From: Carposina sasakii
Lineage: Eukaryota; Arthropoda; Insecta; Lepidoptera; Carposinidae
Reading direction: 5' to 3'
NCBI GenBank assembly: GCA_014607495.2
Contig: CP053165.1
Location: forward strand, 1,296,906-1,360,905
Length of the DNA: 64,000 bases
Part shown: positions 1-64,000 of the stretch, in pieces
Position numbering within the stretch: position 1 is the first letter of the stretch
How the letters are laid out: each line of letters opens with the position of its first letter
Program-made: the position numbers and the translations under genes
The notes under the pieces: model-generated
Told to the model about the DNA's origin: nothing
Database searches by the model: none
What the model saw: only the letters and a program-made list of their open reading frames with translations

Positions 1-330
1 TCGCCCACCACCGGGCCCTACACACTCTGCTGAGCCTCGGATCTGCCGACTCATGATCACGAACACAAGACACTACAGTCGCAATGAGAAGCCAGATCCA
101 AGCACCTAGCATGCAACCATAAATACATAGCTGCTAATCCGAAAACCAATTAAAATTTTTAATCGACATATGTTTCGCCAACACCCGTGGAATCATCAGA
201 ATTGGTCCGATCATCAGAATCAGATCCGAGGGTCAACGGAGGGTGTAGGGCCCGGTGGCGGGCGACCCCTCAATGGAGATTTGAACTTCCGAATATTGAC
301 GCCTGATACAATTTTAAATATTTAATTAAA
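1..330. repeat. Hammerhead-bearing foldback repeat, copy 1 (inverted pair, runs off left edge)
   Basis: Bases 1-45 and 222-268 are inverted copies of one another (tcgcccaccaccgggccc... against ...gggcccggtggcgggcga). Between them on the minus strand lies a hammerhead-like core. The right half continues into the family's 3' tail (cgcctgatacaatt, about 297-315). The same family recurs at 22113-22295, 32522-32960, 35374-35640 and 41205-41480. The copy is cut by the window start. What mobilises it is unknown; the inverted-pair layout resembles Penelope-type pseudo-LTRs. Confidence 0.75.
141..208 (-). ncRNA. Degenerate hammerhead ribozyme (type I-like)
   Basis: On the minus strand the core CTGATGA (199-193), GAAAC and the short stem III ACATATGT followed by C (cleavage GUC at 165/164) are all present. 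Stem II has lost one pair (GCCA changed to TCCA opposite TGGC). Stem I keeps four pairs including one U-G. It is probably weak or inactive compared with the copies at 35 kb and 41 kb. Confidence 0.6.
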
Positions 331-1424
331 ACTTTTACTGTACACAGAAGAATTTAAACATTGGTGACGCTAAACGTTGTCTATATTTGATAGATATTGC
401 TTATAGTAATTTTGCTGTCAAAAGCAATTTTTAAGCAGAGGTCTAACTTAAGACGCAGTTTTGTAATGACACCATAGGTTTCTATACAGTGTGTGAGTGA
501 CATGCAGGTAAATATTTATAGGTATGCTCAATTCAGACCATGATTCTGAAGCAAAGACTACTGATAATGGATTCCAAATGTTCCAAATGTATGGTTTCCA
601 AAACATTAATAAAACAGTAAACACTCCCACGCACGAATAATTTACTAAAAGTGAATCTGTTTCCACGATAAAAGGAAATTATTTTGTAAAAGGTATATCG
701 TTGTAATCATAAGATATGTACCTCAAATCATCGATACGGATCTTTATTTTGCTTTCGAAGACGTACTCGTACCTTGCCCGTCAATCGGTGTTTGGCCACA
801 TTAGGTGATTTCGTAGATAGGAATAAATTTATTGTTATTACCTGAAACAAACAAAATTATATCATTACCGAGCTATTAATTTAAATTGGTATCTTACACA
901 CAATAACATATATGATAACTTATTATTAGTAGAAAGTTACAACATAAAATATTTTACTATATTTACTACTAAACCTTACTTTAATCACCACCGAATCAAA
1001 ACAGAGATCGACAGGTAAAATAGCACTCTTCGCGGACGGAGTCACGGGCGTCAACTTCTATGATATTAAAAAAACAAACTGTCATGGTATTAGGTGAAGG
1101 TTATATACACAAATTATAAAATATATATGACTATTATCAACACTCCCCTGAGATTTATCTAGATATAATATACTCGTATATTCTCATGAGACAATGAATG
1201 AAAAAAATATAAACAAACATACCTACACAAATTTAATAAAGTTCCTTTGAAGAAAATTAATTGTCCTATCTTGGTAATGAATAAGCACTTTTTTTTGGGC
1301 GTGTCCGTTTCTCACAGTCACTGAGCGTTAGGTTTAATTAGGGTCTTGCAAATGAATACAAAATTTACTACATTTGTCTTATGTTTAAGAATGTTTTATC
1401 ATTGAGTTTCTTATTTATACTTAC
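331..1424. other. AT-rich stretch, no gene seen
   Basis: No coding exon recognised on either strand. A decayed Helitron-like 3' end (gcggacggagtcacgggcgt) lies near 1028-1050. Otherwise the sequence is AT-rich and shows no motif I can name. Confidence 0.5.
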
Positions 1425-1592
1425 CTAACGGATTATATTAATGGAGAAGTGTTTTTATAAATTTATCTTAGTCAAGATATTATATATTATAAAATGATTA
1501 ATAAAGAAAATGGAAAAAATTCTTCACCCGAGTGGGAATCGAACCCACGACCGCTGCAAACTGTGCCAGCCGCTATAACCACTAAGCTTAGT
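1425..1592 (-). repeat. tRNA-headed SINE, family A
   Basis: On the minus strand a tRNA-like head (A-box-like agcttagtggttatagcgg, then B box gggttcgattcccactcggg) is followed by the tail aattttttccatttt...cttgactaag. Head and tail match the plus-strand copy at 48605-48835, so this is a dispersed SINE and not a tRNA gene. Confidence 0.75.
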
Positions 1593-1697
1593 GATACTTA
1601 CCTATCCTACATATAATCACGTCACTGTTACCTATCTTAGATTACAGGAACTGCTATAAATATTTTATTAAGTAATGAATCATCAGAAATACCTATT

Positions 1698-1825
1698 CAT
1701 ATCGTATATATATATATATATACTATATACACGTCCTGAAAATAAATATTACTATCAATGATCAACTAAATATCACTATCAATATTACTATCAATAAATA
1801 AATTTTACTATCAATGAAATTGATA
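1698..1825. repeat. AT microsatellite and attactatcaat minisatellite
   Basis: An (AT)n tract near 1705-1725 is followed by several imperfect copies of attactatcaat between about 1745 and 1815. Confidence 0.7.
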
Positions 1826-1839
1826 CATACATTTTTGTT

Positions 1840-3440
1840 TTTTCATACTAGCTTTATGAATAAGCTATTGTAATTTTTTTCATCTCAGTCCACCCTAATA
1901 GATATTATTTTATTAAACTTGTTATCATGCACGTGGCATGTAATTTTTTTTAAAATCATTATAGTCTAAGATAATAAAAAAATCAACAAAATCCCATCTG
2001 TTTTATTCATTTTAATACCTACGAGGGCTATAAAACTTCACTTTCTTTGTTCACGTATAAGCTCGAATTTGGATATGTATTTTTTATTGACTAATAAAAG
2101 CTAACCAACTGAAATCGTCCCATGTGAGCTGACATTAAACATTTTCCTTCGCACAACGTCACTGGTTGTGAAGTAGGTGAGTGAGAGAGACGGGTGTAAT
2201 GGAAAACATGCGCGTGAAAAGGACCCGGGTAACCTTGGCATAGAATAAGCAGAGGCTCTGCATCTAAATATCAATGAGGAAATTCTATTCTGGATTTTAT
2301 AAAGAAGTAAAATGTTATGTGAAATTTTAATATTGTGTACGATATGATAAATAACGTATTTAAGTTAACTTTGGTTTATTATGGTCGCGCGCACATCCTT
2401 AGCGGTCGGTCATATATTTTGATGCCAAAATGGCGAATAAATTAAAGTGTGACAAGTGCAGTATAGCGATAGACTAAATGTTGTCTTTCTTTCAGAATAA
2501 ATTAGCTTAATTAACTTGTGCTAGTCTAATTTATGGTTTAGGCTTGCTATCTACTTACTAGACTAAATTGATGCGTTGAAGTTGATGATTGCATTCTATA
2601 CTATAAAAAATATAATTTTAATAACTAATAACATGATTTGCTCTTTACTTATGAAATTTTGTCATGCAAAGATATATCAATATTCAGTCATCAATATTTA
2701 TTTACTTGCCTAAGAATATGAAGAACATAACACTTCAAACACAATCAATACTTGGTTTGGTACCTACTAAATATTAATCTGCGTAGACAAATACAAATTT
2801 TCCTGTTACAAAATTTATCCCCATTAACCCCTTAATACCTTGATAGCCGAAATCAGCTGACCTACCACAATTCATTTTAATTTTAATTTATTAACATAGT
2901 AACGCCTCTGTATTTGCATAGTCTTTGCCGATGTCGGCGGACCGCGCAGTTCGGGCCCAGAGCTCACTGGCGGCGTTTCAGTGCTTTCTCGCCAAAGGCG
3001 TTTCAATGCGTGAAAACCATGTTGTGTGTACTGTTTTTTAAAAATATGAACGGTGAGTGAATCCGTGGCTGTTTTGAATATGGAATCCTTTGTGCATTTT
3101 GCCTATGCTTGAATCCTCTTTTGAGATGATATACGAACTCATTTGTGTGTATTTTTTTGGATTTCGAATGTGTGAGACTGGCAGAATAGGTTGTAGTGAA
3201 CAAATATTTTTGGGTAATATCTTTTGAGCGCTTGCTTTATTTTTATTTAGGTAATGTGTAAAAAGAATGAACATCGTACTTAATCATATGAGTGTTGTAG
3301 GCCTCTGCGTTACGTTACCTCTAAACATTACGATACGTTACGATTCTTTCGTGTTTCACAACTGTTTTTGAAATTTGAGATAAGTATATTGTAATTATAC
3401 GTAAGTTAAATAAAAAATAAAAAAATCTTAAAAGTACCTG
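1840..3440. other. Unassigned intergenic sequence
   Basis: No exon or known repeat recognised. A short GC-rich patch near 2930-3010 stands out from the AT-rich background but carries no open frame I trust. Confidence 0.4.
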
Positions 3441-3619
3441 TACGGTTTATTTCATGTACAGATGATGTAGAGATGTAGTAAAATTGTCACTTAGCTCGTG
3501 CCTCGGAAAGCCCGTAAAGCTGTTTGTCCTGCGCCTCTCGCTCCGATCGTATCAGCTTATCAGACGATGTATTTCCCGAGCACCGCAACATTGGTCTCTT
3601 CAAAGCTAGAGTGAATAGG

Positions 3620-3705
3620 CACTTTCTAGGCAAACATGTACCACCCTAGGCCGCATCTTGCTTAACACCAGGCACGATGGCGGTCAAATGTTTCCCTATC
3701 TAATT
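3620..3705 (-). repeat. Dispersed repeat fragment (ggcaaacat...gccgcatcttg family)
   Basis: The segment ccaccctaggccgcatcttg...ggcggtcaaatgttt recurs inverted at 12020-12088, so it is a dispersed family. Its class is not identifiable from these short pieces. Confidence 0.6.
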
Positions 3706-4089
3706 GTGAAAAAAAATGAAAGTAAAAAATAGAGAGTGCACTTAGGTTTGCGCACACACCTTTGCACTATAACAGAAGTATGGAGACTTTATTATTATTA
3801 TAATTTATTGTAGGTATAAATATTGATTTACAAGCAAGAACAATTATATACAGCCAGTACAGTCGTAGACATTACTATTTACTGTAAGAACAAATATTTA
3901 TTTACAAGTAGAAACAATCATCTTCTATACCGCTACTCTAAGTGGTAAACAATGGGACATTTTCCAATTACTCTGAAACGCTATTTACCGGCGTATCATT
4001 TGCTATTGTAACTGCGTACTGATGGTCACGCAAAAACACGATCATGACGACTCTATACGTCGTTCTGGGTTAATACTAGGTTTGCTAAA

Positions 4090-4180
4090 TACATAAATAC
4101 ATATTAGTTACGCCCATTATGAAAAGAGGTTTGGCAGAGGTGTGTAAACTACACATACACACTTTTCACCAGTGCATAGC
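4090..4180 (-). repeat. Fragment of 'aaaagtgggtgtg' dispersed family
   Basis: tacgcccattatgaaaagagg...cacttttcaccag matches copies at 5955-6110 and 18812-19000 (same orientation) and at 44815-44955 and 47465-47580 (opposite). Longer copies also share a block reading ccgccgcttttcgggcacaa. Class unknown. Confidence 0.65.
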
Positions 4181-4794
4181 TGTAACACAATGGAAACAAT
4201 ACTGCAAAATCCTGCTATTTAAATTTTTATAAGGTATTCTCAATTTTGTGTCTAAAATATACAGGTAGAGTTGCGGTTTTAGAAAGTTTTCATCACATAG
4301 TAGAATAAATCTTAAGTGCTTACATTATTCTGCCAAAAAAATCTGCCGAGATCATTCGTCATAAGCCTTCACAAGCATTTTTACCCATCATATACTTAGC
4401 TGATTATATTTACACAGGCAATTGAGGACAAGCTATTATCAACCTTTGCTTAGGGATTTAAGGTTGAAGTTTAGAGTAGGCATATTTGCTATCAATTTAA
4501 TGAGGGTTTGCTTGGGGATTGTGAGCTTTAGGATTGTGTGTGAAGGTTCATTTTCATTATTTAGGGTGTTAGGTATAAGTAGGTATGCAGGTTTAAACCG
4601 ACATAAGGGTCAGTTTTATCTTTTTAACACTTTAATCCGGCGGTGGCTTTTAAAATAATTGTTAAACGTGTATTTCAGTTTAAAGTTAGGTGTGAATTGT
4701 AATATTATGATTTTTTTTATTAACATTTGTATTTAAATTGAGGTCAAGTTTTTGTGGGGATTAAGAGTCAAACATTATTCGTGGATATAAGTTG

Positions 4795-4890
4795 TATCTC
4801 CGTCGATGCATGTCGTAAGAGTCGATCAAAGAACTCAGGGTCTTTCTCAGACGCTGGCCACTTGTCACTGATATTTTCCATCTGGCCCCG
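4795..4890 (+). repeat. Fragment of 'catgtcgtaagagtcga' dispersed family
   Basis: tgcatgtcgtaagagtcga followed by a gccacttgtcactg block recurs at 25855-26080, 26465-26580, 39000-39070 and 45285-45360. It reads as part of a retroposon of unknown class. Confidence 0.6.
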
Positions 4891-5954
4891 CTGTACTAAA
4901 CGGCTGTGGGATTTCCTTTGTGTCCCTACGAATAGGTAACAAACATACATTGGCACTTCAAATACTTCCACATTTATAATATTAGTAGAACATCATAACA
5001 TGGATTGAGTTTTCAAATCAAACTCCGAAAAACAAGGCACCCAAATCATCCGAAATAAAGAAAATTATGAAATATTCAGAATGTGTCTCGAATACTTCGA
5101 TAAAAATTGCTTTCGCGAACAAAATTGGGTTATTATGAAAATTTGTTCTTATCTAGAATTTTTGGGCCCACCGGAGCCCTTATGCTGATTTAATATTCAA
5201 TCTCGAAATTACTTCAGAAAGCTTTAAAAAATGTCCGCCCTAAACAATTTCTCGTTTTACGGGCTATAAAACGCAATTAAGATTTAACTGTTAACTCACT
5301 GTCTTTAAATAAATCCTCTTTTTTATATAAGTACTTAGTTTTTTTTATTGTACGTCTTCATTACCGTTTTGGCCTATTATTTTTTTTGCGAGATCCATCT
5401 GTTCCGAGCTCTGAATTATGGTATTTTTTTAAACATTGTATTAATCATAAGCTTCAAGCCAATTTAAAATTTATTATTAATCTGTAAAACTAAACATAGA
5501 CTAGACTTTGAGACAAACTTAAAATAGAATAAATACTTTATAACCTAATTTATCTAAAGTAAAAAACCTGACTGCTTCAATAATTTCACCCAGTGTCACT
5601 CTCACGTATTCTATGCTCTCACGACTGATGAGAATAATATATCTATAGCTCAAATACATAAATATATAAATAATCTGTTTAGGCCCTAGAGCGTGCCAAA
5701 GAAATATACAAACAAATAAACTCGAAAAACATAACCCCTCCTGGTGCAGTGGGTAAAAACAACTCGTGTTTTTTGTGAAGACTGGTTTTATTAATAATTG
5801 AAAATAAATATCCAAATTCGGGCACAGTCCACATGTGCCATTTTACCTCTCACTAGTGTGATGTTCTTAGTCGTTAGATTTTTTCAAGCTAATAGCAAAA
5901 GAAGATTACATAAAGGTAAACTAATATACAACCAATAAAAGTACGAGTAATACA

Positions 5955-6110
5955 TAATCAGCTTACAAACTACTCCAAAAAGGTTGGGCAGAAGTGTGCA
6001 ATTTACACACCCACTTTTCACCAGTTATTAAGTCCCATGTGGTAAGCCTACCGACGCTTTTCGGGCACAAATTCAACAATGTAGCTACCGGTGATGAATC
6101 CAATCGGAAA
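5955..6110 (-). repeat. Copy of 'aaaagtgggtgtg' dispersed family
   Basis: Contains the shared blocks acacccacttttcaccag, agtcccatgtggtaag and ccgacgcttttcgggcac. These match 18812-19000 in order and orientation. Confidence 0.7.
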
Positions 6111-6299
6111 TGTTACCAAGTTATAAACTATTTCACCTAATAAGGGAAAATCCCTCTTTAAATCCACATTAAACTTCCAATTCTGAACTTATAGAGAATC
6201 AAATCAATACATTAAATAACATGAGCGCTCTGAACCAATGTATTTCATGACCTGCAACTCAACCACCTACCACGTCGCGTACTGAATAACGTATTTTAT

Positions 6300-6420
6300 A
6301 AGAATAAGAATAAGAATAAGAATATTTATTGTTCGTAGATACAGGTAATTGAAGGTAGGTGTTATGCAAATTACAGTGCTCTGTATCTTGCCCATACTGA
6401 GCTTACAAACATGAAAAATT
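6300..6420. repeat. (AATAAG)n tract and possible LINE 3' end
   Basis: About four units of aataag are followed by atatttattgttcgtagatac. A short simple repeat next to a unique-looking segment is typical of a retroposon 3' terminus read in reverse, but no coding part is present. Confidence 0.45.
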
Positions 6421-6688
6421 AGTCCATTACATTATATAATCAAATAGCACAAATCAATAACAAACAAAATAACCAGTGCAGTTTATAATTTATTATATCG
6501 ACTAGCTTGGGTAATAGCATATCGAGTAGTAAAAATATCTAAATGTAAGGGGTAGTAAGTATGGATAGCAAAATTTCTTGGTCCAATCTACAGGTACTTC
6601 AAATTCTGCATTAACGTACCTTGAAGCAGTTTAGAGTATCATTAACAAAGCGCTTCACGAAAATTCCCACGGGCAATGGAATTACGTC

Positions 6689-6876
6689 AGCCTATATTGC
6701 AGTCCTTCTCCAGAACACGCTACAAAACTTGCCATAGGAGGGTTTTGCCCATAATACTGAGCAAGCGGATTGATGACTGCATTGTGTTTTATCGGACTAT
6801 GTTGTCAATACAGGAGACGCTGCTGCCCACCTCCAGGAAACCCTTTATCGCCTCTTACGATACCCATGGTTACATG
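6689..6876 (-). repeat. RTE-like LINE/SINE 3' end, diverged
   Basis: Minus-strand copy of the 3' unit seen at 26669-26932: attgcagtcc..., a degenerate ggttttgcccata block, then gctgcccacctcc and a final gatacccatgg. It is 5' truncated and ends just before the MITE at 6904. Confidence 0.65.
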
Positions 6877-6903
6877 GCACAGCATTTATTCGTTTCTTCT
6901 ATA

Positions 6904-7288
6904 CAGGGTGCTTTTTGGTCGTCAGCGTTTCCGAAAACTACGGAATCTCCTCATCATCACGATCATTTTTCTCCATGGAAGCATACCTGGGAAGTGTCTG
7001 GTTTCCAAAATATTAGGGTCCAAAGTTGCGTAAATAGACTGCATTTTTCTGCGTAAATGCACATTGACGCGTGTAGCAAGATTTTTCACGAGAAATAATT
7101 AATATCTGTCTATGAAAAAACTAGCATAAACGCTGGACACTATAAATTTCGCCCGATGAAGTAATAAAAAAAAATTTCAAACAAATTTACATACATTACC
7201 GGCATTTTTTTGGCATAAACTTACTTTATTTGATGTATAGAGTACGCTACGTACTCTTCGTTAAGGGTGGCAACAAAAAAACACTCTG
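6904..7288 (+). mobile_element. TA-flanked MITE, CAGGGTG family
   Basis: Starts tacagggtgctttttggtcg and ends aacaaaaaaacactctgtg. The interior matches 37757-38139 closely. The short inverted ends and the TA at the 5' border fit a non-autonomous Tc1/mariner-type element. No transposase is encoded. Confidence 0.7.
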
Positions 7289-8867
7289 TGTGTTCCAGTT
7301 TCGTAATCACTACTCGTATTATAATATTGCAAAGCCATATTAAGGATTAACAGTACCCCACTATGTGACCATAGCCGGTATTTTATAGATCAAGTGGCTA
7401 TTATACAAGCTAAGCTTTTTATCGCGAACGTTTCAAACACTTGCAAATGCTCATAATCTTATAGATTACCGCCATTATGGTAAACGGGAATTTTCTATAC
7501 AAGTATTAGAAGGTATTAAACTATTAGCCTACTTTTCTGACCACTTGACGTTATGTAATGTTTTTAACCCTCAACTGCAATATATGATTTTTATTTATGT
7601 ATTCAAGCTTTGCTTTTAACAACAACGGATTTCTCTATTACTTATTATGATGTTGGTTTTATAGAAAGGAATTTGCGCTGAACATGGTATGTACATCACA
7701 CAACTACTTATCTACATGTAAGCTTAAAATTGAAATATACGAAGTACATAATCATGTATAATAGTTTGTGTTTGAGCAGTGAGAATATTATCTCAGCTCT
7801 CAGATTGTCAAATGTTGCAGAATATTCAGCGTAAAGGTGATATTTACAGCATTCTTATATTATTCTAGTCCGAGTTGTATGTAGGCCATATCGGTCTCCT
7901 TTAAAATCAAATCAAATCATTTCAAATCAAATCATTTTATTGCATTGATTTGATTTACTGAATTTTAAAGAAAATGTTCTTTACCTACTCGAAAAATAAT
8001 TACAGATTTCCATATAATACCGAAATACATCTACTTAATATATTATTCCTAGGTACTCACATAAACTTCGTTAAGTACTAACCTTGCAGAAGCACTAGTA
8101 GGTAAGTAGAAGCCAAGTCTAACGATAGCAAGGACTTAAAAGGGTACCCTAATGGTGTATGATTGTTCGCCATTAATAATATACGGAAAGGCGCAGGTAC
8201 TCCGCAGGGTATACCCGTAAAATGATGCTCTACATTTTTCAGCCACTGCTGAAATTTTCAGAGCTGTTTTAGTAACGAATTTGAATTCAAAGGATATATA
8301 GAGACATTTATGTATGAGATAGAGAAAGTAACTTTATTTCTCGATAGAATCGATGCCATCCGTCCACGATATTCTTTTGTACAATAGGAAGCATTTATTT
8401 AGTTAGTTAGTTAAAACGACGTTATAACCGATATTGGTTGAAAATTTACGATACAAATGTCGATGCAAAACATTGTTTAATTGTCAAAGCTCCTCTTCTA
8501 TAGCTGCCATAGGTCCATCGTTCCTAGAGGTCTGTCTAATATTGACTCATCCCTTGCTATTCGGTACAGATACTCAATATTGGCAATTTCTGTTTATTCC
8601 GGAATATTATAAAGCAAATATTTTTTATATTTACCGACGCGTATTTTTTCTTTAATTTTTCCCATTATTACAAGAAGAAGCAGTTGTTTTTGTACCGTTA
8701 AATATACACCCTTTAATGATAATAAATAAAAATGCTACTTGTTCTAATTTCAATCACACTCAACCATTGTAAAATAACTTTTACTTTATATCAAAGAAAT
8801 AAACTACCTCTACCTCTCAACCCTTAAGGGAACAACAGTTAACACTGAAAATACGAATTTCAGTTTT
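7289..8867. other. AT-rich stretch, no gene seen
   Basis: No coding exon recognised. A short inverted repeat built on atcaaatcaaatca and tgatttgattt lies at about 7900-7975. Confidence 0.4.
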
Positions 8868-9075
8868 ATTAGTCACCAGTGGACGCCCGCGACTCCGTCC
8901 GCGTGGACTGCAGAAACAAAATGTCGAAATTATCCGGGATTAAAATATTTTCTCGGGATAAATTGTAGCCTATGTGTTATTCTGATATGTAAGCTGTATT
9001 ATCGTGAAGTTTTATCAAAATCTATTAATTAGTTTTTGCATGAAAGAGCAACAAACATACTTACATACTCGTACA
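8868..9075 (-). mobile_element. Helitron-like fragment (3' end reads out at 8872)
   Basis: Begins cagtggacgcccgcgactcc, the reverse complement of the recurring 3' end ...gtcgcgggcgtccactag. It is followed by tgtcgaaattatccgggatt as in 15960-16183. No Rep/helicase sequence is present. Confidence 0.6.
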
Positions 9076-9639
9076 TATATTCTTACAAACATTTGCGTTT
9101 ATAGTAATCAGTATGATGTAGCTGGAAATTAATGTTTGAACGAGTTTGTGGTGATTTTAGTGAAGTGAAGTGTTACCTCAAAATATCAACACGTTACGTG
9201 CTAAAATGTCAAACACCTGCTTCTGACCCTAACGTTAAAGCTAAATGTAAATGAAAAATAACATAAAACGTGAGCGTACCATTATTCATACACTAATAAG
9301 ACCTTGGCTTGTTACCTATTATGTAAGGCATGCTGACGTAGAATGAGATTGACAGGTGAACATGAGTGTACAAAGAAAGTGGATCTTTTACTCGGAGGGA
9401 GCATGGAGGAGGGGGCTTGACAACGTTTTATTTTATAGGCTAACGGCTAATGGGCTCATTTAATACTGAAGATCGAAATTAATCTCAGATTTCTTATTCC
9501 AAATGAAAAATTTAAAACAATTGAAGATTAAATCTAATATACAAATAATCTCTCTAGATCGGTTATTGCAAAGGTTAGAATTGCCGTTGTCCTCGTTTCG
9601 GTAATAAATTCGGGAAATCATTTCTTACCTAATAATAAA

Positions 9640-9831
9640 CAATGAACACATATATAACACCCTCCAAGTTTCAAGTCTTGATCGATTTGGGCTGTGCCAC
9701 AGAGATCTATAGAGTGGCCGTGGGGGCGTGGGCGGTGTAATTGAACTAAGAACAAAATAGGCAAACATCGCGAAAACGCAATCAGTCGGGACTTGATTGC
9801 CTAACGCGTCACACGGGAGTGTTTTTTTATA
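9640..9831 (+). promoter_or_regulatory. Presumed 5' region of the THAP gene
   Basis: A G-rich patch (gtgggggcgtgggcggtg, about 9720-9737) lies about 100 bp upstream of the ATG in otherwise AT-rich DNA and could be an Sp1/Egr-type box. The transcription start is not identifiable. Confidence 0.3.
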
Positions 9832-9902
9832 ATGCCTGCTTGTTCAGTGGTTGTGTGCAAGAATCGAAGTGACCATAAACTTGAAGGGGTCACTTTTCAT
9901 AG
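9832..9902 (+). CDS. THAP zinc-finger protein, first coding exon (partial)
   Basis: Starts at the ATG at 9832 and encodes 23 residues plus two bases. The protein starts MPACSVVVC and reaches GVTFH, the opening of a THAP domain. C4 and C9 form the first half of the C2CH zinc site (C-x4-C), followed by the family's NR pair and the G-x-x-F-H motif that normally leads into R-F-P. After AG at 9901-9902 comes GTAAGT, so the intron is phase 2 and the split codon is probably Arg. THAP proteins bind DNA through this N-terminal finger in the nucleus. The second zinc ligands (C-x2-H) must lie in a later exon, which I could not find in the window. It could be a host THAP gene or a domesticated P-element-type transposase; this exon cannot tell which. 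Confidence 0.62.
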
Positions 9903-11384
9903 GTAAGTACAATAACAATTTTGTTTTCTAGCATTTATACCCAAATTTCATTTTATTTCGTTAAAATAATTTTCACTGAGTGACATATGTAACCTAACGA
10001 TTGAACCTAATACATTGCTCGCTAAGTGTAGCGTGCCTGGTGTTGAAATCAGTTTGACCGAGTGATGATAATTGCGCATATTGAATCGGCCGCTCCCGCG
10101 CACGGCCGCTGCTAAGCGCTTTGACATAGAGTTGTACCTGTCATTTCTTGTTGTCGATACGTCACGTTGCCGCGAATAGTACCTACGAGTAATAACTAAT
10201 GTTAAGTAGATAATTTTGAGAGTTTAAAAAATATTATGTTTATGTAAAACAATGGTAAATTACTTATTATTATTAGTGTAACAAAGTACCTAAATTAATG
10301 TAGATGTGTGCAAAGTCAACTTTCTTTATTTTTGTGTTTCTTATTAATAAATATTTTTTTAAATTATAATATCTGTTGCGTAGTTTTAAAGATCTAAGCA
10401 TACATAGGGACAGACAGACAGATAACGGGAAGCGAGGTTGTTTTATACTATGTAGTGATACTTAGGACATATTTATGACTTTATGTCATTTAAAATTAGG
10501 AAATACTATTATTACATAATTTTAGGAGACGTAATGGGGTACCCCAACATTGATTGCCCGTTTAATAATGGTGATAAAAATGTAGATAATAAATGACTAC
10601 CAATAAGCATATTATTATAGTTTTTTATTTCCATCGAACATTTACATACCGTACTAATTTATTAAAGACTCCGCTACGAATTTACTTTATTCTTTATCCC
10701 TTCAAGAAAAATAACCTTTTATTTGTGACCTCATACTTTTGTGACTGTGATGCAACTCAAAATCTAAGCTCAATCGGACAACGAGAAGTAGAAAAAGTAG
10801 GTTGAATTTTAAGATGAAGCTAAGTAAAAACATGTTTAAAATTCTATTGTGACCAGCTACTAAAGCCTAAATTGTTCGCGATGTGCAACAACGCAAGTGC
10901 TCGATAACAAATTTATCGACAGTCAATCACTAGCGTACGTGTGAAATTTGTTGAATGTATTTGCTATACTGAGGCGCGTACTTACACAGTAGATAGCAAT
11001 GTGTGCGCGCCAATGAGAGTACCGCCTTAAATGTGTGAGTGTCAGAGATTTATCAATGTTGGGTGTAATTTGTGTTATTATTTAGATGTCAATGTAAGTG
11101 TGGCTTATAGCCGCTTACATCAGAACTCAAACTAAGTGCGCTTAGCGGCCCATCTCCTGTGTTTCTGTTATCTATGGGCTGTGCGCTAAGGCTGTGCGTT
11201 GATCCGTTAGTCAGTCACTAAGGGCAAACCATTTTATATGAGTAGATATAGACAGAACACCGTTGACGGGTGGTAGGCTACAGGTAAATGAAAGCCAGTG
11301 ATTGGTCCGCTTTGAACACTACAGTGCCGGTTACAGTGGAGTATTAAAAGCATCTCTTTCTATAGTTATTAGACGGCCGACTTG
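9903..11384 (+). other. Presumed intron 1 of the THAP gene
   Basis: Opens with gtaagtac. A fragment near 10400-10460 (agggacagacagacagataa) looks like a worn TE end. No second THAP exon was recognised and the acceptor is unknown. Confidence 0.35.
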
Positions 11385-11625
11385 TCTAGTAGGTAGTGAC
11401 CCTGCCTGCGACGCCATAGGTCCTGGGTTCGAATCCCGGTAGGTGCAAACATTGATATGATGAATTTCAATGTTTGTTTCCGAGTCATGGATGTTGACTT
11501 ATCTATGTATTTATATACCTACAGTTGCTTAGTACCCACGACACAAGACCTTAGGGATCTTACTGTAGGACTAGGTTAATGAGTTGTGTAGAGTGTGTAT
11601 ATTTATATTTATAGTTTCCGTGAGC
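11385..11625 (+). repeat. tRNA-headed SINE, family B
   Basis: tagtaggtagtgaccctgcc and a perfect B box in cctgggttcgaatcccggta are followed by a body reading acattgatatg...gagtcatggatgtt...tacccacgacacaagacctt. The same head and body occur on the minus strand at 39325-39520, 45688-45895 and 52848-53060. Confidence 0.8.
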
Positions 11626-11708
11626 TGTTCCATTTTTTATACATGGAAGCGACACGGCTGTCTTATAATCGTCTATTGTCTTGTACTAGTATTGTGGTAT
11701 GTACTCGT

Positions 11709-11826
11709 ATCCTGCTAATATTATAAACGCGAAAGTTTGTAAGTATGGATGGATGGATGTTTGTTACTCTTTCGACATTTTGTTTTTTCTGCAGTCCACG
11801 CGGACGAAGTCGCGGGCGTCCACTAG
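11709..11826 (+). mobile_element. Short Helitron-like element, both ends present
   Basis: Starts tcctgctaatattataaacg and ends gtcgcgggcgtccactag/t, the recurring ends of this family. At about 118 bp it is one of the shortest complete units in the window. Helitron assignment rests on the TC...CTAG ends and a GC-rich 3' segment able to fold. Confidence 0.65.
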
Positions 11827-12019
11827 TTGTAGCATATGTGGAATGGAATTGCGGGACATTCGGCATCAAAGAATATCGAGTATACTTTATGTACTCTTTG
11901 CACGTTTATGTTATCCGTAACAATGTTTACGAAGACAATGCCAATGTCGATCGGTGTACTGACGAGATGTTTCTAATGTGGGAATTGTACCTATATAAAG
12001 AACCTTGGTGTCAATAGGC

Positions 12020-12090
12020 GAGGTTTTTTTAGCTAGGCAAACATTTGACCGCCGTCGTGCCTGATGTTAAGTAAGATGCGGCCTAGGTTT
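12020..12090 (+). repeat. Dispersed repeat fragment, inverse of 3620-3705
   Basis: ggcaaacatttgaccgccgt...taagatgcggcctagg is the inverted partner of the fragment at 3620-3705. Confidence 0.6.
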
Positions 12091-12403
12091 TTAGAAGTAA
12101 TTTTATGTTTGTACGAAGTTTGAATCATTATTTTGTAGATGTATATTCCAGATTCCAGTTGCTACTGCTTTTATAACTAGGTTGTGACTTGAGATGATGA
12201 AGAAGAATCTGAAGCATGATGAATGAGGAATAGGCAGTAGGTACTTATGACTTATTTGAAACATGTTACTGATAGAATATGAAAAACCGACTTCCTCCCA
12301 AAACTCGAGCTTACTAAAGTAAAATTTAACTAAAGGGCAAATATATATTGCGTTAAGCCGTGTACGAAGTTTAGGAGGCATAATATTGTCAGATTTATAT
12401 AAT

Positions 12404-12588
12404 CTATACTAATATTATAAAGCTGAAGATATAATAATATTATAAAGCTGAAGAGTTTGTTTGTTTGTTTGTTTGTTTGTTTGTTTGTTTGATTGAACGC
12501 GCTAATCTCCGGAACTACTGGGTCGAATTAAAAAATTCTTTTTGTGTTGGATAGTCCATTTATCGAGGAAGGCTTTAGGCTATCTAGC
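12404..12588 (+). mobile_element. Helitron-like element, 5' part (interrupted)
   Basis: tctatactaatattataaag leads into a (TTTG)n tract and ctaatctccggaactactgg. A 25-base stretch including taatattataaagctgaag is duplicated at the 5' end. The element is split at 12588 by a TIR insertion and resumes at 13282. Confidence 0.6.
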
Positions 12589-13281
12589 CACTAGAACGTC
12601 CCGTGGTACTTAAGTGTCAGAAACGTTTACGCCCGCTTACGTTCATGGTACAAAATGGCCACACGAAGTTTTACACTTTTGGCTGCCGATTTAAATGGTG
12701 TCTGTGCCGCTAAGTTCCTTACCGTCGTCCTAGATGGCACTCTCAAAGATTTTTCTAACAAGTTCAAGCTTAAGATCCTATACCTGGCAACAAAAAATAT
12801 GAAAAAAAATAATATTTTGACGACAGAGTGAGAAGAAATTTTTTGAGCAAGTGTTGTGCTGCAAATATACCATGAGTTCTTTTGATTTATTGTGTATTTA
12901 TAGGATTGTGATACATGTAATTCTTCCTTATAATCTATACGTGAACTAAGAGTAAAAACAACATACTCTCCTACACTCCAAAGTAAATCACAAAAAAAAA
13001 TAAACTTACAGAAAATCAGTCCAAAAATGCTACCTTCCCATGTTTGATCATTTTTTAGTTTGTGAAAATGTAGGTATGATGATACATATTATTACTCAAG
13101 TTTATTTGCTATATAATACCTTATTTAAAGTAATTTTTGGTTTTGAAATAGCTTTAGTACTTTTTATGTGATAAATAGTTTTAGCGAGAAGATCGCGCAG
13201 CGTGGAACGCCACGCTCGCGTAGCGTCGGCTGGGACGTAAGTAGCTCGATACGCTGAGAGCGTTGGACGTTCTAGTGGATA
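12589..13281. mobile_element. Nested DNA element with 14 bp TIRs
   Basis: Left end ccactagaacgtcc and right end ggacgttctagtgg are exact inverted repeats enclosing about 690 bp. Removing the insert rejoins two parts of a Helitron-like element. It has no open frame long enough for a transposase, so it is non-autonomous. Superfamily unknown. Confidence 0.6.
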
Positions 13282-13460
13282 TCATCACAGTGCGACCAAT
13301 AGGGACGAAGAATAAGAGGAAAATGTGGAAAAAACGGGGAAAATTATTCAACTTTGGAGACTTCCGTTGCGTGCGCTGCGTAAACGGTTCAAGTTATCCA
13401 AAAAATATGTATGAAAGAATAAAATGACGTAGAAATGATATGAAAGAAAAAAATTGAAGG
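13282..13460 (+). mobile_element. Helitron-like element, continuation after nested insert
   Basis: gtgcgaccaatagggacgaa...gtggaaaaaacggggaaaat is the expected continuation of the element begun at 12404. The join can be recognised from other lepidopteran copies of this family (prior knowledge, not verified here). Confidence 0.5.
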
Positions 13461-13557
13461 TCTAGACTGCCTGATGCAGAACCCTTAGCAGCCCAGCTAA
13501 ACTTTGAGAGATATGAAAATACCGTCTTAGGAAAAGTTGCTCAGCATGATAAGCACT

Positions 13558-13629
13558 TTCTAATAATATAATATAAAATTATTAATAAAGAAAATGGAAA
13601 AAATTCTTCACCCGAATGGGAATCGATAA
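13558..13629 (-). repeat. tRNA-headed SINE family A, 5'-truncated copy
   Basis: Matches the tail and B-box part of 1425-1592 (ggaaaaaattcttcacccga). It is cut in the B box at 13627, where a Helitron-like element begins. Confidence 0.65.
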
Positions 13630-13847
13630 TATATAAACGCGAAAGTTTGTGAGTATGGATGGATGTTTGTTACTCTTCCGCGTAAAAACGGTTGGAGCGA
13701 TTTAAATTAAATTTTGTATGGAGTTAGCTGACACCCTGGATTTTTGTTTTTATTAATTAAACCGGTAAAAAATATTTTCCCAGGTGATTTCAACATTTTT
13801 ATTTTTCTGCAGTCCACGCGAACGAAGTCGCGGGCGTCCACTAGTAA
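13630..13847 (+). mobile_element. Helitron-like element
   Basis: ataaacgcgaaagtttgtga...ctgcagtccacgcgaacgaa...gtccactagt. The 3' end at 13847 abuts directly on a second Helitron-like unit. Confidence 0.6.
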
Positions 13848-14060
13848 TATTATAAAGCTGAAGAGTTTGTTTGTTTGTTTGTTTGTTTGTTTGTTTGAAC
13901 GCGCTAATCTCAGGAACTACTGGTCTGATTTGAAAAATTCTTTCAGTGTTAGATAGCCCATTTACCAAGGAAGGCTACAGTCTATACAACAACCTGCCCG
14001 GCTTCGCACGGGTGCAACGCCCCCTCACGCGGACGAAGTCGTGGGCGGCCGCTATTTTTA
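13848..14060 (+). mobile_element. Second Helitron-like element, head-to-tail
   Basis: aatattataaagctgaagag, (TTTG)n, ggaactactggtctg, a ggcttcgcacgggtg block and a cacgcggacgaagtcgtggg end. The same unit lies inverted at 45355-45565. Confidence 0.6.
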
Positions 14061-14273
14061 TATAAAATAGGCCACATGACAAAAGAAAAAAAGGACTAGG
14101 CTTCGAAACTTTACGTCTGACAATATGATGATAATGATGACCTCCGACCAATTTCGGTCATGGCGACCACTTCTACTCCTAGATATTACTAAGTTGGCGT
14201 TCATGCGCTCGGAGATGGCTTACATTTACATAGCCAATCTTCGCCCTGAACACCCGCGCACACAGAGGACAGG

Positions 14274-14699
14274 TTAGTGCGCCATTATTGTATTATAGAT
14301 AATGGCAGCAGGAGGACGAGTCTTTAGTTCATCACGTTTAGCGTCAAGGTCAGCTTGACGCTGCTCCTCGAACTCGTGTACTTGCTTTATCACCGTCCTG
14401 CGCCACTCTGGTCGTTGTGCTAGTTCAGAAAAGAAGATGCTCTTAGCCAATCTCTCCTCCGCCATACGAGACACATGACCGCACCACCGAAGCTGCCGAC
14501 GCATTAAGTAGGCCTCAATGGCACTTACATTGGCTCTTCGCAATACTTCGGTATTACGCACTCGGTTGGACCATCTGATTCTCATGATGGATCGGAGGCA
14601 CTTGAGGTGGAATCGATCCAGAGTGCGTATGTGGCGACGGTACATGCACCACGCCTCGGAGGAATATAAGAGATTTGGCAGCACAACAGCCATGTACAC
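14274..14699 (-). pseudogene. Non-LTR retrotransposon RT protein, C-terminal fragment
   Basis: The frame on the minus strand gives 141 residues ending at a stop. It contains the thumb/C-terminal hallmarks of a LINE reverse transcriptase: LLYSSEAW near residue 11, a tract of Arg/His reading [10 protein letters not shown], and RWCGHVSRM near 71. It lacks the catalytic fingers and palm (no FADD box), so it is 5' truncated. After FFSELAQ the protein jumps straight to RPEWRRTV. Relatives known to me usually have about 40 residues between these blocks (a G-R-P-like segment), so an in-frame deletion is likely; this is inference from memory of the family. It belongs to a dead retroposon and not to a host gene. 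Clade uncertain. Confidence 0.7.
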
Positions 14700-14721
14700 A
14701 CTTATTTAAGCAACATATAAT

Positions 14722-14870
14722 TACACTCCTTCTTGCTGCCCTGTTCCCAATCATTTGGGGTCGGTGCAATATGTAGGTACTCTTTTTTCATTCATCCCTA
14801 TTATCCGTCATCTCGTTATTCTCATGTCTACCTCTTCCTCCATAACCATCTTACTTCGGACACGGCTTAA
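14722..14870. repeat. Short retroposon flanked by ~13 bp direct repeats
   Basis: gcaacatataatt occurs at about 14707 and again at about 14870, bracketing roughly 150 bp that begins near ctccttcttgctgccctgtt. The direct repeats fit target-site duplication by L1-type insertion. A relative of its ggggtcg core appears at 32343-32385. Confidence 0.55.
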
Positions 14871-14925
14871 CGCAACATATAATTTAATGACTTAACACAA
14901 TTATCTTCATCTTCATAAGCCTATT

Positions 14926-14985
14926 GCAGTCCATTACTGGACGTAGGCCCCCCCCCTGCCATAGGGGGATTTTGTTACTAAAAAG
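14926..14985 (-). repeat. RTE-like 3' end scrap
   Basis: agcctattgcagtccattac followed by tggacgtaggc and a run of C. This is the recurring RTE-like 3' terminus in reverse. Confidence 0.6.
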
Positions 14986-14989
14986 TTCC

Positions 14990-15361
14990 ACTATCTGTTT
15001 TTCGGCGGCTCCATCATCAGACCCTCGTTTCCTTTATATTATGTGTAGCTGACCAAAATTCTCTATAAAAATCTAAAAACGGACTACTCGTGCCTTTTAT
15101 ATTTGAGGATATCCCTAGATTCCTTAGAGATTCCATCATCAGATATTATGTTTTATATGTAGGTGATCAAAACGCTTAGTAAAAGTATAAAAACAGACTA
15201 CATGTGCCTACAATATTTGAGGATTGCCCTCGATTTCTCTAAGATCCCATCATCAGATCCTGATGTGGTGAATATGGGACCAACCTGGAAGTATACCATG
15301 ACCAACTATAAAAAAAAAATTGAAATCGGTTCATAAATGACGGAGTTCTGAGGTAACACAC

Positions 15362-15417
<56 letters not shown>

Positions 15418-15460
15418 ATACAGACGAATTGATAACCTCTCTTTTTGAAGTCGGTTAAAA
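14990..15460. repeat. Degenerate ~120 bp tandem repeat with poly(A)
   Basis: Three diverged units each carry ccatcatcaga and an aaa-acggactac-type block. They are followed by atgacggagttctgaggtaa, a homopolymer of more than 50 A (15365-15417) and gataacctctctttttgaag. A related 3' part occurs at 38440-38535. Confidence 0.65.
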
Positions 15461-15489
15461 AAGAAGAAAATCCTTATTCTCCATACTAA

Positions 15490-15810
15490 AATGATGGTGG
15501 AATCGATAGTAGGTATTTACAGAAACCGTCGATAACCTGCTGTATAACAGATGAACACCATAACCCCGGCTACATTCATATTTTAATAATTCAGTTCAAG
15601 AGCAAAAATATATCGATAGATACCTTTGATATTGTAACTATTTCTATCGCTCGCATCAGCAATGGGCACGTAAATTCCGATCTCATACAATCTGCTGATG
15701 GAAACCGTAAAAACTGTTTATTTTTGTAACGAAGTTGTTAAAATTTATCCGCGGCGCTCGGTTCGTCAAAATATTTCGATAGCATATCGAGGTTAGATTA
15801 ATCGATAGTT
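15490..15810. promoter_or_regulatory. Cluster of CGATA/ATCGATA motifs
   Basis: About six ATCGATA or CGATA words occur in 320 bp (for example near 15498, 15527, 15612, 15775 and 15801). In flies such words bind DREF/BEAF-type factors. No gene start is recognised next to this cluster. Confidence 0.3.
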
Positions 15811-15959
15811 AATGTTAACTACATGGCAACGTCTTGTTAGGGTTAATAAACTCTACCTAGTCTGAAATAGCTTATATTTCAAATTAGTTATACTTAAATT
15901 GTTCATAACTTTCTGAAAACAGAAACATACAAGATTCTAATAATAAACTAATAAAACAA

Positions 15960-16183
15960 CTAGTGGACGATCGCGACACCGTCCGCGTGGAATGCGGAAA
16001 AACAAAATGTCGAGATCATCCGGGATTAAAATATTTTCTCGAGATAAAAAGCCCATGTCCTTTCTCAGGCTGTAGACTATATATGCACCAAGTTTCATTT
16101 TAATCGTTTCGGTAGTTTTGGCGTGAAAAATAGACAGGTTGAGTTACTTTCGCATTAATAATATTAGTAAGGATTTGCTGATA
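15960..16183 (-). mobile_element. Helitron-like element, both ends
   Basis: Reads ctagtggacgatcgcgac... to ...cattaataatattagtaagga on the plus strand, which is the whole family in reverse. It contains the shared core tgtcgagatcatccgggatt. Confidence 0.65.
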
Positions 16184-16497
16184 TCGTCTGAAATAACAGA
16201 GATACGAAGAAATGCTTAACTTTTATTCTGTAGATCGTAGAAATAGTTGACGAAGTCGCAGGCAGTTGCAAGTCAAACAATAACATCAAGGTTTTATTAG
16301 AAGTTCAACAACGGTCGGTATTTTAATCTACATCGCTTCTTTCTCATCGCTTTGTCGAGTTTTACTGTATGAATACGGACGATTTTCCCATAACTGTAAT
16401 AAAACTTTTTCTAGCCCATTGTCTTTTGTTGCGTGGATTTAGTTGCTTTGTATTGGTAAGAAACTGGCAATTAATTATGTTAATCCATATAAATCTA

Positions 16498-16758
16498 ATG
16501 GATGCCGGCAGAGTAGAGTTTGTACCGCCCCTGCCTGCCCGCGGGTATCGTACGAGGCGATTAAGGGTTTCCGGGAGGTGGGCAGCAGCGCCTCCCGTAC
16601 TGACAACATAGTCCGAAAATCACACTGCGGTCACCAACCCGCCTCCCCACGCCGCCGTGGTGACTATGGGCAAAACCCCCCTGTGGCAGTCGCCTTGTGG
16701 CGTGCCCTAGGGGAGGCCTACGTTCAACAGTGGACTGCAATAGGCTGAATTAGAAGAA
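16498..16758 (+). repeat. RTE-like LINE/SINE 3' end, ~250 bp
   Basis: atgccggcagagtagagttt...ggttcaccaacccgcc-like core...ggggaggcctacgttcaaca and a terminal aataggctga. The last 60 bp resemble the 3' end of the RTE-like LINE at 50845-52206. It is either a 5'-truncated LINE or a SINE using that LINE's tail. Confidence 0.7.
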
Positions 16759-16989
16759 TATAAATCTAATGCTGATTCATGTCTGATTTGGTCGTTACAA
16801 CAAACTTTATGTACTTAGTTATTGTATTTTACTAATTTATCTATAGTCTATGTTTTGTTTAGGGTAGTTGTAGTTTTTTTCTTTTTGGTGTACATGATTT
16901 ATCCACTGTAATTGTGTTATATGTTTTGTTTTAAGGTTTGCTGGAAGAAATTCCTTTAATAAACACGCCTTTGTACATTCTCAGTGTAA

Positions 16990-17831
16990 CTTTGTAAAGT
17001 CACTATGTCGCGTTGTTCAAAATTCCCGCGACATGGTGCCGTCGTTTTATTTCAAAAACGTTTTGGGCGTTGCCAGTCTAGCCGGAATTTCGTCTTTTTG
17101 GCACCAAGATTACCTTTTATGGTAATAAAATCTCTAAAATTTACGCCGGGCGGGGATATTAAAATATTAACCAATGACAAGGCCATTCTAGGCTGAGGTC
17201 AATAACCGTGCGGACAAGGCCTGTTGCCTCGATCGCGCGGTCGCTCATTACCAAAGCTTGACTCAAAAGGTTAGGAACTATTTTGAAGCCTAAGTTAATT
17301 CCTCGTTCCTTACCTATTATAAATATTACTTTCTGCTGTTTTGCAATTCAAATAGTCGCCATAGTGCAACTCAATAATTTAATCTGTGATAAGTGTCGCC
17401 ACTTCGAACTAGGTTCGGTGGCGATTTAGTCCGGATTTCGATTACGTCCGGATTAGGATTTCGTTCGGAATTGGTTTTCGTTCGGAATTGGATTTGCCGA
17501 ATATTACCGAACGGGAATTGCCCGCCGAGCTCACCCACACCTGCCGAGCATCCCGGCGGACATTTCGCATCACTGCCTCGGCTGCTACCGGGGATACGTC
17601 TCGCCAAAGTTACGTGACTACCTTGTAAACAATTTTAATATTTATCAGAGAAACCAGGATTAGTCACCCACGACCTGTTATCGCGTTCACTTTAATAAAT
17701 TAGTCTCGTGTTCATAAATTGTTTTTTATTTTAATCACTTAGCTTTACCGTCTTTTTCTTTTGTTTTAAATTCATTAACTGGACCTGTCCACTTCTTGCC
17801 TGTAATAGGGGAAGAAGGGGACAGCGTTTCA
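16990..17831 (+). mobile_element. LTR of a Ty3/gypsy-type element (5' border approximate)
   Basis: Ends ...ggacagcgtttca at 17831, one base before a primer-binding-site-like block. The 3' 60 bp (cctgtccacttcttgcctgt) and the 5' third match, diverged, the reverse-oriented LTR at 18180-18600. No gag-pol follows, so this is a remnant. Confidence 0.6.
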
Positions 17832-17832
17832 T

Positions 17833-17850
17833 TGGCGCCCAACGTGGGGC
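17833..17850 (+). other. Primer-binding site-like sequence
   Basis: tggcgcccaacgtggggc directly follows the LTR's terminal CA. This block is typical of the start of the internal region in arthropod Ty3/gypsy elements (from memory). The internal region decays within about 100 bp. Confidence 0.55.
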
Positions 17851-18002
17851 GCCGTGAGAGTTAAAAAGAAAACGTTTTCGTAGTAAAACATACTTCCTAT
17901 TTCGTGTGAATTCATCATACTAAGGGCTGATTTTTTCAAACGTCAGAAACGCTACTATACTGTCCAATGCTTGTGTGTACATTAAAGAATATCAGAAAGA
18001 AA

Positions 18003-18052
18003 GAAAGAAAACGTTTATTTTTCGCCACACGCACACACACACACACACAATT
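18003..18052. repeat. (GAAA)n and (CA)n microsatellites
   Basis: A gaaagaaagaaa tract near 18000 and an alternating ca tract near 18028-18050. Confidence 0.8.
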
Positions 18053-18179
18053 ACAGGCTAAAATACATAAAGTGGGTATAATGCCGTAACCAATAACCAG
18101 TTTCAGAAACTTATATCACACTCAACCATTGAAAATTAAGTCTTACGTCGAAGGAAATTACATTTTAGAGATAGCTCTT

Positions 18180-18600
18180 AAGCGGACACTTTCTCACTCC
18201 CTATTACAGGCAAGAAGTGGACAGGTTCAGGAAAAAAATAAAAGAAAATTTTGAGCAGTGAGACTATATAATTAGACAAGAAATCAATACGCGACAACAG
18301 GTCGTTGGTCAACTGATCCTGGTTTCTTTGATAAATGCGGCGTGAAGAGGGAAATGCAAGGTCAATGGACAAAACTTATTTGTCCCACCAATGCGCAAAT
18401 CAAATTCGCTACCATATAAGGCAATCTTGTCACCAAAAGACAGAATCCGGCAAGAATTGGCCACGCCCAAACCCTTTTAGAATTTATAACGGTAGAACCA
18501 TGTTGCGGTAAAATACAAAAATTGACCATCGCCATATTATCAATAGTTATTTTTAGCTGTGCTTTCAAATTAGGCGAGGATTGTAATGAAATTATCATAT
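18180..18600 (-). mobile_element. Diverged LTR, opposite orientation to 16990-17831
   Basis: On the minus strand it shares ggtttgggcgtgg, the cttgccggattctgtctttt block, gaaaccaggatcagt and cctgtccacttcttgcctgt in the same order as the plus-strand LTR. No primer-binding site follows, so it is probably a solo LTR. Confidence 0.6.
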
Positions 18601-18811
18601 AAAATAAAACAGACTTCGGCAGAGGCTCATAAATATGTATTAGAATTCATAGTCCCGGCGCAATGGGGACACTGTAGAGGAACAAACAAACAAGACAAAC
18701 TTTACTTGTTTTTGTAGAGAGGATCTAATGCCAATAATTGGTTTTGGGAATTTCCGCTGATTAAAATATCAAATAGGCTTACATAGACTATTTATAGGTA
18801 TATACATACAT

Positions 18812-19000
18812 ACTAGTCACGCCCATTCTCCTTAAAGAGGATGGGCAGTAGTGTGCAATTTACACACGCTTCAGACTTTTCACCAGTTAGCCTATTAAGT
18901 CCCACGTGGTAAGTGGTGAGCCTACCGCCGCTTTTCGGGCACAAATAGAACAATCTAGCTACCGGTAAGGAATCCAATGGGAAATGTAAAAAGATTGCAG
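18812..19000 (-). repeat. Copy of 'aaaagtgggtgtg' dispersed family
   Basis: cgcccattctccttaaagag...acttttcaccagttagccta...ccgccgcttttcgggcac in the order seen at 5955-6110. Confidence 0.7.
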
Positions 19001-19784
19001 CCAAGGCAAATACTGAAATGCTGAACAAGTACCACTGTGTTCAGTTATATATATATACAGCAGTGTTTTTACTCGTAGTAAATGAATTTTAAATTTAATC
19101 TTCTTCAATGTTTGTCGCTGATGTGACCCTCCCTAAATGGGCTTATCTAAAGTCTAATTAATTTAACTACACTATTTAGATCCGAAAAAAAAAACAAAAA
19201 ATTTCACAAGCTTTCCTGTGAAAATTTTGTATAAATAAGAAAGTAGGTATACTATATGCATTTTTATTTGAGCGTCGAATAAAAATAAATCAATCATCAC
19301 TGTCCATTATTCTTTGAAGTTAAATAATTTATTTGATATTGTGGTATATTTGATATAGTGTTATTGATTTTTGAGAAGAGCTTCCTGTGTGATAGGAAAT
19401 TACCAAAGACGTTTAACTTTTCCGTTGACAAGTTATTTTTACAGAATAATTACATTACAGTGGGGTAAGCACGAACCTCTCGATAGTCTGTAACGCTAGC
19501 GTCAAACTGTCAAATCACATAGATAGATTTTGCCACAGATTATCACCCATCGCCGTCCTACAAAGACAATATCTACCTATGGAAAAAAACATCAAATTTT
19601 CATCAATATAGGAAAAGTGACCTTATGTTATACACCCATATAATGGGAGTCATGACATGACAAGCGATAACGATCAACTTAAATTGACCCTAATTACTAT
19701 CGGCAATCGATACAGTTTATATTGCTGTAAGAGGTGGCATTTACGTCTAAATGGGTATATAAAACAACCCTATATTAAATTATA

Positions 19785-20244
19785 CGGGGTATTTTTTGGT
19801 CGTCAACGTTCCCGAAAACTACGGAATCTCCTCATCATCACGATAATTTTTCTCCATGGAAGCATACCTAGGAATTGTCTGGTTCCCAGGATATTAGGGT
19901 CCAAAGTTGAGTAAATAGACTGCGTTTTTCTGCATAAATACACATAGACGCGCGTAGCAAGATTTTTTCACGAGAAATAATCAATATCTGTCTATGAAAA
20001 AACTGACATAAACGCTATAAATTTCGCTTATAAAGTAATTAAAAAAAAAAAAAAAAAATGTAATTAAAACCTCAGCGCGGACTCATCGCAACCTTGTTCG
20101 TTTTTTCTGTTATTCATAAAATTATTGTTACTTTTCATATTTACTCTCTAACGAGAGTGATATAGAATTATTACATTTTTTACCTATTAGTATAGCTGTA
20201 CGCCTACGTTAACGTAGTTAACGTGGCAACGAAAAAACATTCTG
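19785..20244 (+). mobile_element. MITE, CAGGGTG family, diverged
   Basis: tacggggtattttttggtcg ... gaaaaaacattctgta. The core gaaaactacggaatctcc and gacgcgcgtagcaagatttt are shared with the 37.7 kb copy. It is longer because of an A-rich tract and extra sequence near 20040-20200. Confidence 0.7.
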
Positions 20245-20679
20245 TAGGTTTTAGATAATCCTACTATTCCTATTCTACTCATATTGAGTGTGAGTTTGTA
20301 AAAATGTGACGATGTTTAGATATTTATTACGTTTTACATAAAAGCTACTAAAGGAATTTTGATAGAACCTTGTAGCTAGATAGTTTACTAGCGGACACCC
20401 ACGACATAATAGAGCCCCCGTCTTGTTCTGATGTATGCTCGTAAACTACATAGCTTTCAAACACAAAAATCTGTTAAGTATATAGATTTTGTTCGAAAGA
20501 GTAACATCCAAACATGTTGTCAATCTCACAAACCTTCACATTTTATTGTACTTTAAATAGTAAGAAAATCTCATTAGTAAATGAACTTTAAATAGTACAT
20601 CTGAATTGTGTGTGTAAGTAATAACTATATATTGGCAAAAAAAGTCTCCTTAAACTAAACCAAATGTACAAGTCAGTAG

Positions 20680-20870
20680 AGGGAGAAGAGGGTCTTGGTG
20701 TTTTGTAGGCGATGAGCTAACCACCTGTCACTGTTAACCGAACTTGTACATCTCAACTATACCTCCCTCAAAATTGGTTAGAAGTGGCACCATGTGGTCC
20801 TATCGGCCCTTGGTGCTCTGCCTACCCCGTAAGGGATAAAGGCGTGATTATATGTATGTATGTAAACTAA
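20680..20870 (+). repeat. Retroposon with (ATGT)n tail
   Basis: gggtcttggtgttttgtagg...agaagtggcaccatgtggtc...gtaagggataaaggcgtgat then tatgtatgtatg. Inverted copies lie at 25500-25695 and 54418-54585. Its last ~40 bp resemble the 3' end of the LINE fragment at 55963-56246. Confidence 0.7.
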
Positions 20871-20970
20871 ACCGTAAAATATATGATATATTGAAATATA
20901 AATATATTTATACAATACATAACTTAGTGCCACACTAAGATCATAGGTTTTGTGTTGTATACGCAGAAAT

Positions 20971-22090
20971 ATTCAAGTCCGATACTAAATATTTATTTAC
21001 GTCGAAAAAGGTACTATTCAGTATACCTACAGAGTAAAAAACAATCTGACAAACAACGCTGTACGCTATAATTGCAGGAGCTTTAATAACGTCTACCTCT
21101 GTGTGCACTCGTAGTTCACAGAGTCTGTCTACAAAGCCTTTTCAATATAAAAGGGTTCATGAGATTTTGACGTTAAAGTCTATGGGCCTTACTAATAAAA
21201 GCTTTAAATTAGGTATTAGCTATACACAGTTTAATTTGACAGGTATTCCATATGCTGTCAAAAATGTAACTTTATTATGATATAGATTTAGACCCATGTT
21301 ACTAACATGTATATGTATATAATAGTGATATTATTCTTTAACGAAATAAAGACGAAATTGCGTTTTCTGAAATAACAAAATCGTTTATTCACAACATGTA
21401 AATTACAATTTTAAGGCAACTTAACCATTTAAAAAGAAGTAACTTACCTGAAATAACAAAAAACAACATTTAAAGCCTTTACTTCTATTTAAGTTTAAAC
21501 ACCTCCTCTTATTTAAAACTAATTAATGTAATTATTCTTCCACGTTTTCAAATTAACATAACCTAGCTTTTATTTCTAATCACTGACAGCCGGTGTCACG
21601 GACTTGACATTTACATCTAGAAGTACATAGGTAATAAATCCTTAAAGAGGTTGAACACTAGTGTAGTGATACTCTTTACATGTATACGACTCTCGAAGGA
21701 ATTTTTATGCTAAAAATAATACAATATCTTATAATGTATCTAATCAGGTTTTGTATTGATTAATTAGTTGTTGTAACCTAAGTAGAAAAGTTTAGATCAG
21801 AATTTCCATGGGGAATGAGAAAACAATGAAAATAGAATACTTTTTTCCGGCTTTTAAACAGCTCTTATAGCATTTGAGGTATTTATAGCCACTACTATAA
21901 CTATCCTATATATCAGACCCAGCATAAACTAGTGAGAAATTAAGACTGACTCACAGTGTTTAGTCTTCATAAAAGTCGGTGAAAAACTACAGTTTCTCTT
22001 AGAAACAAATCGTAAATTATGTGCGGAGTGTAATAGAACGTATGATTTATAGAATACCCCTGTCGGTCGCGGCGAAATGAAACTACTAGT
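20971..22090. other. AT-rich stretch, no gene seen
   Basis: No exon or repeat family recognised in this stretch. Confidence 0.4.
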
Positions 22091-22112
22091 TTATGTTTAA
22101 AACTACTAGTAG

Positions 22113-22295
22113 GTTAAATGAAATTGTATTAGGCGTTACAATTCGGAAGTTCAAACATTCAAAAGTTCGGGTCTGGTTTCTCATGGCGATTGTAGTTAGT
22201 GCAAGTGCCTGTTGTCGCAATTATGAGTTATCAGATCCGAGGGTCAGTGGAGGGTGTAGGGCCCGGTGGTGGGCGCACCCATAGTGAATACTAGT
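22113..22295. repeat. Foldback (hammerhead-family) repeat, rearranged copy without ribozyme
   Basis: The family's 3' tail in reverse (attgtattaggcgttacaat, 22124-22143) is joined to the forward mid-part (ggtctggtttctcatggcga onward) ending ggcccggtggtgggcg. The hammerhead core is absent, so this is an internally recombined copy. Confidence 0.65.
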
Positions 22296-22327
22296 AGGTT
22301 TACGTACGTAGCAGCTTTTAGATCTGC

Positions 22328-22548
22328 ATCATCATCATCATCAGCCTATTGCAGTCCACTGCTGGATGTAGGCCTCCCCCAGGTCACGCCACAAGACTGC
22401 CATGGGGGGTATTTGCCCATAGTCACCACGCTGGGCAGGCGGGTTGGTGACCGCAGTTTGTATTTTGGACTATGTTGTCAACACGGGAAGCTTTGCTGCC
22501 CACCTCCCGGAAACCCTTAATCGCCTCGTATGATACCCACGGGCATTT
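22328..22548 (-). repeat. RTE-like 3' end with (CAT)n tail
   Basis: catcatcatcatcagcctat then tgcagtccactgctggatgt and a gctgcccacctcccggaaac block, ending gatacccacgggca. Read on the minus strand it ends in (ATG)n. Confidence 0.75.
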
Positions 22549-22962
22549 AAGAAATAACCATACAGAGAGCCGATGGAAGCTGTTAATTCATATCTAGTTT
22601 GTTATAGATCTACTTGTTTGGTTTAACCACGGCTGGCGATTGTTTGTTTCGTTTCGATAGATTCCGGCCTAGTAACCTGTTTCTACTCATATCTTAATAG
22701 TAAATATTTATGCTTGTGCTAATGCACTGTATTGATGATATAATAATAGAGTTCATGAAAGTATTGCTTAATCTTCATCATTGAAGCCAGATGTTATTAC
22801 CCGACGGCGCCAGATGGAGGGTTATGTTTTTCGAGCATATGTTTGTATACATATGTACCTATATAAGGTCTATTTAAAATTTGTGACTATCTTTTGACAC
22901 GAAGCGAGGTAGGTAAAAAGAAACAACTTTCACTATGGAACCAATACCTAAATATATTTAAA

Positions 22963-23417
22963 AAAACATAATTTAAAAAATCCAAAAACCCGACTGCGTA
23001 AAAAAGAACCAAACTATGTATATAATAATAATAAAAAAACTGAAAAGATGAAAACAAGCACTTAGATGTCCAGTGGTCTAGAATTCTATAATATTATTAT
23101 GGAATTAATAATAATTGAAGAAAATAAAATATTTTCTAATGATGTAACATAACAACTGAACAGCCAGGATCCATTGAAATATTAATAGCTTGGCTGTCGG
23201 TTACTGGATCCCGACTGTTCAGTTGTTATATTACATCATTAGAAAATATTTTATTTTCTTCAATTATTATTAATTCCATAATAATATTATAGAATTCTAG
23301 ACCACTGGACATCTAAGTGCTTGTTTTCATCTTTTCAGTTTTTTTATTATTATTATATACATAGTTTGGTTCTTTTTTACGCAGTCGGGTTTTTGGATTT
23401 TTTAAATTATGTTTTTA
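22963..23417. repeat. Long near-perfect inverted repeat (hairpin)
   Basis: Arms 22963-23173 and 23205-23417 are reverse complements with only a few mismatches, all seen near the loop (aacagccaggatcc against ggatcccgactgtt). The loop is about 31 bp. A transcript through it would form roughly 210 bp of double-stranded RNA. Confidence 0.85.
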
Positions 23418-24179
23418 TTTATTTTATACTTTTTAGTTAATATAGCTACTAATAGGCATCCTTCAAGAAACACGCTCGACATGCTCGGCAGCAAAAAGGT
23501 TTCGTCATGCTGCTGTCTAAAAACTTATATACGAGAATGGTTTTCAATCGATATAGATCCTAAATGGTTAGTCGAATCGAAAAATGTTGAGAGAAACCTA
23601 TAAATTATTTTTAAATACCTATTCAACGATACCCCAGTCGATATAGTTTGTCGACTTTAATTTTTTTAATTTTTACAAAATGGCGTCCAGTAGTCGCCAT
23701 ATTGCATTTTCACTAACGTCATGTCTTCAGTGACACTCGCCGGACTAAGAGGAATCGATTGACGTATGAGTCATAAAAATCGGCCGAGGCGTTTGGTTCG
23801 TGTAGTGCTTCAAAGGAACATACAAACATACATACATACATAGGCTGTTAAAGACAATACCACTCCTTTGCGGCGCGCAGTCGGGTAAAAAGAACGAGTT
23901 ATTTATACTTTATAAGTTTCGCGTCAGACGACGAAGTATCGAAAAAATCGCTATTTAGAGACGACCGTCAACGACGTGTGCCCTTATGCGTGTGCCCGCA
24001 TTCGGGCTGTATACTCGAGCATATCCCCCTCCGCACCGCGCCGCGCGCCGCATGCCAGGCCACGCCCTATCTTTTTGCTTGCTAACGCATGAGTTGCTTT
24101 GCGTTGACGCAGAATTAACATGTTCCCGTGGGAATTTTGAGAAAAAACGTATCCTATATTAATTACTCCCGTGATTGAA

Positions 24180-24450
24180 ATGAATCTAATGATACCGCAT
24201 ACATATTTTTGTTGTTTAAAGGGAAATTTAGAAAAAATATTATTATGTCTTTATCCCGTGGGACTTTTATGATAAAATGTATCCTATGACACTCCCGTAA
24301 TCAAGACAAATCTAACGATACCTCATACATCAAAATCCATCAAGCCGTTTAGGCTACAGGAGGTCACAAAGGAACAGACATACATACATACTTACATACA
24401 CTCCCTCAACATTACCCTCCCTCTTTGGCAGTCGGGTAAAAAACCCGGCT
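24180..24450. repeat. Segment with (CATA)n and gcagtcgggtaaaa end
   Basis: ccatcaagccgtttaggcta...acatacatacatac...ggcagtcgggtaaaaaac parallels 23770-23890 (ggcgtttggttcg...gcgcagtcgggtaaaa). It looks like an internal duplication within the larger TIR element. Confidence 0.5.
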
Positions 24451-24595
24451 GATCCAGTGCAATAATTATTCGAGATTGTATGGAACAGCTGATTTATTTT
24501 TTTCAATATTTCGGAGTTGGTCCCATAGTGAAAGTTGTTCCTTTTTACCTACCTAGTTTCGTGTCAAAAGATAATTAATTTTGGATAGACCTTAT

Positions 24596-24670
24596 ACAGG
24601 ATTTTTTTTAACGAAGGGTAAACGTACTTTATACATCAAATAAAGTAAGTTTATGTAAAAAAAAATGTAT
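24596..24670 (-). mobile_element. MITE end fragment
   Basis: acaggattttttttaacgaa...gtactttatacatcaaataa is one end of the CAGGGTG family, lying against the TIR element's right end. Confidence 0.6.
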
Positions 24671-24984
24671 TTTTTTTTGGCGCGCTCTACAGCCTAAACG
24701 GCTATTCAGTTCAGCTTGAGAGGTATCATTTAAACTGTTTAGACTCGTCTTAGTAATGACAGTGACACTGTTTTTTTATGTAGTATTTTTTTTTCGATAC
24801 ATACTCCTAGTACGGCTGTGTTCTAAAAATGGGGTAGCCTGAATTGCAAGATTACGAAGAAAATCCTAGTTTAGTCTTCTTTTTTTTTCGGTAATATAAA
24901 AGCCAGAGTAGGGACATAAACAAGCTACTTTTTATCCCGGAAAATCTCTACATTGGTTTTATTCTACAGTCCAAACTTTTATTC

Positions 24985-25027
24985 TACATATAGTCCCCGC
25001 GGACGGAGTCGCATGCGCCCACTAGTA
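24985..25027 (+). mobile_element. Helitron-like 3' end scrap
   Basis: agtccccgcggacggagtcg then catgcgcccactagt. Confidence 0.5.
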
Positions 25028-25499
25028 TTAAATATATCTTAGTTCATACAGGAAGTATGTAACTACTATAGTTACATTGCTGTCTCTTTTCAATCGTTAT
25101 CATATCCTGTGCTTTTTACAATGGATCCAGAAAAAAACTTGAGCTCACTTAAAACTTCCCCATAATTTGGTCATAAAAACTATGAGAACGGTCTAAAACT
25201 TAGCTTAAACTGTAGTTTAATCCACATAAAAGTAATAATAACTTGAGCTCAACGGCCGTGTCAACTTCAGAGATATTCTCGAGCCGTTGTTAGTAATGAC
25301 ACTTACCGAATGGGGTCATTAGGCACAAGGGTTCGACAGTAAGGGACAGATAGGTACAGTGAGACTAAGGTATGTAATACGTAAATGTTTCAGTAAATCG
25401 ACATGTTTTTATTGTTTATTATTTCTACAGGGCACAATTTCTTAAAAATCACTTATTTACCTACTTAATAAGTATATCAAATAATTTAACCTAATCAAC

Positions 25500-25695
25500 T
25501 ACATACATACATACATTTAATCGCGCCTTTATCCCTTACGGGGTAAGCAGAGCACTAAGGGCCGATAGAACCACATGGTGCCACTTCTGACCAATTTTTA
25601 GGGTATAATTGAAATGTACAAGATCGGTTAGTAGTGACAGGTGGTCAGCCCATCGCCTACAAAACACCAAGACCCTCTTGTCCCTCTACTGACTG
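25500..25695 (-). repeat. Retroposon with (CATA)n, inverse of 20680-20870
   Basis: acatacatacatacatttaa...ttatcccttacggggtaagc...cacatggtgccacttctgac...gcctacaaaacaccaagacc. Confidence 0.75.
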
Positions 25696-25854
25696 ATACA
25701 GTATGCCCGGGAAGAGAAGCAGCTGTAGTATTATAAGTTTTTTTTTTCACTCCCAGAGCAGCATAGAAGAATGATAACACTGTCGTATAACTCAAAACAA
25801 TGATACTTATTCAGTATTTCAGTATTTGCCTGACTGTCACACACAACCTATATA

Positions 25855-26080
25855 CACACGGCTATGTTTCCAAAACGGGGTAGTCAGTACTACAGGATTA
25901 TCGAGAATATTCTTGCAACTACGTTCAGCATAGCGGGGACAGATGTTACTGACCAGTGACAAGTTGCTCACTATAGGGAACACCCCTGAATTCCTTAGTC
26001 GGCTCTTACGACACACGGAAGGAGATCCACTGATGTATTCTAGTGAAGCCCTGCATTAGCACGGGCTGTCTGTATTCTCA
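25855..26080 (-). repeat. Copy of 'catgtcgtaagagtcga' family
   Basis: gtgacaagttgctcactata...cttagtcggctcttacgaca...gaagccctgcattagcac. Its block order is the reverse of 26465-26580. Confidence 0.65.
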
Positions 26081-26464
26081 GAGGTAATTTTTCCTGTGAG
26101 GGCTGATTTTTCCATACATCAGATGTATGTACCCATCAGAAGAATATAGTAAATGCTATCTGTCTGAAGTCAAGAAAGACCATGCGTTATAAGACACCTC
26201 CAACTGTGAAAAGAGTGCCTAACTTAGTTTAAAAATAATCTTCGATACATCTTATAGAAATTCATCTACTTTTATAGTCCGACTGTGTACACTGACATCT
26301 CTATGTGAGTAAGTACAAATACTTGAGGAAAACTAAGATACTAGTTCCAGAATAAATAATCCTTAATTACAAGGCTTGACCCAGATTTTACCTGAAGTAA
26401 GTAGGTAAAGGAATATCGGTTTTACTGACCTGATATTATTAAAATTATTCGTCTTTATTTCCTG

Positions 26465-26580
26465 TGCTGATGCAGGGCTTCACTAGAATACATCAGCTGC
26501 ATCTCCTTCTATACATGTCGTAAGAGTCGACTAGCAAACTCAAAGGTGTTTTCTCACGCGATGAGCCGCTAACTTGGGAC
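26465..26580 (+). repeat. Copy of 'catgtcgtaagagtcga' family
   Basis: gctgatgcagggcttcacta...catgtcgtaagagtcgacta. It lies close to the inverted copy at 25855-26080. Confidence 0.65.
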
Positions 26581-26668
26581 TGGGGGCAATTCTCGAAAAG
26601 TCTCGAGTTGGAACGAAGCCGAAACGGAACCGTTGTAGACGCTCAGAACAAAGCAATAATTTCTTTCA

Positions 26669-26932
26669 TCATCATCATCATCATCATCAGCCTATTGCAG
26701 TCCACTGCTGGACGTAGGCCTCCCCCAGGGCACGCCACAAGACTGCCATAGGGGTTATTTGCCCATAGTCCACACGCTGGGCAGGCGGGTTGGTGACCGC
26801 TGTTTGTATTTTGGACTATGTTGTCAATACGGGAGGCGCTGCTGCCCACCTCCCGGAAAGCCTTAATCGCCTTGTACGATACCCACGGGCAGACATAGGG
26901 TGGTACAAATTCTACTCTGCCGGCACCACGCG
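26669..26932 (-). repeat. RTE-like 3' end, best-preserved short copy
   Basis: (CAT)n then cagcctattgcagtccactg, ggacgtaggcctcccccagg, a gcccatagtccacacgctgg block and ccgcctt...acccacgggca, ending ctactctgccggca. On the minus strand it keeps an open frame ending in Met repeats from the (ATG)n tail, which is a by-product of the tail. Confidence 0.75.
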
Positions 26933-27023
26933 GCAAATTTTCTTTATGGTGACGTAATTAGACCCATTTCAGCACGAGACAGATATTTGTTTTTATTGTC
27001 ATACTCGTGACCGATGCGTGCTA

Positions 27024-27371
27024 AAATATAAATAATAATAATAATAATTTATTTTACAAAAACACAATTTTACAATAAGCGCACTGAGATTGATATAAGT
27101 TGAGGTATAGTAAATAACAGTGACAATATGCGCGGTAGAAACGCTGCTGTCTACCTAGGATTTAACCTGTTCTTGTAGACATCAGTGCCCTCCTCGACAT
27201 TTATGAATACATAGTATATAAAACAATAAGTACTTAAGTGCACCAAATATGCTCTACAAGACTGTTTTATCTAAAAACAGCTTAGAGAAAGAAATAACAT
27301 TATTAAATCTTAACCTAACAGAAATACATGCACACCAAACCAACTTATCCTAACACCATGCGTGTGTGTGT

Positions 27372-27457
<86 letters not shown>

Positions 27458-27486
27458 ATTTGAGGGTATGAGTCATTATTATAATA
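27024..27486 (-). other. 3' UTR and (TTA)n tail of the CR1/Jockey-group LINE
   Basis: Downstream of the LINE stop codon on the minus strand is a region with a long (CA)n tract, ending near 27030 in taattattattattattattt. A short A/T-rich repeat as the 3' terminus is common in this LINE group. Confidence 0.5.
27361..27460. repeat. (GT)n microsatellite, ~100 bp
   Basis: Nearly pure gt alternation with two or three interruptions. It lies inside the LINE 3' UTR. Confidence 0.9.
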
Positions 27487-28720
27487 TTATCTTACTACTC
27501 TCAATAGAGCTTCCGTTTGTTCATAAGTAAGGTTCTGAAGAAATTTTGAAACTGTCTTTTTGCATAGGTAATATTTTAAGGGTTGCAAGTTAAGTTCTTT
27601 ATTTAGTTTATTATAGAGGTAACCTCCCAGAAAATATTCACTTCCTTGACTGGCAACACATCTAAGGTAAGGAGTTTTAAAAAGTCTACCTCGTCTTCGA
27701 ATGTCATTTCGGTCACTATCTAATGATCCAGCCTCTCTGTGCTTCCTAAGAATGACATTGAGAATAAAGAGTTGCCTCACCGTCAGTACCAGCGCTCTTC
27801 CATATAGTGATGAAGTCGGGAAAAGATATGGCAGTGCTAGGCTGACTTTGAGAACAGCTCTCTGTGCCATCTCAAGTGGAAGCATATGCGTCATACAGGC
27901 ACCCCCCCACACATTTATACAGTATTGCAGAAGAGACTGACATAGGGCGAAGTAAATCATTCGTGTAATTTTTGGGTCTGCAACGTTTCTCATGGTTCTA
28001 AAAACAGCCATCAACTTGCGAATCCTGTTAGCCTGTGACTGTAAGTGTGATTGGAAAGTAAGTTGGTTGTCAATTACAACGCCAAGATACCCAATCTCAG
28101 CAACTTTCATCAGGCTAGGGCACGAATAGCACCGAATACCACTACAGGCTGTTGAGTGTGATATTAGTTGTAGTATGTTAGATGATGGTTGAGTGGTACG
28201 TACAAGGGAAAAAGTAAGGAATTTCGTTTTCTCTATGTTCAGGCTTAGTAAATTAGTACTAAGCCATCTACTTACTTTATTAAAGCCTACCTGTGCTAGC
28301 TGATACGTTCTAGTCCAATCCCTTGCACGAAAGACGAGAGCTGTATCGTCCGCAAAGGCAATTATTTTGCCGCAGCATAGATCTATGTTACAGAGCTCAT
28401 TGATATAGATGAGAAATAGAGTTGGGCCCAATATACTGCCCTGGGGGACACCAAAAGACAACGGAAGAGGCTCACTCACATAATCACCAACTTTGACACT
28501 CTGTGTTCTATCACTCAAATAGTCCTCAGACAGTTTAATCTGTAGCCCACGTATCCCTATTCTCTCCATTTTTGACAGTAGCAGAGGTATTGACACCGTG
28601 TCAAATGCCTTAGCAAGATCCAAAAATACTCCAAGACATCTGTCACCTGCATCGAGGCTCTTTGTTATGTACTCTATAAGAGTCGCCATCGCATCGGCAG
28701 GAGATTTACCTTATTACCTT
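27487..28720 (-). CDS. Reverse transcriptase of a CR1/Jockey-group LINE, 5'-truncated
   Basis: The frame from the Met codon at 28689 gives 400 residues to the stop at 27487; it stays open for about ten codons upstream (reading SPADA just before that Met) to a stop near 28720. Motifs in order: FLDLAKAFD at 22-30 (first catalytic Asp), YLSDR at 57-61, GVPQGSILGP at 80-89, and the catalytic FADD at 112-115. Then comes a GYLGVVID-type block near 198 and a thumb region. This is the palm and thumb of a non-LTR retrotransposon reverse transcriptase, which copies the element's RNA at a nicked target. The endonuclease, fingers and ORF1 are missing, so the copy is dead on arrival by 5' truncation, yet the rest has no stop or frameshift, suggesting a recent insertion. 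CR1/L2-like is my best placement within the Jockey group; not certain. Confidence 0.85.
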
Positions 28721-29315
28721 ACATAAGTGGTAAGTATATATTGCTTCGCACCGCGTTTCGTTAACGGTTCGTTAGTCGTTGCGTTTCGGCTCAAAAATTT
28801 TTAAGAATTACCCCCCAGCGCCCCCTATGCTACACGTGGCTGTGAGCAGCTCTGACTACCCCATTTATGGTAACATACTATGTGTGGTATGTTTCTATGT
28901 ATAGGTTGGTATTACTCATTATGAATAATAGGTCATATTAACCTAAATAAATCGAAAATATATTGCGCTAATATCAAAACAAAATAATATAATATAATTT
29001 CTCTTTACTTGCTTGGCTTGCTGGAAGAGATACCTTGTAGAGATAATCTTGCCATTGTATAAGCAACTCTTCTTTTATATTGTAAGTTATATTTTAGTGT
29101 ATGTGCAATAAAGAATAAGAATATTATAAGGGCAAGTAGATAAAGATCTAATTTTATATATAATTGTGTAGCTACATAATATAGATATTTCATTAATCAA
29201 GTTGGTAATGATTGTTTTCCAATAAGTCTACACGTATAAATACCTGAACTTGAAAGTCTTCAAGTACCCATAATGATTATTCGTCCTTTCTGATTATAAT
29301 TGATACAACTACTAT

Positions 29316-29560
29316 ACAGGATGTAACAAAAAGGGTATGTTAAACGAAAAGCTATATAAATAGCCAACTAAAAGGAACTACAACCAACAAAATTTCAGAC
29401 TCGAATTCACATTTTTATTTTTCCAGATAGTATGGAGCATTCCTAAACAACTCAAGAATGTTCATACAATCTTGAAAAAAATCGTGTGGTTTCGAGTCTC
29501 AAATTTTAGAAATAGGTTCTCTATTAAGCGGGCTATTTACATAGCGTTTCGCTGATCATA
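29316..29560 (+). mobile_element. MITE of the 55.7 kb family, 3' end lost
   Basis: acaggatgtaacaaaaaggg...atgttaaacgaaaagctat...gaatgttcatacaatcttga matches 55687-55942 through the middle. The right inverted end is missing. Confidence 0.6.
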
Positions 29561-30550
29561 AAGAAAATCCGACACAACATTTAATATATCGGGGCCAGAT
29601 CATCAGCGACAAGTTGCTAGGTTTTCGCCCGAGAGAATGCCCGTTCTAGTGATTTGAAATAAAAAAATATGTAAAAAATTTCCATATACTCCACAAGACA
29701 GTGCTATTCATGGTGTAAATGAAACTGCGTCATATTTTACGGTTAATTATAATATTTAGCACGCTCGCAGTAACAAGTGATGTCTGAAAGAGGTTTTAAC
29801 ATCCAATTCGTTTCGCACGTTAGACATTGACACTGATGCAAAAATAATATACAAATATAGCAATTTTCAGTTTCAAACATCTACCTATATTTTTCATGGG
29901 CTACAAGCATAAAAATTAAAGCCGTTTCGAAAATACCCATTGACTATATTTTTATTAAATGAAATATGTAGATACATGCAAAGTAGAGACAAGCTTATTA
30001 AGTAAGTATAGGTTAGGTAGATTATTATAGGTAAAAAGGTAGGTATTATAGGTAATACTATTATAGCTTTGACGTATGGATATCTTTACAGTGTTCTAAT
30101 TTGTTACTTAGCTATTCGTTATAAAAAAAAAACACTAACAGAAAATACAAGTTTTTCATATTTATGCAAGATTCCGGAAATTTCTCCTTCTTAGGCTCAT
30201 GTAAGTCTGCCATAAGTAAAAATGAGATCGATATACGAAAATTAGTTTCGCTAAACCGTTTTCAACGTGACAGCAAGCTCTAGGCGAAATGTATAGCACT
30301 ATTTAGATGATTAATCGATGCATTTATAACGGTGAAGTGGAATCCTCGTGCCAAGATTCCGGTATAGTACAGGGGAGAGACGAATAGAAAATTAGAAAAA
30401 AGGGACTAGAACTTCGTCTACAAAGTTAGTTTTCTATTAGAAAGTTTTTCCCTAGGCGGGCGATCGATCGGATTTAATTGCCACTGAGATTTGTTGTGAA
30501 CAACTTGAAAATTGAGGGAAAATATTAGAGACCTGTTTCTGATAGTCGTC

Positions 30551-30655
30551 TTCAGCCTATTGCAATTGCAGTCCTCTGCTGGACGTAGGCCTCCCCCAGA
30601 TTACGCCACAAGGCTACTGCCACAGGCTGCTGTCACCACGCTGGGCAGGGGGGTT
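30551..30655 (-). repeat. RTE-like 3' end scrap
   Basis: cagcctattgcaattgcagt...ggacgtaggcctcccccaga...accacgctgggcagg, with a small internal duplication of attgca. Confidence 0.7.
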
Positions 30656-30729
30656 GATAACGATAAAATTATTTCAGTTTCTCTAACAGATTGACTGTTT
30701 CTGTGATGATTGCAGAAGTAAATGTTACT

Positions 30730-30850
30730 CATCATCATCAGCCTATTGCAGTCCACTGCTGGACGTAGGCCTCCCCCAGGGCACGTCACAAGACTGCCAT
30801 GGGGGTATTTGCCCATAGTCACCACGCTGGGCAGGCGGGTTGGTGACCGT
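30730..30850 (-). repeat. RTE-like 3' end with (CAT)n tail
   Basis: catcatcatcagcctattgc...gtcacaagactgccatgggg...ctgggcaggcgggttggtga. It lies 75 bp from the preceding copy in the same orientation. Confidence 0.75.
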
Positions 30851-31308
30851 TACTATCCACGATGTATTTTAAAAACTATATTTTTGGCGCTTACTGAAAC
30901 TTGCACTTTTTTAAAAACTCTTTCATTTGTTTTCTTTGCTTTTAATAATTTTGATTGAAGTTTGAGCTTTCGATTAATCACGCATACCTCTATATCATTA
31001 TCCTTGACTTGTGTCAATATAAAAAAAGATATTATAATACTTTACACAGTGCAATATATTTACTTATTTTACTCGCTCACTCACCCAATACAGTTGTGAT
31101 AAAACCTCAGATGAATGGGATAAAACTATCTTTCTCTCTCACACATACTCAAACATTTTGCATATGCCCACATCAAGCAAATACTAACGAAAAGGTATAA
31201 GGTAAACATACTATACAGGAAGTTTTCAAAGTAGAGCAAATACTCGAAAAGTATTCAAACATTCTCCTTCTTGGTAGATGTAGTATGAATATATTTACAG
31301 CATCAAGT

Positions 31309-31768
31309 GCAGGCCACACCGCCAGCGAGCGGGCGGTGCGAGCTAGGCGGGCGGGCTAGGCGAGAGAAGGAATACGCGGAATATTGGCGAGCTAAACTAT
31401 GGTGTTCACACCGAAATCTACGGACGGGCGAGCGGGCGAGCGAGCGGGCAGAACGGGCAAAGTGGGTGAACCGGGGGTGCGAATAGGAGAGCGAGATGAT
31501 AGCGTCGACTAGTTCGAATACTCGAAACGGATAGGACGGGCGAACGAGCCGAGCGAGCGAGCTGGCGGGCGAGCGAAGCTAGCGAAGCGGGCGCGCCTAA
31601 CAAGGTGAACAAGTAGCTTCGCTGGAATCGTTGGATATTTCGTTAGCTTCGCTCGCATCACTGACGTAGGTTAGTCGGTAGCTCGCGGTGTGAACCGAAG
31701 TATGTAAAGAGGTGAAACGATGTCCGCCCGCCTAGCTCGCTTGCCTGTCCGCTGGCGGCGTGGCCTGC
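31309..31768. mobile_element. GC-rich ~460 bp element with 19 bp TIRs
   Basis: gcaggccacaccgccagcg at 31309-31327 and cgctggcggcgtggcctgc at 31750-31768 are inverted repeats with one mismatch. The interior is built from gcgagcgggc-type octamers and is far richer in G+C than the flanks. It has no transposase. A minus-strand open frame (31418-31612) is only translated simple repeat. Confidence 0.7.
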
Positions 31769-32521
31769 GCTCAGAAAGTAAAAAGATTTGGCATAGTTGA
31801 TAGAGCCCGTTTCATAGAATACCTCCTATGTCTGATTTCCAAACTAACATTTTTAATATGAAGTGAATAAACAGCATCTCTTCGTGATTTTATTAATACG
31901 TAAATAATTATTTTGTTTTCGTACCTTAAATAAAAGTTTACACCCTAAAATAATAGTTAATTACGACAGCAGACATAAACAATACAAATCACAAAATAAA
32001 GAAACACAGACCTAGGAAAGTCTCAATAAAATTGCTAATGAAAACGTACACAACCTTCATTTGCATCAACACTTGAAAACGCTGTTTCACACAGAGCTTT
32101 AAATAGAAACACTGCCTAGCATTCGAAGGGTTAATTAAAACCGCCCTTATTAAATTACTACCGGTTACAACGTTTTAACTCGGTCGCGCCTCTAAAACAA
32201 AAATATAATTTATTTAGTACCAGGAAGTTATTGGGGGAGGCATAATGTTTATCAGTGGATTTCGTATTGCTCAAACGATGAACGTAAAAGTCGATTAACT
32301 GAGGTGGTACCAACCTGAGTACATAATAACATCATCATCATCTTCATGCCCTAATCCCATCATAAATGGGGTCGATGCATTATGGCTTCCTTCGAAACTG
32401 AAATTGCTAAAAATTTGCCGTTTGTTTTACGGCTAAGTATAAAATAACATTTTGAAAATACTCACACTTACGCTTGAGTACGGTTACATGGAAATAACTA
32501 TCAAATCTAATAGATACTTCC
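31769..32521. other. AT-rich stretch, no gene seen
   Basis: No exon recognised. A scrap near 32343-32385 (catgccctaatcccatcata) resembles the short retroposon at 14722-14870. Confidence 0.4.
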
Positions 32522-32960
32522 AACAGGGATTCGCCCACCACCGGGCCCTACACCCTCCACTGACCCTCGGATCTGATAACTCATAACTGCGAAAACAAGC
32601 ACTTGCAATAGCTACAATCTCCATAAGAAACCAGATCCGAGCACCTAGCATGCAAGATAATACATTACACTATTCCGAAATCAAAACCTAGATTATTAAT
32701 CTACATAGGTTATGTTTCACCAACACCCGCGGCATCCTCAGGATTACAGAAAATTGCATTTCTATAATCCAGCGGATTTGGTTTCTTGTGGCGATTGTAG
32801 TTAGTGCAAGTGCTTGTTTTCGCAGTTATGAGTTATCAGATCCGAGGGTCAGTGGAGGGTGTAGGGCTCGGTGGTGGGCGAACCCTTGTTGAAAGTTTAA
32901 AATTCCGAATAGTAACGCCTAATACAATTTCATTTCTAATAGATACATTATTTTATAATC
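32522..32960. repeat. Hammerhead-bearing repeat, copy 3 (inverted pair)
   Basis: A minus-strand copy (32522-32746) and a plus-strand copy (about 32760-32960) meet head to head through a small hairpin (ggattacagaaa / tttctataatcc). The plus-strand member keeps about 12 bp of its 5' end, then jumps past the ribozyme to the ggatttggtttcttgtgg part. Confidence 0.75.
32697..32746 (-). ncRNA. Hammerhead ribozyme, type I
   Basis: Minus strand: stem I TAATC (32746-32742) pairs GATTA (32701-32697). The core is CTGAGGA then GAAAC. Stem II is GCCG/TGGT, paired through G-U wobbles. Stem III is extended to ACATA/TATGT with a 3-base loop. The cleavage triplet is GUA, with the cut between 32702 and 32701. 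Changes relative to the 35 kb copy keep the pairing. Confidence 0.7.
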
Positions 32961-32994
32961 ATGTTTTCTGTGTGTTATGTGCCCCATAGCTAGC

Positions 32995-33060
32995 CATAAA
33001 GCTACTGCCATAGGAGGGTTTTTGCTCATAATCACCACGCTGTGCAGGCAAGTTGGTTAA
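32995..33060 (-). repeat. RTE-like 3' end scrap, no tail
   Basis: taccgccataggaggg-like block then caccacgctgtgcaggcaag. Heavily diverged. Confidence 0.4.
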
Positions 33061-34455
33061 TACATACTACGATATAGCTCTAGTTTATTGTATTAAAAAT
33101 TATTATGATCATTCTGTGAAAAAGCTACCGCCATATTTCTACCTTAATTGTTGCTGACGCAATGTCTCGACATGGACTAATTAAATTTAATCACGCACGA
33201 GGCGACCTAGCAAACAACAACCCTTAAGAACATTAGTCGCTACCCTTAAGTAATGACTATTTAATTGCTTTATGATCGTGACTGTCCAGCTAACTAGTGT
33301 TCTGAAAAACATTAATAAAATGTGCATTTACCTAAGTTGTTCTACACTGGGCTTAATTAGTGTAACGAAAAATTTTACGATTGAAAGTGACGCATAGTTT
33401 TCAAAACATTTTCTTAAATACGAGTAGAAACCCTTCAGTTATCATGTTCTGACGTAACGTGAGTTAACTAATAGCTATCGTAAAATTATTTATAAAGAAA
33501 TGGAAAAAATTCTTCACCCGAGTGGGAATCGAACCCTTATACGAGCTGGATATATAATAGCTATCGGTAGAAATGAATCGAAATATTATCTAAGCCGCTT
33601 TTATGTGGATCGCATAATTAATCTGAACAACTTGTTACATTAAGTTAGCTTGAATAATATGAGGCAATCGCCAATTAGACCCATCATACCGAGTAAGTAT
33701 AATTTTTAGTCGCTCTCAACTCGCGTCCATATGAAAGTGAAATATGGACGAAATAAATCAAAATTCTCTTTTGATTCCCCTAAGCGCCCCTAAGGTTTGA
33801 TAAATTGCATTTTTGGCACAACACAATCAAAACACGCTTCACCTAATGAGGCAATTTAGATTCAAATTCGCTTGTACCTACTCGTTTGCTGTTCTAATGT
33901 GTTACATATTGGAAAGTCATAATAAAGCGTCCAATTATGTTTGGAAATTAATGAATCACTCAGTGGAATGAAGCCTGTTTATTTCCATTAAGTGCTTAAT
34001 ATACCTACGTAATGTAAAATGGCTTATTGGAAAACTAGAGTCTGCCCGAGCTTTGCTGATAAATACGCGCAACTATGGCATAATATTAATAAAATTACCC
34101 GAAGGAGGAGGGTTGGCGACAGCAAGCAGTCGGCCGTAAAAAAAACGACAAATCTTTGGAAATGAGTTTATACTCGTAGTTATGAAAGCAACCATATTGT
34201 GCCGACCCCTCAAATAATGACAAAATACATAGTTACTACGTACATGGCCTGCTACCTTTCCTCTATGCTACGTAGCTGGGGATGCAATTGATTTCTACCA
34301 ATCAAATTCATTGATATCTTGTACCAAGTAATACGATTGGTTGATGCGTAGCTACGTCAGCATAGAAGATCTCTGGTGGAAAGGCAGCCTGAGATACTAT
34401 GTTGACTATGATTCTTTGCATATGTACTAGAAGTATTTAACGGAACGGTGTATGA
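33061..34455. other. Unassigned AT-rich sequence with a SINE scrap
   Basis: Contains a truncated family A SINE (33478-33540, minus strand) and a gcagtcggccgtaaaaa fragment near 34120. No exon recognised. Confidence 0.45.
33478..33540 (-). repeat. tRNA-headed SINE family A, truncated
   Basis: ggaaaaaattcttcacccga then gtgggaatcgaaccc, broken in the B box. Confidence 0.65.
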
Positions 34456-34458
34456 ATC

Positions 34459-34585
34459 ATCATTATCATCATCAGCCTGTTGCAGTCCACTGCTGGACGT
34501 AGGCCTCCCCCAGGGCACGTCACAAGACTGCCGTGAGGGGTATTTGCCCATAGTCACCACGCTGGGCAGACGGGTTGGTGACCGA
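34459..34585 (-). repeat. RTE-like 3' end with CAT tail
   Basis: catcatcagcctgttgcagt...gcacgtcacaagactgccgt...ctgggcagacgggttggtga. Confidence 0.7.
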
Positions 34586-35297
34586 CGGGCTTGGTGTATG
34601 GATACTCCAAGCAATATATACGTATATTAAAAAGTACAGGTAAATGATTTACAGCGAGCTTTGAAAGTTAGCAGGGATTATGGATGAGTGTTCCAATCAG
34701 TTTCCGTTTGTACGGTTTAAATATTTTTGTATATTTCCGACAAGGTTTTTTCATGCAAAAAATAAATTCTCAGTAGGTAGGTATATGGGTTTGGGTCCAT
34801 AGCATATTTATAGCCTTTTATTCTTTGATTAATGATTGGTCTTCGCTCCGCTCTGACTCATTATTCTAAGCTTTTATTTATTTATTTCGTACCTTGTTAT
34901 ACTATTTATAACTCGATAGTAAAATGGATTGTCCAAATATCAGTGTTCGACTATAGATGTAAGCTAACATTATACATACCTAGATCCGCAAATTATTTAC
35001 ATAGATAAAACAAAAAAAAACGATGTTATTTCGCTTATTAAATTCTTAGTAAATACCAAATAACAAAAAACTGTATACCAAATACATCAGCCAGTCATAA
35101 CGCGTGACTGGCTTTATTCGACATAACCAGAGCGAATTTTTGGCTCGATACCAAAAAAAGCGAGATTTAGTGACCCTTTTCAAGTGGAAATGTTTAATAT
35201 GATTTTAGGTACCTAAGCTTCACGATTGTTCAAGAGCGGGTAATTGATTTCGAAATTGTTTGGAGTTGAAAATTTTACATCATATTGCGGGCTAGTT

Positions 35298-35373
35298 CAT
35301 GTTAGTTCTATCTACCGAACCAACTAACTAGTTTTTAGTTTAGTTAGTTGGTTCGGTAGATAGAACTAACATG
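35298..35373. repeat. Perfect 33 bp-arm palindrome abutting the hammerhead
   Basis: Arms 35298-35330 and 35341-35373 (catgttagttctatctaccg ...) are exact reverse complements around a 10-base loop. The right arm ends at the base before the ribozyme's outer stem I (35374). Confidence 0.9.
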
Positions 35374-35442
35374 GAAAACTAATCCTGATGATGCCACGGG
35401 TGTTGGCGAAACATATGTCGATTAAAATTTTAATTGGTTTTC
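35374..35442 (+). ncRNA. Hammerhead ribozyme, type I, complete core
   Basis: A self-cleaving RNA motif. Stem I: TAATC (35380-35384) pairs GATTA (35420-35424), with an outer helix GAAAAC (35374-35379)/GTTTTC (35437-35442) across an asymmetric loop. The conserved core CTGATGA is at 35385-35391. Stem II is GCCA (35393-35396)/TGGC (35404-35407) with loop cgggtgt and one extra T at 35392. GAAA is at 35408-35411. Very short stem III AC/GT around ATAT, then C at 35419. The cleavage triplet is GUC, cutting between 35419 and 35420. All invariant positions of the family are present. Short stem III is typical of hammerheads found in animal retroelements. Activity is inferred, not shown. Confidence 0.8.
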
Positions 35443-35640
35443 GGATTAGCAGCTATGTATTTATGGTTGCATGCTAGGTGCTTGGATCTGGCTTCTCGTT
35501 GCGACTGTAGTGTCTTGTGTTCGTGATCATGAGTAGGCAGATCCGAGGGTCAGCGGAGGGTATAGGGCCCGGTGGTGGGCGATCCCTCAATAGAGATTTA
35601 AACTTCCGAATAGTGACGCCTGATACAATTCAATATGTAA
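35374..35640 (+). repeat. Hammerhead-bearing repeat, copy 4 (single, best preserved)
   Basis: Runs from the ribozyme through gcatgctaggtgcttggatc, aggcagatccgagggtcagc and gggcccggtggtgggcga to cctgatacaatt. It defines the order of the family: palindrome, ribozyme, body, GC-rich block, tail. No protein is encoded. Confidence 0.8.
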
Positions 35641-36424
35641 CAAAACTGGCAGAATTTTTGGTTTAACTACTATTATTCGTAATAATAAATTTAGTAAGGA
35701 TAAGTATTTAAATAAATAAAATATTGACATACATGGCTATGTCTTTGATCCAATAAACTCATTTAATTAAAGGTTTCTTATTTCTACTTTATATTTTAAT
35801 CCGAACAGTGTACCGCACCCTTATATTCTAAACTTGCGATCGTCATAATTTCCCGATAGTCACAAACATGACATTTGGTGTAATCCTATATATAGTTTAA
35901 AATGTGTGTGTTTTACTGTGTTTCATACCAATAATGGATTACAGCGTAGGATTCTTAAAATCATTCGCGTAGTCGTCTTTAAGTTTAGCGACCGGTTGCC
36001 GAACCAACCGGTAGAAAATATGTTAACATTACATTAAAACCTCGTATTTTCACTAATGCCCTCGTGTTTTCACTAATAGGTAGTCATAATCGGATTTAAT
36101 TCTCGCCTTTTTTGTTGGTAACATGCGGTAGTGGTTTTCATTTTATAATTGTTTACTAATGTATAGGTAACAAAATAAACCTAAGGATAAGTCGGCATAC
36201 AATTTGCTTGTAAAAAAGTGACCACATCTATTATTTTAGTCGCAAACCTCGGTGTCGCATTTAGCGTATATTTTATTCATGTAATGGAGATCAAGGGCTT
36301 GGCTTCTAAGAGACTATTAGGAAAATAATCTGAATTTATGTCATTAGCTACATCAACAGCCGTTTAGGCAGGTTTATCTAAATGTTATGGTGAGGTAATG
36401 TCAATGATCACTTATTTAGCTATT
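35641..36424. other. AT-rich stretch, no gene seen
   Basis: No exon or repeat family recognised. Confidence 0.4.
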
Positions 36425-36727
36425 TTGCATTAAAGCGTCGAGCACACCGGATGCGTATGCGTGCATGTAAGCGTAGACGTACACGTATCTTTGAGTTGTA
36501 ATGTATGGAACTGTATAGGCACGGGCAGACCGGATGCATATGCGTAGACGTAAGCATAGACGTCAAGCGGTGACAGTTCCGTACATAAAGGCTCGAGCAC
36601 ACCGGATGCATATGCGTGCACGTAGGCGTAGACATACACGTACCTTTGAGTTTAATGTATAGAACTGTCACCGCTTGACGTCTATGCTTACGTCTACGCA
36701 TACGCATCCGGTCTGCCCGTGCCTTAA
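36425..36727. mobile_element. MITE with tandem and inverted subrepeats
   Basis: Blocks of cgagcacaccggatgc...gcgtagacgtacacg occur twice in direct order (about 36428 and 36592). The arms 36517-36579 and 36662-36724 are reverse complements. Open frames here are translated repeat only. Confidence 0.65.
36517..36724. repeat. 63 bp-arm inverted repeat
   Basis: Arms 36517-36579 and 36662-36724 differ at one position and flank an 82-base loop. They carry ggcacgggcagaccggatgc and its complement at the outer edges. Confidence 0.85.
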
Positions 36728-36729
36728 GT

Positions 36730-36983
36730 CTAAGGCCGCACTACGGTTTTTTCCCGCAAGCGATTAACCGCGTAACCGCTCGAGACGCACACACTACGGT
36801 TAAAAACCGCGAATATAAGTTCTATGGACATAAAATTTTTGCGCCATGTAACAAAACGCGGTTTTAAAATCAATCGCGGGAAAAAATTGTCAGTGCGGCC
36901 GCTTCCATTGGTTTTCTTCAGTCACAAAGTCAGGCAGTTAGGTTAGTTAGTTAGTTAGGTTAGGCCGTATAGTGCGGCCTAAG
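36730..36983. mobile_element. ~254 bp MITE with 13 bp TIRs
   Basis: ctaaggccgcact (36730-36742) and agtgcggcctaag (36971-36983) are inverted with one mismatch. The interior contains cgcggttttaaaatcaatcg and a gttagttagttaggttagg tract. Confidence 0.6.
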
Positions 36984-37034
36984 CCTTAAAAATAATAACT
37001 GGATCTCGGTTGCAGACATTTTTAAGTTTTTAAA

Positions 37035-37123
37035 ATTGTATTTCTTTTGGAAAGGTTTTCAAAGTAAATTCGATAAATGTGTTACCGAATTTACTTTGAA
37101 AACCTTTCTAAAAGAAATACAAT
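37035..37123. repeat. 38 bp-arm hairpin
   Basis: Arms 37035-37072 and 37086-37123 are reverse complements with one mismatch around a 13-base loop. Confidence 0.85.
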
Positions 37124-37129
37124 CAATAA

Positions 37130-37750
37130 TGTTAGCCATCTAGATCTTAATTTTTTTTCAATATCACGTTTGATCCTTTGTTGGATATTTTTACTCTCAC
37201 TGAAACGGTTCACGAAAAAAACACACGACTGTTTAACAAAAAAAAAATGAGGTTAGTAAATCAGAGCCCATTATCGTTGATCTTAGAAACCTCAAACTTG
37301 GAGGGTGCGTTCTTTACATAATGTAGGCACCCGATAAAAAAACAAATTCCGAAATTCCCACGGGAACGGGAATATTGAGTATTCTTAAATCTACGCGTAC
37401 AAAGTCGTGGGCGTCTACAATATTATTTTAGTCGAAGAGTTAGCCTTTAGTAACCTAACAGTTTATAATAATAGTAACGAAGGTTAAATTTATATTTCAA
37501 ACTAAATCCAATCAGTAACTATTTCTCAACTAACGGAAACATTGAAAACTAATTTATAATCTAAAATAACATTTCTGAGAGTTCCCGAACACACCGTACC
37601 TACGTAAAACTAACAAATATAGAGGCAGGTTTATGTTTAAACAAACTCCAACAATAGACTCGGAATCTAGACAGATAACAGATCTGGACTACAGTTTACA
37701 GTTACTGAAGCACCGCAGAAATTGGGGACGATGCACCGTAGTATATGCGC
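37130..37750. other. Unassigned AT-rich sequence
   Basis: No exon seen. A worn Helitron-like 3' end (tacaaagtcgtgggcgtcta) lies near 37398. Confidence 0.4.
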
Positions 37751-37756
37751 CAAATA

Positions 37757-38139
37757 CAGGGTGATTTTTGGTCGTCAACGTTCCCGAAAACTACGGAATC
37801 TCCTCATCATCACGATCATTTTTCTCCATGGAAGCATACCTGGGAAGTGTCTGGTTTCCAAAATATTAGGGTCCAAAGTTGAGTAAATAGACTGCGTTTT
37901 TCTGCATAAATGCACATAGACGCGCGTAGCAGGATTTTATCACGAAAAATAATTAATATCTGTCTATAAAAAAACTAACATAAACACTAGACACTATAAA
38001 TTTCGCACGATCAAGGAATTTAAAAATTTATTTCAAAAAAATAAAAAAAAATTCCCAGCATTTTTTTTGGCATAAACTTACTTTATTTCATGTATAGAAT
38101 ACGTACCCTTCGTTAAAGGTGGCCACAAAAAACACCCTG
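37757..38139 (+). mobile_element. MITE, CAGGGTG family, reference copy
   Basis: TA-CAGGGTGATTTTTGG ... CACAAAAAACACCCTG-TA: inverted ends and a TA on both sides, 383 bp. This is the layout of a non-autonomous Tc1/mariner-type transposon. Relatives lie at 6904, 19785, 39573 (inverted), 46611 and 56589. Confidence 0.8.
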
Positions 38140-38439
38140 TATATGTGTTGGTGCGTAGCATCATATTATTATTGTGTTATGAAAACGTCGTTGAATTTTG
38201 CGTAGAACTGAAATGGCTAATTGACTGACAACTGACATCGAAGCACTTTTGCGTTTACACATCCAGTAGGTACATATACTACTTACATATATACTTTATC
38301 TAGTTATTACTTAGCTCTGTGGACTTCTTGCATAAGTGCGAGTTCATTCTACCATAGTTCTAAGATTCAACGAAGGTACTGGTGACTAGGAAAAATCTAG
38401 TTTTTTTACGTAATTTTTTATCACAAATATCGAGTTGAA

Positions 38440-38535
38440 GTTAGTATAAATGATGGAATTTTGAGGTAACACATATAAAAATCACCATATATACAGACTA
38501 ATCGATAACTTAACTTTTTTGCAGTCGGTTAAAAA
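38440..38535 (+). repeat. 3' part of the 14.99-15.46 kb repeat
   Basis: atgatggaattttgaggtaa...actaatcgataacttaactt...gcagtcggttaaaaag. Confidence 0.55.
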
Positions 38536-38999
38536 GAGATACAAAATATTAATCAGCCTTACGATGGTTACCAAAGTGTAAAGAAGTGCCTATGTAACAA
38601 GACAGATTATGTAAGTGCTATCCATATAAGCTTACAATGTGCTTCATATTTAGAACATTACTTAAGTAATCCTTTTAAATCCATTCAGAAGGGATAAAGT
38701 AAAGTATTAAATGCTAAGGGTTTCATATTCACAAAATGGATCTACGTATTTACGTTGAAGGTATAATATGGGTTACACAGAAATTATGTATTTATTTAGG
38801 CACTCGAACCTTCCAAAAATCAGTAGATTTTACTAAGAAAATTGGAGTGGTTTAGTCAATTTAAATAGAATAGTCAACTCAATTAGAGCGGACGATTAAC
38901 TTTAACTTTAAAATTAAATTGTCATTAGATCGCGCAGCCATGTTTAGCTGGTTAGATGTAAAAGATGAGTGTTAAATAACTAGCTCAAACTCTGAGAGA

Positions 39000-39070
39000 A
39001 CACTCCCTGAGTTTCTTAGTCGACTCTTGCGACATGCACAGAAAGAGATGTATTCTAGCGAAGCCCCGAA
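39000..39070 (-). repeat. Copy of 'catgtcgtaagagtcga' family
   Basis: gagtttcttagtcgactctt...gaagccccgaagtagcac. Confidence 0.6.
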
Positions 39071-39324
39071 GTAGCACAAGAAGATAATATTAATATTGCA
39101 AGTAGAACACGAATAAGTTTTACAATCTATTGCCTGTCTATTGCCCCATAAATTGTTACAACTCAGTAAATATCTTGCGTATCGATCTCCTTCAGGCGAT
39201 ATACGAGTATTGCTGTATTTCTTTCCGGCAACATTTCGTCTGGTAATATAGGGTTGTTTCAACAATTTACATATAAACATGAAAGTTTATTACACACTTG
39301 TTGATAATTTTTATTTTAAAATAA

Positions 39325-39520
39325 ATATTCACACACTACACAACACATTAACCTAGTCCCACATTAAGATCCCTAAGGTCTTGTGTCGTGGGTACTAAGC
39401 AACGGTATATAAATACATAGAAAGTAAGAAACATCCATGACTCGGAAACAAACATCGATAAATATCAATATTTGCACCTACCAGGATTCGAACCCAGGAC
39501 CTATGGCGTCGCAGGTCGCC
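39325..39520 (-). repeat. tRNA-headed SINE, family B
   Basis: cacaacacattaacctagtc...cttgtgtcgtgggtactaag...gattcgaacccaggacctat. The head breaks off after gcgtcgcagg. Confidence 0.75.
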
Positions 39521-39572
39521 GTCAAATTTCAGTTTTTGAAGAACAGTTCATAAATTACACACATATACACTA

Positions 39573-39930
39573 TGTTTTTCGTTGCCACCCTTAACGAAGG
39601 GTATGTGCTCTATACATCAAATAAAGTAAGTTTATGCCAAAAAATTGCTGGGAAACGATGTAATTTTTTTTATTACTTGATTGGGCGAAATTTATAGTGT
39701 CCAATGTTTATGCTAGTTATTTCTTACACGGATATTAATCATTTCTCGTGAAAAAATCTTGCTACACGCGTCAATGTGCATTTATGCAGAAAAACGCAGT
39801 CTATTTACTCAACTTTGGACCCCAATATTTTGGAAACCAGACACTTCCCAGGCCTTTTCGCGGGGTATACCTAATACGCAGTGTGCCTACCTCGCGTTGT
39901 GCCTAAATGTCGTTCCAAAAATCATCCTGT
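39573..39930 (-). mobile_element. MITE, CAGGGTG family, variant left end
   Basis: On the minus strand the element opens acaggatgatttttggaacg and then carries a block (gcgaggtaggcacactgcgt) unlike other copies before rejoining the family at ctgggaagtgtctggtttcc. This suggests a distinct subfamily. Confidence 0.65.
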
Positions 39931-40019
39931 ATATAAATAAGGCTGTGTTCATAAAATAACTATGATGTTTCTCATATAAATTCAAGAAGTAGTACAAGTA
40001 TGTTTCTCGTTTGTTTTAT

Positions 40020-40100
40020 TTTGTCAGTTGAACACTCATTGATCAATTATCGATTGACAGCATCGATCGATTAGACGACGGCGATCGATAGTCCACAATT
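40020..40100. promoter_or_regulatory. Dense ATCGAT cluster
   Basis: attgatcaattatcgattga, catcgatcgattag and gcgatcgatag fall within about 80 bp. Possible DREF/BEAF-type sites. No gene start is recognised nearby. Confidence 0.25.
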
Positions 40101-41089
40101 TTTACCGTCGTATTGCTATTGCTCTGCTTCTACAAGTTATATATCAGCCTACTTCTTACTACTTCTAGGTCTTTAAAATCAACGGAGAACCAAGCAATGG
40201 TTATATATAACCACGTGCTCTATTTTTTTTTAAACATTCCTGATGGCCCTATTTTGTCGGACGAATACTGGCACATTTACCGCCTATCGCCTAGGAACTG
40301 TTAATATTACTACAGAATTTCTTCACGCCATCTATCCAGGTGATTAATAATATTATTATTATTATTTATTGCATAAAATATGGTACATAAGGTGTTACAG
40401 AGTTCAGAGTTTCACATATTTAGATTTGTACATTTTTTTACTATTAATAGTAAAGTTGTTAGAAAATCCCTTATGAATGGAGAATTATGTAAATGAGAAT
40501 ATTGTATATTATAGGTATAGTACAGGAAAACATTAAGAAAAATAATGAAAGAAAGTAATTATCCGTATTCGCAAACCTACACAAGCATAAATAAATATAA
40601 ATCAATGGACAAAACTTCCTACTAAGGTCGGAGAAAATCTCGCAGACTCACAAAACATTACTTTACCAAGTTTGATTCAGTCAAAAGTTGTCGATTGCGA
40701 CATGAATTCTAATGATGTTCCAGGGTATTAAAAAACAACTCTTAGGTATATCAAAGGAAATAAGTACCTCCATTACTCAACCGAGTACACTCAAGGGATC
40801 ATTACCACTAAGAATACAAGCGTTAATCTTGGATGATACCACGAACTCTCAAAGCGGCATTGATTCCACTGTGGAAACTGTTAAAATATTTAGAATATCG
40901 TAATGGCCAAGCAGATTGTAATTGTTGATTGGATTGTACTGTATTGTTTATTTGTTTGCTACTTGCTTTCTTTTATTAAACTCTATTTGCTCTTCTTTAA
41001 TTACCGATACTTTTATGTAGCCCTCAGTAAATAGTTCATATTTGAGTATCAGAATAACGCAAAAATTTAAAATCATTTTAAATTCATCA

Positions 41090-41175
41090 GCACCATAATA
41101 GCCCAGTGGTTAAGACGTACACCTACCAAGCGGGAGGCGTAAGTTCGATCCCAGTCACGGACCTGTACCAATGAA
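41090..41175 (+). repeat. tRNA-headed SINE, family C
   Basis: A box tagcccagtggttaagacg and B box aagttcgatcccagtc lie 30-odd bases apart, without the pairing expected of a functional tRNA acceptor stem. Confidence 0.55.
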
Positions 41176-41204
41176 TTTATTTAATTAACAGATTTTAATG
41201 TAAA

Positions 41205-41480
41205 TGAAATTGTATTAGGCGTTACAATTCGGAAGTTCAAACATTCACTATGGGTGCGCCCACCACCGGGCCCTACACCCTCCAATGACCCTCGGATCTG
41301 ATAAGTCATAATTGCGAAAACAGGCACTTACACTAACTACAATCGCCACGAGAAACCAGACCCGAGCACCTAGCATGCAAGACGATACATTACACTATTC
41401 CGAAATCAAAAACTAGATAAATAATCTACATATGTTTCGCCAACAACCGTGGCATCCTCAGGATTATAGAAATTAGTAAA
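41205..41480 (-). repeat. Hammerhead-bearing repeat, copy 5
   Basis: Minus-strand copy: tail at 41214-41250, GC-rich block cccaccaccgggccctacac, body, ribozyme at 41421-41467. A partial second ribozyme-like block (gaggatgcctgttgcgaaaa, 41594-41613) lies beyond a palindrome, so this may be the remains of an inverted pair. Confidence 0.8.
41421..41467 (-). ncRNA. Hammerhead ribozyme, type I
   Basis: Minus strand: stem I ATAATC (41467-41462)/GATTAT (41426-41421), six perfect pairs. Core CTGAGGA (N7 is G, which the core tolerates). Stem II GCCA/TGGC with loop cggttgt. GAAA, stem III AC/GT around ATAT, cleavage triplet GUA with the cut between 41427 and 41426. Confidence 0.78.
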
Positions 41481-41504
41481 TTAGTAAACCACTAATTATT
41501 ATGA

Positions 41505-41585
41505 ACCTCTAAAACCCCAACACATTACTTCATTATATTGTTATATAATATAATTAAATAAGTAATGTGTTGGGGTTTTAGAGGT
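41505..41585. repeat. 26 bp-arm palindrome next to a hammerhead
   Basis: acctctaaaaccccaacaca... at 41505-41530 and its exact complement at 41560-41585, with an AT-rich 29-base loop. It starts 37 bp from the ribozyme's 5' end. Confidence 0.85.
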
Positions 41586-41652
41586 GCTACTAAGAGGATG
41601 CCTGTTGCGAAAACATATCTAGTTTTGATTTCAATTATGAGAAGTTACATCC

Positions 41653-41990
41653 TCCCCAACAACCTCCATTCCGACCGGTCGGAAGCGCCTGCATCCAACC
41701 GACGGCAACCTCAGTGGACGGCGTTGTAGTGGCCCGGACTGGTGTTCTTCGGCGCCCTGCCCATGCCCTTCAAAGCTGTCGGTGAAATCTCCTCATTTTA
41801 ATCATCCCAAGCATGCTATCGCTCGCTGTGCGAAATGAGGCACATGTCCACGTTCGGCAGCTCGTGCCTTCGGGAATCTTGGAGCACCCGTGCCCAAGTT
41901 GGAACTCCTTCTCAAAGTTGGACTTACCTGCGTCCCCAGGTAAACATACTCGAACAACTTCTCTCTACAGGAGTGGGCGGCACATCGTGT
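41653..41990 (-). pseudogene. Internally deleted RTE-like LINE fragment
   Basis: On the minus strand, pieces match the coding sequence at 50845-52206 in order: a block matching 51566-51585 (gtgccgcccactcctgta), then 51610-51665 with a short deletion, and then a jump to 52108-52165 (gtcggttggatgcaggc, cttccgaccggtcggagtgg). The intervening RT thumb is missing or scrambled. A dead copy of the same family. Confidence 0.65.
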
Positions 41991-42044
41991 CGTCTTGCTG
42001 TTCCTTCATGTTGTTGTGAGATTTTAATATTGTAAAATTGTCCC

Positions 42045-42245
42045 ATAAAACGTTGATCTCTCTCCGGTCGTGTCGGCTTTCCATCCCATCGGACTATGAG
42101 AGTAACGGAATAGAGAGTGCATCTGTGTTTGTGCACACACTTGTGCACTATAATATCTCCTGCGTACCTGGCCAATCTCCGTACAGATTGGTCGCCTTGG
42201 CCGAAATACGGTCGGAGATCATCATCACATTAATTTTATCCCTTG
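42045..42245 (-). repeat. Dispersed retroposon fragment
   Basis: tagagagtgcatctgtgttt, gtgcacacacttgtgcacta and ttggccgaaatacggtcgga. A diverged piece of the same family lies at 3730-3775. Class unknown. Confidence 0.5.
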
Positions 42246-42589
42246 ATAACTATATACAGGCTAACAAGATAAATAATGGGCGTAGACTTACTTCATGATC
42301 ATAATTTGCTTGCTACTTTCCATTTCTTATAAATGACATTAATATTATTTATTTGTGATCAAAGTTTTACGATATCCATTATTAATCTTTAACAATTGTA
42401 ACTTATTTTTGTCATCTTTTTGTAACACAGCACAGTACATATTTCAAATACATCATGCATCAATTTGGTGTTTTTATAAATATCACTTTATTAAATTCAA
42501 GCTCGGCAGCCAGCCATAATACAATATAAACATAATTCTATCGCACGGACGCCTTCGGAAATCTCATTATTCAACAATTTCCCTTTTTC

Positions 42590-43016
42590 ACAGGTATTCG
42601 CCTGACAACATGGAAGCGAGATTAGATTAGATACCCAGAGATGCTACAAGGCCGTAGAAAAATAACTCGGGTACACGCTACTGAAAATGGACAAGCCACG
42701 CTCGGCGTAGATAACGATGTTTCACAAAGATTATATCATAAAACTGGACAGATTATGGCGTAATTAAAATGTTTTTATGCCACAAACAAGCACAATAATC
42801 GGCTGAAGCGATGTGTTATTAGAATTTGAGAAAACCAGTGAAGTGTTGTGAACATAGGAGTGTTGAAAACTCCTCGAAGTGAAGTGTCAAACGTTAAACC
42901 AAAATAATCTGTGCTGTTACATTATCAAGCATAAATAGTGATGTGAGCACTCGATAAAACAAAACAATCGATTGTAAATTGAAAATGTCGAGTTAGTGAA
43001 GTGTAGTATAGTAACC
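42590..43016 (+). promoter_or_regulatory. Presumed promoter and 5' UTR of the globin gene
   Basis: Single-copy-looking sequence upstream of the globin start, free of the repeats on either side. A tiny upstream ORF (ATG at 42985, three codons) ends at 42996, 20 bases before the main ATG. It could dampen translation if transcribed. No TATA box is assigned. Confidence 0.35.
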
Positions 43017-43213
43017 ATGGGTTGTCAGTTAGGAAAGCTTGCGGCATCCGAACGCCGTGGGGCGAACAATGCTGCTCCAGACCTTGGAGGAGGTCCACCA
43101 CCAGCTACGGATCCTCGTTTGCCTCTCACGGCAAAGCAGAAATACTCCATGCTGGCATCCTGGAAGGGAATATCCAGGGCCATGGAAAAAACTGGCATTT
43201 GTATGTTTATTAA
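43017..43213 (+). CDS. Globin X-like protein, first coding exon
   Basis: Starts at aaccATGg and encodes 65 residues plus two bases. The protein opens MGC: Gly2 can be N-myristoylated and Cys3 palmitoylated, the dual membrane anchor described for globin X. After a Pro/Gly/Ala-rich linker, residues 36-53 (LTAKQKYSMLASWKG...) form globin helix A with its conserved Trp, and residues 54-65 (...EKTGICMFI) begin helix B. The exon ends AA then GTAAGTA, a phase 2 intron inside a Lys/Asn codon. By alignment to MF-[V/I]-[R/K]-L-F of globin X this is position B12.2, the ancient globin intron site. Reading on without splicing gives Lys then a stop. Heme-binding His residues (E7, F8) must lie in later exons, not found here. 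Such globins are membrane-bound heme proteins of uncertain redox or signalling role. Neuroglobin-like is an alternative name. Confidence 0.8.
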
Positions 43214-44038
43214 GTAAGTATTTTTAATATAATATATTTTACGTATTTAATTATCGATAAGTGTGACTATACTTTTTTTTTTTACGAAAACCGCTTACAT
43301 ATGTGAAATCGGGCATATATGCATTAGACAACGAGGAAGGACTAAAATTTCCCGAGGGAAGGGGACAACGAGAGTCAAATTTTTACGAAAACCGCTACCT
43401 CAATGCTCTATATGTGGTTCTATCTACCCCGTAAGAGATTGACTTATTTTTATATAAAAATGAATACAATTTCTTTGTGAAAAATATTTTTATTTTTAAT
43501 TAATACTCTCAATCACGATACATATTCGAGAACCAATTTCTTTGTGAAAAATATTTTGAACAGAGAACCGCAATTAATTAGCTAAAAGGAAAGTTCTTTT
43601 TTTAACTTTTAAAGAAAATATTGAATGAAGTATTAGGAGATATCGCAATAATTATGAAATACTAATTATTTGAAGATGACATAAGTAGGTACATATTACA
43701 GAAATATTTCAAAGAAAATTACGCTAACATTCATGGTTAATATTATTTTAATGTATGTAATGAATAATGATATTTCCTCATTTTTAAAACATAAAGAGTG
43801 ATCAATCATAACATTTACGTGTTACCTTATAGGGTCTTCCTTAATCCCGGAAGTTGACAGCCCATCGATCAAAATGTATCGATAGGTGTCGGTGATATCG
43901 ATGACTTTGGTTGTTTTTGACAACCCTATAACAGTACGCTAAAACTATGGACATTCAAATACAAAATCATTTATTCGAAATGAAAGCATATTAACAACTT
44001 GTTTGTCGATGATCTTTTTATATGTTACTTTCTATGTT
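43214..44038 (+). other. Start of globin intron 1
   Basis: Opens gtaagtattttt. Contains an ATCGAT cluster near 43865-43905 and otherwise AT-rich sequence. No acceptor or second exon recognised. Confidence 0.5.
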
Positions 44039-44430
44039 CGCACCCCAAAATGAAACCGCTACCAAACAAAAAAGGAGGTGAATTTAAGCAATTCAAAAAA
44101 ATAAATCGCAAAGCTTTTGCTTTGGCAACGGTCACCCCAAGGTGCGATTTGTTACGGTCTTTCAGACATAAGTTGGCGATTCGGGGCTTAATAGCTACCA
44201 ACGTGGAGCTAATAAGAGTTAAGGTCGGCGAAACCAAATCGCACCCCAAAATGAAACCGCTACCAAACAAAAAAGGAGGTGAATTTAAGCAATTAAAAAA
44301 TAAATCGCAAAGCTTTTGCTTTGGCAACGGTCACCCCAAGGTGCGATTTGTTACGGTCTTTCGGACATAAGTTGGCGATTCGGGGCTTAATAGCTACCAA
44401 CGTGGAGCTAATAAGAGTTAAGGTCGGCTA
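44039..44430. repeat. 201 bp tandem duplication
   Basis: cgcaccccaaaatgaaaccg starts at 44039 and again at 44240. The two units run to cgtggagctaataagagtta...ggtcggc and differ only by a few bases (for example tcaaaaaaataaatc against taaaaaataaatc). A 123-residue frame across both units is repeat translation. Confidence 0.85.
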
Positions 44431-44548
44431 AAGAGAAGACATTTGCTTGTTCGGTATTTAAGGCACTCATGTATAATGACAAACTTTTAACAGTCATAAA
44501 GCTACATTATGATTTCCTGGAATATCAGTGCAATCATAAATTCTTCTT

Positions 44549-44663
44549 TAGCCTATTGCAGTCCACTGCTGGACGTAGGCCTCCCCCAGGGCACACCACA
44601 AGGCTACTGACGCAGGGGGGTTTTGCCCATAGTCACTACGCTGGGCAGGCGGGTTGGTGACCA
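44549..44663 (-). repeat. RTE-like 3' end scrap
   Basis: agcctattgcagtccactgc...ggcacaccacaaggctactg...ctgggcaggcgggttggtga. Confidence 0.7.
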
Positions 44664-44814
44664 TAATTATAGAGGTCTTAAAGGAACTTTACACATGTCG
44701 GCGCCCTAAAGAAGGCGTGGTTTTGCTAAGGTACGGCCGTTACATGACGGCAGCGATACCGCTATTTTAAAAACCATGCCTTTACATAAATATACATATA
44801 GACACGGCTGTGTT

Positions 44815-44955
44815 TGAATTTGTTAACGAAAAGCGGCGGTAGGGTCACCTCCTACCTCATAGGACTTAACAGGCTAACTGGTGAAAAGTGGGTGTGTATT
44901 TTGAACACTTCTGCCTAACCTCTTTGAGGGATAATGGGCATTACTATATGTGTTC
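44815..44955 (+). repeat. Copy of 'aaaagtgggtgtg' dispersed family
   Basis: acgaaaagcggcggtagggt...aactggtgaaaagtgggtgt...gggataatgggcattac. Confidence 0.7.
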
Positions 44956-45284
44956 CAGAACTGCAGAAATATAAGAAATCATAGTTTTACTGGTTTCACC
45001 ATGGAATATTTTAATAATTTCAAGCCTGAAAATAAATTTAATTTATCAAAGTAGCTGACTGAAAGACGTGGAAAGTAATAAAGAAACTGTAACCAAAGGA
45101 CTGAATGACTTTATATTTAGTTTCTTTGAATTGGCAAGTCATTTATTTTGAATGCGGACATCGCAAAATAATATCAGATCTTTTTCCTTTTCGAATTATG
45201 TTTTTAAAGTAAACATCGGATTTAAAGATCGTTTTATGGTTTTTCCGGACCGTTGAAAACAAATGAGCTGGTTCTAGTAAGAAC

Positions 45285-45360
45285 TTCCGTGCATGTCGTA
45301 AGAGTCGACTAAGGAACTCGGGCATTCTATCAGGCGGTAAGCTAGCAACTTGTCACTTAT
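45285..45360 (+). repeat. Copy of 'catgtcgtaagagtcga' family
   Basis: gtgcatgtcgtaagagtcga...gcggtaagctagcaacttgt, cut by a Helitron-like element at about 45361. Confidence 0.6.
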
Positions 45361-45565
45361 AGCAGCCGCCCACGACTTCGTCCGCGTGAGGGGGCGTTGT
45401 ACCCGTGCGAAGCCGGGCAGGTTGTTGTATAGACTGTAGCCTTCCTTGGTAAATGGGCTATCTAACACTGAAAGGAATTTTTCAAATCAGACCAGTAGTT
45501 CCTGAGATTAGCGCGTTCAAACAAACAAACAAACAAACTCTTCAGCTTTATAATATTATTAGTAT
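45361..45565 (-). mobile_element. Helitron-like element, inverse of 13848-14060
   Basis: gccgcccacgacttcgtccg...cttcgcacgggt complement...cagtagttcctgagattagc, (CAAA)n, ctcttcagctttataatatt. Confidence 0.65.
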
Positions 45566-45687
45566 AGATAACAATTTATGTCTGTCCCCAGCTCCGATAA
45601 ACGTGACTATGGCAGAATGGTCCTGCAGTTCAGGCTACCCATTTCGGCAGCATAGTCAAATGTATGATTTTTTTTTTTTTTTTTACA

Positions 45688-45895
45688 ATACACAACACAT
45701 TAACCTAGTCCCACAGTAAGATCCCTAAGGTCTTGTGTCGTGGGTACTAAGCAACGGTATATAAATACATAGATAAGTATAGAAACATCCATGACTCGGA
45801 AACGAACATTGACATTCATCATATCAATGTTTGCACCTACCGGGATTCGAACCCAGGACCTATGGCGTCGCAGGCAGGGTCACTACCTACTAGAC
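45688..45895 (-). repeat. tRNA-headed SINE, family B, near full length
   Basis: acacattaacctagtcccac...ggattcgaacccaggaccta...gggtcactacctactaga. A run of T at 45668-45684 next to it may come from its poly(A)/T tail. Confidence 0.8.
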
Positions 45896-46345
45896 TTTAT
45901 ACTTTACAATATGTATTTTCAAGTTGTGAAATTAAATTTAATCGAAACAACATGTAGACAAAACAACAACACAAATCCGTTAACATCGGGTTACCTGCTT
46001 AAGTGTACCTAATTAGAGGTTTCTGATAACTAACCATGTCTATTTCCTTAGAGCTTTTAAGTTAGAAAGATCTTGATAACTTTTTTATTTGATCCTCAGC
46101 AAACGGTAGTATCTTATTCAAAAGTACTTTATGCAAATTACTAACCTCGGTCCAGGTTAATCCTCCGGGTCTAGTCTGATCCGGTCGGCTATTGGATAAA
46201 ACGAGCGTCCCGGATGAATAATCCCGGGATAAATTACATTAATTTCGTAACGGATAGCTAATATAAATTCTTGTTATTTTCGAAATTGTTGGACCGTAGC
46301 CCGCTCGGTAGAAATACCTAGGAACGTGTTTTTCTTATTTCTATA
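45896..46345. other. AT-rich stretch, no gene seen
   Basis: No exon recognised. Confidence 0.4.
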
Positions 46346-46495
46346 AACCCAGCAAGCCTAGCATGACCTACGAAACACGATATGATAAACTGATTTATCG
46401 ACATTTAGCCTGTCAAAATACGATAAACATAGCCGCCATGTTGAATTTTGTATAGAGATAATACGATATCCACGATGCGTGGTCATGCTAGGGGG
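46346..46495. mobile_element. ~150 bp MITE, CCTAGCATGACC ends
   Basis: cctagcatgacc and ggtcatgctagg are inverted ends. The interior (tagccgccatgttgaatttt) is shared with 49188-49316. Confidence 0.7.
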
Positions 46496-46610
46496 GCAGG
46501 AATAAGAAGTTACTAGAGTTCAATATTATTACCTATTTCGCTAGACGTACCTAATGATTACAGGACTACACAAACTAATTACTGTGGTTTCTACGTGCTA
46601 TTTTTATACA

Positions 46611-46926
46611 GGGTGATTTTTGGTCGTCAACGTTCCCGAAAACTATCTCCTCATCATCACGATCATTTTTCTCCATGGAAGCATACCTGGGAAGTGTCAC
46701 CAAAGTTGAGTAAATAGACTGCGTTTTTCTGCATAAATGGACATAGACGCGCGTAGCAGTTTTTTCACGAAAAATAATTAATATCTGTCTATGACACTAT
46801 AAATTTCGCACAATCAAGGAATTTAAAATTTTTTTTCAAAAAAAAAAAAAAAAATTCCCAGCATTTTTTTTGGCATAAACACTTTATGTATAGAATACGT
46901 ACCCTTCTACGTGGCCACCACCCTTG
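46611..46926 (+). mobile_element. MITE, CAGGGTG family, multiple small deletions
   Basis: cagggtgatttttggtcgtc ... Relative to 37757-38139 it lacks several short blocks (after aaaacta, after gaagtgtc, after atgac). Confidence 0.7.
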
Positions 46927-46936
46927 TATTCACTAA

Positions 46937-47034
46937 TGCCGTGGTGACTATGGGCAAAATCCCCCATATGGCAGTACCATTGTGCCGTGCCCTAAGAGCG
47001 GCCTACCAGCAGTGAACTGCAATAGACGGATATG
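46937..47034 (+). repeat. RTE-like 3' end scrap
   Basis: gccgtggtgactatgggcaa...gccgtgccctaag...cagtgaactgcaatagacgg. It sits directly after the MITE. Confidence 0.65.
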
Positions 47035-48250
47035 CAAACTAAATATACCTCCTCACAGGTTGGCTATACCTACCTACTATAATATTATTTCAGATATCTG
47101 ATCGTGTTACGAAAACATACAAAATTACTAATAAATATATATCGGATCAATGTCTCGATTATTAATACATTATAACATTAGGAAATCATAAAAATTCATG
47201 TTAAATATTTATAAAATGATCATGAACGCAACATCTGTTCTATAATGAGTACTCAAACATTTTATTTCTCAACTTTTGGCGTAAAATAACAATGTAAAAA
47301 GCAACCCAAAATGGCCGCTTCTAAACAGCTTTATTTCATGTTTCGTCGAGAGCTTTAAAAGATGTTCTGAAAGTTCTGAAAGTTGCAAGCCGGGCTTAGT
47401 TTCCAAGCTTCAGGGTTTCATATATCGATTTAACGAAACTATGACAGATTTTATGCAGATACCCCTTAGCACGTAGGATTTAATAGGCTTACTGGTTAAA
47501 AGTGGGTGTGCAATTTGCACACTTCTGCCCTACCTATTTGGAGGATAATGGGCGTGACTAATGTATGTACGTAAGTTGGTAAAGATTTACTCGTGGCAAT
47601 ATATTCAGGTTTCATTTACACCGTGTGAAATAACTCTGTGACACGTTAGCCGACCTTCCTCCCTTTCAGTATAGAGGAACCCTAATTAATAAAGTATTCC
47701 AATTACCGAAATTTAATGGAGATAATTAAATTTTATCGTCGCCATTTTGAGTATCTCGCAGAGCCCATAACTCCCTAATCTGAGATATGGGCTACTAAAT
47801 CCACGTATTCGGATAATAAAATTTCAGTACAGGGCTATAGGTGTATCTACTTTTACATAGATACAGACAGGGCTCTGTTCCCGGCAGCCAAAACTGCAGG
47901 ATCATAAGGAAGATCCAACAGCCATATAGTTTTTGTTATATCAGGAACAAAAATACATAATAATATGTGAAGATTTCAACTGCACCATCATGGTTTTTGT
48001 GTGACAAGCAAACAGGCAGACTGACAACGGAGTATTAGTGATAGGTTCTCGTTTTTACCCTTTGGGACAAAAAGTAGCCTGAATAATCTTGTTAGATATA
48101 CTCTTATATTTACATACTAAAGGAAAATACCTACCTTATTTGTAACCTATTCTTGAACAAACATCAAGATTCATTTATATACGTAAATTAGATTGTTCTC
48201 ACAAACTAATGAAGTAATGACGCAGCGTCTCAGCGTCTAGCAGAACTACT
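47035..48250. other. Unassigned sequence with repeat scraps
   Basis: Includes a copy of the aaaagtgggtgtg family at 47465-47580 (plus) and a scrap at 47875-47915. No exon recognised. Confidence 0.45.
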
Positions 48251-48261
48251 TCGAGTAATAT

Positions 48262-48305
48262 TGCGGGGTAGGATGGGGTAGGATAGGGTAAGACGGGGTA
48301 AGATC
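48262..48305 (+). repeat. ~10 bp minisatellite (ggggtaggat)n
   Basis: Four or five imperfect units ggggtaggat / agggtaagac / ggggtaagat. Confidence 0.75.
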
Positions 48306-48601
48306 GGGACTTAGTCGTAATACCCTGGGCCTGTTTGAATCGTGTTCGTAATATTGCAGATTATGTGGATTATGGCAATGTTATAACGTTATAATTTCAC
48401 TTGTATCATTAACGAGGTGATATAACAGTATGTTTAGGAAAATTGTATCTTATTTTCTTTTATTGTGTGATACAAATACAAATATGGTTGATCGTTTCAT
48501 CTTTAAACATTGTGCTGAGGGATTCAGCTTTGTTTACCGAGATTTGGCTAGTGTATAGCTATCGGGATGAAAAATAACGTTGCCAATATGTAATTTAGAA
48601 A

Positions 48602-48835
48602 AGAGATTGTAAAATTCGTCATTCGAGTAATTGACCCGGTAGCTCAGTGGTTAGAGCGCTAGCACGGTATGCATAGGTCGTGGGTTCGATTCCCACTCGG
48701 GTGAGGAATTTTTTCCATTTCTTTATTAATAATTTTATAGTATATAATATCTTGACTAAGATAAATTTATAAAAAACACTTCTCCATTAATTAACACCAT
48801 ATCCTAACGGATTATTATTTTTTAATTACACGAGA
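48602..48835 (+). repeat. tRNA-headed SINE, family A, reference copy
   Basis: Leader gtaaaattcgtcattcgag, A box tagctcagtggttagagcgc, B box gggttcgattcccactcggg, then tail aattttttccatttctttat...atatcttgactaagataaat...atcctaacggatta. The B box is intact and Pol III could recognise it. Confidence 0.8.
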
Positions 48836-48934
48836 GGATTAGGTGCACACACAATGGGAGCCGAACGAAGAGAGGGAATGGTAAGTGAGTGATTGATGGG
48901 AATAGGAGAGAATGGTTCCGAGGACACGCTATCT

Positions 48935-49057
48935 TCTTCTTCAGCCTATTGCAGTCCACTTCTTGACGTAGGCCTCCCCCAGGGCACGCCACAAGGCTAC
49001 TGCCACAGGGGGGTTTTGCCAATAGTCACCACGCTGGGCAGGCGGGTTGGTGACCCG
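48935..49057 (-). repeat. RTE-like 3' end scrap
   Basis: cttcttcagcctattgcagt...gcacgccacaaggctactgc...ctgggcaggcgggttggtga. Confidence 0.7.
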
Positions 49058-49187
49058 CTATACAGCAATCTAATTGTAACTGTAATCCAGAGCAAATAGA
49101 TATAATATTATTTGACTTATAACAACTCTTAGTTTAAATATACCTATTTATAAATCAATTTTTACTCACCTTTTTTGATACATCAGC

Positions 49188-49316
49188 CCAAGTAGCATGA
49201 CCTGCGAAACACCATATGATAACATTTAGCCTGTCCAAATACGATAAATATAGCCGCCATGTTGAATTTTGTATAGAGACGATACGATATTCACGATGCG
49301 TGGTCATGCTAGGGGG
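49188..49316. mobile_element. MITE, second copy of 46346-46495
   Basis: gtagcatgacctgcgaaaca...tagccgccatgttgaatttt...gcgtggtcatgctagggggg. Confidence 0.7.
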
Positions 49317-49482
49317 GCAGATTATTTAAATATTTATAGATACACTAGCTGTTGCTGTGTGGTAACAAACAAACAAAGAAATTTACTTTTGCATTTATAA
49401 TATTTATATTTGGTAGCTCTAATATTAGTACATAGGTAGTATTCTAATTTTATTTAGTAAGAGCTAGATCTTCAATTCCGTC

Positions 49483-50060
49483 CTGAGTGCTTAGTGTGAG
49501 TTTTGCTAAATCAATCGAGTAACTTAACTTCCGCGTAAATCGAGCATACATCGTGAGTATCGAGTTTCGACTGCATGCGAGTGTGAGATACCATTGTGCA
49601 TTCGATTCGATGGAAGTTATTTCATAGTGAGTAGTGAGCACGCCGCTCGATAGTCAGCCGCTCCGATGGATAACCGACTAAATTAAAAAGTTTAAATAGA
49701 CATTCGTGTCCCGTCAAAGAAGTTACTATCACATTTAGTAAGATAACATTGTGTGTTATTTATAATATAATCTGAGTGCTTAGTGTGAGTTTTGCTAAAT
49801 CAATCGAGTAACTTAACTTCCGCGTAAATCGAGCATACATCGTGAGTATCGAGTATCGACTGCATGCGAGTGTGAGATACCATTGTGCATTCGATTCGAT
49901 GGAAGTTATTTCATAGTGAGTAGTGAGCACGCCGCTCGATAGTCAGCCGCTCCGATGGATAACCGACTAAATGAAAAAGTTTAAATAGACATTCGTGTCC
50001 CGTCAAAGAAGTTACTATCACATTTAGTAAGATAACATTGTGTGTTATTTATAATATAAT
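49483..50060. repeat. 289 bp tandem duplication, >99% identical
   Basis: Unit 1 is 49483-49771 and unit 2 is 49772-50060. I see two differences (gagtttcgact/gagtatcgact and actaaattaaa/actaaatgaaa). The unit is rich in gtgagtagtgag and cgatag motifs and has no reliable coding potential. Confidence 0.9.
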
Positions 50061-50844
50061 CTGTGGCTTTTGTTTACATACCTATATTCTACGAGTATTT
50101 TAATCATTTTAATGATTTTTCATTTGTAATCTTTAATTGTATTCCTGATATTAATTTTAATTTATTTAATATGAAGACAAGCAACAACAACAAAAACACA
50201 CATTGAATAACCTTGATAATGATTCTAGTTGGTGCACCACGTTACATACCTACCGACGTGTATGATTTTAGGTGCAAGGATGCAGGTAGGTACTTATGTT
50301 ATCCCCTAAAGTAACCCGCTGAGTAGACCTTACATTAGTGAGCCGGAGTAGATCACTACACATTAAGAATTTAAAAGCTGTCTTGGTGAATTGGTAAATC
50401 GAGAATTTGCATGAGTACCTACGGGACATAAAATATCGCTCATCTCGTGCTCGCTCTAGCACTTCTACACATCATTCAAGCAAAAAATACCGTGACGACA
50501 TCACTTCTATGCAAAATAAACTCCTCAACGAACAAATACTTCCTCTTTCACTTAAGAATTTATAGTGAGTAAATACTTCGTGCGAGTGAAAACGTTAACC
50601 GTTCGAACTGTCAAAACGCTGCCGTTGTAAACACTCGCACTCGCTAAATCCGAACAAAAACGTACACTTTTCGATCATCGCGGCATTCACTAGTGAGTAG
50701 TGAGTGACGAGGTCATCGATTGGAAACTTACACTCGCAATTTTAGTTCACATAGTTAACCACTAGATGGCGCTCACTCAATTCCATATAAAAATGCGTTT
50801 ACTTTACGGCGATCGAGCAGCCAAAAAAACTCGCACTAAGCATA
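50061..50844. other. Flank of the RTE-like LINE, no gene seen
   Basis: Short words of the 289 bp unit (tagtgagtagtgag, ctcgcactcgct) recur around 50570-50710, hinting at shared ancestry. No exon recognised. Confidence 0.4.
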
Positions 50845-52206
50845 CTGCTCGAAGGCGTAACGCCGGAAGCATGGAACAGAAGTGTGGTGGTGCTGTTCTT
50901 TAAAAAAGGCGATAAAGCCTTGCTGAAGAACTATAGACCCATCTCGCTTCTGAGCCATGTCTACAAGTTGTTTTCAAGGGTAATCACGAATCGTCTTGCT
51001 CGCAGGTTTGATGACTTCCAGCCTCCCGAACAAGCCGGTTTCCGAAAAGGGTTTAGTACCATAGATCATATCCACACGCTACGGCAGGTTATACAAAAAA
51101 CGGAAGAGTATAATCGGCCACTATGCCTAGCATTCGTGGACTATGAGAAGGCCTTTGATTCGATCGAGACATGGGCAGTGTTGCGGTCTCTCCAGCGGTG
51201 CCATATTGACCATCGATATATCGAAGTGCTGAAGTGTTTATACAGCAATGCCACCATGTCGGTACGAGTACAGGAGCGGAGCACTGAGCCGATTTCTTTG
51301 CAGAGGGGAGTGAGACAAGGAGATGTTATTTCTCCGAAGCTCTTCACCAATGCAGTGGAAGACGCCTTCAAGCTTCTCGAATGGAAAGGACTCGGCATCA
51401 ATATCAATGGCGAATACATCACTCACCTTCGGTTCGCAGACGACATCGTGGTCATGGCAGAATCGCTGAAGGATCTAAGCACAATGCTCGATGGCCTCAT
51501 TCGAGTCTCCCAACAGGTGGGCCTGAAGATGAACATGGACAAGACGAAGATCATGTCGAACGTCCATGTGCCGCCCACTCCTGTACTGGTTGGGAGCTCG
51601 ATGCTTGAAGTTGTTGACGAGTATGTTTACCTGGGACAGACGGTCAAACTAGGTAAGTCCAACTTTGAGAAGGAGGTAACTCGGCGAATCCAACTCGGCT
51701 GGGCAGCGTTCGGGAAACTACGAAGCTTATTTGTGTCCAAGATACCCCAGTCCTTAAAGACGAAGGTATTCAACCAGTGCGTGCTGCCGGTGATGACCTA
51801 CGGTGCCGAGACGTGGTCTCTAACTATGTGCCTCATAAAAAAGCTCAGGATCGCACAGCGAGCGATGGAGAGAGCTATGCTTGGGATCTCTCTGCGTGAT
51901 CGAATCAGAAATGAGGAGATCCGCAGACGTACAAAGATCACCGACATAGCTGAACGGTCCAGCAAGCTGAAGTGGCAATGGGCAGGGCACATAGCTCGAA
52001 GAACTGATGGCCGATGGAGTCGGAAAGTTCTAGAGTGGATACCACGTATCGGCAAGCGCAGCGTGGGAAGGCCACCCGCGAGGTGGACGGATGACCTGGT
52101 CAAGGTTGCGGGCGTCGGTTGGATGCAGGCTGCTTCCGACCGGTCGGAGTGGAGGTTGTTGGGGGAGGCCTATGTCCAACAGTGGACTTCTCAGGGCTGT
52201 AAATGA
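50845..52206 (+). CDS. Reverse transcriptase of an RTE-like LINE, 5'-truncated
   Basis: The frame runs from the truncation point to the TGA at 52204, giving 440 residues from the GTG at 50884. It stays open upstream with plausible RT sequence (EGVTPEAWNRS just before). Motifs counted from 50884: FFKKGDK at 5-11, NYRPISLL at 16-23, AGFRKGFST at 51-59, FVDYEKAFD at 84-92 (first catalytic Asp), GVRQGDVISP at 142-151 and the catalytic FADD at 184-187. A YLGQTVK-type block and a C-terminal GRPPARWTDD motif follow, and the protein ends EAYVQQWTSQGC. This is the fingers, palm and thumb of a LINE reverse transcriptase. The AP endonuclease is missing, so the copy cannot move alone, but the remaining frame is intact. 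The 3' end runs into atgatgaatgatgaa, the start of an ATG-type tail. Short RTE-like 3' ends across the window share its last ~40 bp. Confidence 0.88.
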   Translation: MLEGVTPEAWNRSVVVLFFKKGDKALLKNYRPISLLSHVYKLFSRVITNRLARRFDDFQPPEQAGFRKGFSTIDHIHTLRQVIQKTEEYNRPLCLAFVDYEKAFDSIETWAVLRSLQRCHIDHRYIEVLKCLYSNATMSVRVQERSTEPISLQRGVRQGDVISPKLFTNAVEDAFKLLEWKGLGININGEYITHLRFADDIVVMAESLKDLSTMLDGLIRVSQQVGLKMNMDKTKIMSNVHVPPTPVLVGSSMLEVVDEYVYLGQTVKLGKSNFEKEVTRRIQLGWAAFGKLRSLFVSKIPQSLKTKVFNQCVLPVMTYGAETWSLTMCLIKKLRIAQRAMERAMLGISLRDRIRNEEIRRRTKITDIAERSSKLKWQWAGHIARRTDGRWSRKVLEWIPRIGKRSVGRPPARWTDDLVKVAGVGWMQAASDRSEWRLLGEAYVQQWTSQGCK

Positions 52207-52209
52207 TGA

Positions 52210-52845
52210 ATGATGAAGAGCTAGATAGCGGAAAAACTCATAAAATACATAGAATTAAAATAAAAAATTTGGCATATTCGTTAAGTAACGATTGACCCAA
52301 TAGTAATTCCTACCACCGGCGTTATACCGAAACAATTGCACCAGTCCCTAAAAACCCTAAATTTACCACCAAATACGTACCATTTCATCAAATACGTATC
52401 ACTTTTGCAAACTGACCCAGTATACAAACACACAAGTTACAAACACCCACTACTTACTGACCCTGCTGGTGTGCACATGGCCCATGTACACGACGAGACC
52501 GGCGCAAGCCGAGAAAAGAAAACAAAATAGCTAGGAATTTAGTTGGGATAGTTGAATACATTCCCTTGCGGCATACTCGTAGTTGGGTGCCAAGTATCGA
52601 TTCGATAACTAGGTGAATTTGCTAGTCATAGGTGATTAATCACTCTGTATTAAGAATTCTTTCACGTCCTATAAGTCGTTATACTATAATGTTTTGCTAA
52701 TGGCCTTTTCTAGAATAAAAATTAGAATACATTTATATTTCTTTTCCTAGCTCACTCGAATTGCTTTGATTAATGTTGTATTTTTAATGACATTTGATTT
52801 TACTGAATTCATAATTTGTTATAAGGTTTTTTTTAACATTTTTTT
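52210..52845. other. AT-rich stretch, no gene seen
   Basis: No exon or repeat family recognised. Confidence 0.4.
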
Positions 52846-52847
52846 TT

Positions 52848-53060
52848 AATATTCACACACTTCACAACACATTAACTTAGTCCCGCATTAAGTGCCATAC
52901 GGTCTTGTGTCGTGGGTACTAAGCTATGGTATATAAATACATAGATAAGTATAGAAACATCCATGACTCGGAAACAAACATTGATATTCATCATACCAAT
53001 GTTTGCACCTACCGGGATTCGAACCCAGGACCTATGGCGTCGCAGGCAGGGTCACTACCT
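52848..53060 (-). repeat. tRNA-headed SINE, family B
   Basis: ttcacaacacattaacttag...cttgtgtcgtgggtactaag...ggattcgaacccaggaccta...gggtcactacct. Confidence 0.8.
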
Positions 53061-53479
53061 CTGGTACAATAAGAAAACTCCTTTACCCCTATTTCCGACG
53101 ACTCTAGCGGAACGTTATCGTTAATTAACACATAAATTTTTATTGTTACATTGCAGTTACTGTTACCTTATTACAAGGTAGGTTCTAACTTGTACGTATA
53201 GTGCTGTAATATAAATAGACTTAAGGAAGTTATTTAGAGATTTACGAGTAACTTACCTAGATTTTATTATTCGATCACGTAAACACAATAGCATGTTTCG
53301 GAGGAAGGGCTTAGCGCTGAATTGTACTTTGTCATTGTTTATTCAACGATGTTTAATGACGTTAAACATTGTCGTCTGTAACTGCACCTACTGTAATACT
53401 GTTAATATGCCTGAAGCAAGATTAATCATAGTAAATCACTTTTAATATCCCATGATGTATTAATACAATCTAATCAAAT

Positions 53480-53554
53480 CAAATAAATACCTAAAGAATA
53501 AAATCTTTTTAGATCTAATATCTAAAAAGATTTTATTCTTTAGGTATTTGTTTG
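53480..53554. repeat. 35 bp-arm hairpin
   Basis: Arms 53480-53514 and 53520-53554 are reverse complements with one mismatch around a 5-base loop. Confidence 0.88.
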
Positions 53555-53783
53555 ACTATTAATTAGAAATTAGAAATATGTACCTACGAACATACCGAGT
53601 ATATATTCCCAAATGGGATAGCCAGAAACGGTATGAAAACGAAGGCAATCTTACAGCCAATATGGACTTTAAAAATTAATTAGGAGAGCTCGTGGTCCCT
53701 TTACTCTAATATATGTAGCTCTGTAGCAGACCGACATCTCTTTGAATTAGGTGTGGATATTCTATGACTTGATCTAGCCGCAT

Positions 53784-54028
53784 GGTGCCGGCAGAGTAGA
53801 GTTTGTATCACCCCTGCCTGCCCATGGGTATCGTACAAGGCGATTAAGGGTTTCCGGGAGGTGGGCAGCAGCGCCTCCCGTACTGACAACATAGTCCAAA
53901 AATCACACTGCGGTCACCAACCCGCCTGTCCAGCGTGGTGACTATGGGCAAAACCCCCCTGTGGCAGTAACCTTGTGGCATTCCCAAGGTCTAGCAGTGG
54001 ACTGCAATAGGCTGAAGAAGAAGAAGAA
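53784..54028 (+). repeat. RTE-like 3' end, ~245 bp
   Basis: tggtgccggcagagtagagt...cgtacaaggcgattaagggt...ctagcagtggactgcaatag, tail gaagaagaagaa. Its 5' edge coincides with that of 16498-16758, as expected of a SINE rather than of random truncation. Confidence 0.7.
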
Positions 54029-54417
54029 AATTCTATAACTCAGATTTTTTTTTTATTATTATTATTTATTATATAATATAGGTTCTTATACAATTTTAAA
54101 GAAGGGTCCCATAATCCTTGGGTGGTTTATGCGTGACCCTTGTCCCCCAACACTTATATCTAAGTACTTAGGTATTAATACTACTTACTTTCTATTCTAT
54201 TGAAGCATTGCCAAGTCCCCCCATGTCGCGAGTATGCCAGTTACCACATTATTATACTGGTCTGTTACCTAAATCTTTGCTAAAGCTGTCACAGGAATAA
54301 AGACATAAAACGCGACGTTTACTTTTATACTACGATAAAAATTCAAGCTGGAGACATAATATTTTTATTAAATTTTGTAACAGACCTTTCACACAATTTA
54401 TATACATAATTTGTTAC

Positions 54418-54585
54418 TTACATACATACATACAATCACGCCTCCATACCCCACAGGGCAGGCAGAGCACCAGAGAACCACATGGTGCCACTTCTGACCA
54501 ATTTCGAGGGTATAGTTGAGATGTACAAGTTCGGTTAGTAGTGACTGGTAGTCAGCCCATCGCCTACAAAACATCAAGACCCTAT
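54418..54585 (-). repeat. Retroposon with (CATA)n, as 25500-25695
   Basis: cttacatacatacatacaat...ccccacagggcaggcagagc...cacatggtgccacttctgac...cgcctacaaaacatcaagac. Confidence 0.75.
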
Positions 54586-55470
54586 TTTTTATTTCACAAT
54601 ACTAATATGTACATTCTAAAACTTAGGGATGAATTATCCTACTGATAGCCTATATGAAGGATAAAGTTCAGGATGTCTTTACCTTGAACAAATTTTAGAG
54701 AACAATATAATTTTAATATTTCTAAGAACTACGTCAGCGTTTCCCAAATCTTCTGCTACCGTCGTCAAGCGAACTTCAACCCTCTGTCAGCTACTTAACA
54801 TCCCCAAATTAACTTATCAAAGATTTCGATTTGGGATATAAAAGTTTTTGTCAAAATGGCTTCCTCTTGAATACTGATTATTATATGTAGGTTGTAATAT
54901 TTTTTTGTATAAAACTTGCGGAAGCCCATGATTTTGTTGAAACTTTACAAATTCCATTTATTTCCCGTGGTGGTTCAGGAAAATTTCACTTGTTGTTGAA
55001 ATTTCACAATTTCACTTTCATACATTTGGTAAGAATGCAAAAAACACATCCACCAATTGAAGAGATTTGAATCTTCAAGATCAGCGGCTTAGGAGTACGT
55101 TGATGGAAAATTTCGTCAAATTTGGCCAAGTCATGTTCTAATTAAAGTCAGACGAATGTGGAGAATTCTCTATAGCTATGTAGGTAACTACCTACAACCT
55201 GAATAACATGACTTCAACAACGTGCGAGAATATAGGTAAAGGTGTGGGGGTGGTGAAAAGGGAAGCGCTTCCGGGCCCCCTGGGCCGCTAGTCGTTGTTT
55301 GGCCCATGTATATATTCCAATAATTGTGAGAAACTTCGATATCGCGTTCTAGGACTTGCATTCGATTGTGGTTCTCTCTTGCATCCAATAGATGGTTCCG
55401 CTACAAAGGCTTCCTATTAATTCGATCGACAAATAATGTTATACTTTTGTCAAATATGTTCATTTAAAAG
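54586..55470. other. Unassigned AT-rich sequence
   Basis: No exon recognised. A G/C-rich patch at 55240-55290 contains gcttccgggccccctgggcc but no open frame of note. Confidence 0.4.
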
Positions 55471-55615
55471 AGATGGTAAAATTCGTCATCTGAATTAATT
55501 TACCCGATAGCTCAGTTGGTTAGAGTATAAGCACGGTTTGCGAAGAGATCGTTAGCTCAAATCTCACTAGGGTGAAAAAAAAATCTTAATAATATTTATA
55601 ATGTTATATTTTGTC
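55471..55615 (+). repeat. tRNA-headed SINE family A, diverged
   Basis: gtaaaattcgtcatctgaat leader, A box tagctcagttggttagagta, decayed B box (agctcaaatctcactagggt). Confidence 0.65.
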
Positions 55616-55686
55616 TAAGACCACCAGTCTTGCATGTAACAATACAGAAGGCAACAAGTGAAATTATATATAAATATTTTTATCTA

Positions 55687-55942
55687 CAGGATGTAATAAA
55701 GGGGTATGTTAAGCGAGAAGCTATGGAAAAAGTCCAATGTAATGAACCTATGCACAAAATTTGAGACTCGAGATAACATATTTATTTTTTCAGTTATTTT
55801 GGAGGATTCCAAAGCGACCCAGGAATGTTCATATAATCTTGCAAAATAAAAACGTGATTTCAAGTCTCAAATTTTGTGAATGGGTTCGGTATGGGCTATT
55901 TTTATAGCACTTCTCTTAACGTACCCTTTTTGTTACGCCCTG
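55687..55942 (+). mobile_element. 256 bp MITE with ~38 bp TIRs and TA target
   Basis: TA-CAGGATGTAATAAAGG...cgagaagctat and atagcacttctcttaacg...GTTACGCCCTG-TA are inverted ends. A truncated relative is at 29316 and a right-end scrap at 60030-60066. Confidence 0.75.
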
Positions 55943-55962
55943 TATATTTGATTGAGAAGGGT

Positions 55963-56246
55963 ATGTTGAGGTGGTTTGGAGAGGTGTGGAGAGGATGAGT
56001 GAATGTAGACTGACAAAGCAACTGTACAACAAAAGAGTGGATGGAAGGGTTGGAAGGGGAAGACCTCGCCGGACTTTCACCGATCAAATTGGTAAAATTC
56101 TAGTGAAAGGTCAGATCAAGAGTACCCTAAACCGACGAGCGTACATGAAGAACATCATGAAAGTAGATGAAGCGAAAGAGGTGTGTCAGGATCGTAGCAA
56201 ATGGAGATCCGTGATCTCTGCCTACCCCTCCGGGAAAGAGGCATGA
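55963..56246 (+). pseudogene. LINE reverse transcriptase C-terminus, frameshifted
   Basis: MLRWFG (from 55963) is in one frame. ERMSECRLTKQ...GRGRPRRTF...DRSKWRSVISAYPSGKEA continues in another and ends at the stop at 56246. The break is a small indel near 55982-55990 (gaggtgtggagagg). This is the well-known RWFGHVERM/GRPRRTF/AYPSGK tail of a lepidopteran LINE (family from memory). It is followed by tatgtatgta. It starts right beside the MITE. Confidence 0.7.
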
Positions 56247-56588
56247 TTTTTATGTATGTACTAGTCTATGTATACGTATATTTAACTTTATGTAGGGTTA
56301 GCTAGTTTAGCTACATACCTAGGTAGTAGTTCAAAACGTGTAAATGTACTATACTATGCTATAAAGGTTCTTATTCAACCCAAACCTGAAACTCGGTCAG
56401 CCGCTTGTGTGGAACTATGTTCTACTTTCTGACACACTATTGTTCTAGTTCATAGTGAAACCTACTCGTACATAGTTTGCCTTTTGCTTTATATTTAAAC
56501 AAATACTTGTTTGTAATTGGCCTTGCGATAACCCGAACGTTTTTAAAATGGAAATTAAGAAAGCCTTTCGAATATAACCTTATTTATA

Positions 56589-56873
56589 CAGAATGATTTT
56601 TGGTCGTCAAGGTTCCCGAAAACTACGGAATCTCCTCATGATCACGATCATTTCTCCATGGAAGCATACCTGGGAAGTGTCTGGTTTCCAAAATATTAGG
56701 GTCCAAAGTTGAGTAAATAGACTACATTTTTCTGCATAAATGCACATTGACGCGTATAGCAAGATTTATTCACGAGAAATAATTAATATCTGTCTATGAA
56801 AAAGTTATAATAAACACTGGACACTATAAATTTCGCCCGATCAAGTAACTTTTTTTTTACATCGTTTCCTACC
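56589..56873 (+). mobile_element. MITE, CAGGGTG family, left part (interrupted)
   Basis: tacagaatgatttttggtcg...cactataaatttcgcccgat. Continues at 58239-58302 after a ~1.36 kb insertion. Confidence 0.75.
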
Positions 56874-58238
56874 TTTTTTTAGGGTTCCGTACCTCAAAAG
56901 GAAAAAACGGAACCCTTATAGGATCACTTTGTTGTCCGTCTGTCCGTCCGTCTGTCAAGACCCTTTTTCTCAGGAACGCGTGGAGGTATGAAGCTGAAAT
57001 TTATATCAATTACTCAGGTCTACTGTCCCTTGAAGCTGTGAAAAAATCAAACTTCTAAGCCAACGCAATCAAAAGATACAGCCGTTTATGCCGCAAATTT
57101 TCGACACTTGCAAGGGAATCAAAACCTACAGGGTGCTTCCCGTGAACTCAGAATCTTGAAATTTGGTACGAAGCAACGTCTTATAGCATAGATAAAGGAA
57201 AAATTACGAAAACCATAAATTTTTAGTTACATCACATAATATATATTTTTTTAATAATTTTAAACTTACTACCCATTTCCTCATAAACGCGTAGAGGTAT
57301 TAAATTGAAATTCATACCAAATACTCAGGTCTATAATACCTTTAAGCTGTAGCAAAATCAAACTTCTATGTCAACGCAATCAAAAGAAACAGCAATTTAA
57401 GCTGCATATTTTGAAACTCGCAAGTACTCGCAAGGGAATCAAAACCTAAAGGGTACTTCCAGTCGACCTAGAATCTTGAAATTTGGCATGAAGCAACGTT
57501 TTATAGCACACATAAAGGAAAAATTCCGAAAACCTTAAATTTTTAGTTACATTACAAAATATATATTTTTTAATAAATATAAACTTATTACTTTTTTCCT
57601 CATGAACGCGTAGAGCTATCAAGTTGAAATTCATATCAAATACTTAGATCTAATTGCCTTTAACCCGTGAAAAAAAAAAAATTATAAGTTAAAGCAAAAA
57701 CGCAAAACGCAAAAGTACAACCATTGATACCGCATATTTTGAAACTCGCAACTACACGCAAGGGAATTAAAACCTAAAGACCACTTCCCGTTGACATAGA
57801 ATCTCGAAATTTGGTAAGAAGTATAAGTGTTTCAGTTATATTATAGACTAGTGGCCCGCCCTCGCTTCGCTTCGGTACATATCAATACAACTTTATATGT
57901 AGGTACAGCGGTATGTGTTAATAAATAAAATAAAGGATTAAAAAATAATTAATTCTTAAACGATAAAGAGATCAGCTTCATATGTATTTGTCTTAAATTT
58001 ATGCTCCTCCATCTTTCCCCATTGTAATGTTATGAATTTCATTTTGCAATAAAAAAAATCCGTTTTTAGTCCATAGTTATGACTCGATTGTCGTAATGAA
58101 CGAACTTTGTAAACCTTGCAGGTTTGTACGGAGATCTTTGTCTTAAATTTATGCTCCTCCATCTTTCCCCATTGGTTATGAATTTCATTTTGCAATAAAA
58201 ATACCATAGAGTCCGACTCGCACTTGGCCGGTTTTTTT
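56874..58238. mobile_element. ~1.36 kb repeat nested in a MITE
   Basis: Opens agggttccgtacctcaaaag and ends gagtccgactcgcacttggc cggtttt, both common repeat ends in Lepidoptera (from memory). Inside are three ~310 bp tandem units and a further ~65 bp direct duplication (58 kb). It has no protein-coding frame and its class is unknown. Confidence 0.7.
56970..57835. repeat. Three ~310 bp internal tandem units
   Basis: Units begin tcaggaacgcgtggaggtat (56970), tcataaacgcgtagaggtat (57281) and tcatgaacgcgtagagctat (57600). Each carries caagggaatcaaaacct and gaatcttgaaatttgg. Confidence 0.8.
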
Positions 58239-58302
58239 GTCATAAACGTACTTTATTTGATGTATAGAGTACGTAAGTGTGGCAACGAAATAACATTCTG
58301 TA
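58239..58302 (+). mobile_element. MITE, CAGGGTG family, right part
   Basis: gtcataaacgtactttattt...gtggcaacgaaataacattctgta completes the element begun at 56589. Confidence 0.75.
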
Positions 58303-58304
58303 TA

Positions 58305-58430
58305 ACGTCTATCTAAAATTAATGATCATCTTTTGATACGAAACTATAAAAAGAAATAAAATTATTGAAAAAAAAATCAGCTGTTCCATACAATCTCGAA
58401 TAATTACTGCACTGTCTGTATGTCTGTCCG
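58305..58430 (+). repeat. End of the 22.9-24.6 kb TIR element
   Basis: gtctatctaaaattaatgat...cagctgttccatacaatctc...aataattactgcactg matches the reverse complement of 24465-24600. Confidence 0.65.
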
Positions 58431-58439
58431 CTATTGTTA

Positions 58440-59205
58440 AAGATGAAACCTTAGCATGACATTATGTAGTCCACTCTTATAAATAAACTTATGTTAACGC
58501 GTGGAAAGTGGCGCCTCAGCATTGTAAACGTGGATTGTTATGCAAATGTTGCGTTAGCAATTGTAAACGGTTATTGAGATTAGCATAGATGTTCGGAATA
58601 GGCTCGGCTCGTATTTAGCATAACCATGGAGAAGAAATAAAAGAGGAGTAGCGGCTAAGTATATTTTCTTACAAAAAAAATGTGCCGCGGAGCGGGGGTG
58701 AAGTATGGGACGAAAAGAGCATTGAACACTGTAGCCCTACCCATTTACATAGAAACCACCTTGTAGTGACTAGTTAGTCAAACTACTTGCTCATTATCAA
58801 TATGGTTCAAGATTGTTTTACTAGTGCAATTACTTATCACTAGATGGTAATATTATACTACTTTTTAGTAAAAAAAAGTACCCTGATAAAAGCACTATTA
58901 TCTTTGTAATTTTAATACGGTTTCATTTCGGAGTACAAGCGTGTGGTTACAGATACTGCGTTACACTGACGCTGAAGCTCCGCCCCTATCATGACGTCAT
59001 GGCCTCACGATTGCCACACGACTCAGTTCATAGTCCCACCTCCTCTTTTATACCTTCTTCATGAGCATAACATAACATTTAGCATAACATAACACAAATG
59101 TTATGTTTCAGATTGAGCTACGATCTACGAGAAATAACAATTCGTAGTTCGTAGCAACTACTACGAAAGTTTACTACGAAAGCTATAAAATATGTGTGTT
59201 AGAAT
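58440..59205. other. Intergenic sequence with a CRE-like site
   Basis: A perfect tgacgtca lies near 58992, followed by tttataccttc (about 59046). This looks promoter-like but no exon follows. gcataacataacat and tacgaaag short repeats lie at 59065-59190. Confidence 0.35.
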
Positions 59206-59207
59206 AA

Positions 59208-59390
59208 TCTATACATATAATAAAATTGTAACGGATCGATGTTTGTGCACACCGATCTCAGAAACGGCTGAACCGATTTCGATGCAGTTTTCAGGAATAT
59301 ATTGTGACAGGTAACATAACATTTATCACGGGAAAATGTTTTTATCCCGGATAATTTCGACATTTTGTTTTTTCTGCAGTCAGTGATTTA
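59208..59390 (+). mobile_element. Helitron-like fragment
   Basis: ctatacatataataaaattg...gaaccgatttcgatgcagtt...gacattttgttttttctgca. The 3' CTAG end is lost. Confidence 0.5.
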
Positions 59391-59618
59391 TAAAACTAAC
59401 GCATCTATAAGTACTTAATAAAAGTTATTAGTACATATATCCATTGTAAGAGAGTTGTTTAATTTTAATTATTAGTTTAAAAATAATTCTAATTTTTATA
59501 CTAATATTTAATTAATATTCTAATATTTATACTATTTTTATACTATTCTCATAAGAACTGACTAAACATTTCATTTCATTTCAACAATAATAGTAAAATT
59601 AATTATACACGCGGGAAG

Positions 59619-59685
59619 CAATTCCGAAAAATTTTGAGCCACATCTTGTGACTAAACTTAGTGGCTCAATTTTTTTGCGGAATTG
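59619..59685. repeat. ~25 bp-arm imperfect hairpin
   Basis: caattccgaaaaattttgag (59619 on) and its near complement ending gcggaattg (59685), with ccac/gtgg at the inner edge. Confidence 0.7.
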
Positions 59686-60389
59686 TCCACCAGTTGGGTC
59701 TGAACATACACTTAGTATGGCACGTGACTACAGACCGGGGATAATCGAGTTCGTTCCGGCATCACAGATCAAAGACGATTCCAGTCAAGTCAGGGATCTG
59801 CCTTTACGTACTCGTACAACTGAATTGGAAGCTCAACCTTCGTCATATTGTTATAATAAATTGTAAGGACCGACACTAACAATAGATATGTACTTAAGCA
59901 TTACTTTAAGATACTGAAAGCGCAGCTAAAATAAATTAAAAAAAAAAGTAAAACTAATAATAGGTACACAAATTACCGGAGATTACTTTTTTTCGCATAC
60001 TATCTGGGAAAATAAACACTAATAAGTTACTTACATTATATTTACCCCTTCTGTTACACCCTGTAGGTGGTATCTTTAAATCTATATTCCGAACCAAACC
60101 CAATAGAATTGAACGTACCTAATAGAATCTATAAAGTATTTCGTCGTAACACAATAAACCGGCAATTCATCTAAAAGGGGACATCAAGGTATCCGATTCC
60201 AGTAATAGTATTTCCCATTTCGTCACAAATTTGATTCCAATGGAATTTCACAATTCATTCTCTAGATGTACTAACGCGAAGATTGCAAAACGCGATCAGA
60301 GAAATAGATTCGTTACGGTCTGTAGAAATCAACTACCTGCAAATTATTGAAAAAAAAATCGAAGCTTACATTATGATTAACTATTTATT

Positions 60390-60590
60390 TATTCAATCCT
60401 TACTTAATATTACAAATTTGAAAGTAACTCTATCCATCTGTCTATCTCTTACGCTAAAACTACTAAAGTAATTTATATGAAATTTGATACCTAGGTGGAG
60501 CTTGAGAAAGGGCAAAAACTAATATAGGTGTATTTTTCCGTGGAAAATTTCGACTTTTTGCTTTTTTCTGCTGTCCACGCGGACATAAAC
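60390..60590 (+). mobile_element. Helitron-like fragment
   Basis: atccttacttaatattacaa...tggaaaatttcgactttttg...ctgctgtccacgcggacata. Confidence 0.5.
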
Positions 60591-61612
60591 CCTGACTTTA
60601 TTATATAACTTAATACATATACCAACCTGTCGCATTATATGACGGGTACCTACGAAACCCTACATGCACGTAAACTGATATATTTGCGGGTTGTATATAC
60701 ATCCCCCAACATAATTTCAAACCACTTGCTGTGTGTTGTGATTGTTCAACAAACATTTACGAAATTTCTAGTAAAGCTTTGGTGTTTTCACCCACGACTT
60801 TGTCCGCATAAATTTTAAAACTAACGTTATTTTCCGTTCCCGTCGGAATTTCGGACCTATACGTACAAAAGGAAACCACGCTCCATATATCACGTTTATA
60901 GCTGTAATCGTTTTGTCTCGGCGTTGATGAATCAGTCGGGACATGTTAATTTACATACCTAGATCACGTATAGTTTATCCACCTGTATCTTAACTCTATA
61001 ATTTGGGTTAGAAAGCAGCCACAAGTTCAGTACAATCAGTACACTGCAAAAGTAAAAGATCGTAATCAGGCAGTCCAATCACAAAGTAAGCTATCAAGAT
61101 TTCCCAGCAATTCATTCCAATCGCATTCCTAGTTAATGCGGACCTAGAAAAACGACATTAATCAAGAGAAAACGAACCTAGAATATAAATATCGGCCTTG
61201 GGGCCTTATCTGCAGCCACAGACCTTCGGGGCTTGGTTTAAGGTAGGGTTGCCAAGTGGTCAATCCAAATATCAAAAAAACTGTTCCAATAATGAAGTCA
61301 TGAGATAGAGAATTCGAAAATGGAAAGACCAGAAGGCTTACTATGAAATCTTAGTAGGATAATTCCTAAGCAATGTAGACTTTTTTTTTATTTCATATTT
61401 AGCTCCCAGAACAATACAGGCTTAATGTTAGATTATTATTTTTGAACTCGTTCGCATTAACGTAAAGCAGTCAGCCAATCACATTATAGCGTGGTAATTT
61501 GTATAGTCAAAGTCATTCACGACTACAATCCTCTAGGGAGGGACCTTGAATTTTTTTTAAATAAAAATTTCTCACAATACTTTCACAGAAAAAAAAACGA
61601 TCAATCCCAGTA
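60591..61612. other. Unassigned AT-rich sequence
   Basis: No exon recognised. It directly precedes the BEL/Pao LTR. Confidence 0.4.
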
Positions 61613-62020
61613 TGTTACAATAACCAGTGAAAAATAGTTGTCAACCCTAACTTAAGTAGGCCTCGGTAACTTCATAGAGTTTTTACCCTAGCCCTAAAAG
61701 CTTTTTGTTTGGACCTTGGAGGTTTTGATAAGGTTTGAACCACTTTGAGGTGTTTGTGTGTTACTACAAACGCTTACATGGACTTCGACCACTTGCATAT
61801 CGATACTTGTGGCTGTATAGTGCAGAATTCTCTCGCGTTACCGAATGCGCGGGAACGGTGATAAAATATATAATCTGGGGAGAAGAACTAAAATGGACAA
61901 TATTATTACATACACGCTTTAATTATAAATTTAATTACTACAAGATTAACTAAATATTAATGTAAAGTAATAAACACATCATTTAAGAAGCCTTCTATTT
62001 ATTTCTGGAGATATCGCACA
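61613..62020 (+). mobile_element. Probable 5' LTR of the BEL/Pao element
   Basis: Bounded by TGTTACAA at 61613 and GCACA at 62020 (TG...CA), about 408 bp, with aataaa at 61969-61974. The right border is set by the primer-binding site; the left border is my best guess because the 3' LTR lies outside the window. Confidence 0.5.
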
Positions 62021-62022
62021 TG

Positions 62023-62042
62023 TTTTGGTGACCCCGACGTGA
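62023..62042 (+). other. Primer-binding site of the BEL/Pao element
   Basis: ttttggtgaccccgacgtga lies just after the LTR. The tggtgaccccgacgt block is characteristic of LTR/leader junctions in this kind of element (from memory). The priming tRNA is not assigned. Confidence 0.6.
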
Positions 62043-62741
62043 TTGGCGACAATAAATAAGTAACGAGTACAAGAACAGTTGGAAGTAAGACGAGATTTTA
62101 TACGGAAAAGCTGCATATTACGGATCCGAAGGAAGTTATGCCCTTTTCTCTGCTTATTAACGTTTCCTTTCATGTTTTTAATTGTTTTCGATATGTGTAA
62201 ATAGTGTTCGTGTCTTCAGACATTCAACTTATTTCCATACTTCTTACTACACTACGAAATTAAGTTCATTGAATTCTAATGATTACTTCTATTTTAGATT
62301 AAAAAACATATATAAATTACTTCTTTATGTACTAACACATAATATAAATACATTTTGTTAGGTATTTGTTGGTAAAATATCATATAAACTCGCATTAAAG
62401 GTGGTATAGGCAGAGTAGGTATATCATCATTTCAAAGTTACAATTAAAACCACTCCATACACCACTTTTAACACTTGCGTAAATCGATATTTGAGCATTC
62501 TATCCAATTTCTAGGAACATACAGGGGAAATAAACGAACGAGAACTTCAGTATTAGCAAAGAATTTCCCCGCGATATCACCGTTCGAGCGCACCGTGTCA
62601 TCTATATTTGTAGTCGGACCGCGGCGGTGATCTTGCAGTCATCATAGCAGTTTATACATTAGATTCGAGGTTGTATTCATTGCTTATTATATTCCTAGTA
62701 TAACTTATCAACGCTAGTAAGTAGTTGAATTCGCCCTCAAC

Positions 62742-64000
62742 ATGACTGATTTAAAAGAACTTATTCAACAGAGAGGTACAATTAGAAGTCGTCTAACATT
62801 ATTTGAAAAATATTTAACGCCATTAATATTAATTGAAGATATACGGGAGCGCAATAAACTTGTAAATAATGATCTTAACTTAAGATTAAATAAAATACAA
62901 GAGCTATCACAAAGTTTCGAAGATATTCAATCTAAAATAGAAATCATAGATCCCGACACTTCAAAACAAATATTAGAACGGGAAGAAACGGAAAACAGGT
63001 TCTTTAAATTGATAGGACAAGCTCAGGACATATTAGACGCGTTTAACGAATGTAAAATAAAACACAAGGACGAGGCCTCGTGCTATGGCAGTTCATCATC
63101 TTTTTCTAACCATATTAAATTGCCACCACTTAAGCTTCCTCCTTTTGACGGGAACTCAAGTAACTGGCTTGAGTTCCGAGATATGTACCTATCTCTAATT
63201 CATAACAATGATAGTATGGACGAGATTAGTAAATTCCATTACTTAAGAACTTATTTAGAGGGTTCTGCTAAATCAGTCATTAGCTCAGTCACAGTATCTG
63301 CAAACAATTATCAAATCGCTTGGTCGTTGCTCTGCAATAGATATAACAAAAATCGTCTATTAATTAACGAACACATTAAATGTCTATTTTCGATTGAAAC
63401 GCTTACAAAAGAGTCCGACCGAGGTCTACGCTATTTGGTTGATACGATTTCAAGGCATTTAAGTGCATTAAATTCACTTGGCGAAGCGACCGACAAATGG
63501 GATTCGCTTATTATTTACATGGGCTCTGCAAAGTTAGACCCAGTAACTTCCAGACAGTGGGAAGAGTTTCGAAGCACGTTGGATACACCAACGCTTACAA
63601 ATTTTTATGATTTTCTTCGTCAAAGGGCAACTGTATTAGAAACAGTCAACGCCACTAAACCTGTAAAAACTGTAAATATAACAAACAAAAATGAAAACCG
63701 CAGTAATTTTATAAAACCTAAATCATTTATTTCATCCTCTCTCGATTCCATTCCACGTGGTAGCTGTTTAGCATGTAAAGAATATCATAAATTATATGAA
63801 TGCAACAAATTCAAATCCATGTCGGCTGAAGAACGAAACGCGAAGGTGTTTGAGTGGCGTATCTGTAGTAATTGTCTTCGTGGTGGTCATCAGTCTCATC
63901 AATGTAGACTGTTTGGTTGCCGCATCTGTAAAAGAAAACACAACACGTTATTACATAAATACAATACACATGACAATAATTCGCAAACAAATCAAGATCA
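62742..64000 (+). CDS. BEL/Pao retrotransposon Gag (runs off the right edge)
   Basis: Open from the ATG at 62742 to the window end: 419 codons with no stop. Residues 1-100 are charged and predicted helical or coiled-coil. Residues 125-149 read K-LPPLKLPPFDGN then W142 and F145-R-D, the signature of the Pao Gag domain (DUF1759). Next comes a capsid-like helical region with HYL-x-x-YLEG. Zinc knuckles follow: C342-x2-C345-x3-H349-x4-C354, and further on CSNC-x4-H-x4-C, a canonical CCHC, then a C-x-x-C...H cluster. In BEL/Pao elements this Gag is fused to protease, RT, RNase H and integrase, which must lie to the right. Gag packages the element's RNA in cytoplasmic particles. The clean frame and nearby LTR suggest a young, possibly intact copy. 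Confidence 0.9.
   Translation, partial: MTDLKELIQQRGTIRSRLTLFEKYLTPLILIEDIRERNKLVNNDLNLRLNKIQELSQSFEDIQSKIEIIDPDTSKQILEREETENRFFKLIGQAQDILDAFNECKIKHKDEASCYGSSSSFSNHIKLPPLKLPPFDGNSSNWLEFRDMYLSLIHNNDSMDEISKFHYLRTYLEGSAKSVISSVTVSANNYQIAWSLLCNRYNKNRLLINEHIKCLFSIETLTKESDRGLRYLVDTISRHLSALNSLGEATDKWDSLIIYMGSAKLDPVTSRQWEEFRSTLDTPTLTNFYDFLRQRATVLETVNATKPVKTVNITNKNENRSNFIKPKSFISSSLDSIPRGSCLACKEYHKLYECNKFKSMSAEERNAKVFEWRICSNCLRGGHQSHQCRLFGCRICKRKHNTLLHKYNTHDNNSQTNQD

What the first reader, a model, noticed from the sequence alone, without database searches (positions are those of the whole stretch)
35374..35442. Complete type I hammerhead self-cleaving ribozyme in a dispersed repeat
The sequence can be folded by hand into a full hammerhead: stem I TAATC/GATTA, core CTGATGA, stem II GCCA/TGGC, GAAA, short stem III, triplet GUC with the cut at 35419/35420, plus an outer stem I helix GAAAAC/GTTTTC across an asymmetric loop of the kind used for tertiary contacts. 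The fold and its invariant bases are seen directly. That it cleaves is inference. Hammerheads are established in Penelope-like elements, retrozymes and some satellites.
Basis: partly seen in the sequence, partly recalled or inferred. Interest (0 to 1): 0.88.

Follow-up and report, generated by a model that had tools for sequence, protein, structure and literature searches.

The report
Hammerhead ribozyme in Penelope-like retrotransposon
The site is a hammerhead-type RNA motif at the end of a dispersed, mostly truncated jumping gene of the Penelope-like kind in a moth or butterfly genome; motif and host element are of a known kind, but nearby copies show clearly how such elements insert.

Summary
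The hammerhead bases are really there (35374-35442, +; predicted cut 35419/35420), but "complete" overstates it. An extra U (35392) lies between core and stem II, so a descriptor without it finds nothing in the window. Stem III is an 8-nt palindrome, Rfam scores are far below threshold (13.2 vs 56.3; 10.7 vs 34 bits), and the minimum-energy fold is not a hammerhead. A descriptor allowing the extra base finds four sites in the window, all in copies of one repeat. Eleven of 11 core positions checked are invariant although the subfamilies differ by 21-25%.

The repeat is the end (pseudo-LTR) of a Penelope-like element. In 323 kb of the same contig, 11 insertions have both ends recognisable. Ten of 11 are inverted pairs with a roughly 40-nt "tail" on one end only and target-site duplications; one (X) has neither. 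One 1.9-kb copy (K) has the same hammerhead end and encodes a GIY-YIG-type endonuclease on the hammerhead strand. This matches published PLE anatomy and the two-site, two-strand reverse transcription of PMC11167929. Self-cleavage is untested. New member of a known kind.

The parts
35374..35442 (+). Copy A hammerhead: core 35385-35391 and 35408-35410, extra U 35392, stem II 35393-35396/35404-35407, stem III 35411-35418, predicted cut 35419/35420, outer helix 35374-35379/35437-35442
35298..35373 (.). 33-bp perfect palindrome (10-nt loop) abutting the hammerhead; part of its right half is shared with copy X (27 nt, 89%), so it is taken as the element's 5' region, the left half as the inverted counterpart; nothing recognisable further left
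35443..35630 (+). Rest of copy A: structured arm and tail, ending near the distal start (ACGCCTGATACAATT)
1..315 (-). Copy B (continues about 13 nt left of the window): hammerhead arm 1-207 (core at 199, cut after 165) and inverted tailed arm 206-314; TSD 12 nt with 1 mismatch, one of its two copies outside the window
32518..32934 (-). Copy C: hammerhead arm 32518-32752 (core at 32741, cut after 32702, GUA, 5-bp stem III) joined head to head with the inverted tailed arm 32773-32934
32506..32517 (+). Target-site duplication of copy C (TCTAATAGATAC), left
32935..32946 (+). Target-site duplication of copy C, right
41208..41585 (-). Copy D: arm with tail, hammerhead (core at 41461, cut after 41427, GUA), 5' region, palindrome 41505-41535/41555-41585; a damaged inverted second arm with hammerhead remnants continues right of 41585
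22116..22288 (+). Copy E: short tailed inverted arm (about 22116-22161) joined to a tailless arm (about 22167-22288), no hammerhead
22104..22115 (+). Target-site duplication of copy E (TACTAGTAGGTT), left
22289..22300 (+). Target-site duplication of copy E, right

Best explanation
The hammerhead is part of the pseudo-LTR of a GIY-YIG-bearing Penelope-like retroelement (PLE) in a lepidopteran genome; the copy at 35298-35630 is a short, non-coding insertion of that element. Shown by sequence: the family's end = 5' region, hammerhead, structured arm, tail; the same end on a 1.9-kb copy that encodes a PLE-type endonuclease; inverted pairs of ends, one tailed and one tailless, inside target-site duplications. 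Inferred: the element's protein nicks both target strands about 12 nt apart. Each 3' end primes reverse transcription of a sense RNA at one of two internal start sites about 40 nt apart. The two cDNAs are joined head to head. Also inferred: the ribozyme cuts multimeric transcripts, either as a dimer through the self-complementary stem III or helped by the protein. All six copies that pass the descriptor contain sequence on both sides of the cut site, so the copied template was not a cleaved RNA (or had been re-joined).
For: Four window copies with intact core; 11 of 11 checked core positions invariant against 131 of 189 other ungapped columns (P 0.02). Ten of 11 complete insertions in 323 kb have one tailed and one tailless end (boundaries read by eye; hits). 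TSDs of 9-17 nt in 10 of 11: nine with scores 9-14 (14 of 2000 random place pairs reach 9, 1 of 2000 reaches 11; up to 14 nt slack allowed on the outer side), plus Y (9 nt exact). The TSD words are AT-rich, 98 of 124 letters against 63% in the region (14 of 20000 random sets reach that). Copy K-K2: same hammerhead end, tail at the other end, 13-nt TSD, about 1.66 kb between. A 134-aa open frame in it on the hammerhead strand has 10 relatives, of which 6 match PF01541 GIY-YIG at E 0.01 or better, 4 of them above the curated cut-off. Six of the 10 relatives, aligned with it, share KSGVY and Y(I/V)GQTGR. PMC11167929 (parts 1-2 of 4): two adjacent internal start sites, the tail between them, both strands extended, hammerhead, uncleaved template. 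PMC3846280 (passages and discussion): inverted pLTRs, 31-bp tail on one, 8-10 bp TSDs, palindromes at the junction. Lepidopteran host: best named relatives of a LINE protein. PMC8848866 (passages): 10,478 Penelope copies in the monarch totalling 2.55 Mb, by my division about 243 bp each.
Against: The endonuclease piece itself has no GIY-YIG match in Pfam up to E 1 and no NCBIfam match; the link runs through its relatives. The reverse-transcriptase pieces in K resemble Penelope RT only by recalled motifs, with no Pfam match. Copy X has two tailless ends, a few nt shorter than usual, and no TSD. Copies A, D and G have only one clean end; J and N are decayed. Only 323 kb of 399 Mb were examined and no intact element was seen. 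MFE folds are 5.3 to 18.3 kcal/mol below the hammerhead fold in copies A-D (8.5 for A with the outer helix). Rfam scores are sub-threshold. The pair counts show no double changes and do not beat shuffles.
Confidence: 0.9

Rival explanations
1. It is a metazoan non-LTR retrozyme: an independent non-coding element of 170-400 nt that makes hammerhead-cut circular RNAs and only borrows PLE enzymes.
For: Size 257-275 bp and GC 43-46% for copies A and D, type I hammerhead, TSDs longer than 4 bp; size, GC and TSD traits as given in PMC7229834 (abstract; results part 1 of 3).
Against: No direct tandem copies among the 24 hits in 323 kb; copies are inverted pairs; the same end belongs to a copy with a PLE-type endonuclease; helix III is minimal as in PLEs.
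Confidence: 0.07
2. It is a foldback or terminal-inverted-repeat DNA transposon (MITE) that happens to hold a hammerhead-like loop.
For: Long inverted arms (124 nt, 93% in copy C) and TSDs.
Against: In the 10 TSD-bearing insertions one end has the tail and the other lacks it. TSD length is variable (9-17). Inner junctions differ between the copies read, down to 70-75 bp stubs (H, G2). Copy K codes for a GIY-YIG-type endonuclease.
Confidence: 0.01
3. Not exclusive of the best explanation: the hammerhead is a fossil with no activity; the pLTR is copied passively and the motif is retained only because copies are young.
For: Sub-threshold Rfam scores, extra nucleotide next to the core, competing fold much more stable. 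In the anole PLE, catalytic mutants did not affect insertion in vitro and the ribozyme was inactive without protein (PMC11167929).
Against: Core 11 of 11 invariant between subfamilies that differ by 21-25% (P 0.02, modest); stem III lengthened in copy C by a pairing insertion. The anole hammerhead cleaves when protein is present.
Confidence: 0.25

Closest known systems
Penelope/Poseidon-type PLE of Anolis carolinensis (PAc; PMC11167929, parts 1-2 of 4 read, covering abstract and main text)
   Same: Hammerhead at the pLTR, two internal reverse-transcription starts bounding a tail, extension of both target strands, AT-rich targets (here tested), uncleaved template
   Different: In PAc the hammerhead overlaps the start of the ORF; here I saw no long open frame from hammerhead to tail (read by eye, not tested by a script), and the distance from predicted cut to the first start is about 175 nt instead of about 90
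Adineta vaga Penelope families (PMC3846280, passages and discussion read)
   Same: Inverted pLTRs, 31-bp tail on one of them, palindrome at the head-to-head junction, 8-10 bp TSDs, solo pLTRs
   Different: There self-priming on an antisense template was proposed; here the two ends begin at the two different start sites even in 70-75 bp insertions, which fits independent priming from both nicks better
Metazoan non-LTR retrozymes (PMC7229834, abstract, part of results, discussion read)
   Same: Short repeat with type I hammerhead, TSDs over 4 bp
   Different: Direct tandem copies and circular RNAs mark that family; no direct tandem was seen here and RNA was not available
Monarch butterfly penelope-1_dPle (PMC8848866, passages read)
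   Same: High-copy PLE family in a lepidopteran with short average copy length

Membership tests
Hammerhead ribozyme, type I | CUGANGA ... GAA ... NUH core in a three-way junction open at stem I | tested here: met
Hammerhead ribozyme, type I | Score at or above the curated threshold of a hammerhead covariance model | tested here: not met
   13.2 vs 56.3 and 10.7 vs 34 bits; none for copies C and D
Hammerhead ribozyme, type I | Self-cleavage after H17 | not testable with these tools
   bench assay needed
Penelope-like element (EN-containing) | GIY-YIG endonuclease encoded by the same element | tested here: met
   copy K-K2, L015:7542-7943(-): 6 of 10 relatives match PF01541 at E 0.01 or better; the piece itself is below Pfam detection
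Penelope-like element (EN-containing) | Telomerase-like reverse transcriptase upstream of the endonuclease | tested here: inconclusive
   pieces at L015:8338-8529 and neighbours resemble it by recalled motifs; no Pfam match
Penelope-like element (EN-containing) | Direct and/or inverted pLTRs, with a 30-40 nt tail on one of them | tested here: met
   10 of 11 complete insertions are inverted pairs with one tail; no direct tandem seen
Penelope-like element (EN-containing) | Short target-site duplications in AT-rich DNA | tested here: met
   9-17 nt in 10 of 11; AT 98 of 124 letters
Metazoan non-LTR retrozyme | 150-450 bp units in direct tandem | tested here: not met
   size met; no direct tandem among the 24 hits, in 323 kb only
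Metazoan non-LTR retrozyme | Circular RNA intermediates | not testable with these tools
   no RNA data
Terminal-inverted-repeat DNA transposon | Identical inverted termini | tested here: not met
   tail on one end only in 10 of 11 complete insertions

The most novel reading that the evidence does not exclude
PLE insertion is a two-sided reaction with a fixed division of labour: one target strand always primes at the distal RNA start (leaving the tail) and the other at the proximal start, so every complete insertion is an inverted pair with exactly one tail, down to 70-75 bp stubs. The rule held in 10 of 11 complete insertions here (under independent equal use of the two sites, 10 or more of 11 has probability 12/2048); the exception, X, has no duplication.
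Probability: 0.4. Interest if true: 0.62.

Novelty: new member of a known kind. Interest (0 to 1): 0.42.

Why it matters
Hammerheads in PLEs are known but their role is not. The mobilisation of short hammerhead repeats by PLE enzymes has been proposed (PMC7229834, PMC7761336), and how PLEs make inverted copies was left open in PMC3846280, which favoured self-priming. This family links one hammerhead end to a GIY-YIG-bearing element and to many short copies with readable ends. The minimal stubs speak for priming from both nicked strands. A whole-genome count of tailed and tailless ends would test that cheaply.

Tried and rejected
Rfam microRNA matches at 35288-35386 are the 33-bp palindrome fitted by hairpin models, on both strands for several, all below gathering scores; rejected. 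The palindrome of copy A was first thought to be host DNA snapped back; set aside when part of its right half was found in copy X. Direct TSDs for A and D: only matches of 7-8 nt at odd places, not accepted. DNA patterns of arm and core in viral contigs: 0 matches each. Covariation: too few sequences, no double changes, no better than shuffles. PDB sequence search with the endonuclease piece: nothing. The one answered genome search, with the hammerhead DNA, returned no match; the tool says that it skips words that are very common. broke off with a script error after its first part and was redone. Papers not held; those works are known to me only from citations in other papers or from recall.

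The descriptor was changed after its first form found nothing. The palindrome test (1 of 200000) used a 40-nt limit chosen after seeing the cases. Ends of insertions for the TSD test were set by eye from printed sequence before scoring. The profile used to find copies was built from the window's own copies A-E and includes a few flanking bases of C and E. Left out of the 11: one-ended A, D, G and decayed J, N; 16 loci in all, grouped by reading.

The effect of an extra nucleotide between A9 and stem II rests on recall of a viroid study whose title I saw in a reference list only. Literature on hammerheads with Lepidoptera terms: searches (8 of 8 papers listed; 19 or 20 of 23 listed; 8 of 8 listed; 25 of 28,433 and 8 of 6,504 listed, too broad to tell) showed no paper on hammerheads in lepidopteran PLEs in the listings; this covers only the held open-licence library.

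Full report
What is in the sequence. Core CTGATGA 35385-35391, GAA 35408-35410, cleavage triplet GTC 35417-35419, stem I TAATC/GATTA, stem II GCCA/TGGC and an outer helix GAAAAC/GTTTTC can be written down. Two features were overlooked. A U (35392) sits between the core and stem II. Stem III is the octamer ACAUAUGU, which as a hairpin gives 2 bp with a 4-nt loop, but is self-complementary and can pair 8 bp between two molecules. The minimum-energy fold of 35374-35445 is another structure at -14.9 kcal/mol; the hammerhead stems without the outer helix score -3.5. Over 35374-35442 the figures are -13.2 and, with the outer helix, -4.7.

Is it more than chance? Rfam at gathering threshold reports only a tRNA in the window, and no hammerhead up to E 10 when 401 nt are given. 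Given 72 nt, three matches are listed; the two best are RAGATH-1 hammerhead (13.2 bits, threshold 56.3, E 3.3) and Hammerhead_1 (10.7, threshold 34, E 6.3), both in the right register. Copies C and D give no hammerhead. A descriptor with stem II directly after the core found nothing in the window. Allowing one base there, after having seen it, gives four places, all in copies of one repeat; 300 random windows gave 9 hits. Across copies A-D, 11 of 11 checked core positions are invariant against 131 of 189 other ungapped columns (P 0.02). Copies A and B are 95.6% alike, C and D 90.6%, and between the pairs 74.6-79.0%. Pair counts on the four copies show 96% paired cells but no double changes and nothing beyond shuffles.

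The repeat. BLAST and a profile show copies A (35298-35630), B (1-315 and a little beyond), C (32518-32934), D (41208-41585 and beyond) and E (22116-22288). B, C and E contain a second, inverted arm. In C and E the insertion is bounded by exact 12-bp target-site duplications, and one arm ends about 40 nt earlier than the other: the longer has a tail ending ACGCCTAATACAATTTCATT, the shorter stops at AGTGAA or its equivalent. A chance 11-nt duplication at two places with small slack occurs 36 times in 200000. A and D have palindromes just upstream of the hammerhead, 2 of the 4 tight palindromes of the window. Two such neighbours by random placement occurred 1 time in 200000, with a 40-nt limit chosen afterwards. 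The palindrome half next to the hammerhead is taken as the element's own 5' region: shared by D and F and partly K, and by A and X over 27 nt at 89%. D's far side holds damaged hammerhead remnants (alignment score 86.0, highest of 200 shuffles 50.4). A's far side shows nothing (34.8, highest shuffle 56.8).

More copies. The window lies at C18:1296906-1360905 of a 399-Mb genome in 31 contigs. I took 260 kb of stretches around it, making 323 kb with the window. The profile gave 24 hits, which I group into 16 loci by reading. Eleven have both ends recognisable. Ten (F, G2, H, B, E, C, I, K-K2, M, Y) have one tailed and one tailless end in inverted orientation; X has two tailless ends. Five loci were left out: A, D and G with one clean end, J and N decayed. 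Duplications were found in nine by script (scores 9-14; random pairs reach 9 in 14 of 2000 and 11 in 1 of 2000) and in Y (9 nt), not in X. Their letters are AT-rich (98 of 124; 14 of 20000 random sets reach that). H and G2 are only 75 and 70 bp: two stubs of cDNA joined head to head. The descriptor finds 7 places in 323 kb, 6 in this family.

Identity. K-K2 is 1919 bp: hammerhead end at one side, tail at the other, 13-nt duplication, with open pieces on the hammerhead strand. The 134-aa piece (L015:7542-7943, minus), of which 120 residues were given to Pfam and NCBIfam, matches no GIY-YIG model there but has 10 relatives. Six of the 10 match GIY-YIG PF01541 at E 0.01 or better, four of them above the curated cut-off. 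Six of the 10, aligned with the piece, share KSGVY and Y(I/V)GQTGR. Other pieces look like Penelope reverse transcriptase by recalled motifs only. The order on that strand is RT-like pieces, endonuclease, 5' region, hammerhead, arm, as in PLEs. The host is lepidopteran by the named relatives of a LINE protein at 50884-52206 (the best 120 of 1977 were listed, most without a name).

Comparison with the literature. PMC11167929 (parts 1-2 of 4) reports for an anole PLE: reverse transcription from two adjacent internal sites, the stretch between being the tail; extension of both target strands; a protein-assisted hammerhead; and insertion by uncleaved RNA. PMC3846280 (passages and discussion) reports inverted pLTRs, a 31-bp tail on one, short duplications and junction palindromes in rotifer PLEs, and proposes self-priming on an antisense template. 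PMC7229834 and PMC7761336 (passages and sections) propose PLEs as movers of short hammerhead repeats. PMC8848866 (passages) shows that PLEs are abundant and short on average in the monarch. The present family fits these; the one-tail rule and the minimal stubs favour priming from both nicks.

How it most likely works. Shown: anatomy, duplications, start-site pairing, linkage to an endonuclease, and copying across the predicted cut site in the six copies that pass the descriptor. Inferred: nicking of both strands, the two start sites, joining of cDNAs. The ribozyme may trim multimeric transcripts, acting as a dimer or with protein. That it cleaves at all is untested.

Verdict. A real hammerhead-type motif of the minimal PLE kind, not a textbook complete ribozyme; a new member of a known kind. 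The most interesting part is the insertion signature, which a whole-genome count could settle.

Noticed in passing
window 22962-23416: 212-nt inverted repeat, 99% complementary, 31-nt spacer; looks like a recent foldback of another kind, no duplication noticed by eye
   Followed up: partly
window 37035-37123 and 53479-53555: Tight palindromes (42 and 36 nt arms) not next to a recognised copy of this family
   Followed up: no
window 34455-34584: About 130-bp repeat with about a dozen further BLAST matches in the window, probably another short transposable element
   Followed up: no
window 27487-28689 (-) and 50884-52206 (+): LINE-type reverse transcriptase open frames (RVT_1)
   Followed up: partly
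window 48633-48704: tRNA-family match, 42.1 bits
   Followed up: no
C18:1510205-1510661 (copy X; end of L025 and start of L026): Head-to-head pair with two tailless ends; neither hammerhead passes the descriptor and no duplication was found: the exception to the one-tail rule
   Followed up: partly
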